Assembly: GCF_029338515.1 (NCBI RefSeq)
Contig: NZ_CP119988.1
Location: 3,720,001 to 3,784,000, forward strand
Source of the DNA: Haloglomus litoreum
Lineage (GTDB): Archaea; Halobacteriota; Halobacteria; Halobacteriales; Haloarculaceae
Length of the DNA: 64,000 nucleotides
Reading direction: 5' to 3'
This document shows, one piece after another, positions 1-64,000 of the stretch (positions are counted from its first letter, which is position 1; each line of letters begins with the position of its first letter). Made by a program: the position numbers and the translations under genes. The notes beneath the pieces are model-generated. The model saw only the letters and a list, made by a program, of their open reading frames with translations, had not been told where the DNA came from and did no database searches.

Positions 1-258
1 CGGTCCGGTGACACCCGTCCCGACCGCCCCGACCGCCCCGGCTGTCCCGTCGGATTCCCCCGGTTCCCCGGGGGCGGCCGGTCCGTCGAGCGCGACGAGC
101 GCGAGGCCCGCGCGGACGCCGCTCCTGAGCAGCGCCCGATGCGGGTCGGGAAAGGCCGCCGCCTGGATGGCCAGCAGCCGCGGCAGGTCGGCCTCGCTCG
201 CGGTCCGGATACCAGATCCGGCCGCATCGGGGGGCGCCCCCGCAGGGTCGCCGCTCAT
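1..258 (-). CDS. GNAT N-acetyltransferase, RimI-like, N-terminal part (cut by window edge)
   Basis: An 86-codon open frame on the minus strand starts at the ATG ending at 258 and runs off the left edge. Residues 17-58 (GIRTASEADLPRLLAIQAAAF) look like the first strand and helix of a GNAT fold, as in RimI-type protein N-acetyltransferases that use acetyl-CoA. Residues after about 60 are a Gly/Ala/Val-rich linker, so the acetyl-CoA-binding part lies outside the window. Its ATG overlaps the TGA of the DUF92 gene (ATGA), so the two are probably co-translated. The fold call is good; the substrate is unknown. Confidence 0.7.
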   Translation of the reverse strand, partial: MSGDPAGAPPDAAGSGIRTASEADLPRLLAIQAAAFPDPHRALLRSGVRAGLALVALDGPAAPGEPGESDGTAGAVGAVGTGVTGP

Positions 259-1598
259 ACCAGTCCCAGTGCGAGTGCGAGTCCCGCTCCCACGACCGCG
301 CCGGCGAGCGTGGCGAACAGGTTGACACCCTGGTTGCCGAGCACCGGCCCTTCGAGCGTGGCCCCGAGCAGGCTGTCGGCGAGCGTGCCGGCGAACCCGC
401 CCACGACGACGACGGCGGTCGCGACCGGGCCCAGCTCGAAGAAGACCGCGGCGATGCCCGCGATGATGCCCGCGCCGACGAGGCCCGCGACCTGCCCCTG
501 CCACGTGACGGCGCCGTCGGTGCCGGGCTCGACGCGTTCGAGCGTGGTGACCAGCCGGGGCCCGTCGTACAGCCCGCCGATCTCGCTGGAGAGGGTGTCG
601 GCCATCGCCGTGGCGACGCTCCCGGCGAACGCGTACCGGAACAGTTCGGGCGGCACGCCGACACGGGTCGAGGCCGCGAACAGGACGACCGCGACCAGCG
701 CCACGGCGGAGTTCGCGAGGACGTTGCCGCCGCCACGTGCGCCCTCGTTGTCCTCGGCGATGCCGCGTGCGGCCTTCTCGTCGTAGCGGAACTTCGAGGA
801 GAGGCCGCCGAGGCCGAAGAAGGTGATGAGCAGCGCGAACCAGCCGTAGCCGCCGAGAACGATGGCCAGGAGCGCGAGCAGCACGCCCGTCAGCATCCCC
901 GAGAGCGAGGCGGTGCCGAGCGCGAACGCGACGTAGCCCAGGAGCGCCGAGACGCCGATACCCACCCCGACGCGGACGGCGGGCGCGGCGATGCCGAGTT
1001 CGAGGAAGCCCCACAGCAGGAGCGCCACCGACACCAGGACGAGCGGGTCGTCGCGCTCGAACAGTGCCGCGCGCAGCAGCGCCGCCCCGAGCGCGGCGAC
1101 GGCCGCGAGGAAGGCGACCAGCGGGAACGCGAGCCGCCCACCGGCGATCTCCCCCACGGCGAGGAAGCCCGCGGCGGCGGCCACCACCCCGCCGAGGGTG
1201 AACCCGGCGGTGACCGCGAACGGGTCGGTCGTCCGGAGCCGCACGAGTTCGGCGGCGACGTTGCCGACCACCAGGGCAGCCACGCTGCCGACGAACGCCG
1301 TCGGCGGAAGGCCGACCTGCCGGAGCGGGACCAGCAGCGCGAGGCCCGCACAGGCGAAGGCAAAGGCCGCGAGCCCGAACAGCCGGCCCTCCTCGTAGTC
1401 GCCGGGGCGCGCCAGCAGGTCGAACAGCGGGCCCTCGTCGACGACGTACAGCGCGGCCAGCCCGACCGCGACGAAGGGGAGTGCTGCGGCCCCGGCGGTG
1501 GTCAGGGGGTCGAGCCCCCGGCCCACGAGCAGCGGCACCACCAGCGCCAGCGAGCCGACGAGGGCGTACGCCCCCGCCCGCCGCACGTTCCCCGTCAC
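255..1598 (-). CDS. DUF92 (TIGR00297-type) polytopic membrane protein, possible prenyl-phosphate kinase
   Basis: The 447-residue protein is hydrophobic almost throughout, with about ten or more membrane spans. The conserved cytosolic signature region around residues 260-350 includes GGLSSKFRYDEKAARGIAED and later ADTLSSEIGGLYDG, both typical of DUF92. The plant member VTE6 is a phytyl-phosphate kinase, so archaeal members may phosphorylate prenyl phosphates; that is inference from the family. The UppS-like gene close by at 2279 strengthens an isoprenoid role. The C-terminus overlaps the RimI-like gene by four bases. The start is the first ATG, followed directly by a membrane span. Confidence 0.85.
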   Translation of the reverse strand: MTGNVRRAGAYALVGSLALVVPLLVGRGLDPLTTAGAAALPFVAVGLAALYVVDEGPLFDLLARPGDYEEGRLFGLAAFAFACAGLALLVPLRQVGLPPTAFVGSVAALVVGNVAAELVRLRTTDPFAVTAGFTLGGVVAAAAGFLAVGEIAGGRLAFPLVAFLAAVAALGAALLRAALFERDDPLVLVSVALLLWGFLELGIAAPAVRVGVGIGVSALLGYVAFALGTASLSGMLTGVLLALLAIVLGGYGWFALLITFFGLGGLSSKFRYDEKAARGIAEDNEGARGGGNVLANSAVALVAVVLFAASTRVGVPPELFRYAFAGSVATAMADTLSSEIGGLYDGPRLVTTLERVEPGTDGAVTWQGQVAGLVGAGIIAGIAAVFFELGPVATAVVVVGGFAGTLADSLLGATLEGPVLGNQGVNLFATLAGAVVGAGLALALGLV

Positions 1599-1709
1599 GA
1601 CCCGCCCGTTCCCGCGACGCGCACTTAACGCTCCCGAACAGGCCGGTCCGGAGAACCAGCTTCCGAAGGGGTGTCCCGCGGACCGGTCCTCGAACGGGGC
1701 CCGGCCGCC

Positions 1710-2174
1710 TCAGGCCACCAGCTTGGCGTACTCGACCTGTTTCGGCTCGTAGCCGTTCGCCTCGTAGAACGCCCGCGCACGGTCGTTGGCCCACTCGGTC
1801 CCGAGCGTGATGAACTCGCAGCCCTCGACCTCGGCAAGCCGCTCGACCCGTTCGAGGAGCGCCGTCCCGTGCCCCTCGCCTCTGAACCCCGGCTTGACGT
1901 ACAGGTCCGGGATGGCGAGGTAGCTGTCGTGCGTGCGCGTGGCGCGGGTGTCGGCCTCCGCGGAGACGTAGCCGACGGCGGCCCCGTCGGTTTCGAGCAG
2001 GAAGTCCCACCGCTGGTCGGCCGCCAGCAGCTCCTCGAAGCCGGCCGTCGCCCGCTCCAGCGCGTCCTCGCACAGCTCGTTGAGCGCCGAGTACGGTTCC
2101 ATCTCCTGGGCCAGTGGGTACCAGAACTCCTCGGCGATGAGCGCGGCATCGCCGACGGTGGCCTCGCGTATCAT
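1710..2174 (-). CDS. GNAT family N-acetyltransferase
   Basis: This 154-residue protein begins MIREATVGDAALIAEEFW and carries the GNAT acetyl-CoA loop (LYVKPGFRGEGHGTALLERV) near residues 92-112, followed by the typical ARAFYEANGYE segment near the C-terminus. It transfers an acetyl group from acetyl-CoA to an unknown amine. The start was set at the ATG ending at 2174, because the 32 codons upstream are unlike the family and would run towards the divergent UppS-like gene. It lies between DUF92 and UppS-like genes, facing the latter head to head across about 100 bp. Confidence 0.85.
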   Translation of the reverse strand: MIREATVGDAALIAEEFWYPLAQEMEPYSALNELCEDALERATAGFEELLAADQRWDFLLETDGAAVGYVSAEADTRATRTHDSYLAIPDLYVKPGFRGEGHGTALLERVERLAEVEGCEFITLGTEWANDRARAFYEANGYEPKQVEYAKLVA

Positions 2175-2278
2175 ACGCCCGCTTGTGGACACGGCCAGGT
2201 AAACTCCCTCGGGACCGGGCCCCCGGCCCCGGGACACTCGACCACACCGTTTAGGCCATACCCCGGCCAACGCCGTCC

Positions 2279-2887
2279 GTGGGCATCTACGACCGGTATC
2301 TGGAGGCGCGGGTACGAACGAGCGACGCCGACCGCCCCGAGCACGTCGCGCTGGTCATCACGGAGCGGGACCTGCTGGAGCCGGGGGCGTACGATACCCT
2401 CGCGGACTTCTTCGGCTGGGCGTTCGACCTCGGTGCCGAGCGCGTCACCGTCTACGTGAGCGTCATCGACGAGGACGCCGTCCCGACGCTGCGCCGGGCG
2501 TTCGACGAGGTGGAGGCCCCACGCGAGGTCGCGGTCCGCGGTCCGGGTGACGAGGAGCGGGCCGACGCGCCCATCCGGGTCTCGATGGGGCTCGGCGGCC
2601 GCGACGAGTTCGCCGCCGCCGTCCGGGGCGTCGCCGAGGAGGTCCAGGCCGGCGACCTCGACCCCGACGACATCACGGAGGCCGACATCGAGGACCGGCT
2701 CGTCTTCCCCGAGCCGCCGGACGTGGTCCTGAAGACCGGTGCCGAGCGGCTCTCCGACTTCATGATCTGGCAGTCCGTCTACTCCGAGCTCTACTTCACC
2801 GACGTCAACTGGCGGGACTTCCGCTACCGGGACTACCTCCGCGCGGTCCGGGACTTCCAGGACCGTCAGCGACGGTTCGGCCGGTAG
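2279..2887 (+). CDS. UppS-like cis-prenyltransferase family protein (short form)
   Basis: The C-terminal half matches undecaprenyl/polyprenyl diphosphate synthases: VLKTGAERLSDFMIWQSVYS then ELYFTDVNWRDF, and a terminal DRQRRFGR, equivalent to the family RxSGExRLSNFLLWQ...ELYF...W.DF...RRFG pattern. At 202 residues it is shorter than typical UppS (about 250-300), and the N-terminal HxMDGNxR-type diphosphate-binding motif is not visible (it reads MGIYDRYLEARVRTS). It may therefore be a divergent or non-catalytic subunit, comparable to NgBR/Nus1, rather than a full enzyme. The start is GTG. DUF92 nearby suggests a dolichol or prenyl-phosphate role. Confidence 0.8.
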   Translation: MGIYDRYLEARVRTSDADRPEHVALVITERDLLEPGAYDTLADFFGWAFDLGAERVTVYVSVIDEDAVPTLRRAFDEVEAPREVAVRGPGDEERADAPIRVSMGLGGRDEFAAAVRGVAEEVQAGDLDPDDITEADIEDRLVFPEPPDVVLKTGAERLSDFMIWQSVYSELYFTDVNWRDFRYRDYLRAVRDFQDRQRRFGR

Positions 2888-2942
2888 GCCGAATCCCGTG
2901 ACGAGCACAGCGAAGTCACGGAGGTTCGGCCGGTAGGCCGAA
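2874..2942. repeat. Direct repeat of gene end flanking a hairpin
   Basis: The 20-bp stretch GGTTCGGCCGGTAGGCCGAA occurs at 2874-2893, covering the last codons and TAG of the UppS-like gene, and again at 2923-2942. The 29 bp between contain a 7-bp stem, CCGTGAC (2896-2902) with GTCACGG (2914-2920). This looks like a local duplication of the gene end around a terminator-like hairpin. Confidence 0.7.
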
Positions 2943-2970
2943 CGTCGCCGCGAGTGCAGGACGGGCTACG

Positions 2971-3153
2971 TCACGTCGCCGGGTCGACACCGTCCCCGAG
3001 GAGGCCGTTGAACACGAGGAACGAGCCGACCAGCAGCAGGAGGACGGCGAGCCCGAGCGTGAGGTCGCCGGGGAGGTTCGACAGGAACACCGCCACGAGC
3101 GTCAGCTGGAGGCCACCGAACAGGGGCCGCGGACGGAGGGAATCGCTGTCCAT
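2971..3153 (-). CDS. Small two-span membrane protein
   Basis: A 60-residue frame starting MDSDSLRPRPLFGGLQLTLV has two hydrophobic stretches (about 14-28 and 33-52) and a short polar tail ending DGVDPAT. No family is recognised. The open frame extends 59 codons upstream, but that part lies over the neighbouring divergent gene in antisense and has no membrane character, so the internal ATG at 3153 was chosen. It faces away from the gene at 3232, with about 78 bp for two promoters. Confidence 0.6.
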   Translation of the reverse strand: MDSDSLRPRPLFGGLQLTLVAVFLSNLPGDLTLGLAVLLLLVGSFLVFNGLLGDGVDPAT

Positions 3154-3231
3154 GTGGACCTCAGGGGCATCGCCGGCAAGGCCGTTCGGGTCTCCGCAAC
3201 GGTTTCCCGGCCGCGCCGTCTCGCCCGGTAC

Positions 3232-3561
3232 ATGATCGATTTCGACCCGGAGCGGTTCGAGGAAGGCAAGTACGTCCACTACTTCGAGGAACTCGAATCG
3301 GCCTACACCGCGGCGTACCAGGCCCTGCACGGCGAGGTGGACTCCGGCATCCTCCGACCCATCGACCGGCGGGTGCTATCGGCGAGCGAGCCGTTCTACG
3401 AGGGCGACGGCGAGTTCCGGGTCGACCTGCCCGAGGACCCCTACGAGCGGGCGGGGCAGCCAGGGGACCCGGAGGCGTTCCAGGCCATCCTCGACCGGCT
3501 GGTCGCGGCCATCGAGCGGGAACTCCGCGAGGAGTTCGGGGTCGCGGACGGGGAGGGATGA
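3232..3561 (+). CDS. DUF5783-like haloarchaeal protein
   Basis: The 109-residue acidic protein begins MIDFDPERFEEGKYVHYFEE and contains LSASEPFYEGDGEFRVDLPE, a signature I associate with the haloarchaeal family DUF5783. It is soluble with no known activity. The start is the ATG at 3232; the 26 codons upstream (RVSATVSRPRRLARY) are basic and unlike the rest. It ends 18 bp from the stop of the convergent ABC permease gene. Confidence 0.75.
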   Translation: MIDFDPERFEEGKYVHYFEELESAYTAAYQALHGEVDSGILRPIDRRVLSASEPFYEGDGEFRVDLPEDPYERAGQPGDPEAFQAILDRLVAAIERELREEFGVADGEG

Positions 3562-3579
3562 CGCTCCCCCCGCGGGAGG

Positions 3580-4404
3580 TCACCCGACGTCGACGGTGCC
3601 GAACCGTCGGGCACCGACGAGGAGGCCGACAGCGGCAATCCCCAGCAGCACCAGCCCCGAGACGGCCGCCGGTCCGGCCCCGACCTCGTCGGGCGCCGAC
3701 GTGGATGCGGCCACGAGCCAGCGGCTCACCACGGCCAGCGACAGCGTGGGGTTGAGCGCCGACACGTACGGCGACAGTCCCGGCGGCAGGAGTGCCCGCA
3801 GCCCCGGCTCCAGCACCGCCTTCCAGACCGGCGCGTTCCACGCCAGGACGACGTAGGTGCCGGCGATGGCGACCAGCGCGCGGTACTGCGAGGCGAACGC
3901 GGCCGAGACCCCGACCGCGAAGGCGGTCCAGGCGGCACCGTACACCAGGACCCAGCCGCCGACCAGCAGGAACGGCACGACGGCGACGCGCTCGTTGAGC
4001 GCGAGCATCCCGGCCATGGCCGCGAGGAGCGCCGCCAGCACCCCCACCAGCATCGCCACGCGCGCCAGCAGCTTCCCGACGAGCACGTCCCGGCGGGTGC
4101 CGGCGAGACCCAGCAACAGCCGGACCGACCCGGACTCGCGCTCGGCAGCGACGGCGCCGTACGCCAGGGCGGCCACCACCAGGAACAGGTAGGTCGACAG
4201 GTAGCCCGGAACGAGCAGGACGCCCTCGACGGCCGGGGGCGGCTGCCCCTCGATCGCCCGGAGGTTCGAGGTCCGGCTCCAGAAGGCCGGCAGCACGAGC
4301 AGCGCCACCAGGACCAGCGCCCCCCACAGCAGTCGGCTCCGGCGCGCCTGTCGGAGGTCCTCCCGGGTAATCGTCGGGATGCGCGTCCCCGTGTCCGGCG
4401 TCAT
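3580..4404 (-). CDS. ABC transporter permease, ABC-2 type (NosY-like)
   Basis: The 274-residue protein starts with a short cytosolic segment (ITREDLRQARRSRLLWGALV) and has six predicted spans. The segment around VVAALAYGAVAAERESGSVR is the cytosolic loop motif of ABC-2/NosY-type permeases. Its ATG overlaps the TGA of the upstream ATPase gene (4401-4404), so the two form a two-gene exporter. A single permease gene suggests a homodimeric channel. The substrate cannot be told from sequence; export of a lipid, drug or copper-related factor is possible. Confidence 0.85.
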   Translation of the reverse strand: MTPDTGTRIPTITREDLRQARRSRLLWGALVLVALLVLPAFWSRTSNLRAIEGQPPPAVEGVLLVPGYLSTYLFLVVAALAYGAVAAERESGSVRLLLGLAGTRRDVLVGKLLARVAMLVGVLAALLAAMAGMLALNERVAVVPFLLVGGWVLVYGAAWTAFAVGVSAAFASQYRALVAIAGTYVVLAWNAPVWKAVLEPGLRALLPPGLSPYVSALNPTLSLAVVSRWLVAASTSAPDEVGAGPAAVSGLVLLGIAAVGLLVGARRFGTVDVG

Positions 4405-5393
4405 CGCTCGGTCCCCCCGGCGTCGGCTCCGGCGGTCGCGTCGGCGCCCTCGGTCGTCCCGCCGGCCGCTCGGCCGGTGCCGTCCCGGGGGGCAGCCGCG
4501 TCCGTGAGTTCGACGAACAGCTGCTCCAGTGACGGGCCCGCCTGCCCGACCCGCGTGACGGTCGCGCCGGCGTCGGTCAGTCGGGTGGCCACGGGGCCGG
4601 TGGCGGCCGCGTCGACACAGCGGACCCGGACGTGCCCGTCGTCGCGTCCGACCCCGAGTACGCCGTCGCCGACGCCGGGGTCGACATCCTCGGGGACCTC
4701 CGTCGCCACGACGACGTGTTCGGCGCGCCCGTCGACCCGTTCCCGGAGCCCGGCTACGGTGTCGACGGCGACCAGTTCGCCCTCGTGCAGGACTCCGAGC
4801 CGGTCACAGAGCGTCTCCACCTGGCCGGTGATGTGGCTGGAGAGGAAGACGGCGGCCCCGCGGTCGCGCTCCTCACGGATGACCCGGCGGACCCGGCGGG
4901 CCCCCTCCGGGTCGAGGCCGGCGAGCGGCTCGTCGAGGACGAGCAGCTCCGGCTCCCCGACGAGCGCGACCGCCAGCGCCAGCCGCTGGCGCATCCCGGT
5001 CGAGAACTCGCCGACGGGGCGGTCCGCGGCGGCCCCGATGCCGACCCGTTCGAGCAGCGCCGCCGGGTCCTCGTCGGTCCGCTGCATCTCCACGGCGAGC
5101 CGGAGGTGGTCGCGAGCGGTCGACCGGTCGTAGAACCCGGTCCCCTCCGCCACCGCGCCGACCCGCTGGCGGACCGCCCGCGAGTCGACCCACGGGTCGC
5201 GGTCGAGCACCCTGACGGTGCCACCGGTCGGCTCGGCCAGCCCCAGCAACAGGTCGATGGTGGTGGACTTGCCGGCACCGTTCGGCCCCAGGAACCCGAA
5301 CACCTCCCCCCGCTCGACGGCCAGGTCCAGCGACCGGACCGCCGTGACCGACCCGTACCGTTTCGTCAGCGACGCCGTCTCGATGACAGCCAT
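4401..5393 (-). CDS. ABC transporter ATP-binding protein
   Basis: This is a complete 330-residue ABC ATPase. Walker A is GPNGAGKST (residues 37-45), the signature is FSTGMRQR (132-139, in place of LSGGQ), Walker B with its glutamate is LLVLDEP (152-158), and the H-loop is FLSSHITGQ. The first 215 residues are the nucleotide-binding domain. The C-terminal 110 residues are an accessory domain like those of DrrA/CcmA-type exporters, ending in a low-complexity Gly/Ala/Thr/Asp tail. It is translationally coupled to the permease downstream and powers that exporter. Confidence 0.92.
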   Translation of the reverse strand: MAVIETASLTKRYGSVTAVRSLDLAVERGEVFGFLGPNGAGKSTTIDLLLGLAEPTGGTVRVLDRDPWVDSRAVRQRVGAVAEGTGFYDRSTARDHLRLAVEMQRTDEDPAALLERVGIGAAADRPVGEFSTGMRQRLALAVALVGEPELLVLDEPLAGLDPEGARRVRRVIREERDRGAAVFLSSHITGQVETLCDRLGVLHEGELVAVDTVAGLRERVDGRAEHVVVATEVPEDVDPGVGDGVLGVGRDDGHVRVRCVDAAATGPVATRLTDAGATVTRVGQAGPSLEQLFVELTDAAAPRDGTGRAAGGTTEGADATAGADAGGTER

Positions 5394-5459
5394 GTGCCCG
5401 GGACTGGGACCAGAACCGGGGTAAAGTTGCCGTACGGTTCAACGTCCGTTTCAGCCTGT

Positions 5460-5830
5460 GTGCTCCGGGAGTATTCGGTCGTGGCCCTCGCGACCGCCGT
5501 GGTCGGCACCAGCGTCGCAGGCCTCGGCGTGGGGCTGCGCTGCTTCCCGCTGGCGCCAGCGTCCCGGCGGGCCTCCCCGGCGCGGGCGCGCTCCCGCCCA
5601 CCTCCATCCCGGACGCCTTCGGCGGTACGGCGGCCTGCTCGCTGGGGCTGACGGCGCTGCCCACGCGCGTCGCGCCCGCTGACTACGACCCCGCCCGGCT
5701 CTCGACGGCGGTCCGGACGCTCGACGGCACGACGAACGGTACCGAGGAGACGGCACCGGCCGACGACGGGCGGCCACCCGTGTCGCGGACCCGGGATTCA
5801 GGGGGCTCGCGACCCGATGTTCGGCCGTGA
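5460..5830 (+). pseudogene. Probable secreted/membrane protein gene with a one-base frameshift at a G4 run
   Basis: From GTG 5460 the frame reads LREYSVVALATAVVGTSVAG, a membrane span or signal peptide, then turns into Arg/Pro-rich sequence. From about 5535 the frame one base earlier reads AALLPAGASVPAGLPGAGA and continues through a plausible soluble region (TSIPDAFGGTAACSLGLTAL) to a TGA that overlaps the next gene's GTG (GTGA, 5827-5830). Adding one G to the run at 5531-5534 joins the halves into a protein of about 123 residues. The overlap suggests the downstream frame is, or was, translated. It could be a real mutation, an assembly error or a recoding site. Confidence 0.5.
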
Positions 5831-6285
5831 GCGACGACGGCCCGGAGTACGACACGGACTTCCGCGAGCACCCGACCGAGTACCGGGTCGGCCGGGGTGA
5901 GGAAGGCGCGTTCAAGGTCGAACCGTACAAGAGCGAACTCCTGCCGCTCTGGGGCATCAAGACGGTCGCGGAGGCCGAGGAGGGCGCCGCCGCCATCCGC
6001 GAGCGGTTCGAGCAGTACCGCGAGGACGACGAGTTCCCGGGGATGGACATGGCCCGCAAGTACCTCCAGATGGGCTGGACGCGCGCGATGCGCTACGCGA
6101 AGTACCCGGGCGGGCAGAAGTACGAGACGACCGACGAGGGCGAACGCGTCGAGCGCGAGCCACAGCAGTGGTACGACGAGGAGAAGCGCGAGATCGCGCT
6201 CGTCTACAAGGCCGCGCTGGACGAGGTCCGCAAGGACGAGGTGTACCAGCGCCGCAAGGCCGAGTGGACGGAGGAGTACGGGTGA
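5827..6285 (+). CDS. DUF4385 family protein
   Basis: The 152-residue soluble protein shows the DUF4385 signatures: FREHPTEYRVGRGEEGAFKV, EPYKSELLPLWGIKT and FPGMDMARKYLQMGWTRAMR. These occur in bacterial, phage and archaeal members of usual length about 140-160 residues. No activity is established. The start GTG overlaps the stop of the frameshifted upstream frame, so this gene may depend on that frame for translational coupling. It converges on the M23-like gene. Confidence 0.88.
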   Translation: MSDDGPEYDTDFREHPTEYRVGRGEEGAFKVEPYKSELLPLWGIKTVAEAEEGAAAIRERFEQYREDDEFPGMDMARKYLQMGWTRAMRYAKYPGGQKYETTDEGERVEREPQQWYDEEKREIALVYKAALDEVRKDEVYQRRKAEWTEEYG

Positions 6286-6358
6286 GGAACTCCATCCCGT
6301 AACCAGCAGATAAGCCGATTACCACAAGAATTTTCGAATTACACCCACCTCCGACGAA

Positions 6359-7261
6359 TTATCCGAGCCGTACGGGGTCGTCCGTCGGGACCACGTCCAC
6401 CTGCACCTCGTCGCCGACGGCGTGGTCGTGGCCGCGCGCGACGACTTTCGCCCCCAGTTCCTCGCGCCCGACGAACAGCGACAGCCCCGTCACCGGCTCG
6501 CCGTCGAGCCGGACCGCCACGTCGGCCCATTCGACATCCCGGTCACGGACGACCCCGACGCGCTGGCCGAGCAGCGAGACGGGGTACTCGTCGCGGGGGG
6601 CGCTCGACCCGAACCGACCCCCGCCGGCGTAGTGGGGGAGGCCACCGTCCAGCGGGGCGCCGTCGTCGCTGGCGAGCGCCGCCCACCCGCTGCCGGGGGA
6701 TGCGGGCCGGTCGAGCCGGACGTACGTCTTGCCGGCCTCGACGACGGTGCCGTGCCCGTCCCAGCCGACGGGCGTGATGGCGACGTCGGTGTCGAGCGCG
6801 AGTCGCGGCGAGCCACGCGCCCGGAGCAGGTTCGCGCCGCGGTGACGGAGTTCGAGGTGGAGGTGGTTCGCGACCCAGGGCGCGAAGAAGCCCGAGCGGA
6901 CGAGTCGGCCCAGCGGCTGGCCGGGCTCGACCTCGTCGCCCGGCACGACGGACGGGTCGACGTGGAGGACCCGCGCAACCCACTCCTCGTCGTACTCGTT
7001 CCCGTCGAGGGTGAGGCCGGGCGTGGCCGCCTCGTCGACGGCCACGAGGAGGACGGTGTCGGTCACCTCGGCGTACTCCTTCGCGGGGACGCGCCGCTCC
7101 TCGATGTCGAGGACGGTCCCCGCGACCGGGGAGGGCGCCACCTCGTCCTCGCGGTCGGGGTAGAGGTCGACCGCACAACCGAGGTCGTGGGCCGGATAGG
7201 GGGAGTTGTACAGCGAGAAGCGCGGGTAGCGGGCGAGGAGGGCGTCCCCCAGCGTAGGCAT
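6359..7261 (-). CDS. M23-like (duplicated hybrid motif) domain protein
   Basis: In this 300-residue protein the first half resembles the LytM/M23 metallopeptidase fold. SPYPAHDLGCAVDLYP supplies H25 and D32, VAPSPVAGTVL is the usual strand after it, and WVANHLHLELRH supplies the HxH pair at 133 and 135. In M23 enzymes these residues bind zinc and cut peptidoglycan, which archaea lack, so the substrate must differ or the domain may be structural. The second half (about 150-300) is a beta-rich region I do not recognise. No signal peptide is present. The start ATG is followed directly by the domain. Confidence 0.7.
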   Translation of the reverse strand: MPTLGDALLARYPRFSLYNSPYPAHDLGCAVDLYPDREDEVAPSPVAGTVLDIEERRVPAKEYAEVTDTVLLVAVDEAATPGLTLDGNEYDEEWVARVLHVDPSVVPGDEVEPGQPLGRLVRSGFFAPWVANHLHLELRHRGANLLRARGSPRLALDTDVAITPVGWDGHGTVVEAGKTYVRLDRPASPGSGWAALASDDGAPLDGGLPHYAGGGRFGSSAPRDEYPVSLLGQRVGVVRDRDVEWADVAVRLDGEPVTGLSLFVGREELGAKVVARGHDHAVGDEVQVDVVPTDDPVRLG

Positions 7262-7373
7262 ACGCGGCGTTGGGGTGGCGACGGTTTAGCGGCGTCGGGT
7301 CAGGCCTCGTCCCCGGGTGATGCCGTCACGTCGAACGCCGCCGGGTCGGCCTCCGCGACCGCGGGCGGTCCGC

Positions 7374-7784
7374 CTACGCCAGCCCGATCTCCGTCGCGAC
7401 CTCGCGGTACGTCTCGTAGAAGGCGGCGGGTTCCGCGAGCGCACCCGCGGCGACGCCGAAGACGTTCACCGTGGCCTCGCCATCGGGACCCTCCAGCGCG
7501 ACCGACCAGTTCACCCGGCCCTGCTGCCACGCGCCGTCGTGACTCCGCACGAGCGTCTCGCCGAAGTAGCTCCCGAACTGGACGGCCACGCCCGACAGTG
7601 CGCTCGGGTCGCTGTCGGCTTCTGCTTCGGCGTCCTCGGGGCCGTAGTACGTGTCGACCAGCGAGTCCAGATGCCGGAGCGAGGCGGGCGTGAAGTCCAG
7701 CGGGTAGTCGTCCCAGTACTCGACGCACTCCTCGGCGGCGATGCGGAACGACTCGGGCGGGTCGGGGGCGGCGTCCGCTGACAC
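7374..7784 (-). CDS. Conserved-looking hypothetical protein
   Basis: A 136-residue acidic soluble frame from GTG 7784 starts VSADAAPDPPESFRIAAEEC and contains LSGVAVQFGSYFGETLVRSH, VNWSVALEGP and a terminal EVATEIGLA. I cannot assign a family with confidence. The extended frame upstream is Arg/Ser-rich and antisense-like, so the GTG was chosen. After the TAG, a different frame (7302-7373) reads PPAVAEADPAAFDVTASPGD with haloarchaeal composition, so the original C-terminus may have been lost to a frameshift. Confidence 0.6.
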   Translation of the reverse strand: MSADAAPDPPESFRIAAEECVEYWDDYPLDFTPASLRHLDSLVDTYYGPEDAEAEADSDPSALSGVAVQFGSYFGETLVRSHDGAWQQGRVNWSVALEGPDGEATVNVFGVAAGALAEPAAFYETYREVATEIGLA

Positions 7785-7848
7785 ACCTCGACCTGCGAGC
7801 GCGAGCGCCGAAGCCCTTGTGCTCGGCCGATGGCGACGGGGGTGCCGC

Positions 7849-8151
7849 TCAGTCGAACAGTGGGCCCTCGGTGACGGGGATGTCAGTCGGGCCGTCGTCG
7901 GCCGCATCGGCGCGGCCCTCGTCAGCGTCCATCGGTCGGCCGCCGTCCGGCACGAGCGTCGGTTCGGCCTGCCGCTTCGCGCCGTCGAGGAGACTCCCCA
8001 CGAGGTAGCCCAGCGCGGCACCGAGGCCGGCGTTGAAGCCGGTCGCGAACGGGCCACCCTGCTTCGTGCCGACCTTCGTTCCGAGATACGCGCCGGTCTG
8101 GGCGCCGTAGCGAGCACCGCGGTCGCTGCGCTTGCACGGGCAGAGCTTCAT
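7849..8151 (-). CDS. Hypothetical protein with Cys-rich start and glycine-rich segment
   Basis: The 100-residue protein begins MKLCPCKRSDRGARYGAQTG, with a CPC pair near the N-terminus. A glycine-rich amphipathic stretch (about 18-58, ending GLGAALGYLVGSLLDG) may insert in or lie on the membrane. The C-terminal 40 residues are acidic. The start at 8151 was chosen over the upstream ATG because it begins the recognisable sequence. No function is known. Confidence 0.55.
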   Translation of the reverse strand: MKLCPCKRSDRGARYGAQTGAYLGTKVGTKQGGPFATGFNAGLGAALGYLVGSLLDGAKRQAEPTLVPDGGRPMDADEGRADAADDGPTDIPVTEGPLFD

Positions 8152-8286
8152 GCACACCCTTCGGGGCGGGATGGGTTTCAATCCGTCCCCGGGCGGGGGT
8201 CGGGATCCTGGGATCGGGGCAGGAAGGGAGCGGGACGGCGGCGGAGGGGCAGGGACCGAGGAGCGGAAGAGACGGAGCGGCCCGGC

Positions 8287-10374
8287 TCAGTGCTCGTCCA
8301 TCAGCTCGATGTCGGCGACGAGCTGGTCCGGCGAGCGGCCCTTGCGGATGCCGTCGAGCATCGTGAACGCTTGGTCCGGCGCGAGGAAGTGCCGGCAGAC
8401 CACCTGCCCCATGTCCGTCGGTTCGAGGCCGCTGATGAACCCGTACTCCAGCAGTTTCCCGAGGGCGTGCTTCGTCGGCACCTCGCCGACCATCCGGGCG
8501 TTGAGCCGCTTTGCCTGGTCGCCGCCCACGACCAGGTTCGCCAGCGTCTCCTCGACCGCGGCACCCTCGTCGTAGGTCGTCACGACGGGCTCCATCTCGC
8601 CCTTCAGCAGTTTGAACGCCACCTCGTCCTCGGTCATCTCCATGGAGTTGTGGTAGGAGCCGTCCGGCTCCACGAGCAGGTAGACCGTGCCCTTGTCGTG
8701 GTAGTCCGGGCGGCCGGCGCGGCCGAGCATCTGCGAGAACTCCTGCACCGAGAGCCACTCGATGCCCATCGCCAGCGAGTCGAAGATGACCTGCGAGGCG
8801 GGGAAGTCGACACCCGCCGCAAGGGCGGCCGTCGTGACGACCGCGGCGAGGTCCTGGTCGCCGAACTGCTTCTCGACGCGCTTGCGGCGCTTGTAATCGA
8901 GGCCCGCATGATAGGGCGCCGAGTCGTACTGCAATCGACGGGAGACCTCGTGGCACCGCCGCCGGGAGTTGGTGAAGATGATGGTCTGCCCGCGATACCC
9001 CTTCGAGGACTTCGTGTCGAACGCGCGCTTCACGAGGCGGTCCTCGATGTCGACCTTCTCCTGGCCGTCCGCGAAGGTGACGTGGCGCTCGATAGGGACC
9101 GGCCGCTCCTCGAACTCGATGAGCGTGGCCTGCAGGGACTTCGCCAGCGATTCCGGGTTCCCGACGGTCGCCGAGAGGTAGATCCACTGGGTGTCCTGGT
9201 TCCGCTGCTCGCGGCTCCGCCGCTCGCCGTTCCGGGACGACTCCGTCGTCCCGCGCTCCGTGTAGTACTTCAGCCGCGAGATGAAGCCGTCCAGCCGGTG
9301 GCCGCGCTCGTCCTCGCCGAGCGTGTGGACCTCGTCGATGACCACGGTCCCGATCTCCCCGAGGTTCCGCCCGGTCCGGAGCGCGTGGTCGATACCCTCG
9401 TACGTGCCGACGATGACGTCCGCGCCGGGGTCGAACCGGTTCCCGTCGTCGTTGACGCGGGAGGCCCCGACCCGGAGCGTCACGTCGACGACGTCGCCGT
9501 ACCGGTCCTGGAAGTCGTCGTACTTCTGGTTGGCCAGCGCCACGAGCGGCACGAGGAACAGCATCTTCCCCTCGCCGTTGAGTGCGCGGTCGATACCGGC
9601 CATCTCCCCCACGAGGGTCTTCCCGGTCGCCGTGGCGCTGACGACGAGCTGGTCCTGACCCTCCAGTGCGCCGTTGGCGACCGCCAGCGACTGCACCGGG
9701 AGGAGCGTGTCGAACCGCCCCTCCAGCTTCGACTGGATGCCGGGGTGCAAGTCGAGCGAGTCCGTCGGCACCGGGTCGACCTCGTCGACGGTCGCCGATA
9801 TCTCGTCGAACTTCGTCAGGTCGGGATCGAGGTTACCCGAGAGCAGGTTCCGGATGCGTTCGAGGTCGCCCACGTCGAGGAGCAGTTCCTCCAGCCGGTC
9901 GCGGGCCCCCGACCGGAGCCCGCGGTACTCGGCCTCCCGCTCGAGTTCGCGCATCGCGCAGTCCGGGCAGATGTACTCGTTGTTCGACTCGATCTGGCGC
10001 TCGCTCGTCAGCGGCGAGTACCGGCCCGCCGACGCGCACTTCCGGCACGTGCGGACGGCCTTGGTCTTGTCGTCGAGCTGGTAGCCGGCGAACAGTTCTC
10101 GCAGGCGCTCGCGGGCCCCGGGCGCGGTCTGCTCGGAGATGCGGATGCGCGAGGCCCGCCGCGCGATGTCGACGAACTGGTCCGGTGAGCGCGGCTCCTC
10201 GTCGTCGCCGTCGACGATGCGGAACCGCCCGGGGCGGGCGCCGGCGTCCGTCTCCTTCAGCTGGAGCCGGGCCCGAAGGACCCGGTTCCCGTCACGGTAG
10301 ACGGCGACCGTGAAGTCGTCCTCGTCCCGCTGGTGGCAGAACAGCGTATCCACCGACGCGACCTGCTGTGACAC
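8287..10374 (-). CDS. DEAD/DEAH-box helicase, Ski2/Hel308-like, with zinc-finger N-terminus
   Basis: This 695-residue superfamily 2 helicase has an N-terminal 200-residue region with two CxxC pairs (C110/C113 and C136/C139), likely a zinc ribbon. The helicase core follows: motif I SATATGKT (246-253), motif II DEVH (347-350), motif III SAT (401-403), motif V-like TTAALAAGVDFPA, and motif VI FSQMLGRAGRPDYHDKG. The GRAGR-PxxxxxG pattern is typical of Ski2-type enzymes that unwind RNA or DNA with ATP. I believe it matches the haloarchaeal type annotated with DUF5814. The GTG at 10374 was chosen because the longer frame adds 43 low-quality residues. Confidence 0.9.
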   Translation of the reverse strand: MSQQVASVDTLFCHQRDEDDFTVAVYRDGNRVLRARLQLKETDAGARPGRFRIVDGDDEEPRSPDQFVDIARRASRIRISEQTAPGARERLRELFAGYQLDDKTKAVRTCRKCASAGRYSPLTSERQIESNNEYICPDCAMRELEREAEYRGLRSGARDRLEELLLDVGDLERIRNLLSGNLDPDLTKFDEISATVDEVDPVPTDSLDLHPGIQSKLEGRFDTLLPVQSLAVANGALEGQDQLVVSATATGKTLVGEMAGIDRALNGEGKMLFLVPLVALANQKYDDFQDRYGDVVDVTLRVGASRVNDDGNRFDPGADVIVGTYEGIDHALRTGRNLGEIGTVVIDEVHTLGEDERGHRLDGFISRLKYYTERGTTESSRNGERRSREQRNQDTQWIYLSATVGNPESLAKSLQATLIEFEERPVPIERHVTFADGQEKVDIEDRLVKRAFDTKSSKGYRGQTIIFTNSRRRCHEVSRRLQYDSAPYHAGLDYKRRKRVEKQFGDQDLAAVVTTAALAAGVDFPASQVIFDSLAMGIEWLSVQEFSQMLGRAGRPDYHDKGTVYLLVEPDGSYHNSMEMTEDEVAFKLLKGEMEPVVTTYDEGAAVEETLANLVVGGDQAKRLNARMVGEVPTKHALGKLLEYGFISGLEPTDMGQVVCRHFLAPDQAFTMLDGIRKGRSPDQLVADIELMDEH

Positions 10375-10536
10375 GGATAGCGGTAGGGGAAGGGGGGATT
10401 TCAGCGTTCGGAGTCCGCCTACCACATGGGAGTCTCTGTCAGGATCGCCCGAAAGCCACACCCCAGAACTCTGTCGAAGGCGCGCCCGCATGGCTCGTCC
10501 CACCGAGCGCCGTCCACCAGAAACGACGGTGTGTGC

Positions 10537-10923
10537 TCACTCGTCCAGCAGGTCGATGCTGTCGTCGCCGGTCGGGACCGCACAGATGAACGCCCCCTCC
10601 TCGTCACCCTCGTTGCGGTACCAGTGGACAGTTCCCGCGGGGATGAGCAGCGAGTCACCGGCGCGTACGACGTGCTCCTCGTCACCGAGGCCGACGACGT
10701 ACTCGCCCGCGAGGACGTACTGCTCGTGTTCGATATCGTTGGTGTGCTTCGGGACCTCGGCGCCCGGCGCGAGCGTGAACCGGCGGATGGCGAGGTTCGG
10801 CGCGCCGTCACCCTCACCGACGAGGACACCCTTGGACATCCCCTCGGCGGCAGCCACGTCCTCGTACTCGACCTCCTCGGCGCGGCGGAGCAGCGGCCGC
10901 GGCCCGGAATCGGTATCGCTCAT
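10537..10923 (-). CDS. Cupin domain protein
   Basis: This 128-residue single-domain cupin has H60, H66 and E67 in the first motif (AEVPKHTNDIEHEQYVLAGE) and H100 in the second (AGDSLLIPAGTVHWYRN), enough ligands for a metal. Small cupins of this kind can be dioxygenases, isomerases or sensors; nothing here distinguishes them. The start at 10923 fits a GGAGG sequence 7 nt upstream (10931-10935) and an AT-rich box at 10964-10973. The upstream in-frame ATG at 10950 lies before the predicted transcript start. Confidence 0.85.
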   Translation of the reverse strand: MSDTDSGPRPLLRRAEEVEYEDVAAAEGMSKGVLVGEGDGAPNLAIRRFTLAPGAEVPKHTNDIEHEQYVLAGEYVVGLGDEEHVVRAGDSLLIPAGTVHWYRNEGDEEGAFICAVPTGDDSIDLLDE

Positions 10924-10963
10924 GCCCGCCCCTCCAGCCGCCATCGACATGAGCCCTTCTCCG

Positions 10964-10973
10964 AGATAAAATA
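10964..10973 (-). promoter_or_regulatory. Probable TATA box for the cupin gene
   Basis: On the minus strand the AT-rich stretch TTATTTTATC lies 41-50 bp upstream of the cupin ATG. That predicts a leader of about 15 nt carrying the GGAGG site at 10931-10935. The whole 10960-11068 divergent region is much richer in A+T than its flanks. Confidence 0.45.
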
Positions 10974-11059
10974 ACACAACCCGAACCGAATTGGATCCAG
11001 AATAGCCCATACAACCATAACTTTTCGGTACTGATTGATATTTACCACTATTACGGACC

Positions 11060-11066
11060 TATTTAG
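11060..11066 (+). promoter_or_regulatory. Probable TATA box for the gene at 11090
   Basis: TATTTAG lies 24-30 bp before the ATG at 11090, which fits a leaderless haloarchaeal transcript starting at or near the start codon. Confidence 0.5.
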
Positions 11067-11089
11067 GACAGTAGTCCAAGTGTGGGAGC

Positions 11090-11590
11090 ATGGCAGCGAA
11101 CAGCGTGGATTCGGACCGGATGGCGCCGCCGCCCGACAACTCACCCGTCGCAGAGGTCACACCCGCGCCCCCGGACGGCGTCTCGGTGACCCTGTGGCTC
11201 CGCGGGTCCGCCCCGAGCGTCGCCCGCGAGCGCCAGAACCGCATCGAGGCCCGTGTCGCCGCGTTCGACGACGCGGGCGTGCCGACGGCGGTCGAGGAGT
11301 GGCCCGACACGGTGACCGATCCCTCGACGGACCGCCAGCGGGCAGCCGTCGCGGCGTTCGACCGGTTCCGCGCCGTCGCGGGGATGCGCGGCATCCGCCT
11401 GGACCCCTTCTTCGAGTGCCGGTCGAACCCCGACGGCAGCCGGACGATCCGCTTCCCCGTCGCCTGCCTCACCATCGAGCGCGATGGCGAACTCACCGGG
11501 CTCTACCCCTGCTACGTCGATGGCGACCACGCCGCCATCGAGGACGGACTGGACGCCGTGGAGTCGGGCGACCCCGAGAACCTCCGGTAG
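11090..11590 (+). CDS. Haloarchaeal conserved protein, tandem paralogue 1
   Basis: After a polar 25-residue start this 166-residue soluble protein reads DGVSVTLWLRGSAP, then RIEARVAAFDDAGVPTAVEEW, RLDPFFECR and FPVACLTIERDGELTGLYPC, ending EDGLDAVESGDPENLR. The same blocks occur in the gene at 11702. I associate the pattern with a haloarchaeal family often labelled HTH domain-containing, but no clear helix-turn-helix is visible, so the function is open. It probably has its own promoter and a leaderless mRNA. Confidence 0.75.
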   Translation: MAANSVDSDRMAPPPDNSPVAEVTPAPPDGVSVTLWLRGSAPSVARERQNRIEARVAAFDDAGVPTAVEEWPDTVTDPSTDRQRAAVAAFDRFRAVAGMRGIRLDPFFECRSNPDGSRTIRFPVACLTIERDGELTGLYPCYVDGDHAAIEDGLDAVESGDPENLR

Positions 11591-11701
11591 GGTCGGGGCG
11601 GCGCCCCGTGGTCCGGGAAAATTCCCCGACACGCGGTACCGAATCCCAGGTCGTGGGACACGTCGTGACGGTATATCGTCGGGGAGCGCCCTCCTCCGGG
11701 T

Positions 11702-12190
11702 ATGGCCACGAACCTGCCACTGCCGACGAGAAGCGATGGGGAGACCGAGGGGGCGGTCCCGTCACCGCTCCCGGAGGGTGTCTCGGTGACGCTGTGGCTC
11801 AACGAACTGACGGCGGCCGCCGGTGGGTCGCGACTGGCCCGCATCCAGGACCGCGTCGCGGCGCTCGACGACGCGGGCGTCGAGACGACCGTCCGGGAGT
11901 GGCCGGCGCGGGCGACCGACCCCGGGGACGAGCGCGACCGGGCCGCCATCGACGCGTTCGACCACTACCGGGCCGTCGCCGGCCAGCAGGACGTCCGGCT
12001 CGACCCGTTCTTCAGGTGCCGGACGACCGACGACAGGGGCAGAGCGGTCGTCTTCCCCGCCGCCTGCCTCGTCCTCGAACGGGGGGCGGAGCTGACCGGC
12101 CTCTACCCCTGCCGCATCGACGGCGAACCGGTCACCGTCGAGGACGGACTGGACGCCATCGGGACGGGCACCGCCGAGAACCTCCGATAG
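11702..12190 (+). CDS. Haloarchaeal conserved protein, tandem paralogue 2
   Basis: This 162-residue homologue of the preceding gene shares EGVSVTLWL, RVAALDDAGVETTVREW, AVAGQQDVRLDPFF, FPAACLVLERGAELTGLYPC and the C-terminal TAENLR. The N-terminal 25 residues differ. The two genes lie 111 bp apart in the same direction, which indicates local duplication followed by divergence. Possible roles include a small regulator or stress protein, but the sequence gives no catalytic motif. Confidence 0.75.
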   Translation: MATNLPLPTRSDGETEGAVPSPLPEGVSVTLWLNELTAAAGGSRLARIQDRVAALDDAGVETTVREWPARATDPGDERDRAAIDAFDHYRAVAGQQDVRLDPFFRCRTTDDRGRAVVFPAACLVLERGAELTGLYPCRIDGEPVTVEDGLDAIGTGTAENLR

Positions 12191-12259
12191 CCGGCCGGGC
12201 GTTGGCACCCGCCGGGCCGTTCGGAAACCCATTTACCCACGCTCGCCGGAACCCAGAGT

Positions 12260-14017
12260 ATGTACCTGTCATTCCGCGAGTCCGTCCGCGAGGCCGTCGC
12301 GGACGCGCTCGACGCCGCGGGCTACCCGACCGACGACCTCGGGGTGGAGGACCCACCGGACGGGGTGGACGCCACGCTCGCCTCGAGTGTCGCCTTCCGC
12401 CTGGCGAGCGAGGCGGGGGCCCCGCCGCCGCAGGTCGCGAGTGAACTCACCGAGCACATCGACGCCGCCGACTACGAGTACATCGCCGCGGTCCGCGCAC
12501 AGGGCCCGTACCTCAACTTCTTCACCGACGACGCGTACCTCGCCGATACGCTCCAGGGCGCCACGGCACCGGACTGGGGCCATCTTCCCGACCGCGGGGT
12601 CGACCTCGTCGTCGAGCACACCTCCGCGAACCCGACCGGCCCGGTCCACGTCGGCCGCGCGCGCAACCCCATCATCGGCGACGCCGTCGCGAACGTGCTG
12701 GACGCCGCGGGCTACGACGTCGACCGGCACTACTACGTCAACGACGCAGGCCGGCAGATGGCGGTCTTCACCTGGGCCTACGAGACCTTCGACGAGGGCG
12801 AGTTGCCCGAGCCCGAGCGGCCTCGTGCGGAGTACGAGATGGTCCGCTACTACCGCAAGGGCAACGACTTCCTCGAGAACGCCGACCCTGCCCGCGTCGA
12901 CGAGGCCGAGGCCGAGATCGAGGCCATCCTCCAGGGGCTCGAGGAGGGCGACGAGGCGACCTACGAGCGCGTGAGCGAGGTCGTCGATACGGTGCTGGGT
13001 GGGATGCAGGAGTGTCTCGCGCGCCTGCCGGCGGAGTTCGACGAGTTCGTCAAGGAGACGCGGTTCATGCGCGACGGCACCACCGACGACGTCGTCGCGC
13101 GGCTGAAGGACCTCGACTGCGCCGTCTACGAGGAGGACGCCTGGCAACTCGACCTGCCGGACTTCGAGAAGAACCTCGTCTTCCTCCGCTCGGACGGGAC
13201 CTCGCTGTACACGACGCGGGACCTCGCCCACCACGAGTGGAAGTTCGACAACTACGACCGCGCCGTCACCGTCCTCGGCGAGGACCACAAGCTCCAGGCC
13301 GGACAGCTCCGCGCCGCGCTGGACCTGCTGGGCAACGACACCGACCAGTTGCGCAACGTCATCTACTCCTACGTCGACCTTCCCGAGGGCGGGATGAGCA
13401 CGCGCAAGGGGACCGGCGTGGACCTCGATGACCTGCTCGACGAGTCCATCAACCGGGCCCGCGAGGAGGTCGAGGACCGCCTGGAGGGCCGCCTGCGCGA
13501 CGACGACCTCGACGAAGAGGACGTCGAGCGCATCGCCCGGCAGGTGGGCATCGGCGCCGTCCGCTACGACATCGTCAGCAAGCAGCCCACCAAGGGCATC
13601 ACCTTCGAGTGGGAGCGCGCGCTCGACTTCGAGGCCCAGTCCGCGCCCTACGTCCAGTACGTCCACGCGCGCTGCTGTGGCATCCTCGGCGAGGCCGGCC
13701 TCGCCATCGAGGACACCGAGGTGGGCGATGTTGACGCAAGCGTCCTCGACACGCCCGAGGAGCGCGACCTGCTCCACGTCATCGCCCGGCTGGAGGGTGT
13801 CGTCGACCGCGCGGCCGCCGACCTCGAACCGCACCGCGTCGCCACCTACACCCGCGAGTTCGCCGAGACGTTCAATGCGTTCTATCGGGAGTGCCCGGTC
13901 CTGAACGCCGAGGACGAGGAGGTGCGCGAGGCCCGCCTCGCGCTCGTGGCGGCCTCGCGGCACACCGTCGCCAACGCGCTGTCGATGCTCGGCGTGGCGG
14001 CGCCGGAGTCGATGTAG
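12260..14017 (+). CDS. argS: Arginine--tRNA ligase
   Basis: This 585-residue class I synthetase charges tRNA-Arg with arginine using ATP. The N-terminal Add-1 domain (about 1-100) is followed by [16 protein letters not shown] with the HIGH-type motif HVGR at 130-133. The KMSKS loop is MSTRKG (379-384). The C-terminal anticodon-binding domain includes [15 protein letters not shown] and ends [12 protein letters not shown], the usual ArgS terminus. Length and motifs are complete. The gene stands alone with no overlapping partners. Confidence 0.97.
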
Positions 14018-14249
14018 GCGCGGGCCGCTGCCGGGGACGTAAGACGGGGTTAGCGCGCCCGCGGGCCCGGGACGCCGGCCGGTAGGTCGGTCCGTCGACC
14101 ATAGCGTGTCGTCGCCCGACCTGCACAGTCGGCGGTAACGGTGGCCTCTCGGGGCGTAAGCCGACCCACGACGGGGGCGTCGCTCCCCGACCGTCCTGTA
14201 GCGCACACATTACGAAGCCCGCGCCGTCCCCGGGGGCGGACGAGACACG

Positions 14250-15041
14250 ATGACCGACCACGACCTGATGCCGACGACACGCCGGGGACTGCTCGCACTG
14301 GGCGGAGCGGCCCTCGGCACGACCGCACTCGCAGGACCGTCGTTCGCGGGGGGCGACGACAACGACGGCGATGACGATGACGACGACAGGGGCCGTGGGG
14401 CCCGCTCGTACCGCGTGACGGTGGCGAACCTGACCCCCGGGCAGCCGTTCACGCCGCCCGCCGTGGCGCTCCACCGCCCCGCGGTCGAGGTCTTCTCGGT
14501 CGGCGACCCGGCGAACGAGCCGACCCGGCAGGTCGCGGAGAACGGCAACCTCGGCCCGCTGGTGGAGCTGATAGAGGCGACCGACGCCATCCGGGCCGCC
14601 GGGGTCGGCGACGCGCCGCTCGTCCCGGCCTCGGACCCGGGCGACACCGGCAACCCGTACTACGCCAGCCTGGAGCTGTCCGCGGACGCCAGCGCCACCC
14701 ACCTGACCTTCCTCTCGATGCTCGTCGCGACCAACGACGGCATCGTCGGGCTCGATACGGTCCCGCTCCCCGAGCGCGTCAACGCGTCGATGACCTACTA
14801 CGCTAACGGCTACGACGTGGGGACCGAGGAGAACACCGAGCGCTTCGAGGACCTCGTCCCACCGGCGCAGACGCTCATCCTCGGCGAGGGCGAGGGCGGC
14901 ACCACCGAGAGCGACCCCGACCTCGCCGAGGACGGCGTCATCCGCCCGCACCCGGGCATCACGGGCGACGGCGACCTCGACCCGGCGGTGTACGGCTGGC
15001 GCGAACCCGCCGGCTACCTGCAGGTCGAGCGCCTCGACTGA
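14250..15041 (+). CDS. Tat-exported spondin-domain protein
   Basis: The 263-residue precursor has a twin-arginine signal (TTRRGLLALGGAALGTTALA, R11-R12), then a short Asp/Gly-rich spacer. A domain follows that matches spondin_N: YRVTVANLTPGQPFTPPAVA, VFSVGDPAN, LVELIEATDAI, HLTFLSMLVATNDGIVGLD, ending with EPAGYLQVERLD. Spondin domains in bacteria and archaea are exported beta-sandwiches of unknown partner. The Tat route suggests folding before export, the usual haloarchaeal strategy. A promoter is expected in the 232-bp gap after argS. Confidence 0.85.
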   Translation: MTDHDLMPTTRRGLLALGGAALGTTALAGPSFAGGDDNDGDDDDDDRGRGARSYRVTVANLTPGQPFTPPAVALHRPAVEVFSVGDPANEPTRQVAENGNLGPLVELIEATDAIRAAGVGDAPLVPASDPGDTGNPYYASLELSADASATHLTFLSMLVATNDGIVGLDTVPLPERVNASMTYYANGYDVGTEENTERFEDLVPPAQTLILGEGEGGTTESDPDLAEDGVIRPHPGITGDGDLDPAVYGWREPAGYLQVERLD

Positions 15042-15115
15042 GTCCGGGCCCGCCCCGAAGCCGGTGCCGGTCTCGTCCCGACACCCTTTCCACCTGCCGC
15101 GTCCGACCCGAAGGT

Positions 15116-15613
15116 ATGCCCCCCATCCACAGCAGTCAGCGGGTCGCCGTGCTCGCGGACTCGCAGAACCTCTACCACACGGCACACAGCCTCTACTCGC
15201 GGAACATCGACTACACCGCCCTCCTCGACGGTGCTACGCTGGACCGCGAACTCGTGCGCGCCATCGCGTACGTCATCCGCGCGGACTCGCCGGCCGAGGA
15301 GGACTTCTTCGACGCCCTCCGCGACATCGGCTTCGAGACGAAGATCAAGGAGATCAAGACCTTCGGCGACGGCTCGAAGAAGGCCGACTGGGACGTGGGC
15401 ATCGTGCTCGACGCCATCACGCTCGCCGAGCACGTCGACGCCATCGTGCTGGCCTCCGGCGACGGCGACTTCTCCCGGCTCTGCTCGCACGTCCGCCACC
15501 AGGGGACCCGCGTCGAGGTGATGAGCTTCGGCGAGTCCACCGCCGACGAACTCATCGACGCCGCCGACTCCTTCGTCGATATGAGCGAGAACGAGGAGAA
15601 ATACCTGCTATAG
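15116..15613 (+). CDS. NYN domain (LabA/DUF88) PIN-like ribonuclease
   Basis: This 165-residue protein has a PIN/NYN fold. VAVLADSQNLYHTAHSLY carries the first acidic residue (D15) and the conserved N18, KKADWDVGIVLDAI the central Asp, and IVLASGDGDFSRLCSHVR the last acidic cluster. Such proteins are Mg-dependent RNA endonucleases or tRNA/rRNA processing factors. The full acidic set suggests an active enzyme. Its stop is followed within 7 bp by a run of six T, so it probably terminates there. Confidence 0.88.
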   Translation: MPPIHSSQRVAVLADSQNLYHTAHSLYSRNIDYTALLDGATLDRELVRAIAYVIRADSPAEEDFFDALRDIGFETKIKEIKTFGDGSKKADWDVGIVLDAITLAEHVDAIVLASGDGDFSRLCSHVRHQGTRVEVMSFGESTADELIDAADSFVDMSENEEKYLL

Positions 15614-15619
15614 CCGAGC

Positions 15620-15762
15620 TTTTTTGACGGCTCGGGTACCGCTTGCGGGCCGGCCTTCGGCCGGCACCGCGTCGGGTACCACTCGCCGCAAAAAACGTTC
15701 AGAAAAAATGCCGCTGGCTCCGAGCGGTCGCCAGCGGTGAAACGCGCGCCGGAGGCGCGCGT
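15620..15762. terminator. Bidirectional terminator region with three hairpins
   Basis: Between two convergent genes there is a T6 run at 15620-15625 for the plus-strand gene and two A6 runs at 15690-15695 and 15703-15708, which are T6 on the minus strand for the gene ending at 15840. Three stems also occur: GCCGGCC/GGCCGGC (15649-15665), CCGCTGGC/GCCAGCGG (15711-15737) and ACGCGCGCC/GGCGCGCGT (15742-15762). Confidence 0.6.
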
Positions 15763-15839
15763 ACAGGGTGGTGATCTCTGTGTCACGGGCGGGTTCCTGT
15801 TGCTGGTGTCACGGGTGCGTCCCGCATCGGATGTCGGGG

Positions 15840-16331
15840 TCACGCCTCTCCGACGGTCCACTTCGCCAGCGTCGTCCGGATGCGGCTCCGTCCTTCGTCC
15901 CCGGGGCAGTACGACGGTTGCGGGTGGAGGTCGTAGCCCTCCCAGACGACCCGGACCACGTCACCATCTTCGAGCGGTCGTCCGTCGACCGTCGGGTTCG
16001 CGACGGTGAACGTGGTCCCAGCGTCGGCACGGCCACCGTCGGGGCCCAGCAGCCGGTACTCCGTCCGGTCCTCGACCCCTCCGTCCTGGGGTACGACCAC
16101 GGCGTCGAGGTGTCTCGTCCCGTCCGCCGGGATCGACCCGTCGGTGAGGTCGACGACGAGCGTGTCGTTCTCGAGCGCGATGTCGGCACCGGCAGTCGGA
16201 GCCGTGGGAGCGTGAGGGCCACAGCCGGGAAGGAGGTACGCCGGGAGCACCGTCGCGTGGACGAGAACCGGGACGGAAACGAGATAGCAGACAACGAGGG
16301 CGACCACGGCGAGTCGGCGACGCCGAGACAT
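15840..16331 (-). CDS. Membrane-anchored extracytoplasmic protein, unknown
   Basis: The 163-residue protein starts MSRRRRLAVVALVVCYLVSV, a basic start plus one membrane span (about 7-30). An exported beta-rich domain follows with ADIALENDTLVVDLTDGSIP, HLDAVVVPQDGG and GDVVRVVWEGYDLHPQPSYC. The strand pattern and single N-terminal span resemble pilin-like or small surface proteins, but no pilin peptidase motif is clear. Two Cys (C37 and C143) could form a disulphide outside the cell. Function unknown. Confidence 0.65.
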   Translation of the reverse strand: MSRRRRLAVVALVVCYLVSVPVLVHATVLPAYLLPGCGPHAPTAPTAGADIALENDTLVVDLTDGSIPADGTRHLDAVVVPQDGGVEDRTEYRLLGPDGGRADAGTTFTVANPTVDGRPLEDGDVVRVVWEGYDLHPQPSYCPGDEGRSRIRTTLAKWTVGEA

Positions 16332-16458
16332 ACCGGCCGAACCGTAGCAGTGAGGAAGTCCCTTCCGGATTTCCCGAGTGGTAAAGCCAGTATATCGCGA
16401 AAATTCTCCAAATTATCGTATTAAATACTGTGTAAAGTCATAATCATCTTCTCTCGGA

Positions 16459-16641
16459 CTATACACTCGCGCCCTCTTCCGACAGCCCCAGCAGTAGCGT
16501 CCCGGCGACGACGCCGATGGCGCCGGCAGCCGCCGCCACCGGCGGGATGGGCCCGTTCTTGAGCCCGTAGCCCACCACGACGACGCTGCTGACCGCGAGC
16601 AGGAGTACACCGAGTGCCACCTTCCGCCAGTCCGAGGCCAT
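16459..16641 (-). CDS. Small two-span membrane protein
   Basis: This 60-residue protein begins MASDWRKVALGVLLLAVSSV, with spans at about 8-26 and 33-52 separated by GLKNGPIPP. It is typical of the many haloarchaeal small membrane proteins without known role. The reading frame is open far upstream, but only in sequence antisense to the PUA gene, so the ATG at 16641 is used. Confidence 0.6.
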   Translation of the reverse strand: MASDWRKVALGVLLLAVSSVVVVGYGLKNGPIPPVAAAAGAIGVVAGTLLLGLSEEGASV

Positions 16642-16761
16642 ACCGAGCGGAGGGGTCTCGAGACAATAAGTCCCGCTTTCGCGGCCGGGCGCGCCACCAG
16701 CGTCGTCGACGCGCCGCCCGGTGTCGAAAGGCGTTTGCCCCGCGGCGCCGCCCGTCGGGGT

Positions 16762-17352
16762 ATGACCGAGGATGCCGACGACCCCGCCCGACGGCCCGGC
16801 CACGTCGGCACCGACGGCGCCATCACCGACGAGGAACTCCACCGGCTCCGGCGGGTCGCCGCCTACCAGTTCGGCGCCGGTGCCGAGGACCTCTTTCGTG
16901 GTGACGAGGGCGTCCAGCGCACGAGTTCGGGCCGGCCACGACAGGTCGCCACCGCCGACGAGTCCCGCCGACTCGTCTCGTTCGGCACGGACGGCCGGTT
17001 CACGCTGGGTGTCGCGGGCGGCCGCCGGCTCCAGGCCCTCGACGCGCCTGCCAACCGCGTCGCGGTGAACGCCGAGTCCGTCCCGTTCGTCCGCGAGGGG
17101 TCGAACGCCTTCGCGAAGTTCGTCGTCGGCGTCGGGCCCGACATCCGACCCGGTGACGAGGTGCTCGTGGTCCACGGTGGCCCGACGGTCGGTGAGGGTG
17201 TCGACCTCGACGCCGCGGACGCGCCCGCCGAGGCCGGCGCCGACGAGGCCGAGCAGTTGCTCGCCGTCGGGCGCGCGGAACTCCCCGCCTCGGGGATGGT
17301 CGACTTCGAGACGGGGATGGCGGTGAAGGTCCGGGACGGCGCGGACGACTGA
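16762..17352 (+). CDS. PUA domain protein (RNA-binding)
   Basis: In this 196-residue protein residues 20-50 resemble the small domain before archaeal PUA domains (ITDEELHRLRRVAAYQFGAG AEDLF). Residues 115-196 form the PUA fold: KFVVGVGPDIRPGDEVLVV and a terminal VGRAELPASGMVDFETGMAV KVRDG. This matches archaeal PUA proteins related to the C-terminus of archaeosine tRNA-guanine transglycosylase, which bind tRNA or rRNA. No catalytic domain is present. The ATG at 16762 was chosen over 16735 because the first nine residues of the longer form are basic filler. Confidence 0.85.
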   Translation: MTEDADDPARRPGHVGTDGAITDEELHRLRRVAAYQFGAGAEDLFRGDEGVQRTSSGRPRQVATADESRRLVSFGTDGRFTLGVAGGRRLQALDAPANRVAVNAESVPFVREGSNAFAKFVVGVGPDIRPGDEVLVVHGGPTVGEGVDLDAADAPAEAGADEAEQLLAVGRAELPASGMVDFETGMAVKVRDGADD

Positions 17353-17429
17353 CCGGGCACCGTGCCCCGGCCCCCGACCGGGCGGCGCGACTCGGAACCC
17401 ATTTACCCGCGACTCCCTCACCGACGGGT

Positions 17430-17591
17430 ATGTCCACCTCCGACCCCGGCGTCCCGGAGAACACCGATATCAGCACGACGTGGATCGTCATCTTCCTGCT
17501 CCTCGTCCTCGGCCTGGGCGCCGCCGCCATCCTCTTCTCCGGCGGCACGCTCCTGGCCGGCGGGCAGGTCGTCGTCCCGGGCGCGTTCTGA
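17430..17591 (+). CDS. Small single-span membrane protein (53 aa)
   Basis: Reading from ATG 17430 to TGA 17591 gives a 53-residue protein: MSTSDPGVPENTDISTTWIV then a strong membrane span (IFLLLVLGLGAAAILFSG), ending VVVPGAF. It follows the PUA gene by 77 bp in the same direction. Similar short proteins with an acidic N-terminus and one span are common in Halobacteria; no function is known. Confidence 0.6.
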   Translation: MSTSDPGVPENTDISTTWIVIFLLLVLGLGAAAILFSGGTLLAGGQVVVPGAF

Positions 17592-17627
17592 GCGGCGCCC
17601 CGCTTCTCGTCGTCCACGACCGATTCC

Positions 17628-18800
17628 TCACCCGCGGAGCGCCTCGACCGGGCGCTCACGGGCCGCACGCCACGCCGGGTAGGCCCCGGCGACGAGGCTC
17701 GTCGCGATGCCGAACCCCACCGCTGCGACCAGGTAGCCGGCCGACTCGGCGGTGAAGGCCAGCGGGTCCCCGAGGAAGACGGCGTTCGCGGCCAGCACGA
17801 CGAGCAGGGAGAGCCCCAGGCCGAGGACGGCGCCGATGGCCCCCAGCATCGCCGACTCCATCAGCAGGATGCGGACCACGTCGCGCTGGGTGTAGCCGAC
17901 CGCCCGGAGGACGCCGATCTCCTCGCGCCGCTTCAGCACCGCCATCAGCATCGTGTTCATGATGGCGACACCGGCGACGAGCAGCGAGAGCGACCCCAGC
18001 CCGGCGAGGAAGACGTTGATGCCGTCGATGATGGTCCGGAGCAGGCGGAGCAGCGAGGTGAGCTCGAATACGAGCAGGATGTCCTTCCGGTCGTTGAACC
18101 GCTCGCGGAGCGCCGTCGCGGCGGCCTCGGCCTCGTCGGCCGACCGGGTGGTGACCCGCACCTGGCTGTACCGGCGGTCCTCGGCCTGCTCGATGGGGAG
18201 GTACACACCGGTCACGCCGAACCCCTGGGTCTCGGCCAGGACGGCGGTGACGCGGTAGGTCCGTTTCCGCTCGACGGTCTCGCCCCCGGTCTGCTCCTCG
18301 CGGACGAGCGTGATGCGGTCGTCCGGCGAGAGGCCGCGCTCGGCCGCGAACTCGGCGGAGACGACCGCACTCCGGCGCCAGTTCTCCGGTATCGCCCCCT
18401 GCTGGACGGTGTACAGCGGCCTGACGTCCTCGATGAACGTGACCGAGACCGACTCGCGGCGGCCGGCGCGTCCGACCACCTCCCGCGAGGCGCTCTGCGT
18501 GGCGACCACCCCCGCCGGGCCGACCGTCTCCTCGATGGCGAGCAGGTCCTCGCGGTCGAAGTAGCGCTCGGGCTTGTCGAAGCCGGGCGCGACGAAGACG
18601 TTGGTGGCGCCCTGCTCCTGGATGGAGTTGAGCTGGCTCTGCTTGAACGCCGCCCCGCCCGCGCCGATGGTGCCGATGGCGACCACGCCGATGAGGATGG
18701 CCGCGGCGGCCAGCGCCGACCGCGTCTTCGCCCGCGTGATGTTCCGCCGGGCGATGACGACCGACGGGACCCGGCCCGTCAGGCGGTAGAGCCAGCTCAC
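17628..18800 (-). CDS. ABC transporter permease, MacB/FtsX type (2)
   Basis: This 390-residue permease has an N-terminal span, a large extracytoplasmic MacB-type periplasmic core-like domain (about 45-255) and three C-terminal spans of the FtsX domain (about 260-385). Signature segments are ARRNITRAKTRSALAAAAIL at the start and MAVLKRREEIGVLRAVGYTQ RDV in the coupling loop. It pairs with the paralogous permease upstream and the ATPase at 20022 in a mechanotransmission-type ABC system, which usually moves or releases lipoproteins or signals at the membrane rather than importing solutes. Confidence 0.9.
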   Translation of the reverse strand: MSWLYRLTGRVPSVVIARRNITRAKTRSALAAAAILIGVVAIGTIGAGGAAFKQSQLNSIQEQGATNVFVAPGFDKPERYFDREDLLAIEETVGPAGVVATQSASREVVGRAGRRESVSVTFIEDVRPLYTVQQGAIPENWRRSAVVSAEFAAERGLSPDDRITLVREEQTGGETVERKRTYRVTAVLAETQGFGVTGVYLPIEQAEDRRYSQVRVTTRSADEAEAAATALRERFNDRKDILLVFELTSLLRLLRTIIDGINVFLAGLGSLSLLVAGVAIMNTMLMAVLKRREEIGVLRAVGYTQRDVVRILLMESAMLGAIGAVLGLGLSLLVVLAANAVFLGDPLAFTAESAGYLVAAVGFGIATSLVAGAYPAWRAARERPVEALRG

Positions 18801-18843
18801 GGGGCCTCACCCCTCGCAGTCGTCGGATGGGCGCCCCCGAGCA

Positions 18844-20025
18844 TCACCCGAGCACCTCCACGGGCGGGCGGTTGGCCGCCTTCCACGCCGGGTAGATCCC
18901 CGCGACGAGCGCGGTGACGATGCCGAAGGCGACCCCGAGACCGATGTACCGGAGGCCGGCGTCGGTGAACGCCAGGGGGTCGCCGACGAGCAGCCCGTTG
19001 ACGAGCGCGCCGATGCCGAGCGCGATGGGGGCGCCGATGGCCGAGCCCACGATGCCGAGGATGGTCGCCTCGGCGACGAGCAGGCTGACGACCGCACGCT
19101 TCGGGTAGCCGACCGCCCGGAAGACGCCGATCTCCCCCTCGCGCTCGATGGCCGACATCAGCATCGTGTTGGCGATGGTGACCGCCGCGACGAGCAGCGA
19201 GATGGCGCCGATGCCGATGAGGAACTGGTTGACGGTGGCGAAGAACTGCTCGAACTGCTCACGCTGGTCCTGGACGGTGCTGACAGCGACGGTCCGGCGA
19301 CGGTCGTTGAACTCGGCCTCGATACCGGCGGCCGCGTCGTCGACCGACCGGACCTGTGGGTCGACCCGGACGATGGCGCGCCCGTACTCGGCGTCGTCGA
19401 ACTGCGCCAGGGGGACGAACACCGTCTGGTCGGCGCTCAGCGGGTCGGCGAACCCCTGCGGTTCGAGGACCGCCGCGACCCGGAACGAGCGCTCGAACTC
19501 GCCGTCGACGAGCACCGTCATCCGGTCGCCCGGCTGGATGTCGTTGTCGGCGGCGACCCGGCTCCCGACGATGATGCTCCGGCGCCAGTTGGCCGGAATC
19601 GTGCCGGCCTGCGCGTCGTAGAACGCGCCCGGGTCCCCCAGGCCACGCACCTGGACCGTCAGCAGCGGGTCGCCCGACGGCGACCGGACGAACGCCCCCG
19701 ACGGCTCCACGACGGGGAGGACCGTGGCGCCGCCGCTGGCGCGTCGCATCCGGCCGATCTCCGCGTCGGTGAACGTCCTGTCCGGTTCGCCGTCCTCCTC
19801 GGGGTAGAACACCGGGTCGACGGTCGCGGTCCCGCCGAACCCCTCGTAGGCCTGCAGCTGGTCCTGCTTGAACGCCTCGCCCCCGGCGCCGATGGCGCCG
19901 ATGGCGACCACCCCGATGACGATGGCCACGACCGCGAGTACCGTCCGTGCGGTGGCCCGCGAGAGGTTCCGCCGGGCCAGCACCAGCGTCGGGAACTGGA
20001 CGGCGAGCCGGCGGAACGGGTTCAC
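18844..20025 (-). CDS. ABC transporter permease, MacB/FtsX type (1)
   Basis: This 393-residue paralogue of the downstream permease has the same layout: ARRNLSRATARTVLAVVAIV at the first span, an exposed domain at about 45-260, and the FtsX coupling segment IEREGEIGVFRAVGYPKRAV before the last spans. The ATG overlaps the ATPase stop by four bases. Two different permeases plus one ATPase suggest a heterodimer. The exposed domains are different enough from each other to have distinct partners. Confidence 0.9.
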   Translation of the reverse strand: MNPFRRLAVQFPTLVLARRNLSRATARTVLAVVAIVIGVVAIGAIGAGGEAFKQDQLQAYEGFGGTATVDPVFYPEEDGEPDRTFTDAEIGRMRRASGGATVLPVVEPSGAFVRSPSGDPLLTVQVRGLGDPGAFYDAQAGTIPANWRRSIIVGSRVAADNDIQPGDRMTVLVDGEFERSFRVAAVLEPQGFADPLSADQTVFVPLAQFDDAEYGRAIVRVDPQVRSVDDAAAGIEAEFNDRRRTVAVSTVQDQREQFEQFFATVNQFLIGIGAISLLVAAVTIANTMLMSAIEREGEIGVFRAVGYPKRAVVSLLVAEATILGIVGSAIGAPIALGIGALVNGLLVGDPLAFTDAGLRYIGLGVAFGIVTALVAGIYPAWKAANRPPVEVLG

Positions 20026-20810
20026 GCCCCACCACCCGGCTCGGTCGCCATGGGCGCATCGTCCCGGACCTCGCCGTCGACGAGGTTCACCACCCGGTCG
20101 GCCGCCGCCGCGACGTAGTCGTCGTGGGTGACCGTCACGACCGCGACGTCCTCCTCGGCCCGGAGCTCGTCGAACAGGTCGAGGATGCTGTCGCCGGTCT
20201 CCCGGTCGAGGTTGCCGGTCGGCTCGTCGGCCAGCAGGATGGCGGGGTCGTTGATGAGCGCACGGGCGACGGCGACGCGCTGCTTCTGCCCGCCCGACAG
20301 CTCGTCGGGGTAGTGGTCCAGCCGCTCGCCCAGCCCGACCCGCTCCAGCAGCGCCCGTGCGCGCTCGCGGGTCCGCTTCGGGGTCCGGTCGAGCATCCGC
20401 GGCATCTCGACGTTCTCCAGCGCGGTCAGCGTCGGGATGAGGTAGAACTGCTGGAAGACGAAGCCGATGGTCCGCTTGCGCTCCCTCGTGGCACGCGCAT
20501 CCGAGAACGTCGCCACGTCCTCGTCCCGGAGGCGGACGGTGCCGCTGGTGGGCACGTCGAGCAGCCCCAGCAGGTTCAGCAGCGTGGACTTCCCGCTGCC
20601 GGAGGGGCCGACGACCGCGACGAAGTCGGCCGGACCGATGCCGAAGTCGATTCCCTTCAGCGCCCGGACGACGGTGTCGCCGGTCTCGTACTCCTTGACG
20701 ACGTTCTCGCCCCTGATGATCGCGTTCTCGGGGATGTACGAGCCCGATTGCGGGTCCGAGCGGGGGTCCGTCGAGCGGCCCCCGCCGGCGTCAGGTGCCA
20801 CCGCGGTCAC
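20022..20810 (-). CDS. ABC transporter ATPase, MacB/LolD type
   Basis: A complete 262-residue ABC ATPase: Walker [10 protein letters not shown] (68-76), Q-loop [19 protein letters not shown], signature LSGGQKQR (171-178), Walker [13 protein letters not shown] (191-202) and H-loop VTHDD. The [10 protein letters not shown] and [15 protein letters not shown] wording is characteristic of the LolD/MacB/FtsE group. It has a 30-residue polar N-terminal extension. It overlaps both neighbours by 4 bp, so the four-gene set 22642-17628 is one operon. Confidence 0.93.
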
Positions 20811-22642
20811 CCCCGCCGCCAGCGGTAGACGGCCACGGCGGCCACGACGACCACGAGGACGACGGCGATGGGGAGCAGCGGGAGGCCGCCGCCACCGCCG
20901 CCGCGGGTCGGCTCGGGGGCGGCCTGCTGGACGGGTACCTCGGTGGTGAACGACCGCTCGACGCCGTCGACGACGTAGCTCACCTGCACCGGGACCGTCG
21001 AGACGTTGCCGTCGACCGCCGTCGAGAGGGTGAACGAGGCGAAGTCGCTGGCGTCGACACCGCCCACGAAGTAGTCGGCGGCGGCGACCCGCTCGCCGTC
21101 GACCGAGACGGTGACGGCCTCCACGTCGCTGGACCCGACGTTGCTCGCGGTCGCGGAGATCTCCAGGCCGGCACCGGTCTCGACCGCCTCGACGCCGGTC
21201 AGCGTGATCTCCCCGGGGTTGGCGGGGGCGCCGAACGAGGCGTCGAACTCGCGGGTGATGCGCCGCCGGATGCCGTCGTCCGTGTAGACGAGCGTCACCT
21301 CGACCGGGTAGCTGCCGCTCTCGGCGACGCTGGCCGGGTAGCGGAACGTCGCGCTGCTGCCCGCACCCAGCGTCGAACGGACCCGCTCGGTCACCTCGAA
21401 CTCGGCCTCGGGCGAGCTGGCCACGACCCGCACCTGCCGGACCTCGTTCTCCAGCCCGTTGGCGACGGTGACGTTCACCGGCCGGGGCGCCCCCGGGACG
21501 GCGTCCGCCACGCTCACCTCGACCTGTGGCCGCTCGACGGGGGCGCCGCCCCGTCCGAGGTCGACCGTGGCCGTCTCGCGGACCGTCCGGCGCTCACCGT
21601 CCGCCGTCGTGTACCGCAGGGTGAGCGCGACCGTGCTCCGGGCCTGGTCCGGGAAGGTCGCGTCGTAGGTGAACGTCCGCTCGGCCCCCGCCGCGAGGTC
21701 GGCGTCGAACCGCCGGGGGCTCTCGACGCGGACGTTCGAGCCGTTCGCGGTCAGCTCGATGTCGCCGAGCGACGTCTGCTGCCCGTTCGTGACGGTGACG
21801 GCGACCGGCGTCTCGCCGCCGACGCTCGCGTTCCGGACCGCGACGTCGATGCCGACACCCGTCCCCACGTCGACGGTCGTACTGTCGCGGAGCGTCCGCG
21901 TCTCGCCGGTGCTGGTCGTGTACCGGAGCGTCGCGCCGACGCGCCGGTCGCCGGTCTGGGTGAACGTCGCGTCGTAGGAGAACGTCCGGTCCGCGCCGGG
22001 CCCGAGCGTCGCGTCGAGGCGCCGCGGGTCGTCGAGTTCGAGGGCCGTGCCGGCGACGGTCAACTCGAGGTCGCGGAACTCCGACCGGTCGCCGTTCGAG
22101 ACGTTCACCGCGAGCGGCGTCTCCTCGCCGACGGTCGCCTCGGACGCGACGACGTTCATCCGGAGCCCACCCTCGGTGACGCTGACCGTGACGGGGTACT
22201 GGAGCCGGACCTTGTCGCCGTCGTCGGATTCGCCGCGAACGTAGACGCGCAGGTCCTTGACGCCCGGGTCCGAGAACGACACCGACAGCGGCACCGTCAG
22301 CGACCCGCCCGGGGTCACCGTGCCGAAGTCCCCCGCCCGGGCGAGCGTGTTCGCGCTCCCCTCCGGGCGGATGTAGATGTCCTCGATCTTGACGCTGTCC
22401 GGGCTGCTCTCGGCGACCCGGACGGTCGTCCGGAGCTCCGTCCGCTGGCCGGGCGTCGGCTGTTCCGGCGTGACGGTGACGTTCGGGACCGAGACGTGGG
22501 GGTCGCCGTCGGACTGGGCGGTCGCGGTGCCCACCGCGACCGACCCCGCGAGCGCCGCCAGCAGCAGCGACAGCGAGAGTCCGGCCACGAGCAGTGCCCG
22601 TGACCGACCGCGCTGCGGGACGCCGACAGTCCGGTAGCTCAT
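20807..22642 (-). CDS. Large surface protein with Ig-like repeats and C-terminal membrane anchor
   Basis: This 611-residue precursor has a signal peptide (about 14-43, ending VAVGTATAQSDG) and at least four beta-sandwich repeats of about 110 residues. Each contains phrases such as PLAVNVSNGDRSEFRDLELT, TFSYDATF and TLRYTT, which recall CARDB/NEW3-type domains. A Gly-rich hinge follows, then a C-terminal span (LPLLPIAVVLVVVVAAVAVY) with a basic RWRRG end. It is the first gene of the MacB-like ABC operon, so it is probably the surface partner or adaptor of that transporter, playing the part of an adaptor protein in a cell without an outer membrane (inference). Confidence 0.8.
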   Translation of the reverse strand: MSYRTVGVPQRGRSRALLVAGLSLSLLLAALAGSVAVGTATAQSDGDPHVSVPNVTVTPEQPTPGQRTELRTTVRVAESSPDSVKIEDIYIRPEGSANTLARAGDFGTVTPGGSLTVPLSVSFSDPGVKDLRVYVRGESDDGDKVRLQYPVTVSVTEGGLRMNVVASEATVGEETPLAVNVSNGDRSEFRDLELTVAGTALELDDPRRLDATLGPGADRTFSYDATFTQTGDRRVGATLRYTTSTGETRTLRDSTTVDVGTGVGIDVAVRNASVGGETPVAVTVTNGQQTSLGDIELTANGSNVRVESPRRFDADLAAGAERTFTYDATFPDQARSTVALTLRYTTADGERRTVRETATVDLGRGGAPVERPQVEVSVADAVPGAPRPVNVTVANGLENEVRQVRVVASSPEAEFEVTERVRSTLGAGSSATFRYPASVAESGSYPVEVTLVYTDDGIRRRITREFDASFGAPANPGEITLTGVEAVETGAGLEISATASNVGSSDVEAVTVSVDGERVAAADYFVGGVDASDFASFTLSTAVDGNVSTVPVQVSYVVDGVERSFTTEVPVQQAAPEPTRGGGGGGLPLLPIAVVLVVVVAAVAVYRWRRG

Positions 22643-22803
22643 CGACCCACCCCGTGGAGGAGGCGTTCGGGGACCATGTGACAGTGGGTCGCCCTAGATG
22701 GGTGTTCTACTTAGTGATTTTCCAGTCCGATGGCGCCGGTCGCGACGGGCCGGCCCGATATCGGGGCCCAACAGATAAGCCGCGACCACCCGCAGACGGG
22801 CCC

Positions 22804-24252
22804 ATGACGGACACCTTCCAGTCGGCCGTCGACATCGCCCGCGACGTCCGCGCCGGCGACCGGTCGGCCGTCGACATCGTCGAGCCGTTCCTCGACCGCA
22901 TCACCGAGCGCGGCGACGCCACCAACGCCTTCGTGACCGTCCTCGCGGGACGGGCCCGCGAGCGCGCCGCCGACGTCGACGAACAGGTCGAGCGGGGCGA
23001 GGACCCCGGGCCCCTGGCGGGCGTCCCGCTCGCGGTGAAGGACCTCACCGAGAGCATCGAGGGGGTGCGCCACACGTACGGGCTGGCCCCACTCGACGAC
23101 AACGTGGCCGACCGGACCACCGTGACCGTCCGGCGGCTGGAGGACGCGGGCGCGGTCGTCGTCGGGACGACCAACACGCCCGAACTCGGCCACACGCCGC
23201 TGACGTACAACGAACTGCAGGGCCCGACCGCGACGCCGTTCGACCTGGAGCGCAACGCGGGGGGCTCCTCGGGCGGGTCGGCGGCCGCGCTCGCCGACGG
23301 CCTCACCGTCCTCGCCACCGGGAGCGACGTGGGGGGCTCGCTCCGGAACCCTGCCTCCTGTTGTGGCGTCGTCTCGATCAAGCCCTCGTTCGGCCTCGTC
23401 CCGAAGGAGACGCGCCCGGACGCCTTCTACTCGCACTCCCCGTTCGGCGTGCTCGGGCCGATGGCCCGGAGCGTCGCGGACGCCGGCCTGATGCTGGACG
23501 TCCTCGCCGGGCAGGACGACGTGGACCCGTTCTCGGTGCCGAGCGACGGCGACTACGCGGAGGCGGCTGCGGGCGGTGTCCCGGCGGCGGAGTTCAGCGT
23601 CGGCTACTCGGCGGACCTCGACCGGTTCGCCGTCGAGGGAGCGGTGCGCGACGCCTGCCGCGAGGCCGTGGACGCACTCGCCGACGCGGGCGCCGACGTC
23701 GAGGACGCGGCGGTCGGCGGGCCGTCGAAGGGCGACATGACGTTCGACTACGGGAAGCAGGCGACGGTCTTCTTCGCCACCATCGTCGACCGCCTGGAGG
23801 ACGAGCACCCGGACCTCGACATCGAGGGCGAGCACGCGGGCGAGGTCTCGCCCACGTTGCTCAACACGCTCGGGATGGGTCGGGGCCACGGTGCCGACGA
23901 CTTCATGGACGCGAACGTCGGCCGGACGGCGTTCTACGACGCCGTCGAGGACGCCCTGGCGGGCCGGGACGCGCTCGCGGTGCCCGTGCTGGCGACGCCG
24001 CCCCTCCCGCTCGAGGGGAGCTTCCCCAACGAGATCGACGGCGAGAACGTCGCCGGCCTGCCGATGGACTGGATGCTCTCCTGGCCGTTCAACATGAGCG
24101 GCCACCCCGTCGTGACCGTCCCGGCCGGCCTCACCGACGACGGCCTGCCGGTCGGCCTGCAGCTGGTCGGTCACCGCTACGACGAGGAGCGCCTGCTCGC
24201 GCTGGCGGCCGCGTACGAGGACGCGAACCCCTGGAGCTACCCGGACGCCTGA
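22804..24252 (+). CDS. Amidase (amidase-signature family)
   Basis: This 482-residue amidase-signature enzyme has the Ser-cisSer-Lys triad within GVPLAVKDLTE (Lys near 79), NAGGSSGGSAAALADGLTVL (Ser near 155) and TGSDVGGSLRNPA (nucleophile Ser near 179), followed by CCGVVSIKPSFGLVP. It hydrolyses an amide to acid and ammonia; GatA, fatty-acid-amide hydrolase and allophanate hydrolase are relatives. No gatC or gatB lies beside it, so a stand-alone catabolic amidase is likelier than a GatCAB subunit. The ATG at 22804 was chosen because the longer frame runs through an AT-rich promoter-like stretch. Confidence 0.9.
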   Translation: MTDTFQSAVDIARDVRAGDRSAVDIVEPFLDRITERGDATNAFVTVLAGRARERAADVDEQVERGEDPGPLAGVPLAVKDLTESIEGVRHTYGLAPLDDNVADRTTVTVRRLEDAGAVVVGTTNTPELGHTPLTYNELQGPTATPFDLERNAGGSSGGSAAALADGLTVLATGSDVGGSLRNPASCCGVVSIKPSFGLVPKETRPDAFYSHSPFGVLGPMARSVADAGLMLDVLAGQDDVDPFSVPSDGDYAEAAAGGVPAAEFSVGYSADLDRFAVEGAVRDACREAVDALADAGADVEDAAVGGPSKGDMTFDYGKQATVFFATIVDRLEDEHPDLDIEGEHAGEVSPTLLNTLGMGRGHGADDFMDANVGRTAFYDAVEDALAGRDALAVPVLATPPLPLEGSFPNEIDGENVAGLPMDWMLSWPFNMSGHPVVTVPAGLTDDGLPVGLQLVGHRYDEERLLALAAAYEDANPWSYPDA

Positions 24253-25250
24253 ACTGGACCGGCTAACGAGAGAGGGACTTGTACGGAACTCTCGCCCCCT
24301 CTCACGGTTCTGCTGGCGACGATGGAGATTCGTCCGACTCCCTCGCGCTCTCTCACGGTTCTGCTGACGACGACAGAGACACCTACGAAGCCCTCGCGCT
24401 CTCGACTGCCGTCAGACGTTCCTGCTCGCTTCGCTGTCGCCGGAAATCTTCGATTTCCGGAATGACGAGAGAGCTTCGCTCTCTCGAACCACGCGGGCTG
24501 CGACTGACGTTGCTCGGCCTTCGGCCTCGCCGCCCGCGGCTCGCTGCGGTCCTCGGGCGCCAGAGGCGCCCTGCGGTCCTTGCGTCGTCCTCAGAAATCG
24601 GAGATTTCTGATGGGCTGCGGGAGAGCTTCGCTCTCCCGAACGCCGGGGGCGGGTCGAGAGCGCTCGCCCTTCGAGTCCGCCAGGACGTTATCGGTGCCA
24701 CGGGCGCAGCGGCCCTGCCCTTCCCCGGGTCGCGCGCCGTCAGAGCAAGCTCTGACGAGCTCTCGTTCGCTTCGCTCACGAGAACGGCCTCGCTTTCGCT
24801 CGGCACGCGCGGCCCGGCCGGAGAGCGGTTGCTCGGCCGGCCGGTTCCGTGAACAGGAAGCGCGCTCGCGCCCCTGCTGTGGAGACCGCGAGCGGAGCGA
24901 GCGTGTCGGAACACCCCGGCGCGAGCGCGGGGAGGTGTGGGGACACCCTGCTCCGCTGGAACCACCACACGCGTCGCTCGATGCAACCAGCAACAGGGCG
25001 GGACTGAAAGGGGCCGCCCGCCTCGACCGCTCCCGGACGAAGCAAGCACCGCAGGGAGCGAACGGGGTGAGCGACCGAGGCGCGCAGCGAGTCCCGGAGC
25101 GTCGAGCGGGCGGGGGCTTTCTACACGGGTGACTCTGTTGGAATCCTCGGTCGCTGATAGTTTGTTAGGGCTGTGCTGACTATAGAGGTTGGATGCAGCA
25201 CGGGTAGTTGGGCACCCAAGCGTTATTTTCGATACTCGTAAACGACAAGT
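24253..25250. other. About 1 kb non-coding region dense in short hairpins
   Basis: No convincing gene is seen; the open frames here are Arg/Ser-rich and carry no family signature. The stretch holds a 30-bp imperfect direct repeat starting CTCTCACGGTTCTGCTG (24299 and 24350, 51 bp apart) and many stems. Examples are CCGGAAATC/GATTTCCGG (24440-24460), CGAGAGAGC/GCTCTCTCG (24466-24486), TCAGAAATC/GATTTCTGA (24591-24611), CGGGAGAGC/GCTCTCCCG (24619-24639) and GTCAGAGC/GCTCTGAC (24739-24756). Several have a TTC loop. It ends with the structured repeat at 25000-25123. Confidence 0.6.
25000..25123 (+). repeat. Structured repeat element, copy A (GGGACTGAAAGGGG...GGGGGCTTTCTA)
   Basis: A 124-nt element with a close relative at 58908-59030. 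Both start GGGACTGAAAGGGGCCGCC and end GGCGGGGGCTTTCTA, and share internal blocks GGACGA-GCAAGCAC and GCGCGCAGCGAG. The ends pair: GAAAG with CTTTC, GCCCG (25016-25020) with CGGGC (25107-25111), and CTCGAC (25022-25027) with GTCGAG (25101-25106). The same stem forms in copy B with different base pairs, which supports a selected structure. It could be a non-coding RNA or a non-autonomous mobile element. Confidence 0.65.
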
Positions 25251-25664
25251 ATGGTCTCCGAGCGGACGTGGGCTAACGCCAGTCGTGGGCTCGTGTTTCT
25301 GCTTATATATGGGGTCGTCACCGGGGCTCTCGGAGCATTCATTCCGCAGTTCCACCCCTACCTGCGGGTCGTCGCTGGACTGGGACTCACGCTAGGGATT
25401 CTCGGGGCGGTCGACGTCCTCCCTCAGCTGATTCGCGGTGGCGGACTGGCCCTTGATACGAATAGCTACCTCTACTCCGTCCGTGGTCTGGTCTGGCTAA
25501 GTCTCATCATCTTGCTTACTGCCCTGATTGCCGACCTGCTCCGAGCCACTACCACGCTCCCGGACACCGTTGCCATCATCACGGGGTTCGCAGTCGGTGT
25601 CGTCCTCGTACTGGGCCCAGTCGTCGGCTACTACTGGCGTCGGTCGACTGCACAGGTCCAGTGA
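25251..25664 (+). CDS. Four-span membrane protein, orphan
   Basis: The 137-residue protein has four predicted spans at about 12-32, 38-60, 78-97 and 105-127, starting MVSERTWANASRGLVFLLIY. No family is recognised. Codon use is less GC-biased than in neighbouring housekeeping genes, and it sits just after the hairpin-dense region, which suggests acquisition. A short-repeat half unit (25174-25200) lies in its upstream region and a full pair follows its stop. Confidence 0.65.
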   Translation: MVSERTWANASRGLVFLLIYGVVTGALGAFIPQFHPYLRVVAGLGLTLGILGAVDVLPQLIRGGGLALDTNSYLYSVRGLVWLSLIILLTALIADLLRATTTLPDTVAIITGFAVGVVLVLGPVVGYYWRRSTAQVQ

Positions 25665-25717
25665 ATTTCGTTGAAAACGGACTCCTCTTTCTGTTCCCCT
25701 ACGATTCGGGTCAGCCG

Positions 25718-25810
25718 TGGGAGATACGCGCTCTCTATTCGGCACGCTCTCAGATACTTGCTCAGATGCTGTCAGGAGGGCCGTGACCGATATAGAGGGA
25801 GAGTTCAGCA
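25718..25810. repeat. Paired 27-nt repeat, pair 1
   Basis: Two 27-nt units start at 25718 and 25784, exactly 66 nt apart. The second begins TGACCGATATAGAGGGAG and ends TTCAGCA; the first is diverged (GATACGCGCTCTCTATTC core, GGCA end). The cores are roughly inverted: CTCTAT in the first against ATAGAG in the second. The pair lies between the convergent genes at 25251 and 25876. Confidence 0.5.
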
Positions 25811-25875
25811 CGCCCCCGCCTTTTGTCTCACACTGTATGAGTTGAACAGACCAATGAGAAGATCGTGCGAGTGTA

Positions 25876-26319
25876 TCAGAGTGTCTCGGTGGTAATCGAC
25901 ACATCACTTGGAGCAGTGACGGTGATTACGAGGACCTGCTGCTCATCAGAGGGGCTGAATGATACGGAATGTTCCGTAGTGACTCGCTCGTCGTCTTGAT
26001 GAATTGTAGCGTTGATGGTGTACTCCCAACGTTCAGAGCGAGAGACCGGAATGACATCATGCCGAATCAAAGGAGCTGCCGCAGCTATGTCTGTGCTGTC
26101 AGTAATCGAGCCATCCTCGGACCGCCCATTTAATCGATACAGCCCAAAGTACTCCGTCCCGCTGGGTGTTTGGATCTGGAGAGAGGCTTTCGATAGATTA
26201 GATGCACCTGCGTCAGATGAACGAGAGGGCGTTGATTGACTCGTCCGTTGGAGAGCTGAGCACCCTGCAACTGAGGAGAGTGCTCCTGCGAGGACGATGA
26301 GCGTGGACCGTCTATTCAT
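25876..26319 (-). CDS. Small lipoprotein, orphan
   Basis: The 147-residue precursor has a lipobox, MNRRSTLIVLAGALSSVAGC, with lipidated Cys at 20. A Ser/Thr-rich linker follows, then a beta-rich domain containing IQTPSGTEYFGLYRLNGRS, RWEYTINATIHQDDE and VLVITVTAPSDVSITTETL. The domain looks like a compact extracellular beta-sandwich. Base composition is clearly lower in GC than the chromosome average here. No function is recognised. Confidence 0.65.
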   Translation of the reverse strand: MNRRSTLIVLAGALSSVAGCSALQRTSQSTPSRSSDAGASNLSKASLQIQTPSGTEYFGLYRLNGRSEDGSITDSTDIAAAAPLIRHDVIPVSRSERWEYTINATIHQDDERVTTEHSVSFSPSDEQQVLVITVTAPSDVSITTETL

Positions 26320-26443
26320 ATAGTAAGATGCCTGTTAGTTCGGGATAAATCTTCTGCGTCGGTGAACAGAGAAATTTAACACGGTGTTAGACTCACGCTC
26401 TTCATTGAACAATTCAGTTCGGTCACGGCAAACGCGAAACCGG

Positions 26444-26536
26444 TGACCGACTTGCGCCCTGTATGCAGCAGCACCTTTTCGACTTACTCAGGGTCTGTCA
26501 GTAACGCTCTGACCGATACAGAGCGTGTATGCAGCA
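26444..26536. repeat. Paired 27-nt repeat, pair 2
   Basis: Units start at 26444 (TGACCGACTTGCGCCCTG, ending TATGCAGCA) and 26510 (TGACCGATACAGAGCGTG, ending TATGCAGCA), again exactly 66 nt apart. The core GCGCCCTGTAT of the first is the near inverse of ATACAGAGCG in the second, so the pair could fold back. The 39 nt between units are unrelated to the spacer of pair 3. It lies between two minus-strand genes. Confidence 0.6.
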
Positions 26537-26566
26537 GTCACAGTAACCAGTACAGAGGCTTCTCAG

Positions 26567-26833
26567 TTAGGCATTTGAATCACTACGAGACGCTGTTTGC
26601 CCGATGAACGTCCTCACGACGGATGCGCTCAAAACGGAGAGAACCAACAGTATACTCAACCCAGCGAACAGGTGGATTAGATTGTCCAGATACACGCCCG
26701 AGGTAGTTGCCGAGAAGAGATAGAGATGAGCAGTAAGAAGAAGAGAGACGAACATGAGCCAACGTCTGATTGATTCCAGTACCTTATCTGAGTGCATTAA
26801 AGGAGAGTCAGCTTCGTTTCGTTTAGTCTTCAC
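26567..26833 (-). CDS. Small two-span membrane protein, orphan
   Basis: The 88-residue protein begins MKTKRNEADSPLMHSDKVLE and has two spans at about 26-46 and 53-74. It is relatively rich in Ser, Lys and Leu and low in acidic residues for a haloarchaeal protein, with lower-GC codons, which suggests a foreign origin. No homologous family is recognised. The ATG at 26833 gives the full polar start; the later Met at residue 13 is an alternative. Confidence 0.55.
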   Translation of the reverse strand: MKTKRNEADSPLMHSDKVLESIRRWLMFVSLLLTAHLYLFSATTSGVYLDNLIHLFAGLSILLVLSVLSASVVRTFIGQTASRSDSNA

Positions 26834-26849
26834 GATTACCCAAATTCAC

Positions 26850-26942
26850 TGACCGACTCGCGCCCTACATCCAGCAACGTCTGAAAAACCTCCCGGGCGT
26901 CGGGCAGAAAGAACGTGACCGACCCAGAGGGTGAGTCCAGCA
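26850..26942. repeat. Paired 27-nt repeat, pair 3
   Basis: Units start at 26850 (TGACCGACTCGCGCCCTA, ending CATCCAGCA) and 26916 (TGACCGACCCAGAGGGTG, ending AGTCCAGCA), again 66 nt apart with a 39-nt spacer. As in pair 2, the first unit carries the GCGCCCT core and the second the AGAGGG core. It lies in the intergenic stretch before the gene at 27064. Confidence 0.6.
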
Positions 26943-27063
26943 GGACTACCTCGTTTGTTCCACATAGAGGTGAGTGAACTCTCTGCTCACTGTACCTGCG
27001 TATCGACCGCTAAAGACCCCATAATGACCATGGTTTTTCTGACTTTCTAGTGACGTGTATGGT

Positions 27064-27423
27064 ATGGGTGAACGAGAACTCGATCCGGTCGAACAGTTTC
27101 GTCGGGTCGGAATCGGACTGGTACTCGGTGGGCTGGCCTTCGGTGGGCTGTCGTTCGGTGTCGATGCGGTTGTGAGTGGTGTCGTGCTTCTGGTTGCTGG
27201 TATCATCGTCTGGTGGGGTGAATATCGGCGGGAGGTGACTGTCGGGATTGGGGTCGGAATCGGCGTGGCTGGACTGGTCGCTCTCATCGACGTAGGAACC
27301 GACACCGGCTATGATGGGCTCCGACTGGCAGGATTCATTGTTGCGCTTGGTGTCGCGGATTACGTGCTTGCACCTGCCTACGGTAAAATCCAAGACGCCG
27401 GTGAACGGGTCAGGAACCGGTAG
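27064..27423 (+). CDS. Membrane protein, orphan (about three to four spans)
   Basis: The 119-residue protein starts MGERELDPVEQFRRVGIGLV and is very Gly/Val-rich, with hydrophobic segments at about 14-33, 36-52, 60-77 and 86-104. It has a charged loop (WWGEYRREV) and a basic C-terminus (KIQDAGERVRNR). The ATG at 27064 was preferred to GTG 27055. No family is recognised. A lone 27-nt repeat unit follows 50 bp after the stop. Confidence 0.6.
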   Translation: MGERELDPVEQFRRVGIGLVLGGLAFGGLSFGVDAVVSGVVLLVAGIIVWWGEYRREVTVGIGVGIGVAGLVALIDVGTDTGYDGLRLAGFIVALGVADYVLAPAYGKIQDAGERVRNR

Positions 27424-27472
27424 AAACCCTGCACTGAGTAAATCAGCATCTCGTGTTTTGCTGGAAACGCGA

Positions 27473-27499
27473 TGACCGATACGCGCCCTGTATCTTGCA
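27473..27499. repeat. 27-nt repeat, single unit of the island family
   Basis: The unit begins TGACCGATACGCGCCCTG and ends TATCTTGCA, matching the first-type unit of the pairs at 25718, 26444 and 26850. No clear second-type unit is found 66 nt later, so this is a solitary or decayed copy near the right edge of the island. Confidence 0.45.
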
Positions 27500-27661
27500 C
27501 GCACATCCTGTCAAAGTCTGATCATTTCAACAGAGCCACACGGGTGCATCGTCGCAGTGGCCGTCACAAAGAGAGCGGGCGGGAGTCTTCAACAGCGCTC
27601 CACCGCGACCGTCGCCGAGAGGTCCATCTTCCACGACAACAGAACCCACGGAGACCCCGTA

Positions 27662-28729
27662 CTACTCCCGTTCGACCACACCGGTCACGGTGGCGGCCTC
27701 GTAGGCGGCCCGCTCGTTCACGCCGTCGCCGAGGATGGTGTAGCGGTCGCGGATGGTGTGGGCGGTCGTCACGGCCTCGAGGAAGTCCGCGTCGTCGATA
27801 CCCAGCCCCGCCGCCGAGGTGGGCGCGCCGAGGTTCTCCAGCGCGGCGCGGACGTTGCGCCACTCCCCGTCCTCGCCCGAGTGGAGGTACTCCGTGACGA
27901 GCGACGCCACGCCGACCTGGTGGCCGTGCAGCGCCGCACCCGGGGCGATGCGGTCGAGCTGGTGGGAGATGAGGTGCTCTGCCCCGGAGGCGGGCCGCGA
28001 GGAGCCCGCGATGGACATGGCCACGCCCGAGGAGACGAGGGCCTTCACGACGATCCAGGCGCTCTCCTCCAGCCCCCGCTTGATGGAGTCGGCCGCGCCG
28101 ACGAGCATCTCGGCGGTCATCTGGCTCAGCGCGCCGGCGTACTCGCTGTACTCGACGTTCTTCAGCCGGTGGGCCAGCTGCCAGTCCTTGACCGCGGTGT
28201 AGTTGGAGATGATGTCCGCACAGCCCGCCGTCGTCAGGCGCCACGGCGCCGCCGCCAGCAGTTCGGTGTCCGCGACGACCGCGAGCGGCGGGTCCGCGGC
28301 GACGGAGTGGCGCGTGTCACCCTCCGGGACCGACCCACGGCCGGAGACGATGCCGTCGTGACTGGCGGCGGTCGGGACCGACACCAGCGCCAGGTCCAGC
28401 TCGTCGGCGGCCATCTTCGCGATGTCGATGGGCTTGCCGCCGCCGATGCCGATGAGGAAGTCCGCGTCGGCCTCCCGTGCGGCCGCCATGACGTCCTCGA
28501 CGGCGCCGAAGGAGGCCCGCTCGACGATGGTGGTCTGCGGGGCGGTTCCCCGTGCCTCGAACTGCGCCGCGACCCGCTCGCCCGCCAGTTCGTTCGGCGT
28601 CGGCGAGGTCACGAGGAGGGGGGTCCCGCTCAGGTAGAGGTCGTCGACCGCCTCGCCCACCTGGTCGAGGACGCCGTGCCCCACGACGACGTTCCGGGGC
28701 AGCCGGATCCACGTCGACTTCTCGAACAT
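27662..28729 (-). CDS. egsA: NAD(P)-dependent glycerol-1-phosphate dehydrogenase
   Basis: This 355-residue enzyme reduces dihydroxyacetone phosphate to sn-glycerol-1-phosphate, the first committed step of archaeal ether-lipid backbones. The nucleotide-binding segment is LIGIGGGKPIDIAK (92-105), followed by VPTAASHDGIVSGRGSV (118-134). Metal-binding residues are expected in CADIISNYTAVKDWQLA (Asp near 172), GAEHLISHQLDRIA and LHGHQVGVASL. The length is normal for G1PDH and the start ATG is supported by the conserved MFEKSTWIRLPRNVVVG opening. Action is cytosolic. Confidence 0.95.
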   Translation of the reverse strand: MFEKSTWIRLPRNVVVGHGVLDQVGEAVDDLYLSGTPLLVTSPTPNELAGERVAAQFEARGTAPQTTIVERASFGAVEDVMAAAREADADFLIGIGGGKPIDIAKMAADELDLALVSVPTAASHDGIVSGRGSVPEGDTRHSVAADPPLAVVADTELLAAAPWRLTTAGCADIISNYTAVKDWQLAHRLKNVEYSEYAGALSQMTAEMLVGAADSIKRGLEESAWIVVKALVSSGVAMSIAGSSRPASGAEHLISHQLDRIAPGAALHGHQVGVASLVTEYLHSGEDGEWRNVRAALENLGAPTSAAGLGIDDADFLEAVTTAHTIRDRYTILGDGVNERAAYEAATVTGVVERE

Positions 28730-29032
28730 ACCCGGACTGGTGGGCGGACCGGCCTAAACGTTCGGCACCACGACGGCTGCACGGTGCTAGCCGGCGACAC
28801 CGCCCCGCCAGTCCGAGGACCCCAGAGCCACCGGAACCGGGGACGGTCTCGGGAGCTACCGCGGCTGTGCTACAGCGCGACCAGGGGGCCGACAGCGTTC
28901 CCGAAGGCGACTGCAGTAGCCCTTTTATCCACAAATATGTGAATTACCACAGATATCGTTCGATAGCTGAGTATACTCCAGATATATTCGAGATATTCCG
29001 ACACAAAAGGTCGCCCCGTCGCTACTGCCGAC
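28730..29032. other. Intergenic region, 303 bp
   Basis: No gene is seen. The first 190 bp after the egsA start are GC-rich and probably hold its promoter. The part from about 28920 to 29010 is strongly A+T-rich (TTTTATCC, ATATGTG, ATATATTC) and lies just beyond the stop of the minus-strand LiaF-like gene, where it could act as terminator or as a distal control region. Confidence 0.4.
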
Positions 29033-29725
29033 TCAGTCGCTGACGGAGACGCCGCCGAACGCGGCGAAACCGGTCACGACGAGGTCCACCTCCTCGTTGG
29101 TCTCCTCGCGGCGGGGGCGCTCGTCGCTCGCCGCGCCCAGCACCGGAAGGACCTCCATCCGGACGTTCCAGTCGCGCGGGACGATGATATCGGCGCCGCC
29201 GAACAGCGCGACGGCGTTGACGGTGGCGGGGCGGCTGGCGGGGTCGGCGTCGCGGAGGTCGAGTTCCGCGCCGCCGAAGACGGCCGTCAGGTCCGCGCCG
29301 GTGAACGCCTTCGAGGTGTTGCGCCGCTCGACGCCGCCGAACGCCGCGAACATCGAGGTGTACGAGTCGTCGGTCGTGGGCACCTTCGAGCGGTAGGTCC
29401 CGAGGACGACCGAGAGGCCGAACGCGATGATGAGCACCGGCCAGAACGCGACGACCTGGTCGACGGTGGCGTAGCCCAGTGCGACGGCCTGCCACGCACC
29501 CGCCACGACGATGAGGACCGTCGGGCCGACGAAGCCGCGGAGGCCGCCACGGAACAGCGCCCAGACACCCAGCAGGACGAACAGCGACGGGACGTAGACG
29601 AGGTAGTCGTCGACGACGAGGATGCCCGTCGTGTTCAGCAACAGGAGGACGCCCACCAGGACGACGATGGCGCCGAACAGGACCTGGACGGATGGGAACC
29701 GTCGGGGAGAGGCGGTGGTACTCAT
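29033..29725 (-). CDS. LiaF-like membrane protein
   Basis: This 230-residue protein has four membrane spans at about 14-33, 41-58, 66-84 and 90-108. A cytosolic or exposed C-terminal beta domain (125-230) carries repeated FGG motifs (FAAFGGVERRN, LTAVFGGAELDLRDA, NAVALFGGADIIVPRDWNV, FAAFGGVSVSD). This is the layout of LiaF/YvqF proteins, which in Firmicutes sense envelope stress. The haloarchaeal role is unknown. A TATA-like TAAATATAC at 29751-29759 on the minus strand sets the start at 29725. Confidence 0.8.
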   Translation of the reverse strand: MSTTASPRRFPSVQVLFGAIVVLVGVLLLLNTTGILVVDDYLVYVPSLFVLLGVWALFRGGLRGFVGPTVLIVVAGAWQAVALGYATVDQVVAFWPVLIIAFGLSVVLGTYRSKVPTTDDSYTSMFAAFGGVERRNTSKAFTGADLTAVFGGAELDLRDADPASRPATVNAVALFGGADIIVPRDWNVRMEVLPVLGAASDERPRREETNEEVDLVVTGFAAFGGVSVSD

Positions 29726-29750
29726 GACTTGTGTACGACTGCCGGGGTGA

Positions 29751-29759
29751 TAAATATAC
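29751..29759 (-). promoter_or_regulatory. Probable TATA box for the LiaF-like gene
   Basis: The AT run TAAATATAC (GTATATTTA on the minus strand) lies 26-34 bp upstream of the ATG at 29725, the spacing expected for a leaderless haloarchaeal transcript. Confidence 0.5.
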
Positions 29760-29850
29760 GAGTCAGGAACCGGGAACCGAGAATCGACGGCCGTGATCGC
29801 GGGTCGGAGGCTCCCGAAAGCGTAATCGGGTCCCCGAACGCCTCCCGCCC

Positions 29851-31284
29851 ATGCGCATTCCCTTCGTCCCCTCGCTCCCGGGGCCGGCCCCCGCGGTGGT
29901 CCGGCGGTGGCTGGCCGACGGGCCCGCCGATTCGGGGGGCGCCGACCTCGACCGTGCCCCGGTTCCGCGGGTGACGGACGCCGGTACGTCGGGGGCGGCC
30001 GACCCGCGGCTCGCGACACCCCCGCTTCGCGTGGACCGTGCGAGCGATGCCGACCGTAACCCCGTCCTGACGGCCGCCGACGTGGACGACGCCGCCCACG
30101 TCTCGTTCGTCGCGGACCCGTTCGTCGTCCGCGCCGGCGAGGACACCGCGACCGACGCCGGCCCGTACCACTGCTTCTTCGAGGTGAAACGGCGGGACCG
30201 CCGCTCCCTGCTGGGCCTGCGCGACACCGAGGCACGCTTCGACATCGGCCACGCGACCAGTCCGGACGGGCGCGACTGGACCTACAGGGGGGTCGTCCTC
30301 CCGGCGGCACAGGCCGAGCACACCTACCCGCACGTCCTCCGACAGGACGGCGACTGGCTCATGGTCCCCTCGCCCGCCGGGTCGACGCCCGACGAACTCC
30401 GGGTCTACCGCGCGAACGACTTCCCCGCCGGGTGGGAGCTGGTCGACACCGCGCTCACGGGCGAGGTCCGCATCGACCCGACACCGTTCCGGTTCGCGGG
30501 GACGTGGTTCCTCGTCCACCAGGCGCCCGACTACACGGTCCGCCTGCGCTACAGCGACCGCCTCGTCGGCGGCGACTGGCACGAACACCCCGCCAGCCCG
30601 CTGTTCGACCCGGGCGGGAACGATATCGCCCCCGGCGGCCGGCCGCTCGTGGACGCGACGGCCGGCACGGTCGACCTGTTCTTCAGACGTGGCACGCCCG
30701 GTATCGTGGAGTCGTGGCGGGTCGTGGCGCCCTCGCGCGAGGACTGGTCGATGCACGAACTCCCCACGTCGCCGGTCGTCTCCGGGTCGGGCGAGGCAGG
30801 TGCGTGGGACGAGCGCAACGTCCACCACGTCGACGCTGGACTCGCCCGGGCGACGGGCAGCGACCTCGTCCTCGTCGACGGGCAGGACACCGACCGGCGC
30901 TACCGGCTCGGCGTCGCCCGAACCCGCGCGTTCGGCGGGGTGGGCGCGGCGACGGAGACGATGCTCGCCGGGCGCACCGTCCACCCGGGCGAGCGCGCAA
31001 TCCTCGACGTGGCCGACCCGGTCGAGGCGTCCGAGGCCGGCTGGTATCGTGCGTCGGTTCGGCCCCACGTGCGGAGCCACAGCCCCGTCGCTGTCGAATT
31101 AACGCTCTCGGCGGGCGAGGCGAGCGCGAGCGGGACGTTCGACGTCGCCGGCGCGGGTCGCGGGCATCTCGCGGTGGGTCCGGTCGGCCTCGATGCCGGC
31201 GACCGGCCCGTCGTCGAACTCCGCCACGACGGCACCCGGCCGGTCCGGGTCACGGGTGGGACGCTTCGGTTGCGGGGCTGGTGA
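29851..31284 (+). CDS. Five-bladed beta-propeller protein, GINT1/GH43-like
   Basis: In this 477-residue protein residues 80-360 form a glycosidase-type beta-propeller: ISYP-like AEHTYPHVLRQDGDWLMVPS, DELRVYRANDFPAGWELVDT, RIDPTPFRFAGTWFLVHQAP and ASPLFDPGGNDIAPGGRPLV. This matches the N-terminal domain of glucosamine inositolphosphorylceramide transferase-type proteins and GH32/43-type folds. The last 110 residues are a beta-sandwich. It may bind or act on a sugar of a glycan or glycolipid. No signal peptide is present, so it is cytosolic or exported by another route. Confidence 0.7.
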   Translation: MRIPFVPSLPGPAPAVVRRWLADGPADSGGADLDRAPVPRVTDAGTSGAADPRLATPPLRVDRASDADRNPVLTAADVDDAAHVSFVADPFVVRAGEDTATDAGPYHCFFEVKRRDRRSLLGLRDTEARFDIGHATSPDGRDWTYRGVVLPAAQAEHTYPHVLRQDGDWLMVPSPAGSTPDELRVYRANDFPAGWELVDTALTGEVRIDPTPFRFAGTWFLVHQAPDYTVRLRYSDRLVGGDWHEHPASPLFDPGGNDIAPGGRPLVDATAGTVDLFFRRGTPGIVESWRVVAPSREDWSMHELPTSPVVSGSGEAGAWDERNVHHVDAGLARATGSDLVLVDGQDTDRRYRLGVARTRAFGGVGAATETMLAGRTVHPGERAILDVADPVEASEAGWYRASVRPHVRSHSPVAVELTLSAGEASASGTFDVAGAGRGHLAVGPVGLDAGDRPVVELRHDGTRPVRVTGGTLRLRGW

Positions 31285-31356
31285 GACCGGCCCCCGGCCA
31301 GCGGCCCGTTCTCGTCGAACGGTAGACGTTTACCGCCCCCCCGACACACACCCGCC

Positions 31357-32091
31357 GTGTACCTCATCATCGTCGGGGCGGGGGACATCGGGACGCCGCT
31401 CATCGAGATCGCGACCGCCGGCGGGAACGAGGTGGTCGTGGTCGAGCAGCACCCCGAGCGGGCCGAGCGGGCCGCCCAGCGGTTCGACTGTCTGGTCCTG
31501 CAGGACGATGCGACGGTGAAGGAGACGCTGGAGGAGGCCGGCGCCGACCGCGCGGACGCGCTGGTGTCGACGACCGACCGCGACGCGACGAACGTGATGG
31601 TCTGCCTGCTGGGCGAGGAACTCGGAGTCCCCGAGATCGTCAGCGTGGTCCACGACCCCGAGCATATGTCGCTGTTCGAGCGTATCGGCGTGAACACGAT
31701 GGGCAACCCACAGCGCCTCATCGCCGAGTACCTCTACCGGGCGGTCAAGCGCCCCGCAATCGTCGACTACATGCGCGTCGGGCAGGAGGCCGAGGTGTTC
31801 GAGATCACCGTCGACGGGGACGCGCCCGTCGCCGGCATGACCGTCGCCGAGGCGGCCAGCGCCGGACATATCGGCGACGAGTTGCTCATCGTCGCCGTCG
31901 AACGGGAGGGCCGCGACGAGCCGATCACGCCCCGCGGGGACACCGAACTCCGGGCGGGCGACCTCCTGACGGTCTACTCCGCACGCGGCGCGACGCCCGA
32001 CGTGACGGACGTGTTCGGCGTCTACGGCGACCACGCCGACCCCGAGACACGGCCCGCCGACGAGGAGGACAACGGGGGCGTGGGGACGTAG
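31357..32091 (+). CDS. trkA: TrkA-type potassium channel regulatory subunit (single RCK)
   Basis: In this 244-residue protein residues 1-120 are a TrkA_N/RCK Rossmann domain starting MYLIIVGAGDIGTPLIEIAT with the GxGxxG nucleotide site; residues 140-215 are TrkA_C (ELLIVAVEREGRDEPITPRG...LRAGDLLTVYSA). It gates a TrkH pore in response to NAD(H) or ATP/ADP. The start is GTG. The stop and the GTG of trkH are separated by one base, so the pair forms one Ktr-like system. The C-terminus has a 25-residue acidic tail. Confidence 0.9.
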   Translation: MYLIIVGAGDIGTPLIEIATAGGNEVVVVEQHPERAERAAQRFDCLVLQDDATVKETLEEAGADRADALVSTTDRDATNVMVCLLGEELGVPEIVSVVHDPEHMSLFERIGVNTMGNPQRLIAEYLYRAVKRPAIVDYMRVGQEAEVFEITVDGDAPVAGMTVAEAASAGHIGDELLIVAVEREGRDEPITPRGDTELRAGDLLTVYSARGATPDVTDVFGVYGDHADPETRPADEEDNGGVGT

Positions 32092-32092
32092 C

Positions 32093-33760
32093 GTGGCGCG
32101 GCGACGCGAGCGGGTCGGCGGGCTCCCGCCGGACCTCGCGACGGTCCTGCGCGATATCGGCTCGCTCCTGCTGATGGAGGCGCTCGTGATGAGCGTCTCC
32201 GTCGGCGTCGCGCTGCTGGCGGGCGAGTTCTACTCCGCGCTCGCGTTCCTGCTGGCCGGCGGCATCACCGCCGGCGCCGGTGCGCTCGCCCGCCGACTGT
32301 TCGCCGACGCCCCCGCGCCGGTGATGAAACACGGGATGGTCATCGCCGCGGGTGGCTGGTTCGCGGTCGCCGTCTTCGGCGCGCTCCCCTTCCTCCTGAG
32401 CGCGCACCTCACGCCCGTCGCAGTCATGGCCACCTACGTCCCGGCGGGTGCCGCGTACGACCCCGTCACCGTCTGGGGGCCAGCCACACAGTCCAGTCTG
32501 GCCTACTTCCGGTCGCCGCTGCACGCGCTGTTCGAGTCGATGAGCGGCTGGACCGGGAGCGGCCTCACGATGGCCGTCCACGAGCCCTCCCTGCCCCGGT
32601 CGATACAGTGGTGGCGGACGGTCATCCAGTGGGTCGGCGGCATCGGCGTCATCGTCCTCACCGTCTCCATCCTCGCGCGCCCTGGCTCCGGGAGCTACGC
32701 GCTCTACCGCTCCGAGACACGCGAGGAGCGCATCCATCCGAGCGTCGTCTCCACCGTCCGGACCATCTGGAAGATCTTCGTCGGCTACACCGCGCTCGCG
32801 GTGGTGGTCTTCTTCCTCGCCCTGCGCGCGTCGGAGTACGGCGCGACGCTCACGCTCGGCGAGCAGGCCTGGCAGTCGCTCAACCACGCGATGACGGGCC
32901 TCTCGACCGGCGGGTTCTCGGTGACGGACAACTCCATCGGCACGTACAACGCCCCGCTCATCGAGGCCGTCCTCCTGCCGCTGATGACGCTGGGAGCCAT
33001 CGCGTTCCCCGTCCACTACGTGGTGCTCCACGACCGGCGTTACCGGGAACTCCTCGACGACCTCCAGACCCGGTGGCTGTTCGTCCTGCTCGTCGTGGGG
33101 TCGGTCCTGCTCGCGGCACAGAACGTCCTCACGGTCGCGACCAGCGACTACGGTGCCAGCGTCGCCGCGCCGCTCGTCGACCGCGCCACCGCCGACGCCG
33201 TCCGCGACGGCGTCTTCCAGTTCGTCAGCGCGCTCACCTGCACGGGCTTCCAGTCCTCGCCCATCGGCTCGTGGAGCGCCGGCGGCAAGCTCCTGCTCTC
33301 CGTCGCCATGACCGTCGGCGGCGCCGCCGGGTCGACGGTCGGCGGCATCAAGGTCATCCGCGCCTACACCGTCGCCCGGGGCATCCGCTGGCAGTTCGGC
33401 CGGGTCTTCCTCCCCGCCAGTGCCGTCGTCTCCGTGACCATCGACGGCCGCCGGCTCGACCGCGGCGAGATGGAGCGCGAGTTCGCCGAGGCCGCCCTCA
33501 TCAGCCTGCTATGGGTCCTCCTGTTGGTCGCCTCCAGCCTCGTCCTCGTCAACGTCGCCGGCCCGGACTTCGGCTACGCCGACGCGCTGTTCGAGGTCGC
33601 CAGCGCACAGGGGAACGTCGGCATCTCGACGGGCATCACCGGCCCCGCCATGCCGCCGCTCGCCGAGGCGATGTTCGTCCTCAACATGTGGGTCGGCCGG
33701 CTGGAGATCGTCCCCGTCCTCGTGTTCGGGCGGGCGCTGGTGAAGGGACTGGACCCCTAG
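32093..33760 (+). CDS. trkH: TrkH-family potassium uptake protein (copy 1)
   Basis: A 555-residue polytopic membrane protein with the four pore-loop filters of the Trk/Ktr/HKT superfamily: SMSGWTGSGLTM (first), HAMTGLSTGGFSV (second), SALTCTGFQSSP (third) and ASAQGNVGISTG (fourth). It conducts K+ inward along the membrane potential. The GTG start lies one base after the trkA stop, so translation is coupled. An insertion (VMATYVPAGAAYDPVTVWGP) before the first filter is unusual next to the two other TrkH copies here. Confidence 0.92.
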   Translation: MARRRERVGGLPPDLATVLRDIGSLLLMEALVMSVSVGVALLAGEFYSALAFLLAGGITAGAGALARRLFADAPAPVMKHGMVIAAGGWFAVAVFGALPFLLSAHLTPVAVMATYVPAGAAYDPVTVWGPATQSSLAYFRSPLHALFESMSGWTGSGLTMAVHEPSLPRSIQWWRTVIQWVGGIGVIVLTVSILARPGSGSYALYRSETREERIHPSVVSTVRTIWKIFVGYTALAVVVFFLALRASEYGATLTLGEQAWQSLNHAMTGLSTGGFSVTDNSIGTYNAPLIEAVLLPLMTLGAIAFPVHYVVLHDRRYRELLDDLQTRWLFVLLVVGSVLLAAQNVLTVATSDYGASVAAPLVDRATADAVRDGVFQFVSALTCTGFQSSPIGSWSAGGKLLLSVAMTVGGAAGSTVGGIKVIRAYTVARGIRWQFGRVFLPASAVVSVTIDGRRLDRGEMEREFAEAALISLLWVLLLVASSLVLVNVAGPDFGYADALFEVASAQGNVGISTGITGPAMPPLAEAMFVLNMWVGRLEIVPVLVFGRALVKGLDP

Positions 33761-33860
33761 CGCGAGTGCTGCGCCAGACCCAACCCTGGTCGCCGTACTC
33801 ACGTCCGGGTCGTAGGGGTGGTCCCGGGACGGTCGCGACGGGTCCGCCCACGATCGCGCC

Positions 33861-34076
33861 TCACTGTCCGTTCCGGGACCCGTCCGCGGGGAGGTCGAGC
33901 GTGTGTTCCCGAACGGCCCCGCAGCTGGGACACTCGTGATGGTAGTGCACCTGCCGACCGTCCGTCTCGCTCTCCCAGCTGCCGGGGTCGTCCTCGAAGC
34001 CACACTCCGGACAGACCAGTTCCTCGTCATCGTAGTACGACTGAAGCCGTTCCATCGGGGAGCGGTCGACTGTCAT
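33861..34076 (-). CDS. Small zinc-ribbon protein (HVO_0649-like)
   Basis: The 71-residue protein has two CPxCG-type knuckles: ELVCPECGFED (C22, C25) and ECPSCGAVREHT (C49, C52), with a Tyr/His-rich link between. This is the pattern of haloarchaeal small zinc-finger proteins, and I recall an HVO_0649 family with this layout. The role is unknown; possible nucleic-acid or protein contact. The start is the first ATG (MTVDRSPMERL), with the Met at residue 8 as an alternative. It is divergent from the Lrp-type regulator. Confidence 0.75.
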   Translation of the reverse strand: MTVDRSPMERLQSYYDDEELVCPECGFEDDPGSWESETDGRQVHYHHECPSCGAVREHTLDLPADGSRNGQ

Positions 34077-34228
34077 CTCCCGCCGGTTGGACAGGGTTGC
34101 GAAAAAATCTTCCGCCTCTATTTTGTTATCGGTAGCATATTAGGACTATATTTTCGGTTCGGAATCTTCCTGTGGGTAGGTCTGCCGTGTGACACAATGC
34201 ACTTGACACCGCCGGCAGTAGGTCGTGT

Positions 34229-34996
34229 ATGAGCCATCGTATCGACGAGATCGACCGCCTCATCCTCTATCATCTCAGCGCGGACGCGCGGAACACGACC
34301 GCCCCGCGCATCGCCGAGGAGGTGGACGTGACCCCGGCCACCATCCGGAACCGCATCCGGCAACTGGAGGAGAGCGGCATCATCCAGGGGTATCACGCCG
34401 TCATCGACTACGAGGCGACGAACGGGAAGTTCACGACGGAGTTCACGTGCACGGCGCCGGTCAGCGAGCGGTCGCGGCTGGCCGACGAGGCGCTTGCCAC
34501 GCCCGGAGTCATCAACGTCCGGGAGCTGCTGGCCGGGCAGGAGAACCTGGTCGTCACCGCCGTCGGCACGGACACGGACGACATCAACCGCATCGCGCAC
34601 GACCTCTCCACGCTCGGCATCGTCATCGAGCGGGAGGACATCCTCCTGAACGAGCGCCCCCGGCCGTACGAGGCGTTCGGCCCGGGCCAGGACCGGACGC
34701 GGTCGGCGGTCCGGGACTTCCAGCACGTGGCCGGCGGGGCCGAGGTCGTCGAGTTCACCATCGCCGAGAGCGCGGCCATCACCGGCCGGACGCTGGCGGC
34801 GGCCACGGAGGACGGCATCATCCCCGACGACGTGCTGGTGGTGAGTATCGAGCGCGGTGACGAGCGGCTCACGCCCGACGGGGACACCCGCATCGAAGCG
34901 GGGGACGTGGTGTCGGTGTTCTCCCCGGAGGCGATGTCGGAGCGACTCCTCTCGGCGTTCGACGGTGGGGAAGCGGGTACGGACCGGCAGGTGTAG
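34229..34996 (+). CDS. Lrp/AsnC-type regulator fused to an RCK_C (TrkA_C) domain
   Basis: This 255-residue fusion has a winged helix (1-50: IDEIDRLILYHLSADARNTT, ATIRNRIRQLEESGII), a central Lrp RAM-like sensor region (about 65-135), and a C-terminal TrkA_C domain (about 165-245: VVEFTIAESAAITGRTLAAA, DDVLVVSIERGDERLTPDGD, IEAGDVVSVFSPEA). TrkA_C binds small ligands such as cyclic dinucleotides in other systems, so this factor may set trk gene expression by the same ligand that gates the channels (inference). It sits between trkH copies in an A+T-rich promoter region. Confidence 0.88.
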   Translation: MSHRIDEIDRLILYHLSADARNTTAPRIAEEVDVTPATIRNRIRQLEESGIIQGYHAVIDYEATNGKFTTEFTCTAPVSERSRLADEALATPGVINVRELLAGQENLVVTAVGTDTDDINRIAHDLSTLGIVIEREDILLNERPRPYEAFGPGQDRTRSAVRDFQHVAGGAEVVEFTIAESAAITGRTLAAATEDGIIPDDVLVVSIERGDERLTPDGDTRIEAGDVVSVFSPEAMSERLLSAFDGGEAGTDRQV

Positions 34997-35058
34997 CGGC
35001 GGTCGGCCCCCGGGAGCGCGACGAGCGACGGACGGCCGGGGAGACGGGAACGGGGCCG

Positions 35059-35289
35059 TCACTCCGTGAGGGGCAGGGCGATGCCGAAGACGAACGGGGA
35101 GAGGAGCGCGACGAGGACTCCCAGCACCGTCATGTAGAACAGGAGGCCGTGTTCCCAACCGGGAACCTGCAGGCCGACGGCGTGCTGGAGCGGTTCGAGG
35201 AGTTCGCCGAGGAGGAACAGCCCGACGCCGAGCAGGAACCCGCGTTTCGCGAGCGTCCCGTAGTCGAGGTTGCCGTATCGTCCCGTCAT
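35059..35289 (-). CDS. Small two-span membrane protein (haloarchaeal conserved)
   Basis: The 76-residue protein starts MTGRYGNLDYGTLAKRGFLL, with spans at about 18-36 and 50-71 and the ending FVFGIALPLTE. I recall a haloarchaeal family with the same opening (MTGRYGDLDY) and ending, which supports this ATG rather than the one four codons upstream. No function is known. Its place in the Trk cluster may be incidental. Confidence 0.7.
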   Translation of the reverse strand: MTGRYGNLDYGTLAKRGFLLGVGLFLLGELLEPLQHAVGLQVPGWEHGLLFYMTVLGVLVALLSPFVFGIALPLTE

Positions 35290-35370
35290 GTGTATCCACA
35301 CGGATTCCGCGAGCCACTATTTCGCTTTCGATAATCTGATACCGTCTCACACCTGTTTCCCGAACACACC

Positions 35371-35631
35371 ATGAGACCGAGCCTCATCGAACTGCTCCCG
35401 GAGCTCCTGGAACTGGTGCTCTCGAGCCTGGCTGCGGCGCTGCTGTCCGTCCTCGGCCTCTACATCGAGTACTTCGCCGCGATGACCGTGCAGGGCGGCG
35501 GCGACGCGACGGTCGGCTACTGGGCGGTCGTCCCCGGGCTGGTCTGTCTCGGGTTCGCGTACGCCCTCACGGTCGACAAGGTGCTCCCCGGCGTCTCGGG
35601 GCTCAGGACCGCACTCGGCGAACGAGCCTGA
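35371..35631 (+). CDS. Small two-span membrane protein
   Basis: The 86-residue protein opens MRPSLIELLPELLELVLSSL, with hydrophobic segments at about 12-40 and 48-68, ending DKVLPGVSGLRTALGERA. It is divergent from the gene at 35059 and converges on trkH copy 2 with 30 bp between stops. No family is recognised. It could be an accessory to the transporters but nothing in the sequence shows that. Confidence 0.6.
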   Translation: MRPSLIELLPELLELVLSSLAAALLSVLGLYIEYFAAMTVQGGGDATVGYWAVVPGLVCLGFAYALTVDKVLPGVSGLRTALGERA

Positions 35632-35661
35632 GCGGTTGGAACCAACCGGTCCGACGGCCCG

Positions 35662-37278
35662 CTACGACCGCCAGTACCCACCCGTCAGGAGCACCAGCAC
35701 GGGCAGGATCTCCAGCCGACCGGCCCACATCAGGAACACCATCAGCAGCTTCGAGGTGTCGGGGAACGCCAGGTACGACCCGAACGGACCGAGCGAGCCA
35801 AAGCCCGGGCCGACGTTGCCCAGCGTCGCGGCGATGGCACTCATCGCCTCCAGGGTGTTGATGTCGTAGCTGACGCGGGTGACGTCGAGGCTGATGAGCA
35901 CGGTCCCGACCGCGAACAGGAGCAGGTAGAGGAGGGTGAAGCCCATGACACCACGGACGGCGTCCTCGTCGACGACCTCGCCGGCGAGCCGGATGGGCTG
36001 GACGGCCTCTGGGTGCGTGGTCGTGAACAGCTCCCGACGGACCGCCTTCACGATGACGACCCAGCGGATGATCTTGATGGCGCCGCCCGTGGAGCCGCCG
36101 GAGCCGCCGATGAACATGGCGAACAGCAGGAGGTACTTGCCCGCCTCGGACCACTGGGCGAAGTCGCTGGTGGCGTAGCCGGTCGTCGTGACCATGCTGA
36201 CCACCTGGAAGAGCGACTGCCGAATCGCGTTCTCGACGTTCCCCTCGACCACGCCCCCCAGGTCACCCAGCGGCGGCGCGCCGCCGACGAACAGCAGGCC
36301 GGCGAGTACCGCCGAGACGACGGCCATGACACCGGCATAGGCGCGGAACTCGGCGTCGTCGAGCAGCTTCTGGATGTTCCCCCGGAAGACGGCGTAGAAC
36401 AGCGCGAAGTTCGTCCCGGCGACGACCATGAACGGGATGACGACCCACTGGACGGCCGCGGAGAAGGCGGCGATGGAGTCGGCCTCCGGGGAGAACCCGC
36501 CGGTCGGGAGCGTCGTCAGGCCGTGCGCGACGGCGTTGTACGCGCCCATGTTCGGTGCCAGCTCCATCCCCACCAGCGGCCCGGCGAGGTGGAGGCCGTA
36601 CAGCAGGGCGATCTCCAGCGCGGTGAACGCGAAGTAGGCGATCCACAGCACCCGGGCGGTCTCGGCGATGCGCGGGGTGAGCTTCTCGATGCCGACTCCC
36701 GGCGCCTCGGCGTCCATCAGCTGGGCGCCACCGACGGAGAGTTCGGGGAGGATGGCGATGGCCAGCACGATGATCCCCATCCCGCCGAGCCACTGGGTGA
36801 GCTGGCGCCAGATGAGGATCGCGTGGGAGTGGCGGTCCAGCGAGATCTCGCCGAGCAGCGTCGCGCCGGTCGTCGTGAAGCCGCTCATCGACTCGAAGAG
36901 AGCGTTGACCGGGTTCGCGAGCGTGGATGCTGGCGAGCTGGGTGCGAGCAGCCCCGGAACCCCGTGGGCGGCGAGCAGGTACGGCACCGCGCCCATGATG
37001 GCGACGCCGAGCCACGTCCCGGCGACCATGAGGAACCCCTCGCGGGCACCCAGGTCGGGGTCGGGGTCCAGTCGTTCGAGGCCGCCCCCGACGAGCAGTG
37101 TCAGCACCGCCGTCAGCAGGAAGACGAACACATCGTCGCCGTAGAGCACGCCGACGAGCAGTGGGAGCGCGAGCGGGACGGCGAGGTACTTCAGCACCGT
37201 GCCGATGAGGCTCAGCGACGCCCGCCAGTCGACACGGACGCCGCCGTTCCCGCCGTTGGCCAGCCCGAGCAGAGGCAC
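35662..37278 (-). CDS. trkH: TrkH-family potassium uptake protein (copy 2)
   Basis: The protein is about 538 residues, with four filters SMSGFTTTGATLL, LTTLPTGGFSPEA, VSMVTTTGYATSD and AATLGNVGPGFGS. It is closer to copy 3 than to copy 1 (shared VGGAQLMDAEAP-type block and ITTTGAT-like first filter). The start is uncertain: the frame opens at TTG 37308, a GTG lies at 37278, and alignment with copy 3 would begin at VRVDWRAS, where the codon is GTC. The GTG is reported here. It follows copy 3 in the same direction and is probably in its operon. Confidence 0.9.
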   Translation of the reverse strand: MPLLGLANGGNGGVRVDWRASLSLIGTVLKYLAVPLALPLLVGVLYGDDVFVFLLTAVLTLLVGGGLERLDPDPDLGAREGFLMVAGTWLGVAIMGAVPYLLAAHGVPGLLAPSSPASTLANPVNALFESMSGFTTTGATLLGEISLDRHSHAILIWRQLTQWLGGMGIIVLAIAILPELSVGGAQLMDAEAPGVGIEKLTPRIAETARVLWIAYFAFTALEIALLYGLHLAGPLVGMELAPNMGAYNAVAHGLTTLPTGGFSPEADSIAAFSAAVQWVVIPFMVVAGTNFALFYAVFRGNIQKLLDDAEFRAYAGVMAVVSAVLAGLLFVGGAPPLGDLGGVVEGNVENAIRQSLFQVVSMVTTTGYATSDFAQWSEAGKYLLLFAMFIGGSGGSTGGAIKIIRWVVIVKAVRRELFTTTHPEAVQPIRLAGEVVDEDAVRGVMGFTLLYLLLFAVGTVLISLDVTRVSYDINTLEAMSAIAATLGNVGPGFGSLGPFGSYLAFPDTSKLLMVFLMWAGRLEILPVLVLLTGGYWRS

Positions 37279-37350
37279 GCCTCCGAGATTCCACGGCGAC
37301 GGAATCAATCCATCGCTTCCGGGCCGACCTCCGACCGCCCGTGTGTGGCC

Positions 37351-38832
37351 TCACGAGCGCCAGAACGACCGGGTCAGGACGACCAGGACCGGGATGGTCT
37401 CGATGCGGCCGACCCACATCAGGACCGTCAGCAACACCTTCGTCAGCGGCGCGAACGGCTCGTAGCTCCCGAACGGGCCGGCGATGCCGAACGCCGGGCC
37501 GACGTTGAGGAAGGTCGCGGCGGCCGCCCCCATGGCGTCGAACTCGCCGATGTCGGGCCCCTCGCGCGCGGCGTCGACGACGATGGCGACGGTCGTCAGC
37601 GCGAACAGCACCAGCGTCAGGAGGACGTAGCCGTAGATGTCACGCACCGTCCCCTCGTCGACGACGACGCCGGAGACGCGGACGGGGCTGACGGCGTCCG
37701 GGTGGATCTCCGTGAACAGGTCCCGGCGGGTCGCCTTCAGGACGACCAGCCACCGCACGGTCTTGATCGAGCAGGTCGTGGAGCCGGCCATCCCCCCCAT
37801 GAACATACACAGGAAGAGGACGTGCTTCGCGCCGACCGACCAGCTGTCGAAGTTCACCGTCGCGTAGCCCGTCGTCGTGACGATGGAGACGACCTGGAAG
37901 AGGCCGTGGCGCAACGCGTCGAGCGCCGGGTACGTCCCGTCGACCACCAGGAAGCCGACGACGAGGGTGGTCGCCCCGCCCACGACCGAGAGGTAGAACC
38001 GGAACTCCTCGCTGTTCCGGAGGCGCGCCAGGTCGCCCTGCGCGACGTGGTACATGAGGACGAAGTTGGTGGCGCCCAGCAGCATGAACAGCGTCACGAC
38101 CCACTGCACCGTGGGCGAGAACGCGCCGAGGCTCTCGGGTCGCGGCGAGAACCCCGCCGTGGAGACGGTGGTGAGCGCGTGCGCGACCGCCGCGTACAGG
38201 TCGACCTCCGGTGCCAGGCCCACGGTGCGGAGCCCGAGCAGGACGAGCACCTGGAGCGCCGTCAGCGCGAGGTAGAGCGTTCCCAGGAGCCGGGCCGTCT
38301 CTCGGATCTTCGGGGTCAGCTTCGTCAGGTCCTGGGTCTGTGACTCGCGCTCCATCAGCTGGGCCCCCGCCACCCGCAGCTCCGAGAGCAGCGCCACCGC
38401 GAGGATGAGGATGCCCAGCCCGCCGAGCCACTGGAGGACGCCCCGCCACAGCAGGACCGACCGCGAGTACGCGCCGAAGTCGAGAATAACGGTCGCGCCC
38501 GTGGTCGTGATACCGGACATCGACTCGAACAGCGCGTTGATCGGGCTCGCGAGCGCCCCCTCGCCCGCCAGCAGGAACGGGACGGCGCCGACGACGCCCA
38601 CGAGGAGCCAGACGGTCGCGACAACCAGGTACGCCTCGCGCAGCCCGAGCTGGCGGTGACCGAGGCGAGTGAGGGGCCCCCCGACGAGGAGACAGCCCGC
38701 CGCCGGCAGGAGGAAGGGGACCATGGACTCACCGAACCAGAGCGCGACCCCCGCGGTGGCCGCGAGGGGAGCCGCCAGCAGCGCCAGGACCGTCCCCGCG
38801 AGCCCCCCGACGGCCCGGGCGTCGACGCGCAT
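37351..38832 (-). CDS. trkH: TrkH-family potassium uptake protein (copy 3)
   Basis: A 493-residue protein with filters SMSGITTTGATVI, LTTVSTAGFSPRP, VSIVTTTGYATVN and AATFLNVGPAFGI. The second loop has TAGF, as in KtrB, rather than TGGF. The start ATG (MRVDARAVGGLAGTVLALLA) overlaps the last base of the trkA stop upstream (TGATG), so the pore and the two-domain TrkA are made together. With copy 2 it forms a trkA-trkH-trkH unit. Confidence 0.92.
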   Translation of the reverse strand: MRVDARAVGGLAGTVLALLAAPLAATAGVALWFGESMVPFLLPAAGCLLVGGPLTRLGHRQLGLREAYLVVATVWLLVGVVGAVPFLLAGEGALASPINALFESMSGITTTGATVILDFGAYSRSVLLWRGVLQWLGGLGILILAVALLSELRVAGAQLMERESQTQDLTKLTPKIRETARLLGTLYLALTALQVLVLLGLRTVGLAPEVDLYAAVAHALTTVSTAGFSPRPESLGAFSPTVQWVVTLFMLLGATNFVLMYHVAQGDLARLRNSEEFRFYLSVVGGATTLVVGFLVVDGTYPALDALRHGLFQVVSIVTTTGYATVNFDSWSVGAKHVLFLCMFMGGMAGSTTCSIKTVRWLVVLKATRRDLFTEIHPDAVSPVRVSGVVVDEGTVRDIYGYVLLTLVLFALTTVAIVVDAAREGPDIGEFDAMGAAAATFLNVGPAFGIAGPFGSYEPFAPLTKVLLTVLMWVGRIETIPVLVVLTRSFWRS

Positions 38833-40163
38833 CAGAGGAGGTCCGTCACCCGCTGGAGGTGGTCGCTCTCGGCGAAGACGACGACGTGGTCGCCGACCTC
38901 GACGACCGTGTCACCACGGGGAACGACGAACTCCCCGTTCCGGGTGATAGCCCCGATGACGACCTCGTCCGGGAGGTCGGCGGCGGCCGCGCGGATGGTC
39001 CGCCCGGCGAAGACGCTCTCGGCGTCGATCTCGACCTCCAGCACCTCCGCACGGTCCCCGTCGACGATGGAGACGTTCTCGGCGTGGCGACCACGGGTGA
39101 ACCGGGTGATCTCCTCGGCGGTCGCCTCGCGCGGGGAGACCGCCACGTCGACGCCGACGGCCTCGAACAGCTCGGCGAACTCGACGGTGTCGACGATGGC
39201 GACCGCGCGGCGCGCGCCGAGCCGCTTCGCGAGGAGGGTCGCGAGCAGGTTCTGCTGGTCGTTCTCCAGCGCCGCGATGACCGCGTCGGCGCTGCCGACG
39301 TTCTCGCGCTCGAGGAAGCCCCGGTCGGTCGCGTCGCTCTCGAGGACCGTCGTGTCCGGGAGCCGCTCGGCCAGCCAGCGGGCCCGGTCGGCGTCGTGCT
39401 CGACGAGCCGGGGGCTGAAGTCGCGCTCCTCCAGCAGGCGCGCGGTCTGGTAGCCGATCTCCCCGCCGCCGACGATGACGACGTCGCTGGGACGGTTCTC
39501 CTGTGGCGCGATGGCCGAGGAGAACGCTCGCGTGCTGTCCGGACTCCCGATGACGACCACGTCGTCGCCCGCCTCGATGGTCGTCCCGCCGCTCGGGACG
39601 ATGATGTCGTCGTCCCGGATGATACCGACGAAGGTGAGCGAGTCGAAGCGGTCGGCCTCCTGGACCGTCTGGCCGGCGACCGGCGACTCGGCCGGGATCT
39701 CGAACTCGGCCATCTGCACGGCGCCCTCGGCGAACATATCCACGTCCTGTGCCGTCGGGAGGCCGATGACGCCGACGATGGTCCGGGCCGCCAGCAGGTC
39801 CGTACAGACCATGAAATCGACCCCGAAGGCGCGGTTGTCCTGCTCCCAGGTGTGGAGGTACTGGGGGCTCTTCACGCGGGCGATGGTGAACGGGTCCCCG
39901 CCGACGGCACCGGTCCCGCAGGTGACGATGTTGGTCTGGTCGTCGTCGGTGGAGGCGATGAGCATGTCGGCCTCCTCGATACCGGCCTCCTGCAGGACGT
40001 CGAGGCTGCAGCCGTCGCCCTGCAGGGCGAGGACGTCCTGTTCGTAGGTGAGCTGCTCGACGCGGTCGGCGTCGACGTCGATGACGACCACGTCGTGAGC
40101 GCCGGAGAGACTCTCCGCGATGGCGGAGCCGACCTCTCCGGCCCCGACGATGATGACGCGCAT
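38832..40163 (-). CDS. trkA: TrkA, two RCK domains
   Basis: The 443-residue protein has the full TrkA layout: RCK_N (MRVIIVGAGEVGSAIAESLS), RCK_C (to about 220), then a second RCK_N (SDVVIVGGGEIGYQTARLLE) and a second RCK_C ending VGDHVVVFAESDHLQRVTDL. Both Rossmann sites keep GxGxxG and an acidic residue at the end of strand 2 (DVDADR, EHDADR), which favours NAD(H). It gates the downstream TrkH. It is the first gene of the minus-strand trk operon. Confidence 0.93.
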   Translation of the reverse strand: MRVIIVGAGEVGSAIAESLSGAHDVVVIDVDADRVEQLTYEQDVLALQGDGCSLDVLQEAGIEEADMLIASTDDDQTNIVTCGTGAVGGDPFTIARVKSPQYLHTWEQDNRAFGVDFMVCTDLLAARTIVGVIGLPTAQDVDMFAEGAVQMAEFEIPAESPVAGQTVQEADRFDSLTFVGIIRDDDIIVPSGGTTIEAGDDVVVIGSPDSTRAFSSAIAPQENRPSDVVIVGGGEIGYQTARLLEERDFSPRLVEHDADRARWLAERLPDTTVLESDATDRGFLERENVGSADAVIAALENDQQNLLATLLAKRLGARRAVAIVDTVEFAELFEAVGVDVAVSPREATAEEITRFTRGRHAENVSIVDGDRAEVLEVEIDAESVFAGRTIRAAAADLPDEVVIGAITRNGEFVVPRGDTVVEVGDHVVVFAESDHLQRVTDLL

Positions 40164-40330
40164 TCGTCGGTCGTGTGCGTGCCTGGGGCAAATCCGTTTC
40201 CCTCCGGCCGCGACCGCCCCTCGGCGGCGACACGGGCTATCGCCCCCGCCGGCAGCCGCCGGAGCCGTATTGAGGGCCCGCAGACCGAAGGGGCCGGGTT
40301 CAAGTGCGCGGAGCCGTTCCTCGGGAACGT

Positions 40331-41482
40331 ATGTCAGACAACACGCCGGTCGTGGTGCAGGCGTACCGTACGCCCCAGGGCAAGGAGGACGGTGTCTTCA
40401 GCGAGGTCCGCTCGGAGGACCTGTCGATCCCGCTCATCAACGAGATGCTGGCCGAGACGGGCCTCTCGGGCGAGCAGGTGGACGACCTGATGTGGGGCTG
40501 TGCCCAGCAGCGCGAGGAGCAGGGCAACAACATGGCCCGCGTCATCTCCCTGATGAGCGACCTGGGCGAGAAGACGCCCGCGACGACCATCAACCGCTGG
40601 TGTGCCTCGTCGGCCCAGTCCATCATCTCGGCCTCCGACGCCATCCGCGCCGGCCAGCGTGACTGCATCATCGCGGGCGGCGTCGAGAACATGTCCCGGG
40701 TGAAGATGGGGCAGAACAACGCCATCCACCCCGGCCTCAACGACCACCACAACATCGCGGCGCTCCAGATGGGGATGACCGCCGAGGAGGTCGCCGAGCG
40801 CTACGAGGTCAGTCGGGAGGTTCAGGACGAGTACGCCGCCCGCTCCCAGCAGCGCGCGGTCGAGGCCACCGAGGAGGGCCGCTTCGACGACGAGATCATC
40901 CCGGTCGAGGGCCACGACGACGAGGGCGAGCAGATCACCGTCACCGAGGACGAGGGCCTGCGCCCCGGCACGACCGCCGAGAAGCTCTCGGGCCTCCCGA
41001 CCGTCTTCAAGGCCGACGGCACCGTCACGCCCGGGAACGCCTCCCAGGTCTCCGACGGCGCCGCCGCGACGATGCTCACCTCGAAGGCGTTCGCCGAGGA
41101 CCACGGCCTCGACGTGCTCGCCGAGGTCGGCAACAACAACGTCGCCGGCGTCGAGCCCGAGGTCATGGGCATCGGCCCCATCCCGGCCAGCGAGGGCCTG
41201 TTCGAGCGCTCCGGCACCACGGCCGAGGACTACGACCTCGTCGAGCTCAACGAGGCGTTCGCCTCCCAGTGTGTCTACTGCCAGGAGCAGCTCGGCTTCG
41301 ACGACGACATCTACAACGTCAACGGCGGCGCCATCGCCATCGGCCACCCGCTGGGGGCCTCCGGCGCGCGCCTGCCCGTGACGCTCATCCACGAGATGAA
41401 CAAGCGCGACGACGCCGAACTCGGCCTCGCCACGGAGTGCGTCGGCTTCGGGCAGGGCGCGGCCATCGAGTTCCGCGTGTAG
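40331..41482 (+). CDS. Thiolase family protein (acetyl-CoA C-acyltransferase)
   Basis: This complete 383-residue thiolase has the nucleophile C91 in [11 protein letters not shown], the catalytic His339 in [19 protein letters not shown], and a second Cys370 in [11 protein letters not shown]. It either condenses two acetyl-CoA or cleaves 3-ketoacyl-CoA; the beta-oxidation direction or acetoacetyl-CoA formation for mevalonate or PHA cannot be separated here. The LNEAFASQ motif is also present. The ATG at 40331 matches the family start. The gene is not flanked by other beta-oxidation genes. Confidence 0.92.
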
Positions 41483-41581
41483 GCGCTCGACGTTCCACTT
41501 CTTTCGCGCCCGGTCGGCCAGCGGCGGCGCTCGCTCGTCGCCACCCGAACGGTTAGGGCCCGCGGCGCCGACCGACCGGCC

Positions 41582-42637
41582 ATGCGAATCGACGGGTTCG
41601 AGCACGCGACGGGCGCCCACTGTGGCTCCACCTCCCTGCGCAACCTCGCCGACCACTACGACTGGGACCTCTCCGAGCCGGCCTGTTTCGGGCTCGGGTC
41701 GGGCCTGGGCTTCGTCTTCCTCGAACTGCCGGTCTCCCCCTGGCGGCTGTTCATCGGCCGGCCGCTGTGGCTCGAATCGGCCTTCTTCGAGAACCTCGCG
41801 GTCCCGCACACGGAGCGCCGCGGCGACGACTGGGACCGGGCCTGGAGCGACGTGAAGGGCCACCTCGACGCCGGCGACCCGGTGCTGGTGTTCGTCGACC
41901 TCTACTACCTCGACTACTACGACACGGACACCCACTTCGCGCCCCACTCGCTGCTGGTCGTGGGCTACGACGAGGACGCGGACGCGACCGAGGCGCCCCA
42001 TGCCGACCCGGACGCGGGAACGGGCGTCGCGTACATGGCCGACAGCGAGTTCGAGGAGGTTCAGCCGCTCCCGCTGTCTTCCCTGCGGGACGCGTGGGCA
42101 GCCACGGACATGCTCCCGCTGGACAACCGCTACATCGTCACGGAAGGCGACCCGCAGGCAGACGTGGGGACGGCCGCCCGCGACGCCATCCGGGAGACGG
42201 CCCGGTACATGCTCGACCCCGCCACCGCGAGCCGGGACACCCTCGGGGACCGGCTGGGGCTGGGCACGCACGGCCTGCCGGGGATGCGCGCGTTCGCCGA
42301 CTCGATGGCCGAGTGGCCCGAGCTGGAGGACCCGACGTGGGTCGCCCGGTTCGCCTACCAGAACGTCGAGCGCCGGGGGACCGGCGGCGGCGCGTTCCGG
42401 GGCCTGTACGCGCCGTTCCTCGACGAACTCGGGGCCGACGCCGGGCTGGGCGAGCGGTTCGCCGAGGAGATGCACGCCATCGCGGGCGACTGGTCCTCGC
42501 TCGCCGCGGTGCTGTACGAGGCCAGCGAGACCGACGACGAGATGGCGCCGCTGCTCGAGGAGGCCGCCGAGCGCGTCCACGCCGTCGCCGACCGGGAGGA
42601 GCGGTTCTACGAGGACGTGCTCGCGGCGCTGGAGTGA
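41582..42637 (+). CDS. BtrH_N/DUF4872-type protein (predicted cysteine acyltransferase or peptidase-like)
   Basis: The 351-residue protein opens [20 protein letters not shown], with a Cys at 14 in the HCxxSSL-type motif of the BtrH N-terminal fold, which in butirosin synthesis transfers an acyl group. The expected partner region is [27 protein letters not shown] (His near 122). The second half (about 200-351) is helical and resembles the DUF4872 part. The substrate is unknown. Haloarchaeal copies stand alone, as here, so antibiotic synthesis is not implied. Confidence 0.78.
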
Positions 42638-42716
42638 GGCTCGCGTCGCTCGGGCCACCCCGTCGCCCGCACATCCGAGGCGGTCCGCCTAAGCGTGCCC
42701 ACCACCACCGGCGGGT

Positions 42717-43163
42717 ATGGACGTCGAGTCGATGTTCGAGTACATGCCGTTCAACCGGGAGGTCGGCATCGAGATCACGCACGCCGAGGACGGCCACGCC
42801 GAGGGCCGTATCGACCTCGAGGACCGCCACTCCTCCAGCCCGCTCACGCGCGTCGCCCACGGCGGTGTCACGTACGCGCTCGCGGACACGGTCGGCGGCG
42901 CCGCCGTCATCTCGGCGGTCGAGGACATCACCCCCACCATCGACATGCGCATCGACTACCTCGCCCCGGGGACGGGCGAGGTGATGCTGGGCGAGGCCGA
43001 CTGCACCCGCGTCGGCGAGAGCGTGGCGACCGTCGACGTGGTCATCACCGATGGGGAGGGTGAGCGGCTCGCGACAGCGCGTGGGACGTACAAGACGGGC
43101 GGCGACTCCAGCGACTCGGCGTGGGACGCCGAGGAGACGCGGAGCCGGCTCGAGGAGGGGTAG
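42717..43163 (+). CDS. PaaI-like hotdog thioesterase
   Basis: This 148-residue hotdog-fold protein has the PaaI signature RVAHGGVTYALADTVGGAAV (about 45-64), in which the His-Gly-Gly and the acidic Asp shape the acyl-CoA site, followed by TPTIDMRIDYLAPGTGEV and the terminal strand. It hydrolyses acyl- or aryl-CoA thioesters. It follows the BtrH-like gene by 79 bp. The C-terminal 20 residues are an acidic tail. Confidence 0.88.
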   Translation: MDVESMFEYMPFNREVGIEITHAEDGHAEGRIDLEDRHSSSPLTRVAHGGVTYALADTVGGAAVISAVEDITPTIDMRIDYLAPGTGEVMLGEADCTRVGESVATVDVVITDGEGERLATARGTYKTGGDSSDSAWDAEETRSRLEEG

Positions 43164-43203
43164 CACGGCGTTCGGGGTCGTGTGCGACCCCCCAGCCCGC
43201 GAC

Positions 43204-44235
43204 TCAGTCCTGCCAGTCGATGACGGTGCCGAGGTCGAGCGGGCAGCCGCCCACGCGGTAGCCCTCGAAGCTCCCGTCCGGCCGGGCGCGGAAGACGATG
43301 GTCGGGCGGTGGGCGACCTGCGGGCGCTCGCCCGCGACCCGGCGCCACTCGTCGTCCCGGAAGGACGAGCAGTCGACCAGCAGGAGCGTGTTCGGGTGCT
43401 CGCGCAGCTGGCCGTCGTTCTTCGATTTCCCGGTCTGCCGGACGGCGGCGACGGCGGTGTCGGCCCGGCGCCGGGTCGGCGGCCGGGGGCGGGTCACCTC
43501 CACGAGTTGCCCGTCGACCCGGAAGTCCAGCGCGTGGCCGCTGTCCAGCTGGACCTCCGGCACGAAGTCGAGGTCGGCGTCGGTCAGCAGCTTCGCGACC
43601 GTGAACTCGGACATGGTCGCGGCCATGCGGAACCAGTCGCCGCCCTCCGAGGTGCCGAGCTTGGCCGCCATCGTGTAGCGGTACTCGTCCAGCACCCCGG
43701 TCGCCAGGAAGGCGTCGTAGTACGCGAGCGCGTCGTCGCGGTCGGCGTCGGGGAAGCCGGCGGCGTGGTCGGCGAAGAACTCCCGGGTCGTCTCCCGGCC
43801 GTCCTTCGAGAACAGCACCGGGAGGAAGAACCGCGAGAGGTGCTCGTGGCGCGCCAGCCACGGCTCCTCGACCTCCAGCCGGGCGAACAGCTCGCTCTCG
43901 GCCCACGCACCCACCTCGGGCGGCGCCTCGTCGAAGGTGTACTTGTCCGTCCGCCACAGGGTCTCGGGGGTCTCCGTGTTCCCGAGCCAGTAGGCGTCCG
44001 GTCCCCCGTCCGGGGACTCACCGTCGGGCGCGGTCCGGTTGCTGTGCGTCCAGCAGAACAGGGCGAAGTCGCCGTTGTCCATCTCCAGCCGCCGGGCCTC
44101 GTAGCCCTCGGGGGTGAACCACGGGTCCGTGAGGGTGGCGCCGAACCGCTCGTCCAGCGGCTCCAGCAGCTCGCGACGGACCCGGTCGGTCCCCCAGTGC
44201 TCGCGCGACCGGCGGAAGCGCAGTGGCCCTGCCAC
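43204..44235 (-). CDS. DUF5784-like haloarchaeal protein, possible nuclease-like fold
   Basis: This 343-residue soluble protein starts MAGPLRFRRSREHWGTDRVR and contains FALFCWTHSN, AYWLGNTETPETLWRTD and FFLPVLFSKDGRETTREFF, a pattern I associate with DUF5784. The C-terminal part has DSGHALDFRVDGQLVEVTRP, then NTLLLVDCSSF. The D-(x)-ExT arrangement with a following beta strand resembles the core of PD-(D/E)xK nucleases, although the usual Lys is Thr. That link is only suggestive. Confidence 0.72.
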   Translation of the reverse strand: MAGPLRFRRSREHWGTDRVRRELLEPLDERFGATLTDPWFTPEGYEARRLEMDNGDFALFCWTHSNRTAPDGESPDGGPDAYWLGNTETPETLWRTDKYTFDEAPPEVGAWAESELFARLEVEEPWLARHEHLSRFFLPVLFSKDGRETTREFFADHAAGFPDADRDDALAYYDAFLATGVLDEYRYTMAAKLGTSEGGDWFRMAATMSEFTVAKLLTDADLDFVPEVQLDSGHALDFRVDGQLVEVTRPRPPTRRRADTAVAAVRQTGKSKNDGQLREHPNTLLLVDCSSFRDDEWRRVAGERPQVAHRPTIVFRARPDGSFEGYRVGGCPLDLGTVIDWQD

Positions 44236-44342
44236 ACCGGCACTTCGATGCCCGAACGGGTAATCGTTCCCGTTCTTCCGGGGAGGCGGCCGCCCCTCCG
44301 CCGGGACCCGTGTATAAACGGCCGGGTAGTGCTCCCGAAGTC

Positions 44343-44350
44343 TATTTATC
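44343..44350 (+). promoter_or_regulatory. Probable TATA box for the gene at 44376
   Basis: TATTTATC lies 26-33 bp before the ATG at 44376 but only 2 bp before the more upstream in-frame ATG at 44352. This decides the start in favour of 44376 or 44382, with a leaderless message. Confidence 0.55.
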
Positions 44351-44375
44351 CATGTGGTCGTTACCCATGCCCGTC

Positions 44376-44552
44376 ATGGGCATGGGAAGCTTTGACGAGC
44401 ACGAGCACGAGCGACGCGAGGAGAAGTCGACCACCGTGGACACCGACTTCGATGACGAGCGGAACGAGTACCGGGGGAAGGTGGAGTTCGACTCCGGCGA
44501 CTCAACGGAGGCGCTCCTGGACCAGTTCAAGGAGATCAAGGAAGGGCGCTGA
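44376..44552 (+). CDS. DUF5786-like small acidic protein
   Basis: The 58-residue protein reads MGMGSFDEHEHERREEKSTT, then VDTDFDDERNEYRGKVEFDS and GDSTEALLDQFKEIKEG. I recall this as the haloarchaeal DUF5786 pattern (MGxGSYDE...VDTDFDDE...G.VEFDSG.S...LL..), highly acidic and soluble. The frame stays open further upstream, but the TATA-like box at 44343 and the family start indicate this ATG. Function unknown. Confidence 0.75.
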   Translation: MGMGSFDEHEHERREEKSTTVDTDFDDERNEYRGKVEFDSGDSTEALLDQFKEIKEGR

Positions 44553-44580
44553 TTCCCGCGCGCCGGGCCGACGCCGCGCG

Positions 44581-45303
44581 CTACGTCGACGGCATCCGGA
44601 CCTGCAACAGCACCACCGAGAGCCCGCAGACCGTCGTGACGGCGGCGACGTGGGCGACGATGGTCGCGAGCAGCACCGGGAAGTCCGTGATGAACGGGAC
44701 GAGGAGCAACTGGAGGAGGCCGAACGCGACCGTCTCCAGGTCGGCCCGCTGGAAGGCCCGCGCGGTCTCGGGCTCGAAGCGGAACCGGGCCGACCGCCAC
44801 AGCGCCGTCACCGACGCCCACCAGTTCGTCCCGATGCGGTAGCAGACGTCCCACAGCACGAGCAGCGTCAGGTAGACCACCAGCACCGGCGGCTCCGGCC
44901 CGAACAGCCGCTCGACGAGCGGCGTCCCGCCGGAGGCCGGGTCGAATACGAACAGGTGCGTGATGAGTGCGATGTACGCGAGCACCGCCAGCACCACCTC
45001 GACGCTGGAGCCGAACAGGAGCCGCCGGTACGACTCCGGGACCGGCACCGCGCGGGTGAGGGTGCTGATGCGGAGCATCTCCGCGCTCCCCACCGCGGCG
45101 ACGAAGACGGCCGCGGTCCCGGCGATGGCGGCGTTCCACAGCCCGTAGTACGCCGCGAGTGCGAGGATACCCACCTCGAAGACCGCGAGCTGGATGGCGA
45201 TGGCCACGGGCTGTGAGAGGTCGAGCCCCGGCAGGGCCGAGATGATGCTCTCGTACACCCAGGTCTCGCCGAACTCCGGCTTCCGGCTGGTCTGCGAGGC
45301 CAT
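44581..45303 (-). CDS. Integral membrane protein, haloarchaeal
   Basis: The 240-residue protein has five to six spans. The first 30 residues are polar (MASQTSRKPEFGETWVYESI), then hydrophobic segments lie at about 33-52, 57-73, 98-117, 135-155, 190-209 and 214-234. No family is recognised with confidence. The ATG shares one base with the stop of the upstream SDR-like gene (TGATG), so the two are in one operon. Confidence 0.7.
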   Translation of the reverse strand: MASQTSRKPEFGETWVYESIISALPGLDLSQPVAIAIQLAVFEVGILALAAYYGLWNAAIAGTAAVFVAAVGSAEMLRISTLTRAVPVPESYRRLLFGSSVEVVLAVLAYIALITHLFVFDPASGGTPLVERLFGPEPPVLVVYLTLLVLWDVCYRIGTNWWASVTALWRSARFRFEPETARAFQRADLETVAFGLLQLLLVPFITDFPVLLATIVAHVAAVTTVCGLSVVLLQVRMPST

Positions 45304-46298
45304 CAGGCGTCCCCTCCGTCGTCCGCCGTCGCTCTATCGCGGTCCCTCCCCGCCCGCCCCCGGACGCCACCATCGGGTTCGATTCCCGGCGTGTCCGTCG
45401 CCGGGGGGGCGACCTCGACCGGGGAGAGCGCCCGCAGGACCGCCGTCTCGAACGTCGTCCGGTCGACCGGGACGAGCGACTCGATGCGCCGGTCCGTGAC
45501 GACGACCGGATTGCGCAGCCCCTTCACCAGTGGCACCGCGACCGAGGTCGGCACGTCCGTCACGAGGCCGAGCCACCGCGAGGAGAGCCCCGGCGAGAGG
45601 ACGGGCGCCGGGAGGATGACCGGCTCGCGCCGACCCGACAGGCGCGCGGTCTCGCGGAGCATCTCCTCGTACGTGAGGATCTCCGGGCCGCCGATCTCGA
45701 AGGTGTCCGCCCGGGTCTCGGGAACGTCGAGGACGCCGACGAGGTACGCGACCACGTCGTCGATGGCGATGGGCTGGCACGGCGTCCGGACCCACCGGGG
45801 CGTGACCATCACGGGGAGGCGGCCCACGAGCTGCCGGATCAGGTCGAAGGAGAGCGACCCGTTGCCGATGATGACGGCCGCCCGCAGGACCGTCAGGTCG
45901 TAGTCGCCCTCGTCCAGGACGCGCTCGACCTCGCGACGGGATTCAAGGTGCTCGGAGAGGTCGTCGCTCTCGGCACCCAGGCCGCCGAGGTAGACCACGC
46001 GGTCGACGCCCGCCTCGCTCGCCGCCGTCGCGAAGCTCCGGGCCGCCCGGCGGTCGCGCTCGGCGAACGCCTCGCCCGCCCCCATCGAGTGGACGAGGTA
46101 GTAGGCGGCCTCGACGCCGTCGAGGGCGTCCTCCCAGCCCGCTTCGAGGAGGTCGCCCTGCACCACCTCGACACCGGCCGGCCCGTCGTAGCGGGCGGGG
46201 TTCCGGACCAGCACCACCACCTCGTGGCCTGCCCGGAGCAGCGCCGGAACCAGCCGCCCGCCGACGAATCCCGTCGCCCCCGTGACCAGTACGCGCAT
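45303..46298 (-). CDS. Atypical SDR / NAD(P)H-binding protein (NmrA/complex I 39-kDa-like)
   Basis: This 331-residue protein opens MRVLVTGATGFVGGRLVPAL with the TGATGFVG dinucleotide motif of atypical short-chain dehydrogenases, then VQGDLLEAGWEDALDGVEAA YYLVHSMGAG, RVVYLGGLGA and TVLRAAVIIGNGSLSFDLIR. It resembles the NAD(P)-binding proteins related to NDUFA9 and DUF2867-type partners. The activity is unknown, and the active-site YxxxK is not evident. The ATG at 46298 was chosen because the 75 upstream codons are non-family. The C-terminal 45 residues are disordered. Confidence 0.85.
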   Translation of the reverse strand: MRVLVTGATGFVGGRLVPALLRAGHEVVVLVRNPARYDGPAGVEVVQGDLLEAGWEDALDGVEAAYYLVHSMGAGEAFAERDRRAARSFATAASEAGVDRVVYLGGLGAESDDLSEHLESRREVERVLDEGDYDLTVLRAAVIIGNGSLSFDLIRQLVGRLPVMVTPRWVRTPCQPIAIDDVVAYLVGVLDVPETRADTFEIGGPEILTYEEMLRETARLSGRREPVILPAPVLSPGLSSRWLGLVTDVPTSVAVPLVKGLRNPVVVTDRRIESLVPVDRTTFETAVLRALSPVEVAPPATDTPGIEPDGGVRGRAGRDRDRATADDGGDA

Positions 46299-46547
46299 GT
46301 CACGGTGGAGGCGCGGAACGCGGATAAGTGTGCGTCCCGCCGCCCCCGCCCCGAGTGTGGGAGGCGGGCATCGGCCGGCCCGTCGGATCCGGCGACCCCG
46401 GAGGTAGTATCGATATAACTTATGCAAACCATCAACAGAGCCATTACACCGATTCGCTGGCGGTTCCCTCGCGGTTCTTCCGATAGGTTCGGAGCAAGAT
46501 TTTTCTCGGAGTCCCGAGTACATATCCGGTGGAGGTGAGAGTCAGGA

Positions 46548-46754
46548 ATGTCCGTGAGTGCCGACAGTGGTCGCGGGTCCGGACTGACCCGCTACGATCT
46601 CGTCCTGCTGTGTATCCCGGTCACGTTCCTGGTGGCCGCGGTCGCGAGCCTGGTACTGGAAGTTCCCGCTCACACCGCGACAGCCGCCGGCGGACTCGCC
46701 AGCGCGTTCGTCCTGGCGGACGCGCTGTTCCGGAACCCGCCGCTCGGCACCTGA
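46548..46754 (+). CDS. Small two-span membrane protein
   Basis: The 68-residue protein begins MSVSADSGRGSGLTRYDLVL with spans at about 18-38 and 45-60, ending DALFRNPPLGT. A TACATATCC sequence at 46519-46527, 21-29 bp upstream, can serve as TATA box, and GGAGGTGAG lies between it and the ATG. No family is recognised. Confidence 0.65.
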   Translation: MSVSADSGRGSGLTRYDLVLLCIPVTFLVAAVASLVLEVPAHTATAAGGLASAFVLADALFRNPPLGT

Positions 46755-46905
46755 TCATCCCATTCATGCCGCGATAATCGAACAGGAGCCAGAACAGCCA
46801 GGAGACCCGCTGCCTCCGAATCTTCTCCGGCGATCAGCGGTCTACACCTACCCACATCCGGTTCGTCGGTGCATCAGCGCCCGATATCCGACCGACCGTC
46901 CTCGA

Positions 46906-49272
46906 CTACGACGAGGTGGTCGGGGACGGTGTCGGTGTTCCCGCCGGGCGGGCGGTCCTCGTCCGCGTGGGTGTCGGCGTGGGTGTCGGGCTGGCGGTCG
47001 CGGTCGGCGGCGTGGCCGTCGCCGTTCCCGTCCCGGTCGCCGTCCGGGTGGGCGTCTCGCTCGGCGTCCCCGTGGGCGGGTCCGGGGTCGGGACGGCGGT
47101 CGGCGTCGCGGTCGGCGTTGGCTCCGGCGGGACGGGCGTCGCCGTCAGGTCGACCGTGGTCACGCGCGACCAGTCGGTCTCGTCGAGGACGGCCGCCTCG
47201 GTCGCGCCGAAGACGAACAGGTGGTCGCCGACGTAGCGCGCGCGGCGCGGCGCCTCGATATCGACCCGCTTCTCGGTCGAGAGGTCGTCGGTGGAGAGCA
47301 CGTAGCCGCCGTCGGGTGTCGGGAGGAAGGCGACGCCGTGACGGGCGTCGTAGGTGAACGCGTGGTGGGTCCGCGAGACCGCCGACCAGCGCGCGTCGAG
47401 CACCCGTGACTCCGCGACGCTGGGGTCGGCCGGGTCGCTCACGTCGAAGACGACGGCCTTGACGCGGCCGTCCTCCTCGCCGATTCCCATCACGCGGCCG
47501 TCGCCGAGCGGGTGGAGGTACGAGGAGTAGCCCGGCAGCTTCACGAAGCCCTCCTCGGTCGGGTTCGCCGGGTCCGAGAGGTCCAGCACGTGGAGCGGGT
47601 CGACCTGGCGGAAGGTGACGACGTAGCCGCGGTCGCCGACGAACCGGACGCCGTAGACGCGCTGGCCCTCGCTCATCCCGGTGACGCTGCCCTCGCGTTC
47701 GAGGCTGGTCGCGTCGAGCGTGTACACGTCGTTGGCGCTCTCGACGCCCGGGAGCCGCTCGCCGACGGTCGTCGCCACGCGGAGGTGGCCCTCGTGGACG
47801 TCGAAGGAGAACTGGTTGAGGACGATACCCGGGACGCTCCCGGTCGTGGCGTCCTCGAGGTCGTCGACGGGGAACCGCGCGACGTGGGTGGTCGTCGCGT
47901 CGCGCCGGTGCTCGCGGAGGTACTCACGGTAGCCCTCGCGGAGCTGCTCGTCGACATCCCTGCGCTCCGAGGGCGCGAGCGTCCCGATCCACCCCCGGAC
48001 CGTCGCCTCGACCTCCTCCTCCTCGGCGCGCGGGGAGAGGTCGTAGCCCTGCACGGTGCGGAGCCGCTCCTTCACGCGCTCGGGGACGACATCGCTCTCG
48101 AGGAGGTACTCGGTCCGCAGCGCCGCACGCCGCTCGCTCGTCGTGTAGGTGGCGTAGACGGCGTCCGGCGAGACGTAGACCGTCGACTCGCGGCTCCCGA
48201 CGAACGTCGTCCGCTGGGTGAGCTCACCGCTCGCGGCGTCGATGGACAGGACGCTGTAGGTCACGTCCGTCGGGACCGGCTCCGTCGGGTGCCGCACGTC
48301 GGTACACGGCACCGTCACGTCGGCCAGCGGTCGGACGCGGCAGGAGTCGCCCGCTCGCGGGAGGTCGTTGGCGACGACCAGCAGCACCTGGCCATCGGTC
48401 AGCCGGGCCGAGACCACACGTCCCCGGACCTCGCGCGCCCAGGCCTCGGCCGGCGCGTCGGGGTCGGTCACGTCGTACCCGGTGAGCCGGCGCGCGGCGG
48501 CCGCCCGCTCGGCGGCGCGGTCCGCCTCGCTGACCATCACGGAGTCGACGGCGCCCTCGACGGCGCCGACCGGCCCACCACCGCCAGGACGGGGCTCCGG
48601 CTCGACCGGGCGCCGCACGGTCCGCCGGTTCGGCAGCACGACGACGCGGTCCTCGCCGACGAGCATCCGTCCGCTCCGGTCGAGCGCCGCGGTCACGCGG
48701 GCCTCGGCCGGCGGCGTCGCGGCCACGACGCTCGTCCCACCCGTGCCGACCTCCCGACCGAGCCGCTGGACGTAGAACCGGTCGCCGACCGTCTTCACCA
48801 CGTCCGGCTCGTCGACGCCGACGACCTGGACGTTGGTCCCGCCGACACGGCGCGACGGGGCTCCGCCGCCGGCACCCCCGGCTGCGTCACCGCCGTCGGC
48901 ACTGGCCGCCTGTGCCCCCAGAGATACCGACGCGCCGGCCGACGCTGTCTCCATCGGTGTCGCGGTCATCCGGGTCGGCGCCCCGCGGTCGAACGTGACC
49001 CGGTCGTAGCCGCCCGCCACGCGCTGGGCGCGGTCGAGGTACGCCCGGAACGCCTCGTCGGAGTCGGCGGTCGTCAGCCCCAGCACCTCACCCGACGGCT
49101 CCGGGGCCCGGTCGACCGACGGGGCGGGGGTGGTCGTCGGTGTGTCCGAGCTGGGGTCGCGGTCGTCCTCCGGCGTCTCGACCGTGTTCTGGTCGGCCAG
49201 CGTGACGGCACCGGTGACCGAGGCCACCAGCACGAGCACGACGAGGGCGACGGTTCGTGGGATCATAGCCAT
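46906..49272 (-). CDS. Secreted beta-propeller domain protein with Thr/Pro-rich tail
   Basis: This precursor of about 788 residues starts MAMIPRTVALVVLVLVASVT, a membrane span or signal. A Thr/Pro linker is followed by a large domain with GTNVQVVGVDEPDVVKTVGD, VYLNQFSF-like IVLNQFSFDVHEGHLRVATT, GMSEGQRVYGVRFVGDRGYV, DPLHVLDLSDPANPTEEGF and PLGDGRVMGIGEE. This matches the prokaryotic beta-propeller domain family of secreted proteins. The last 75 residues are almost only Thr, Pro, Ala and Arg, likely glycosylated. No C-terminal anchor is present. Starts at 49272 or 49266 fit a TTTGATATT box near 49303-49313. Confidence 0.85.
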   Translation of the reverse strand: MAMIPRTVALVVLVLVASVTGAVTLADQNTVETPEDDRDPSSDTPTTTPAPSVDRAPEPSGEVLGLTTADSDEAFRAYLDRAQRVAGGYDRVTFDRGAPTRMTATPMETASAGASVSLGAQAASADGGDAAGGAGGGAPSRRVGGTNVQVVGVDEPDVVKTVGDRFYVQRLGREVGTGGTSVVAATPPAEARVTAALDRSGRMLVGEDRVVVLPNRRTVRRPVEPEPRPGGGGPVGAVEGAVDSVMVSEADRAAERAAAARRLTGYDVTDPDAPAEAWAREVRGRVVSARLTDGQVLLVVANDLPRAGDSCRVRPLADVTVPCTDVRHPTEPVPTDVTYSVLSIDAASGELTQRTTFVGSRESTVYVSPDAVYATYTTSERRAALRTEYLLESDVVPERVKERLRTVQGYDLSPRAEEEEVEATVRGWIGTLAPSERRDVDEQLREGYREYLREHRRDATTTHVARFPVDDLEDATTGSVPGIVLNQFSFDVHEGHLRVATTVGERLPGVESANDVYTLDATSLEREGSVTGMSEGQRVYGVRFVGDRGYVVTFRQVDPLHVLDLSDPANPTEEGFVKLPGYSSYLHPLGDGRVMGIGEEDGRVKAVVFDVSDPADPSVAESRVLDARWSAVSRTHHAFTYDARHGVAFLPTPDGGYVLSTDDLSTEKRVDIEAPRRARYVGDHLFVFGATEAAVLDETDWSRVTTVDLTATPVPPEPTPTATPTAVPTPDPPTGTPSETPTRTATGTGTATATPPTATASPTPTPTPTRTRTARPAGTPTPSPTTSS

Positions 49273-49380
49273 CCCTACGACGGCATCCACACCCACTGTT
49301 ACGGAATATCAAACGCGTCTTTGAGCGACGCCTGGACCCACCGGCGACAGGGGTTTGTCGCCACCGTCCGAACGGCGAGC

Positions 49381-49626
49381 ATGGCACGAGAGCCGTGTGA
49401 CGGCTGCGGTCGCGCCGTCCAGATCGCCGGCGGCATCGCCAACCTCTGGTCGTTCGGCGGCGACCGGACGGAGGGACTGACGCTGGAGCTGGCCGACGGC
49501 TCGGAGCACTTCCTCTGCTACGGCTGCATCGAGCGCCTCCCCGACGACCGCGACCCGACCGCCGAGGACGTGGCGGCCCTCGCGCCCCACGAGGAGCGCG
49601 AGGAGCGGCCGGATAGCGGCGAGTAG
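49381..49626 (+). CDS. Small CxxC zinc-finger-like protein
   Basis: The 81-residue protein begins MAREPCDGCGRAVQIAGGIA and has two CxxC pairs, CDGC (6-9) and CYGC (46-49), in LELADGSEHFLCYGCIERLP. They can bind one zinc between two beta hairpins. The C-terminus is acidic (APHEEREERPDSGE). It belongs to the large group of haloarchaeal mini-zinc proteins; no role is known. It is divergent from the beta-propeller gene. Confidence 0.7.
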   Translation: MAREPCDGCGRAVQIAGGIANLWSFGGDRTEGLTLELADGSEHFLCYGCIERLPDDRDPTAEDVAALAPHEEREERPDSGE

Positions 49627-49684
49627 CGCGCGGCCGTCGCTCGGGTGCGGAAGAACGGCGGTCGGAAGGGGGTGAGCGGTATCC

Positions 49685-50848
49685 CTACAGCAGTCCGCCG
49701 TCGTCGCTATCCTCGCTGGGCGTCGACGTCCCGTCGTCGCTGTCGTCGCTGTCGTCGCTACTGGAGTCGTCACCGCTCAGCGTGTCGTCGACGGCGTCGG
49801 TGGTGTCGTCGACGGCGTCGGTGGTGCTGTCGGTGGTGTCATCGACGGCGTCGGTCACGTCGTCCGTGGCACCGCCGGTCGCCGAGTCGACAGCGTCGGT
49901 GGTGCTGTCCGTGGTGTCGTCCACCGTGTCGGTGGTGCTGTCCGTGGTATCGTCGACGGTGTCACCGACCGCATCGGTGGTGCCGTCGACGTCCCCACTG
50001 GCGGCCTCGTCGACGGTGTCGCCGGCCCCCTCGGCGGTCTCGTCCACGGTGTCACCGACACCCTCGGCAGTCTCGTCCACGGCGTCCGTGGCGTCGCCGG
50101 CGGTACCGCCGGTCGCCGAGTCGACGGCGTCGGTCACGTCACCGGCGGCATCACCGGTAGCGTCGGTTGCCTGGTCGGTGCCGCTTTCGACTGCGTCGGT
50201 CACGTCCTCCGTCGGAGCGCCCGCACCGGCGGACTCGTCCAGGTCCGCGGTCACGTCACCGACCGGACCGCCGACCACGTCCTCGCTGTCGGGCCGCGAG
50301 AGCGTCCGGGCCACGTTGCTGTCCGGGTCCGACAGTTCGTACATCGGGCCGCGGAGCGTCTCGGCCACCTGGCTGTCGGGCTGGAGCTGGCCGAGCGGCC
50401 CCCGGAGCGTCTGGACGAGCGGACTGGTCTGGTCGTTCAGGAGGTCCATCCAGTTGTCCTCGGCCGGCGCGGCGCCACCACCGGACCCCGCACTGCCCGC
50501 GGCTGCCGAGCTGTCGGCCGCGGCGTCCGCCGACCCGCCGTCGGGGTCACCGCCGTCGCGGTCGTTCGGCGCCAGGATGCCCTCCGGCTCCGGCGTTCCG
50601 ACGCTCGACTGTGCGCCCTGACTGGCCTCGCCGCCCCCGCCACCACCGGAGGCGGCCGCACTGTCGGCTGGACCGGCCCCGCCACCGGCGCTGCCGCCGG
50701 CACCACCGTCCGGACCAGCGGACCCGCCGCCCGCACCCGGGATGGCCTCCGCACCGACCGCGAAGAAGGGGTTGAAGATGATGCCCACCGTCAGGAACGC
50801 GACCAGTCCCAGCGTCGGGAGCACCTTCTTCGTGACCGGCTCGGTCAT
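49685..50848 (-). CDS. Secreted or anchored protein with Asp/Thr-rich repeats
   Basis: The 387-residue protein starts MTEPVTKKVLPTLGLVAFLT, with one N-terminal span (about 10-33). A Gly/Ser/Ala-rich stretch (35-130), a short ordered block (WMDLLNDQTSPLVQTLRGPL, 133-190) and about 170 residues of degenerate repeats follow, such as TDAVDDTTDSTTDAVDDTTD and ETAEGVGDTVDE. At the DNA level the repeats are GTCGTC-type tandem units. The strongly acidic tail suggests an extended stalk outside the cell. No family is known. Confidence 0.65.
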   Translation of the reverse strand: MTEPVTKKVLPTLGLVAFLTVGIIFNPFFAVGAEAIPGAGGGSAGPDGGAGGSAGGGAGPADSAAASGGGGGGEASQGAQSSVGTPEPEGILAPNDRDGGDPDGGSADAAADSSAAAGSAGSGGGAAPAEDNWMDLLNDQTSPLVQTLRGPLGQLQPDSQVAETLRGPMYELSDPDSNVARTLSRPDSEDVVGGPVGDVTADLDESAGAGAPTEDVTDAVESGTDQATDATGDAAGDVTDAVDSATGGTAGDATDAVDETAEGVGDTVDETAEGAGDTVDEAASGDVDGTTDAVGDTVDDTTDSTTDTVDDTTDSTTDAVDSATGGATDDVTDAVDDTTDSTTDAVDDTTDAVDDTLSGDDSSSDDSDDSDDGTSTPSEDSDDGGLL

Positions 50849-51258
50849 CGCTTGCTCCCCCCGTTGCTGCGTGTTGCTGTGTGGATTCCCACCATGACCG
50901 GACGCAAGTTATACAGGGGGTTATATGTTCCGGCCCAGAATCCAAGTATTTAATGTGCCGCTGAAAGCCGTTCATCCCCGACACTTCTTATCTGATATCG
51001 GCCGAGAACCGGGGCACGAGGTTACCCGAGGAATCCAGGTATCACATCTCACCCGGCAATGGACGGCCCCGTCCTTGCTGGACCGTCCAGCGCATCCCCG
51101 GATTGTCCCCGTTCGGGGCCGCGAGCACGCTCGCGCGCGCCGGGTGGAACGGCCTCGACACGACTCCCGATTCCACGACCCGGCTCGCTGGTCGTCGCGA
51201 GCCGTGCATCGGTCACCGAGTCCGGTGCGGTTATGGCCGCCGGCGCGCAGGTGGGAAC
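50849..51258. other. Intergenic region, 410 bp, between divergent genes
   Basis: No gene is supported. The part at 50890-51055 is lower in GC, with short AT clusters (AGTTATACAG near 50907, TATTTAATG near 50947, ATCTGATATCGG near 50992) suited to promoters for the minus-strand repeat protein. The part from 51060 to the helicase GTG is GC-rich. Open frames in it are Arg/Pro-rich and lack family signatures. Confidence 0.4.
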
Positions 51259-53052
51259 GTGGACCCCGCCCGCATCGAATCGGAGTTCCCGGCCCCCTCC
51301 TACCGAGGGGCCCAGGAGACCGCCCTCCAGCGGATCCGGGCGGCCTTCGAGGACGGGAACGACGTGGTGCTGGTGCGCGCGCCGACGGGGAGCGGCAAGT
51401 CCCTCCTCGCGCGGGCCATCGCCGGTTGCGCCCGGCGGCCGGGCGAGGCCGAACCCCACCAGCCCGTCGGGGCGTACTACACGACGCCGCAGGTCTCGCA
51501 ACTGGACGACGTGGCCGGCGACGCCCTGCTGGAGGACCTGAGCATCATCCGCGGGAAGTCGAACTACAAATGCATCCTCCCCGGGGAGTCCGACACGCCC
51601 GTCGACGAGGCGCCGTGTGCCCGCGAGCGCGGCTACAACTGTCCCGTCGAGCACCGCTGCCCGTACTTCTCGGACCGGGCCATCGCCTCGAACCGCTCCA
51701 TCGCCGCGATGACGCTGGCGTACTTCATGCAGACCGCGGGAAGCGACGTGTTCGGCCAGCGTGACGTGGTGGTCATCGACGAGGCCCACGGCCTCGCGGA
51801 GTGGGCGGAGATGTACGCCACCATCGAGTTGACGCCGGGGTGGGTGCCGTCGGCGGTGTGGGAGGCGACGACACCGCCGAACATCGAGAACCTCCGCGAC
51901 GCGGCCGACTACGCCGAGCGCCTGGAGGCGGCGTGCGACCGCCGGCTGACCGAGCTCCGGTCGAAGGCCGAACTCGACCGCGAGGAGGTCGCCGAGCGCG
52001 ACCGCCTCACCGACCTCATCCGCGAACTGGGCTGGTTCGTCGAGGACCTCCGCGACACCGACTCGACGACGACGTGGGTCGTCGACCAGCCCGACGGCGC
52101 CGGCACCGCGGCCACCATCAAGCCGATGGACCCCGCGCGGTACCTCCACCACACCGTCTGGGACCGCGGGACGAGGTTCGCGCTGCTGTCGGCGACCATC
52201 CTCGACAAGGACGCGTTCTGTCGGGGGTCCGGGCTGGACCCCGCGAACGTCGCCCTGGTGGACGTGCCCCACACCTTCCCGGTCGAGAACCGGCCGCTGT
52301 ACGACACGACCCAGGGGAAGATGACCTACGAGCACCGCGACGAGACCATCCCGAAGATCGCCCGGCTCGTCGTTCGACTGATGCAGCACCACCCCGACGA
52401 GAAGGGCCTCGTCCACGCGCACTCCTACGCCATCGCCGAGCGCCTGCGCGAGCACCTCGAGGGCTTCGGCGTCGGCGCCCGCGTCCGCGGGCACGACTCG
52501 GACAATCGGGACGCCGCCCTCTCGGGCTGGAAGCGCTCCTCGGGTGCCGACGTGTTCGTCTCGGTCAAGATGGAGGAGGCGCTCGACCTGAACGGCGATC
52601 TCTGCCGGTGGCAGGTCCTCTGCAAGGCGCCGTACCCGAACACGCGGGACTCGCGGGTCGCCCGTCGCCTGGAGGACGGCCAGTGGGGCTGGTACTACCG
52701 CACCGCCCTCCGGACCGTCATCCAGGCGTGCGGGCGCGTCGTGCGCGCACCGGACGACTACGGGGCCACCTACCTCGCCGACACCTCGCTGCTGGACCTG
52801 TTCGAGCGGGCGCGCCACGACATGCCCGACTGGTTCGCCGAACAGGTCGACCTGATGTCGACACCCGACCTGCCGGCGTTCGAGCCGCGGGCGGCCGTCG
52901 GCGACGGGAGCGGCGGCTCGCGTGGCGGAACCGGCGGCAGTTCACGGAGCCGCCGGACGGGGAGCGGCGGGTCCGGCGGGCGGTCCGGCCGCTCGAGTGC
53001 CGGCTCGCGTGACCCCTCTGACCACCCGCTCTCGGACGTGTGGGGAGAGTGA
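51259..53052 (+). CDS. XPD/DinG-like helicase with Fe-S cluster cysteines
   Basis: This 597-residue superfamily 2 helicase has Walker A APTGSGKS (41-48) and DEAH at 174-177. Four Cys at 105, 120, 128 and 134 lie between motifs Ia and II, as in the 4Fe-4S domain of XPD/Rad3/DinG. Motif VI region is RTVIQACGRVVRAPDDYGAT. These enzymes unwind DNA 5' to 3' in repair. The last 65 residues are a Gly/Ser/Arg-rich tail (GSGGSRGGTGGSSRSR) unlike the acidic core, possibly a nucleic-acid contact. The GTG at 51259 begins the conserved VDPARIESEFPAPSYRGAQE. Confidence 0.9.
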   Translation: MDPARIESEFPAPSYRGAQETALQRIRAAFEDGNDVVLVRAPTGSGKSLLARAIAGCARRPGEAEPHQPVGAYYTTPQVSQLDDVAGDALLEDLSIIRGKSNYKCILPGESDTPVDEAPCARERGYNCPVEHRCPYFSDRAIASNRSIAAMTLAYFMQTAGSDVFGQRDVVVIDEAHGLAEWAEMYATIELTPGWVPSAVWEATTPPNIENLRDAADYAERLEAACDRRLTELRSKAELDREEVAERDRLTDLIRELGWFVEDLRDTDSTTTWVVDQPDGAGTAATIKPMDPARYLHHTVWDRGTRFALLSATILDKDAFCRGSGLDPANVALVDVPHTFPVENRPLYDTTQGKMTYEHRDETIPKIARLVVRLMQHHPDEKGLVHAHSYAIAERLREHLEGFGVGARVRGHDSDNRDAALSGWKRSSGADVFVSVKMEEALDLNGDLCRWQVLCKAPYPNTRDSRVARRLEDGQWGWYYRTALRTVIQACGRVVRAPDDYGATYLADTSLLDLFERARHDMPDWFAEQVDLMSTPDLPAFEPRAAVGDGSGGSRGGTGGSSRSRRTGSGGSGGRSGRSSAGSRDPSDHPLSDVWGE

Positions 53053-53059
53053 GGCCGAC

Positions 53060-53143
53060 TCAGAGGAGGGAGACGCCGTAGAGGACGGACGACCCCACCA
53101 TGAACAGCACCATGAGGAGTGCGAAGATCTGCTGTCGGTCCAT
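53060..53143 (-). CDS. Putative 27-residue membrane micropeptide
   Basis: From ATG 53143 to the stop at 53060 the frame reads MDRQQIFALLMVLFMVGSSV LYGVSLL: a charged four-residue start then one continuous membrane segment. A TATA-like TATAAG (53167-53172; CTTATA on the minus strand) is 24-29 bp upstream, the correct spacing for a leaderless start. It lies 7 bp from the stop of the helicase gene, tail to tail. Short proteins of this type are usually missed by gene callers. Confidence 0.5.
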   Translation of the reverse strand: MDRQQIFALLMVLFMVGSSVLYGVSLL

Positions 53144-53166
53144 ACCTCCCCCTACGCGTCCTGCGG

Positions 53167-53172
53167 TATAAG
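53167..53172 (-). promoter_or_regulatory. Probable TATA box for the micropeptide gene
   Basis: TATAAG on the plus strand, CTTATA on the minus, is centred about 26 bp upstream of the ATG at 53143 in otherwise GC-rich DNA. Confidence 0.45.
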
Positions 53173-53309
53173 TCGTCGGGCACGCTCTCGGGCCCCGTGT
53201 CGGACGACACGTCCGATGCCGGACGCGCCGTCGGGGTCGCTGGCAGCGGTCGTGTGGCGGGACGGCGACCCCGCGGAGCTTTTGCGTCCCCCGCCCGTTC
53301 GGTCGACCA

Positions 53310-54995
53310 ATGCGAACGCTGCCCGCCCTGCTGGTCGTCGCCCTGGTCGTCCTCGCGGGTTGCTCGACCGGGTTCACCGGGAGCCCACTCGGCGACGACG
53401 CGGCGCCCGAGCCGACCGCGGAGCCGACACCGACGCCCACCGACGCTGGGGACGCCGGGCCGGACGACTCGACCGCCGGGCCGGACGACTCGACTGACGA
53501 GCCGACGGCGACGCCCGGTGCCGCCGCCTTCGACTTCGCCGACCCCGCGACGGACCGGCTCGGCTGGGAGGACGGCTACTGGTACAACGAGTCCGTCGCG
53601 TACAACGCCACGGACGGGCTGAACGCGACCGAGCGGCAGGCCCTCGTCGCGCGGTCGATGGCCCGGGTCGAACACCTCCGCCAGCTGGAGTTCCGCGAGA
53701 CGGTCCCCGTCCGGATCATCAACCGCTCGACCTACCGCGAGCAGTACGCGGGCGGCGGGGCCAACTACACTGCCGAGTTCCGCACCTTCGACAACGCGAA
53801 GTTCGAGGCGATGTTCCTCATCGGCGAGGACCGGGACTCGCTGAACGTCCAGAACTCGAACCGGGGCTCGAACGTGCTGGGCTTCTACTCGCCGCGCAAC
53901 GACTCCATCGTCGTCGTCTCGGAGTCGACGCCGCCGAAGCTCCGCGACGAACTCACGCTGGGGCACGAACTCACCCACGCGCTCCAGGACCAGGTGTACA
54001 ACCTGACCAACTACACCCGGCCCACGCGGGAGGTGTACAACGCCTACAACGGCCTGTTCGAGGGCGATTCCCACTACACCGAGCAGCTCTACCGCCAGCG
54101 CTGTAACGGGGAGTGGAGTTGCCTCTCGCTGCCGAGCGAGGGAGCCGGCGGGGGCGGCGGTGGCGACATCCACTTCGGAGTCTACTTCCTCAACTTCTTC
54201 CCGTACAGCGACGGCCCGCCGTTCGTCAGGTACCACCGCGACGCGGGCGGGTGGGACCGGGTGAACGCGATGTACGACGATCCGCCCGCATCCTCCGAGC
54301 AGGTCATCTACCCCGCGAAGTACGGCGAGGACCAGCCGACGAACGTCTCGCTGCAGGACCGGAACGGCGGCGTCTGGGAGCGCGTGCGGCCGGCGCCGCC
54401 TCGCGAGGGCCAGCGCCGCCCGGCCTACGCGAGCCTCGGGCAGTCGGCCATGAGCGCGATGTTCGCGTACACCCTCACCGACCCGTACAACCGGTCGGTC
54501 GTCGACGGGACCCGCGAGTTCATCAACCGTGAGGGTGGTCGGGTCGACCGGCAGGACCCGTTCAACTACGACCTCCGCTGGACGAGCGGCTGGGACGGCG
54601 ACCGGATGCACGTCTACCGGAACGCCACCGCCGCGGCCGAGACGAACGGCAGCACCAACGCGACGGCGTACGTCTGGAAGTCCGTCTGGGACTCCCCCGA
54701 GGAGGCCCGCGAGTTCGCCCGGGGCTACCGCCTGCTGCTCGAACACTGGAAGGGCCAGCGGGTCTCCGGCGACCGCGTCGAGTACGTCTACGAGGTCGAC
54801 CGGCTCCCCTTCGAGGACGCGTTCCGGGTGCGCGTCGACGGTGACACGGTCGTCATCACGAACGCGCCGACCGTCGACGCGCTGGACGCGGTTCGACCCG
54901 ACCGCCCGGCCACGGGTGGCGTGACCGCCGATGGCTCCGAGGGGACCACCAGCGGCGGCTCGGGCGAGACTGCGGCGACGATGGGGGCAGCGTGA
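53310..54995 (+). CDS. Hvo_1808-like surface lipoprotein with HExxH motif (1)
   Basis: The 561-residue precursor has a lipobox (VVALVVLAGC, C18), an 80-residue Asp/Pro/Thr linker, and a domain opening DRLGWEDGYWYNESV. A zinc-binding HELTH lies at 219-223 in TLGHELTHALQDQ, with GLFEGDSHYTEQLY (likely third ligand Glu) about 45 residues later. This matches Hvo_1808-type surface proteins, probably membrane-tethered metalloproteases of the gluzincin kind. The C-terminus is Gly/Ser/Thr-rich. The stop overlaps the next gene by four bases. Confidence 0.88.
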   Translation: MRTLPALLVVALVVLAGCSTGFTGSPLGDDAAPEPTAEPTPTPTDAGDAGPDDSTAGPDDSTDEPTATPGAAAFDFADPATDRLGWEDGYWYNESVAYNATDGLNATERQALVARSMARVEHLRQLEFRETVPVRIINRSTYREQYAGGGANYTAEFRTFDNAKFEAMFLIGEDRDSLNVQNSNRGSNVLGFYSPRNDSIVVVSESTPPKLRDELTLGHELTHALQDQVYNLTNYTRPTREVYNAYNGLFEGDSHYTEQLYRQRCNGEWSCLSLPSEGAGGGGGGDIHFGVYFLNFFPYSDGPPFVRYHRDAGGWDRVNAMYDDPPASSEQVIYPAKYGEDQPTNVSLQDRNGGVWERVRPAPPREGQRRPAYASLGQSAMSAMFAYTLTDPYNRSVVDGTREFINREGGRVDRQDPFNYDLRWTSGWDGDRMHVYRNATAAAETNGSTNATAYVWKSVWDSPEEAREFARGYRLLLEHWKGQRVSGDRVEYVYEVDRLPFEDAFRVRVDGDTVVITNAPTVDALDAVRPDRPATGGVTADGSEGTTSGGSGETAATMGAA

Positions 54996-56323
54996 CGACG
55001 GCGCGCGACCGCCTGCTCGCCGTCGGGCTGGCGGCCATGCTCGTCCTCGCGGGCTGCAGCGTCGGCGCGCCGCTGGAGGGTGGCGAGCGCGAGGACCCCG
55101 CCGAGGACCGCCTCGGCTGGGAGGACGGCTACTGGTACAACGACTCCGTGGACGTGACGTTCGACGACGGGTTGAACGAGAGCGAGCGCCGGCGCGTCGT
55201 CGCGCGGACGATGGCCCGGGTCGAGCAGCTCCGCGGGCTGGAGTTCGAGTCGCGGGTCCCGGTCGAGGTCATCTCCCGGCAGGAGTACCGTCAGCAGCGC
55301 AGCGACGGCGCGAGCGACCCGGGCAGCGAGTTCAACCGCTGGAACGACCAGGTCTGGGAGGCCATCTTCATCGTCGGCGAGGACGAGAACGTCTCCGAGA
55401 CGCTGGATTCGGTGTTCTCCTCGTCGGTACAGGGCTACTACTCCCCCTCGAAGGACGAGATCGTCCTCGTGAGCAACAGCGAGACGCCGACCATCGACCG
55501 GACGACGCTGTCACACGAACTGGTCCACGCGCTCCAGGACCAGCACTTCGGCCTCGGGACGAACCCGGAGACCCAGGACGCCCAGCTCGCCGAGGATGGG
55601 CTCGTCGAGGGCGACGCCAACTTCGTCGAGGAGGCCTACGAGCGCCGGTGCCGGTCGGAGTGGTCCTGCCTGGAGCGGCCCGAGCGCGGCGGTGGCGGCG
55701 GCGGCCCGTTCAACCGTGGCCTGTTCACCACCATCTTCGCGCCGTACGCGGCCGGCCCGGGCTTCGTCGGCGACCTGAAGGAGCGCGGCGGCTGGGAGGC
55801 CGTCAACGAGGCCTACGACCGGTACCCCGCCTCGACCGAGCAGGTCATCCACCCCGACCGGTACCCGGACGACAGGCCGGTTCGCATCACGCTGAACGAC
55901 CGCTCCGCCGCGGGCTGGGAGCGGTTCGACGTCGACCCCGCGTACGACACCGTCGGCGAGGCCTCGATCTACGCGATGTTCTGGGCCAACGACCAGCTCG
56001 GCGACCACCCGCAGTACGACTACGACCATCCGTTCTCGACGGGCTGGGACGGCGACCGCGTCGTCCCCTACGAGAACGACGGCGAGTACGGCTACGTCTG
56101 GCGCAGCGAGTGGGACTCCCCGGGCGAGGCCCGCGAGTTCGTGGCGGCGTACCGGGACCTGCTCCGCTCGCGCGACGCCAAGGCGCGCGACGGTGGCGTG
56201 TTCGTGATTCCGGAATCGGACCCCTACGCCGACGCCTTCCGCGTCTCGCGCTCCGGGGCGACGGTGACCATCGTCAACGCGCCGACGGCCAGGGAACTGG
56301 ACGACGTGCACGAGCCACGGTAG
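54992..56323 (+). CDS. Hvo_1808-like surface lipoprotein with HExxH motif (2)
   Basis: The 443-residue paralogue of the preceding gene starts GTG, has a lipobox (AAMLVLAGC, C22) and a short linker, then DRLGWEDGYWYNDSV. HELVH lies at 175-179 in LSHELVHALQDQHFG, and GLVEGDANFVEEAY follows. Shared blocks continue through STGWDGDRVVPYEN and DSPGEAREFVAAYRDLL. It lacks the long linker and tail of its partner. The GTGA overlap means both are made from one message; tandem duplication is likely. Confidence 0.88.
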   Translation: MTTARDRLLAVGLAAMLVLAGCSVGAPLEGGEREDPAEDRLGWEDGYWYNDSVDVTFDDGLNESERRRVVARTMARVEQLRGLEFESRVPVEVISRQEYRQQRSDGASDPGSEFNRWNDQVWEAIFIVGEDENVSETLDSVFSSSVQGYYSPSKDEIVLVSNSETPTIDRTTLSHELVHALQDQHFGLGTNPETQDAQLAEDGLVEGDANFVEEAYERRCRSEWSCLERPERGGGGGGPFNRGLFTTIFAPYAAGPGFVGDLKERGGWEAVNEAYDRYPASTEQVIHPDRYPDDRPVRITLNDRSAAGWERFDVDPAYDTVGEASIYAMFWANDQLGDHPQYDYDHPFSTGWDGDRVVPYENDGEYGYVWRSEWDSPGEAREFVAAYRDLLRSRDAKARDGGVFVIPESDPYADAFRVSRSGATVTIVNAPTARELDDVHEPR

Positions 56324-56491
56324 GATTATCTGCTGTTTTCATCCCAGACCGACCAATCTATTCACCTGCCCCCACGATTATCCAGATATCTCCTGGTTTC
56401 GATACCTCTCTCACTCGGCCGTGTGAGCCGCTCCGGGTGTGTCGGTCCGCCGGACGCAACCGCTTAGTGACGCCCCGCGGACCTCCGCCAC

Positions 56492-57034
56492 ATGAGCGAT
56501 GTCGCAATCCGGGCGGCGACGCCCGGCGAGGCCGAGGCGGTGCGCGAACTCGCGCGGACGGCGTGGCACGAGGCGTACGACGACATCATGGGGCCCGCGG
56601 AGGTCGACCAGCGACTCGACAACTGGTGGCGGGCCGAGGAACTGCGCGACGCCATCACGAACCCGGACCACGTCTTCCTCGTCGCCGTCGATGCCGGCGC
56701 CGTGGCGGGCGACGCCGAGCGCGGGGAGGCCGAGACCGGCGCGGGTGCCGACCCGGTCGGCGTGGTCCACGCCGGCCCCTCGCCGTCGGGCGCGTACGTC
56801 GTCCCGCGGCTGTACGTCCACCCCGAGCGGTGGGGCGAGGGCATCGGGACGGAGCTGCTCGACCACGTCGTCGCGCGGGCCCGCGAGGAGACCGACAGGC
56901 TCCAGGTCGTCCTGCTGTCGGGCAACGAGGTCGGTGTCGGCTTCTACGAGTCCCGCGGGTTCGAGCCGGTGAGCGAGTCCGGCCTCGTGGACGCCGGCGA
57001 GCGGGAGGTCGTCTACGAGCGGGCGCTGGACTGA
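56492..57034 (+). CDS. GNAT family N-acetyltransferase
   Basis: This 180-residue acetyltransferase opens MSDVAIRAATPGEAEAVREL ARTAWHEAY and has the acetyl-CoA loop LYVHPERWGEGIGTELLDHV near residues 109-128, followed by VGFYESRGFEPV. Residues 72-90 (GDAERGEAETGAGADPVGVV) are an acidic insert between strands. The substrate is unknown. The last seven codons are included in a 21-bp repeat that continues past the stop. Confidence 0.88.
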   Translation: MSDVAIRAATPGEAEAVRELARTAWHEAYDDIMGPAEVDQRLDNWWRAEELRDAITNPDHVFLVAVDAGAVAGDAERGEAETGAGADPVGVVHAGPSPSGAYVVPRLYVHPERWGEGIGTELLDHVVARAREETDRLQVVLLSGNEVGVGFYESRGFEPVSESGLVDAGEREVVYERALD

Positions 57035-57077
57035 CACGAGCGGGCGCTGGACGGACACGAGCGGGCGCTGGACGGAC
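57015..57077. repeat. Three tandem 21-bp copies at the end of the GNAT gene
   Basis: ACGAGCGGGCGCTGGAC plus four bases is repeated at 57015-57035, 57036-57056 and 57057-57077. The first copy holds the stop (CTGGACTGAC); the next two read CTGGACGGAC and so have lost the stop. This is a simple slippage expansion beyond the coding end. Confidence 0.85.
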
Positions 57078-57190
57078 GGCCGGGAGCGGCCGTCACGGGC
57101 GGCGTGCACGCCACCTGACGCCCGTCGGCGTCACATCTGGCCCGGACCGGCACCCTCTTACCCCTCGGCGTCAACGTGTCACTCGCAACC

Positions 57191-57245
57191 ATGTCGGATT
57201 CCGACAACCCGGAGGATAGAGGAAGTCGCCGCGAGGCGGCTGGGT

Positions 57246-57268
<23 letters not shown>
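57191..57268 (+). CDS. Possible 25-codon leader ORF before cimA
   Basis: ATG 57191 opens a frame reading MSDSDNPEDRGSRREAAGCE IRGLF and stops at 57266, overlapping the predicted start of the citramalate synthase gene (57246) in another frame. A TCTTACCCC sequence about 30 bp upstream could be its promoter. It may be a regulatory leader peptide, or chance. The only hint of amino-acid sensing is the final Ile and Leu. Confidence 0.25.
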
Positions 57269-58832
<1,564 letters not shown>

Positions 58833-59195
58833 GTAGGGCGTTCCCTTCTCTTGCGAACCCACCGTTCTTTCGACTGCATAGCGCCTGCTCTGGACCTCGA
58901 CTCGGGTGGGACTGAAAGGGGCCGCCGTCTCGACGAACCCGGACGACGCAAGCACTGGACCGGAGCGAGCGTAGCGAGCGGAGGGAAGCGCGCAGCGAGG
59001 CCCGGGAGTCGAGACGGCGGGGGCTTTCTATCAGCTGTTACGTCTAGCAGCAGTCAACAGAGACCGCTTGAAAGCGCCCGGCCCCTTTCAGTCCCACCCG
59101 GGAAGAAGGTGTCACCACCCGACCCGTACCCGAAATCACGGTATGTACGAACCCAGACCGACCCCTTTACCCGGCCACACGTCCAAGCGCGGGCG
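58833..59195. other. Intergenic region, 363 bp, occupied by the structured repeat
   Basis: No gene is seen. From 58903 to 59100 it holds repeat copy B and the inverted short copy described separately. The last 60 bp before the gene at 59196 contain ACCCCTTTACCC (59161-59172), a possible promoter box about 25-35 bp before that ATG. Confidence 0.5.
58903..59100. repeat. Structured repeat element, copy B, with inverted short copy
   Basis: Copy B (58908-59030, 123 nt) matches copy A at 25000 at both ends and in internal blocks. Its stem is GCCGTCTCGAC (58924-58934) with GTCGAGACGGC (59008-59018), 11 perfect pairs where copy A has different pairs. A 26-nt reverse copy of the two ends alone lies at 59070-59095. 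A perfect 22-bp inverted repeat, including GGGTGGGACTGAAAGGGG, bounds the whole unit (58903-58924 and 59079-59100). This arrangement suits a small mobile element or an RNA gene plus a decayed copy. Confidence 0.65.
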
Positions 59196-59729
59196 ATGAC
59201 AGAGCCGCGCGTGCCTGGCGGGCGCGGGACGGAACTCGACCTCCCGTGTGGCGAGACGGTCACCCCCCACGAGCTGGACCTGGGGCTGCGCGAGTACGCC
59301 TGCGACTGCGGCGAGCGCCACGCGGTCGTGATGGACGTCCACCCGCTGTCGCGATGGGTGCCCGAGGAACTGGTTCGGACGCTGGAGGCGGCCATCGAGA
59401 CGGCCGACGAGTTCGGCCAGTTCGGCACGCCCCACGTCATGGGGATGGTGCTGGAGGAGTTCCCCGAGAGCGTGGTGAGTGCGGACGTGAGCGACGACGG
59501 GTCGGTCGGCTACGCGATGGTGTGGGTGGCGGACTTCGACGCCCGCCGACTCCACGAGGTCGTGGTGGAGTTACTCGTCGAACTGATGGAGCACGCGCTG
59601 AGTCACGCCGAGGACGAGACCGCCGCGAAGCAGTTCGAACAGGAGATGCTCCAGTTCGACGTGGCCGAGTTCGTGGAGGCGTATCGGGCGGAACGCGATT
59701 TCGAGGACGAGTTCGACACACCGGCGTAA
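59196..59729 (+). CDS. DUF5815-like haloarchaeal protein
   Basis: This 177-residue soluble acidic protein starts MTEPRVPGGRGTELDLPCGE and contains YACDCGERHAVVMDVHPLSR WVPEELV, a Cys cluster (C45, C47 with C18) that could hold a metal, and FGTPHVMGMVLEEFPESVVS. The C-terminal part is helical. I associate this with DUF5815 of Halobacteria. Function unknown. The ATG at 59196 is the first that gives the conserved opening. Confidence 0.75.
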   Translation: MTEPRVPGGRGTELDLPCGETVTPHELDLGLREYACDCGERHAVVMDVHPLSRWVPEELVRTLEAAIETADEFGQFGTPHVMGMVLEEFPESVVSADVSDDGSVGYAMVWVADFDARRLHEVVVELLVELMEHALSHAEDETAAKQFEQEMLQFDVAEFVEAYRAERDFEDEFDTPA

Positions 59730-59973
59730 CGGACGGCGGGACCCGACCGACCGTCGGGTTCCACACGGGGGGTGGCAGTATCCAGCCGGACCACAACCGT
59801 TAGTACGTACCCCTCTGGACCGGTTGGTAGCGCGATAGACCCCGGTGAGCGGCCGGCTGACGGAACGTCGGACGGACCACTCCGGCCCTCGCCACCGAGC
59901 CCTCTTGCGGTTCTCGTCAGCCGCGCGTCTGACGTTTGTCTGACGGGGTTCTATGATAGTAGGGGTGTTGTGT

Positions 59974-60207
59974 ATGCACATGCGCTTACGCCGGGGTGAG
60001 TTCGAGCGCATCCGGTCGGTCATCGCGGAGGCCGACGCGGAGCAGCCGCTGACCGCGCGCGAGATCCTCGACCTGCTGGAGGAACACGGCGAGGAGTTCG
60101 ACAGTGCCCACCGCGTCGCGACGGTCCTCGGCCGCCGGGCCGAGGCCGGCGAGGTGGAGGTCATCCGGGACCACCCCTACCGCTACCGACTCGACGAGCC
60201 GCAGTAG
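59974..60207 (+). CDS. Small winged-helix-like protein
   Basis: The 77-residue protein starting MHMRLRRGEFERIRSVIAEA has a helical region, PLTAREILDLLEEHGEEFDS AHRVATVLGRRAEAGEVEV, that reads as a winged helix, and a closing beta hairpin (VIRDHPYRYRLDEPQ). It could bind DNA or RNA. ATG 59953, 59974 and 59980 are in frame; TATGATAG at 59952-59959 would be a TATA box for the latter two, so 59974 is chosen. Confidence 0.65.
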   Translation: MHMRLRRGEFERIRSVIAEADAEQPLTAREILDLLEEHGEEFDSAHRVATVLGRRAEAGEVEVIRDHPYRYRLDEPQ

Positions 60208-60345
60208 GTCGGGAGGGACGACCCGCCGCGGGCCCGTCCCGGCATAGTTGTTGTTGCTGGTATCGACACCCGGGAGCCGCGGCGTCTCCGTCGCCCGAGC
60301 CCCAGGCGTAAAGACACTTATCGGGCGCGGCACTCCCCTCGACCA

Positions 60346-62385
60346 ATGCCCTCCAGCACCAGCGCCGGAGTACCCGGCCAGCGGCCGCGTCACCGTCTCA
60401 CGGCGCCCACCGTGGCGCTCCTGGCCGTCCTCGCGGTGGTCGCGCCGCTCGCCGCGCCCGCCGTCGCCGACACCGGGGGAACGGCTCCCACCACCCGGGA
60501 CGCCGCGTCCCCCCACGAGAACGTCACCGGCGGGAACCTGACGCGGCTCGTCGGCCCGGGCGCCTCGTACGGCGCGCTCGACGAGTTCGGTGACGTGGCC
60601 ACGGCCCACCGGAGCGGCGCCCTCGAGATGGCCGACGAGGTGGAACTGGGGGACACGCTGGTGCTTGCGTTCCGGTCGGAGCGACTCGGCGCTGAGTACG
60701 CCGACACCGTCGGACCGAACGCGTCCGTGCGCTTCTTCGGGGCGTTGGAGCAGACGAACGCGAGCCTGAACGTCACGAGCGTCTCCGGGACCGACTGCGG
60801 GCCGCTCCGGGTCGACCTGCGGGCGAGCCGGCACCGGGTGCTCGCCAACGACACGCGCGGCGCGTTCCGGGTCCTGCTGGATACGGAGGGGCTGGTGGCC
60901 GAGGGCGGCTGTGATGGGCGCCTCGAGGTTCCGGGCAGGTACGAGGTGACGCTGGAGCTGCCGGCGGAGAACGAGACCCGCCAGCAGACCGCGCAGTTCA
61001 GCCTGCTCGGGGGACTGGACGATGCCGAGCCGGAGCCGGAGCCCGACGAGCGGATTCCGGTGTACCGTGCCGCGCCGTCGCTCGCCGACGACCTCCGGAC
61101 TGCCGGGGAACTCCGGCGGGGAATCCGGGGCGACCGACTGGAGCGGTCCGAGATGGTCGTTCCCGACGAGGTCGCGGTGGTCCGGCTCCGCTCGGCGCGG
61201 CTCGACCGGGCGTACGCGAACGCGAGCGGTGCGAACGCGACACAGCGGCTCCTGCGGGCGGCGAACGCGACCGGTGGGAGCTTCGCCATCGTCACCGAGC
61301 GCGTCCGCCTCACGTCCGAGACGGCGGTCAGGTCCGGCGCCCGTCCCGGCGTGGTCCTGCTGGGGCCCGGCGTGCGGACCGTCGCCGACCGGGGGAACGA
61401 TACGTTCTTCGTCGTGCTCGACACCGGCCGGGCGCGGCTCCGCACCGGGAACGGGACCGTGCCGCTCGCGGCCGACCCTGAGACGACCCTCCGGCCGTCG
61501 CTGACCGTTCCCGGCGGCGAACCGGAGCGGTACGTGGGACGGCTCATCGTCAGGCCGCTGGCCGGCAGCATCGCGGTCGCGCGGAACGCGTCGGTCGATG
61601 GGGCCCGGCAGGTGGCGGTCATCGGGACCGACGGCGTGTTCGTCGCCCGCGTAGGGTCGAACCTCGCGGTTGGTTCGGCCCTGACGCTCCGGGTCCGGGC
61701 GGACGGCGAGACGCTGGCGCGGCGCACGGTCAGGGTCGACCGTGAGCGGGCCGACCGGCCGGAGGGGGACCCCGACGCCACGTTCGACCTCGGGACACAG
61801 CCGGCCGGCCGGAGGCTGAACCTGACGCTCGCGCAGAACGGGACCACGTTCCACAGTATGACCGTGCTGGTCGGCCAGCGGCCGACGCTGCGCGACGCGA
61901 CCGCCCGGCGGGTCCGGGGGGGGCCGGAGGGCTCGACGGTCCGGTTCGGGGTCACGGCTCGCTTCCCGGCACCGGGCTACGTCGTCGTCCAGAACCGGAG
62001 CGGTCGGTACGTCGGGTTCCCCGTGCGAGCCGGGGAGCCGGTCCGGGTGAACGGGACGGTCCGGATCCGGGAGCGCGACGACGGCGGCTCGCGCCCGGTC
62101 CAACTCATCGCGGTCTACGACAGCAACGGGAACGGTCGGTTCGACGGCCCCCGGACGTCGGACGAGATCGATCTCCCGTTCCAGTCGGACGAGGGGGGAA
62201 TCCTCGTCCAGACGGTCCGGCTCCCGCCGCCGTCGCCGACGCCGACGGTCACCGCGCCGCCGCCGGGAACGACCATCGCGGTCGACGAGGGCCAGCCGGG
62301 GTTCGGGCCGCTCGTAGCCCTCCTCGGGATGCTGGGAGTGGTCTGCCTGCTCGGAGCGCGCCGCGGCCGCGGCGGGTCGTCGTAA
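60346..62385 (+). CDS. Surface glycoprotein-like protein with BGTF-type repeats and PGF-CTERM anchor
   Basis: The 679-residue precursor has a signal peptide (about 20-41, ALLAVLAVVAPLAAPAVA), long beta-rich extracellular parts with many NxS/T sites (NASVRF, NASLNVTS, NATQRLL), a BGTF-like module near residues 490-630 (RFGVTARFPAPGYVVVQNRS, LIAVYDSNGNGRFD), a Pro/Thr linker, and at 650-679 GQPGFGPLVALLGMLGVVCL LGARRGRG. The last is a PGF-CTERM signal, processed by archaeosortase A with lipid attachment. The protein is therefore anchored in the cell surface. Confidence 0.88.
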   Translation: MPSSTSAGVPGQRPRHRLTAPTVALLAVLAVVAPLAAPAVADTGGTAPTTRDAASPHENVTGGNLTRLVGPGASYGALDEFGDVATAHRSGALEMADEVELGDTLVLAFRSERLGAEYADTVGPNASVRFFGALEQTNASLNVTSVSGTDCGPLRVDLRASRHRVLANDTRGAFRVLLDTEGLVAEGGCDGRLEVPGRYEVTLELPAENETRQQTAQFSLLGGLDDAEPEPEPDERIPVYRAAPSLADDLRTAGELRRGIRGDRLERSEMVVPDEVAVVRLRSARLDRAYANASGANATQRLLRAANATGGSFAIVTERVRLTSETAVRSGARPGVVLLGPGVRTVADRGNDTFFVVLDTGRARLRTGNGTVPLAADPETTLRPSLTVPGGEPERYVGRLIVRPLAGSIAVARNASVDGARQVAVIGTDGVFVARVGSNLAVGSALTLRVRADGETLARRTVRVDRERADRPEGDPDATFDLGTQPAGRRLNLTLAQNGTTFHSMTVLVGQRPTLRDATARRVRGGPEGSTVRFGVTARFPAPGYVVVQNRSGRYVGFPVRAGEPVRVNGTVRIRERDDGGSRPVQLIAVYDSNGNGRFDGPRTSDEIDLPFQSDEGGILVQTVRLPPPSPTPTVTAPPPGTTIAVDEGQPGFGPLVALLGMLGVVCLLGARRGRGGSS

Positions 62386-62398
62386 GGTTTGCGAATTT

Positions 62399-62442
62399 CG
62401 AAACGACGTTCCGAGATTCGTAACGTTTCGTCGCCCTTATTA
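62399..62442 (+). promoter_or_regulatory. carB promoter region with inverted repeat
   Basis: TTATTA at 62437-62442 lies 25-30 bp before the carB ATG, fitting a leaderless promoter. Just upstream is the inverted pair CGAAACG (62399-62405) and CGTTTCG (62424-62430), 18 nt apart, a possible regulator site. Confidence 0.45.
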
Positions 62443-62466
62443 CGATGTGCGGACCACCTCGCGGTA

Positions 62467-64000
62467 ATGAGCGTAACCGGCGAGGACCGGACCATCCTGC
62501 TTATCGGGAGCGGCCCGATCCAGATCGGACAGGCGGCCGAGTTCGACTACTCCGGCGCGCAGGCGTGTCGCGCCCTGCAGGAGGAGGGCGCCCGGGTCGT
62601 CCTCGTCAACTCCAACCCCGCGACCATCATGACCGACCCGGAGATGGCCGACGAGGTGTACGTCGAGCCCATCACCACCGAGGCCATCGCCGAGGTCATC
62701 GAGGAGGAACGCCCCGACGGCGTCATCGCGGGGCTGGGCGGCCAGACGGGACTGAACGTCACGGCCGAACTCGCCGAGGAGGGTGTCCTCGAGGAGTACG
62801 ACGTGGACATCATGGGGACGCCGCTCGACACCATCTACGCGACGGAGGACAGGGACCTCTTCCGCGAGCGGATGGAGTCCATCGGCCAGCCCGTGCCCGA
62901 GTCCGTCACCATCAACAGCATCGACGAGATCGACGACGCCGTCGACACGGTCGGCGGACTCCCGGCCATCATGCGCACCACGTACACGCTGGGTGGGGCG
63001 GGGTCGGGCGTCATCCACGAGATGGACGAGATGCGCGAGCGCGTCCGCAAGGGTCTGCGCCTCTCGCGCAACAACGAGGTGATGATCACCGAGTCCATCG
63101 ACGGCTGGGTCGAACTGGAGTACGAGGTGATGCGCGACGCCGACGACTCCTGTATCATCATCTGCAACATGGAGAACCTCGACCCGATGGGCATCCACAC
63201 GGGCGAGTCGACGGTCGTCACCCCGTCGCAGGTCATCCCGGACGAGGGCCACCAGGAGATGCGCGACGCGGCGCTGGAGGTCATCCGCGAACTCGGTATC
63301 CAGGGCGGCTGTAACATCCAGTTCGCGTGGCAGGACGACGGCACCCCCGGCGGCGAATATCGGGTGGTAGAGGTGAACCCGCGCGTCTCGCGGTCCTCCG
63401 CGCTGGCGTCGAAGGCGACGGGCTACCCCATCGCCCGCGTCACCGCGAAGGTCGCGCTGGGCAAGCGCCTCCACGAGATCGAGAACGAGATCACCGGCGA
63501 GACCACGGCCGCGTTCGAGCCGGCCATCGACTACGTCGTGACGAAGGTGCCGCGCTGGCCGAAGGACAAGTTCACCGACGTGGACTTCACGCTGGGCACG
63601 GCGATGAAGTCGACCGGCGAGGCGATGTCCATCGGCCGGACGTTCGAGGAGTCGCTGCTGAAGGCGCTCCGGTCGAGCGAGTACCAGCCCGCCGTCGACT
63701 GGGTCGACGTGAGCGACGAGCGCCTCGAGCGGGAGTTCCTCGAGACGCCGACGCCGGACCGCCCGTACGCGATGTTCGAGGCGTTCGACCGCGGCTACTC
63801 CGTCGAGGAGGTCGTCGAGCTGACCCGCATCAAGGAGTGGTACGTCGAGCGGTTCAAGACAATCGCCGACGCCGCCGCGGACGCCCAGAACGGCGACTTC
63901 TCCGGCGCCGCCAACATCGGCTTCACGGACCACCAGACCGCGGCCATCGCCGACGGCGCCGGCACCGCCCCGGAGTTCGCCTCCGAGGCCAACCCCCAGC
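62467..64000 (+). CDS. carB: Carbamoyl-phosphate synthase large subunit, N-terminal part (cut by window edge)
   Basis: The first 511 residues of CarB are present. The opening is RTILLIGSGPIQIGQAAEFD YSGAQACRAL; the first ATP-grasp domain includes AIMRTTYTLGGAGSGV and VVEVNPRVSRSSALASKATG YPIA; the oligomerisation domain begins near residue 400. CarB combines ammonia (from CarA glutaminase), bicarbonate and two ATP into carbamoyl phosphate for arginine and pyrimidines. No carA is adjacent upstream. The second ATP-grasp half lies beyond 64000. Confidence 0.95.
   Translation, partial: MSVTGEDRTILLIGSGPIQIGQAAEFDYSGAQACRALQEEGARVVLVNSNPATIMTDPEMADEVYVEPITTEAIAEVIEEERPDGVIAGLGGQTGLNVTAELAEEGVLEEYDVDIMGTPLDTIYATEDRDLFRERMESIGQPVPESVTINSIDEIDDAVDTVGGLPAIMRTTYTLGGAGSGVIHEMDEMRERVRKGLRLSRNNEVMITESIDGWVELEYEVMRDADDSCIIICNMENLDPMGIHTGESTVVTPSQVIPDEGHQEMRDAALEVIRELGIQGGCNIQFAWQDDGTPGGEYRVVEVNPRVSRSSALASKATGYPIARVTAKVALGKRLHEIENEITGETTAAFEPAIDYVVTKVPRWPKDKFTDVDFTLGTAMKSTGEAMSIGRTFEESLLKALRSSEYQPAVDWVDVSDERLEREFLETPTPDRPYAMFEAFDRGYSVEEVVELTRIKEWYVERFKTIADAAADAQNGDFSGAANIGFTDHQTAAIADGAGTAPEFASEANPQ

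Follow-up and report, generated by a model that had tools for sequence, protein, structure and literature searches.

Gene cassettes between two unlike facing sites on IS6-like platforms: a probable cassette-exchange system of haloarchaea

In the engineered recombinase-mediated cassette exchange, a cargo flanked by two unlike facing sites is cleanly replaced. Natural arrays of small single-gene cassettes are known from the integrons and CALINs including the archaeal ones, where the sites lie between the cassettes and the cassettes are shuffled among genomes (PMC9668308). The description of the archaeal integrons does not mention Halobacteria or haloarchaea. The Acinetobacter pdif (XerC/XerD) modules carry genes between inversely oriented sites and come in two alternating kinds (PMC13141974, PMC6449649). 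In haloarchaea, the MITEs, PATEs and SMRs of Haloquadratum are described as non-coding bar one ORF-bearing exception, and not as cassette flanks (PMC3119063).

Here, we analyzed a 64,000-nt stretch of the Haloglomus litoreum genome (the window) and found four cassettes within a single transposon (25131-27537), which has IS6-like terminal repeats and is flanked by a perfect 8-bp target duplication. The sequence-only reading had described a paired 27-nt repeat with a 66-nt spacing, and all eight units are there, as three pairs starting at 25718/25784, 26444/26510 and 26850/26916 and two singles at 25174 and 27473. The 27-nt repeat is genuine, and chance does not account for it. From the TGACCGA start and CAGCA end attributed to most units, those at 25718 (TGGGAGA start, CGGCA end), 25174 (TGCTGAC start) and 27473 (CTTGCA end) deviate.

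Each 27-mer is an imperfect dyad of 10+7+10, with two conserved 10-nt arms around a 7-bp core and with TG....A and its complement at the outer arm ends. The cores are of two unlike and mutually inverted types, as already read from the letters: type A is GCGCNCT and type B is AGAGGNT on the same strand, or ANCCTCT from the gene outward. Read in this direction, A and B have the same polarity, so the sites face each other across the gene. The order B-gene-A occurs four times in the window; hence, the units at 25174 and 27473, which seemed to stand alone, bound the first and the last cassette on their outer sides. The proposed layout of small genes separated by sites is supported, but its unit of a gene plus one foldable 93-nt site is actually B-gene-A with a 66-bp linker.

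The element is preceded by the left copy of the target duplication, ACACGGGT (25123..25130), which is identical to the right copy, ACACGGGT (27538..27545). The left platform end of the 43-nt type (25131..25173, plus strand) starts with the IS6-like terminal repeat (25131-25149; matrix score 25.5) and covers the 43 nt to B site 1, the outer left one (25174..25200; all eight sites are on the plus strand). Cassette 1 encodes a 137-aa membrane protein (25251..25664, plus strand) without any Pfam or NCBIfam match, its homology with L101 covering 25184-25732. It is followed by A site 1 (25718..25744), the 39-nt linker 1 (25745..25783), identical to the linker at 14642-14680 of L029, and B site 2 (25784..25810).

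Cassette 2 encodes a 147-aa lipoprotein-like protein (25876..26319, minus strand), and A site 2 (26444..26470), the 39-nt linker 2 with a CTGTCAG motif (26471..26509) and B site 3 (26510..26536) come next. This junction (26443-26536) has matches in plasmids of Haloarcula, Haloprofundus, Halorubrum and Halomicrobium. Cassette 3, for an 88-aa membrane protein (26567..26833, minus strand), leads to A site 3 (26850..26876), the 39-nt linker 3 (26877..26915) and B site 4 (26916..26942). Cassette 4 encodes a membrane protein (27064..27423, plus strand), and plasmids of Halobacterium sp. DL1 and Haloplanus have its gene at 92% and 82% DNA identity, respectively. After A site 4, the outer right one (27473..27499), the right platform end of the 38-nt type (27500..27537, minus strand), named for its distance to the site, contains the right terminal repeat (27519-27537; matrix score 27.6). 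None of the four window cassette proteins matched a Pfam family.

The region 24253-27672 is wholly absent from the genomes G001-G003, and the GC-rich flank is not conserved. A GC-rich repetitive stretch (24276-25120) between the amidase gene and the island is missing together with the island from G001-G003 at the same locus, and fragments of it match the Haloprofundus plasmid L213. Elsewhere in the Haloglomus genome, paired matches are repeated at constant distances of 99,739 bp (G000:C1 ~1.20-1.38 Mb) and 42,382 bp (3.24-3.30 Mb), so large direct duplications are present in this genome, either genuine or due to the assembly.

The sites are not confined to the window. The general degenerate site pattern gave 65 matches in the whole genome versus 1 for the reversed pattern, and the A-type pattern occurred at 18 places versus 0 for the reversed control. 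An iterated weight matrix produced 207 strand-wise hits (~100 sites) in the first loci versus 2 in the reversed sequence. The A-type pattern had matches in 11 of the 19 genomes searched, and in a sample of 146 genomes from across the order, 101 had A-type sites; the control gave few hits. The TGACCGA...CAGCA pattern alone was discarded as no better than its control; the core is needed.

The spacing is fixed far beyond the window. Among 509 collected sites, the A-to-B start distances below 200 nt are exactly 66 nt in 94/108 and 65–67 nt in 106/108. With the gap left free at 25–55 nt, an independent exact-pattern scan that covered 84,980 species genomes of bacteria and archaea returned 67 junctions in 65 loci. 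All of these records are from haloarchaea or an uncultured archaeon, and the gap is exactly 39 nt in 57 of the 67. The junction is restricted to haloarchaea. The sequence-only reading had proposed a search for the unit in other Halobacteria. Viral contigs searched with the strict pattern contained no junction. The linker has a conserved motif of its own, CTGTCAG.A. Its CTGTCAG (in 26471-26509 and others) is matched at the same place in the platform 38-nt end by CTGACAG, with the central base flipped.

The arrays recur as well. A second one in this genome (L029) has about eight cassettes, and plasmid pMHR1-2 of Haloprofundus sp. MHR1 has six consecutive cassettes in mixed orientation with one annotated gene each. 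Further arrays are found in a Haloarcula marina plasmid and in Halogranum, Halorubrum, Haladaptatus, Natronococcus and others. As to whether the unit separates single genes, which had been asked of the window, it does so in named plasmids (L213, Haloprofundus sp. MHR1). The B-to-A cassettes in these array loci (n = 86) have a median length of ~520 bp. Altogether, 84 cassette proteins gave matches to 67 Pfam families, mostly once each, the most frequent being HalOD1 with four members. An anti-phage island was considered and dropped, as PADLOC gave only single scattered hits among the 84 proteins.

The cassettes and linkers move, and the breakpoints lie inside the sites. At a locus shared by G001 and G002 of the same genus, the flanks are 96.8–97.7% identical; on one side the identity extends through the B site, on the other it begins with the first A-core base, and the cargo of 1,046 versus 2,304 bp in between is unrelated. 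This is the outcome named beforehand as support, the same site with different genes in close strains, and the gene-cassette array reading with recombination sites is supported by this swap. Cassette 1 of the window is found with 88% identity at another locus of the sister genome G002, and the homology (25184-25732) runs from the first B-core base into the A core.

The linkers tell the same from the other side. Fully identical linkers separate different genes in different arrays, and the identity runs from the A core to the B core. Among the site pairs with shared outside and different cargo, which are not independent events, the change falls within the site or no more than 2 nt ahead of it in 70/71. 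Because the site itself is conserved, the exact crossover within it is not resolved in every pair.

Elements of the IS6 family have GG tips with a cTGTt motif and make 8-bp duplications (PMC7986276), and the platform ends have GG-tipped cTGTt repeats and the 8-bp target duplication. The outer sites lie 38 or 43 nt inside the terminal repeat, GGCTCTGTTGAAATCCTCA. Usually the A site goes with the 43-nt end (31/41) and the B site with the 38-nt end (20/28). In the four complete elements of the window, L028, L224 and L274, the two ends have jointly changed places, which is the predicted result of whole-array inversion between the outer sites. The target duplication copies match at 8/8 bases in the window, L017 and L032 and at 7/8 in L042 and L261; of the 14 complete elements as defined by the matrix, 4 keep 7 or 8 of the 8 duplication bases.

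Transposases are found within such ends elsewhere. L212, a plasmid of Halorubrum sp. PV6, has an IS6 transposase flanked by similar terminal repeats without a duplication, and the IS5-family transposases of L087 and L209 share the terminal repeat of the platform. L087 (G000:C1:4205322-4208239) carries an IS5-family transposase gene with genes for an HTH protein and a HalOD-like regulator, has an 8/8 duplication and has no A/B sites. In L085, L122, L133 and L136, which come from several genera, genes for short tyrosine recombinases have the platform terminal repeat within ~50 bp of their 3′ end, as if the transposon preferred that target.

Our best explanation, which we hold with good confidence, is that the window has four mobile cassettes in an IS6-like transposon and that they are exchanged by a site-specific recombinase acting in trans. 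The anatomy, the fixed spacing and the terminal repeats with the target duplication are direct observations, and so are the movement of cassettes and linkers with breaks in the sites and the confinement to haloarchaea. A cassette is one gene in either orientation between facing B and A, with neighbors joined by A-39 nt-B. The recombinase, most likely of the tyrosine type, would exchange strands in the 7-bp cores. A circle or a second replicon that brings one linker and one gene would recombine at A x A or B x B, which would add a cassette and always restore the 66-bp spacing; the reverse reaction would remove one cassette.

Addition and removal in succession would replace the cargo without displacing the ends. 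Inversion of a cassette or the whole array would come from A x B recombination, but the A and B cores differ, so this reaction would require tolerance of core mismatch. The terminal repeats would let the platform be moved by a transposase in trans. We infer the enzyme class, the circular intermediates and the order of reactions.

Two other accounts of the sites do without a site-specific recombinase. In one, A and B are subterminal repeats of an IS6-like, non-autonomous transposon family and serve for transposase binding, as known from transposons with multi-site ends; the arrays would come from adjacent insertions and internal deletions and the cargo swaps from homologous recombination between the conserved ends. 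The terminal repeats and 8-bp duplications are real and the sites lie at a fixed 38 or 43 nt from the repeats, yet the internal junctions keep the 66-bp spacing in many genera with neither terminal repeats nor duplications. Moreover, the breaks fall in 27-nt sites, a length too short for efficient homologous recombination, and the A/B sites are missing from those IS5 and IS6 elements that have the same terminal repeats. We regard this account as improbable. The other, that the junctions are transcription terminators or structured RNAs between genes, is disfavored and has very little probability left. The A and B cores are inverted copies and good folding is seen at one of the three window junctions (z −2.3), but the folding z-scores of 79 junctions average about −1, and pairing of A is no better with its own B (71.6%) than with the B of other junctions (70.4%). 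The foldable 93-nt unit of the sequence-only reading is not supported on these two counts, and an attC-like folded structure was rejected on the same. An Rfam search yielded nothing relevant, the genes are in both orientations, and terminators would leave the cargo exchange at the sites unexplained.

For recombination at the sites, our leading guess on the enzyme is a tyrosine recombinase in trans, perhaps the universal Xer-like protein. A linked tyrosine recombinase, for which the array had been thought worth searching, is absent from the window array, and those that adjoin sites elsewhere do so inconsistently. No recombinase was found at 28 independent A-site loci. An Xer-like gene is present in 122/122 good-quality genomes of the order, so a host enzyme in trans, as for the Acinetobacter dif modules, is the simplest idea. 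That this chromosomal Xer-like recombinase acts and makes these archaeal dif modules is a tentative proposal, short of an even chance in our judgment. It fits with the universal gene, with the usual absence of a linked integrase from the sites and with facing sites and alternating modules as in pdif; against it, the site has 27 bp (10+7+10) rather than 28 (11+6+11), a chromosomal dif with matching arms was not identified and integrases adjoin some sites. These integrases might instead point to a dedicated enzyme, such as the short catalytic-domain-only type by A sites (L082, L085 and L218), in an integron-like system with the enzyme usually lost or elsewhere, which we consider rather unlikely. 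In this genome, 4 of the ~12 distinct integrase loci have a tyrosine recombinase at ~200 bp or less from a site, others are next to sites at single loci in other genomes, and the short type abuts a site or the platform terminal repeat in L085, L122, L133, L136 and L218. However, the adjacent integrases are of different subfamilies, the short type is missing from site-rich genomes, and the adjacency may only reflect transposon insertion into integrase islands. One integrase family as the obligate partner was rejected, since the short type is mostly away from sites and has no match in G099, a genome with 25 A-type sites. The ~200-aa tyrosine recombinases with the catalytic domain only (L082 2183-2803, L085 3275-3894) belong to a family widespread in the order.

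A search of an open-access library returned no earlier description of the system, which by itself does not prove novelty. We lean toward a further natural cassette system beside the integrons and dif modules, haloarchaea-wide, with two unlike facing sites, a 66-bp linker and IS6-like platforms. If so, the two unlike facing sites and the constant linker would give clean cargo exchange in the manner of the engineered cassette exchange. Such a system would be a route by which many small haloarchaeal genes that lack annotation are moved, shuffled and inverted, from genus to genus as well as between chromosomes and plasmids. With the site rule, cassette boundaries can be called in haloarchaeal genomes and gene flow can be traced. 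A two-site exchange tool for high salt may be gained, and a clear experimental question is posed, which recombinase acts on A and B.

Compared with the known systems, the IS6 elements and their MITEs share the GG tip with cTGTt and the 8-bp duplication, and in L212 the IS6 transposase lies within the same repeats, but they have no cassettes or A/B sites as the platform does. The Haloquadratum MITEs, PATEs and SMRs are likewise abundant small transposase-free repeats in haloarchaea (PMC3119063), and their own descriptions set them apart from the A/B cassettes. The engineered cassette exchange also uses two unlike facing sites, whereas the present system is natural and arrayed.

The integrons and CALINs are alike in the arrays of single-gene cassettes exchanged at sites. 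Unlike them, the haloarchaeal arrays have no IntI and no attC consensus or conserved hairpin; the nearest integrase (L085) scores 24.7 bits against TIGR02249 with a cut-off of 265, and a folded single-strand attC feature was not found over the 79 junctions. As to an attI site next to the integrase, some integrases do adjoin sites, but in no consistent arrangement. They have two sites of the double-stranded type per junction, and their genes are in both orientations.

The Acinetobacter pdif modules are alike in the inversely oriented sites around genes and the alternating modules, here B-gene-A and 66-bp linkers, as well as in module replacement and inversion, small accessory genes and no linked recombinase (PMC13141974, PMC6449649). 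The differences are the archaeal host, the 27-bp 10+7+10 sites in place of a 28-bp 11+6+11 site, the two types of core, each bound to its position, the reduction of one module kind to the constant 66-bp linker, and the location on chromosomes and megaplasmids inside IS6-like platforms. As IntI, attC folding and the pdif site size all failed to match, we file the system under neither the integrons nor the dif modules. Our best reading is a haloarchaeal site-specific cassette-exchange system that works like the integron cassettes or the Xer/dif modules.
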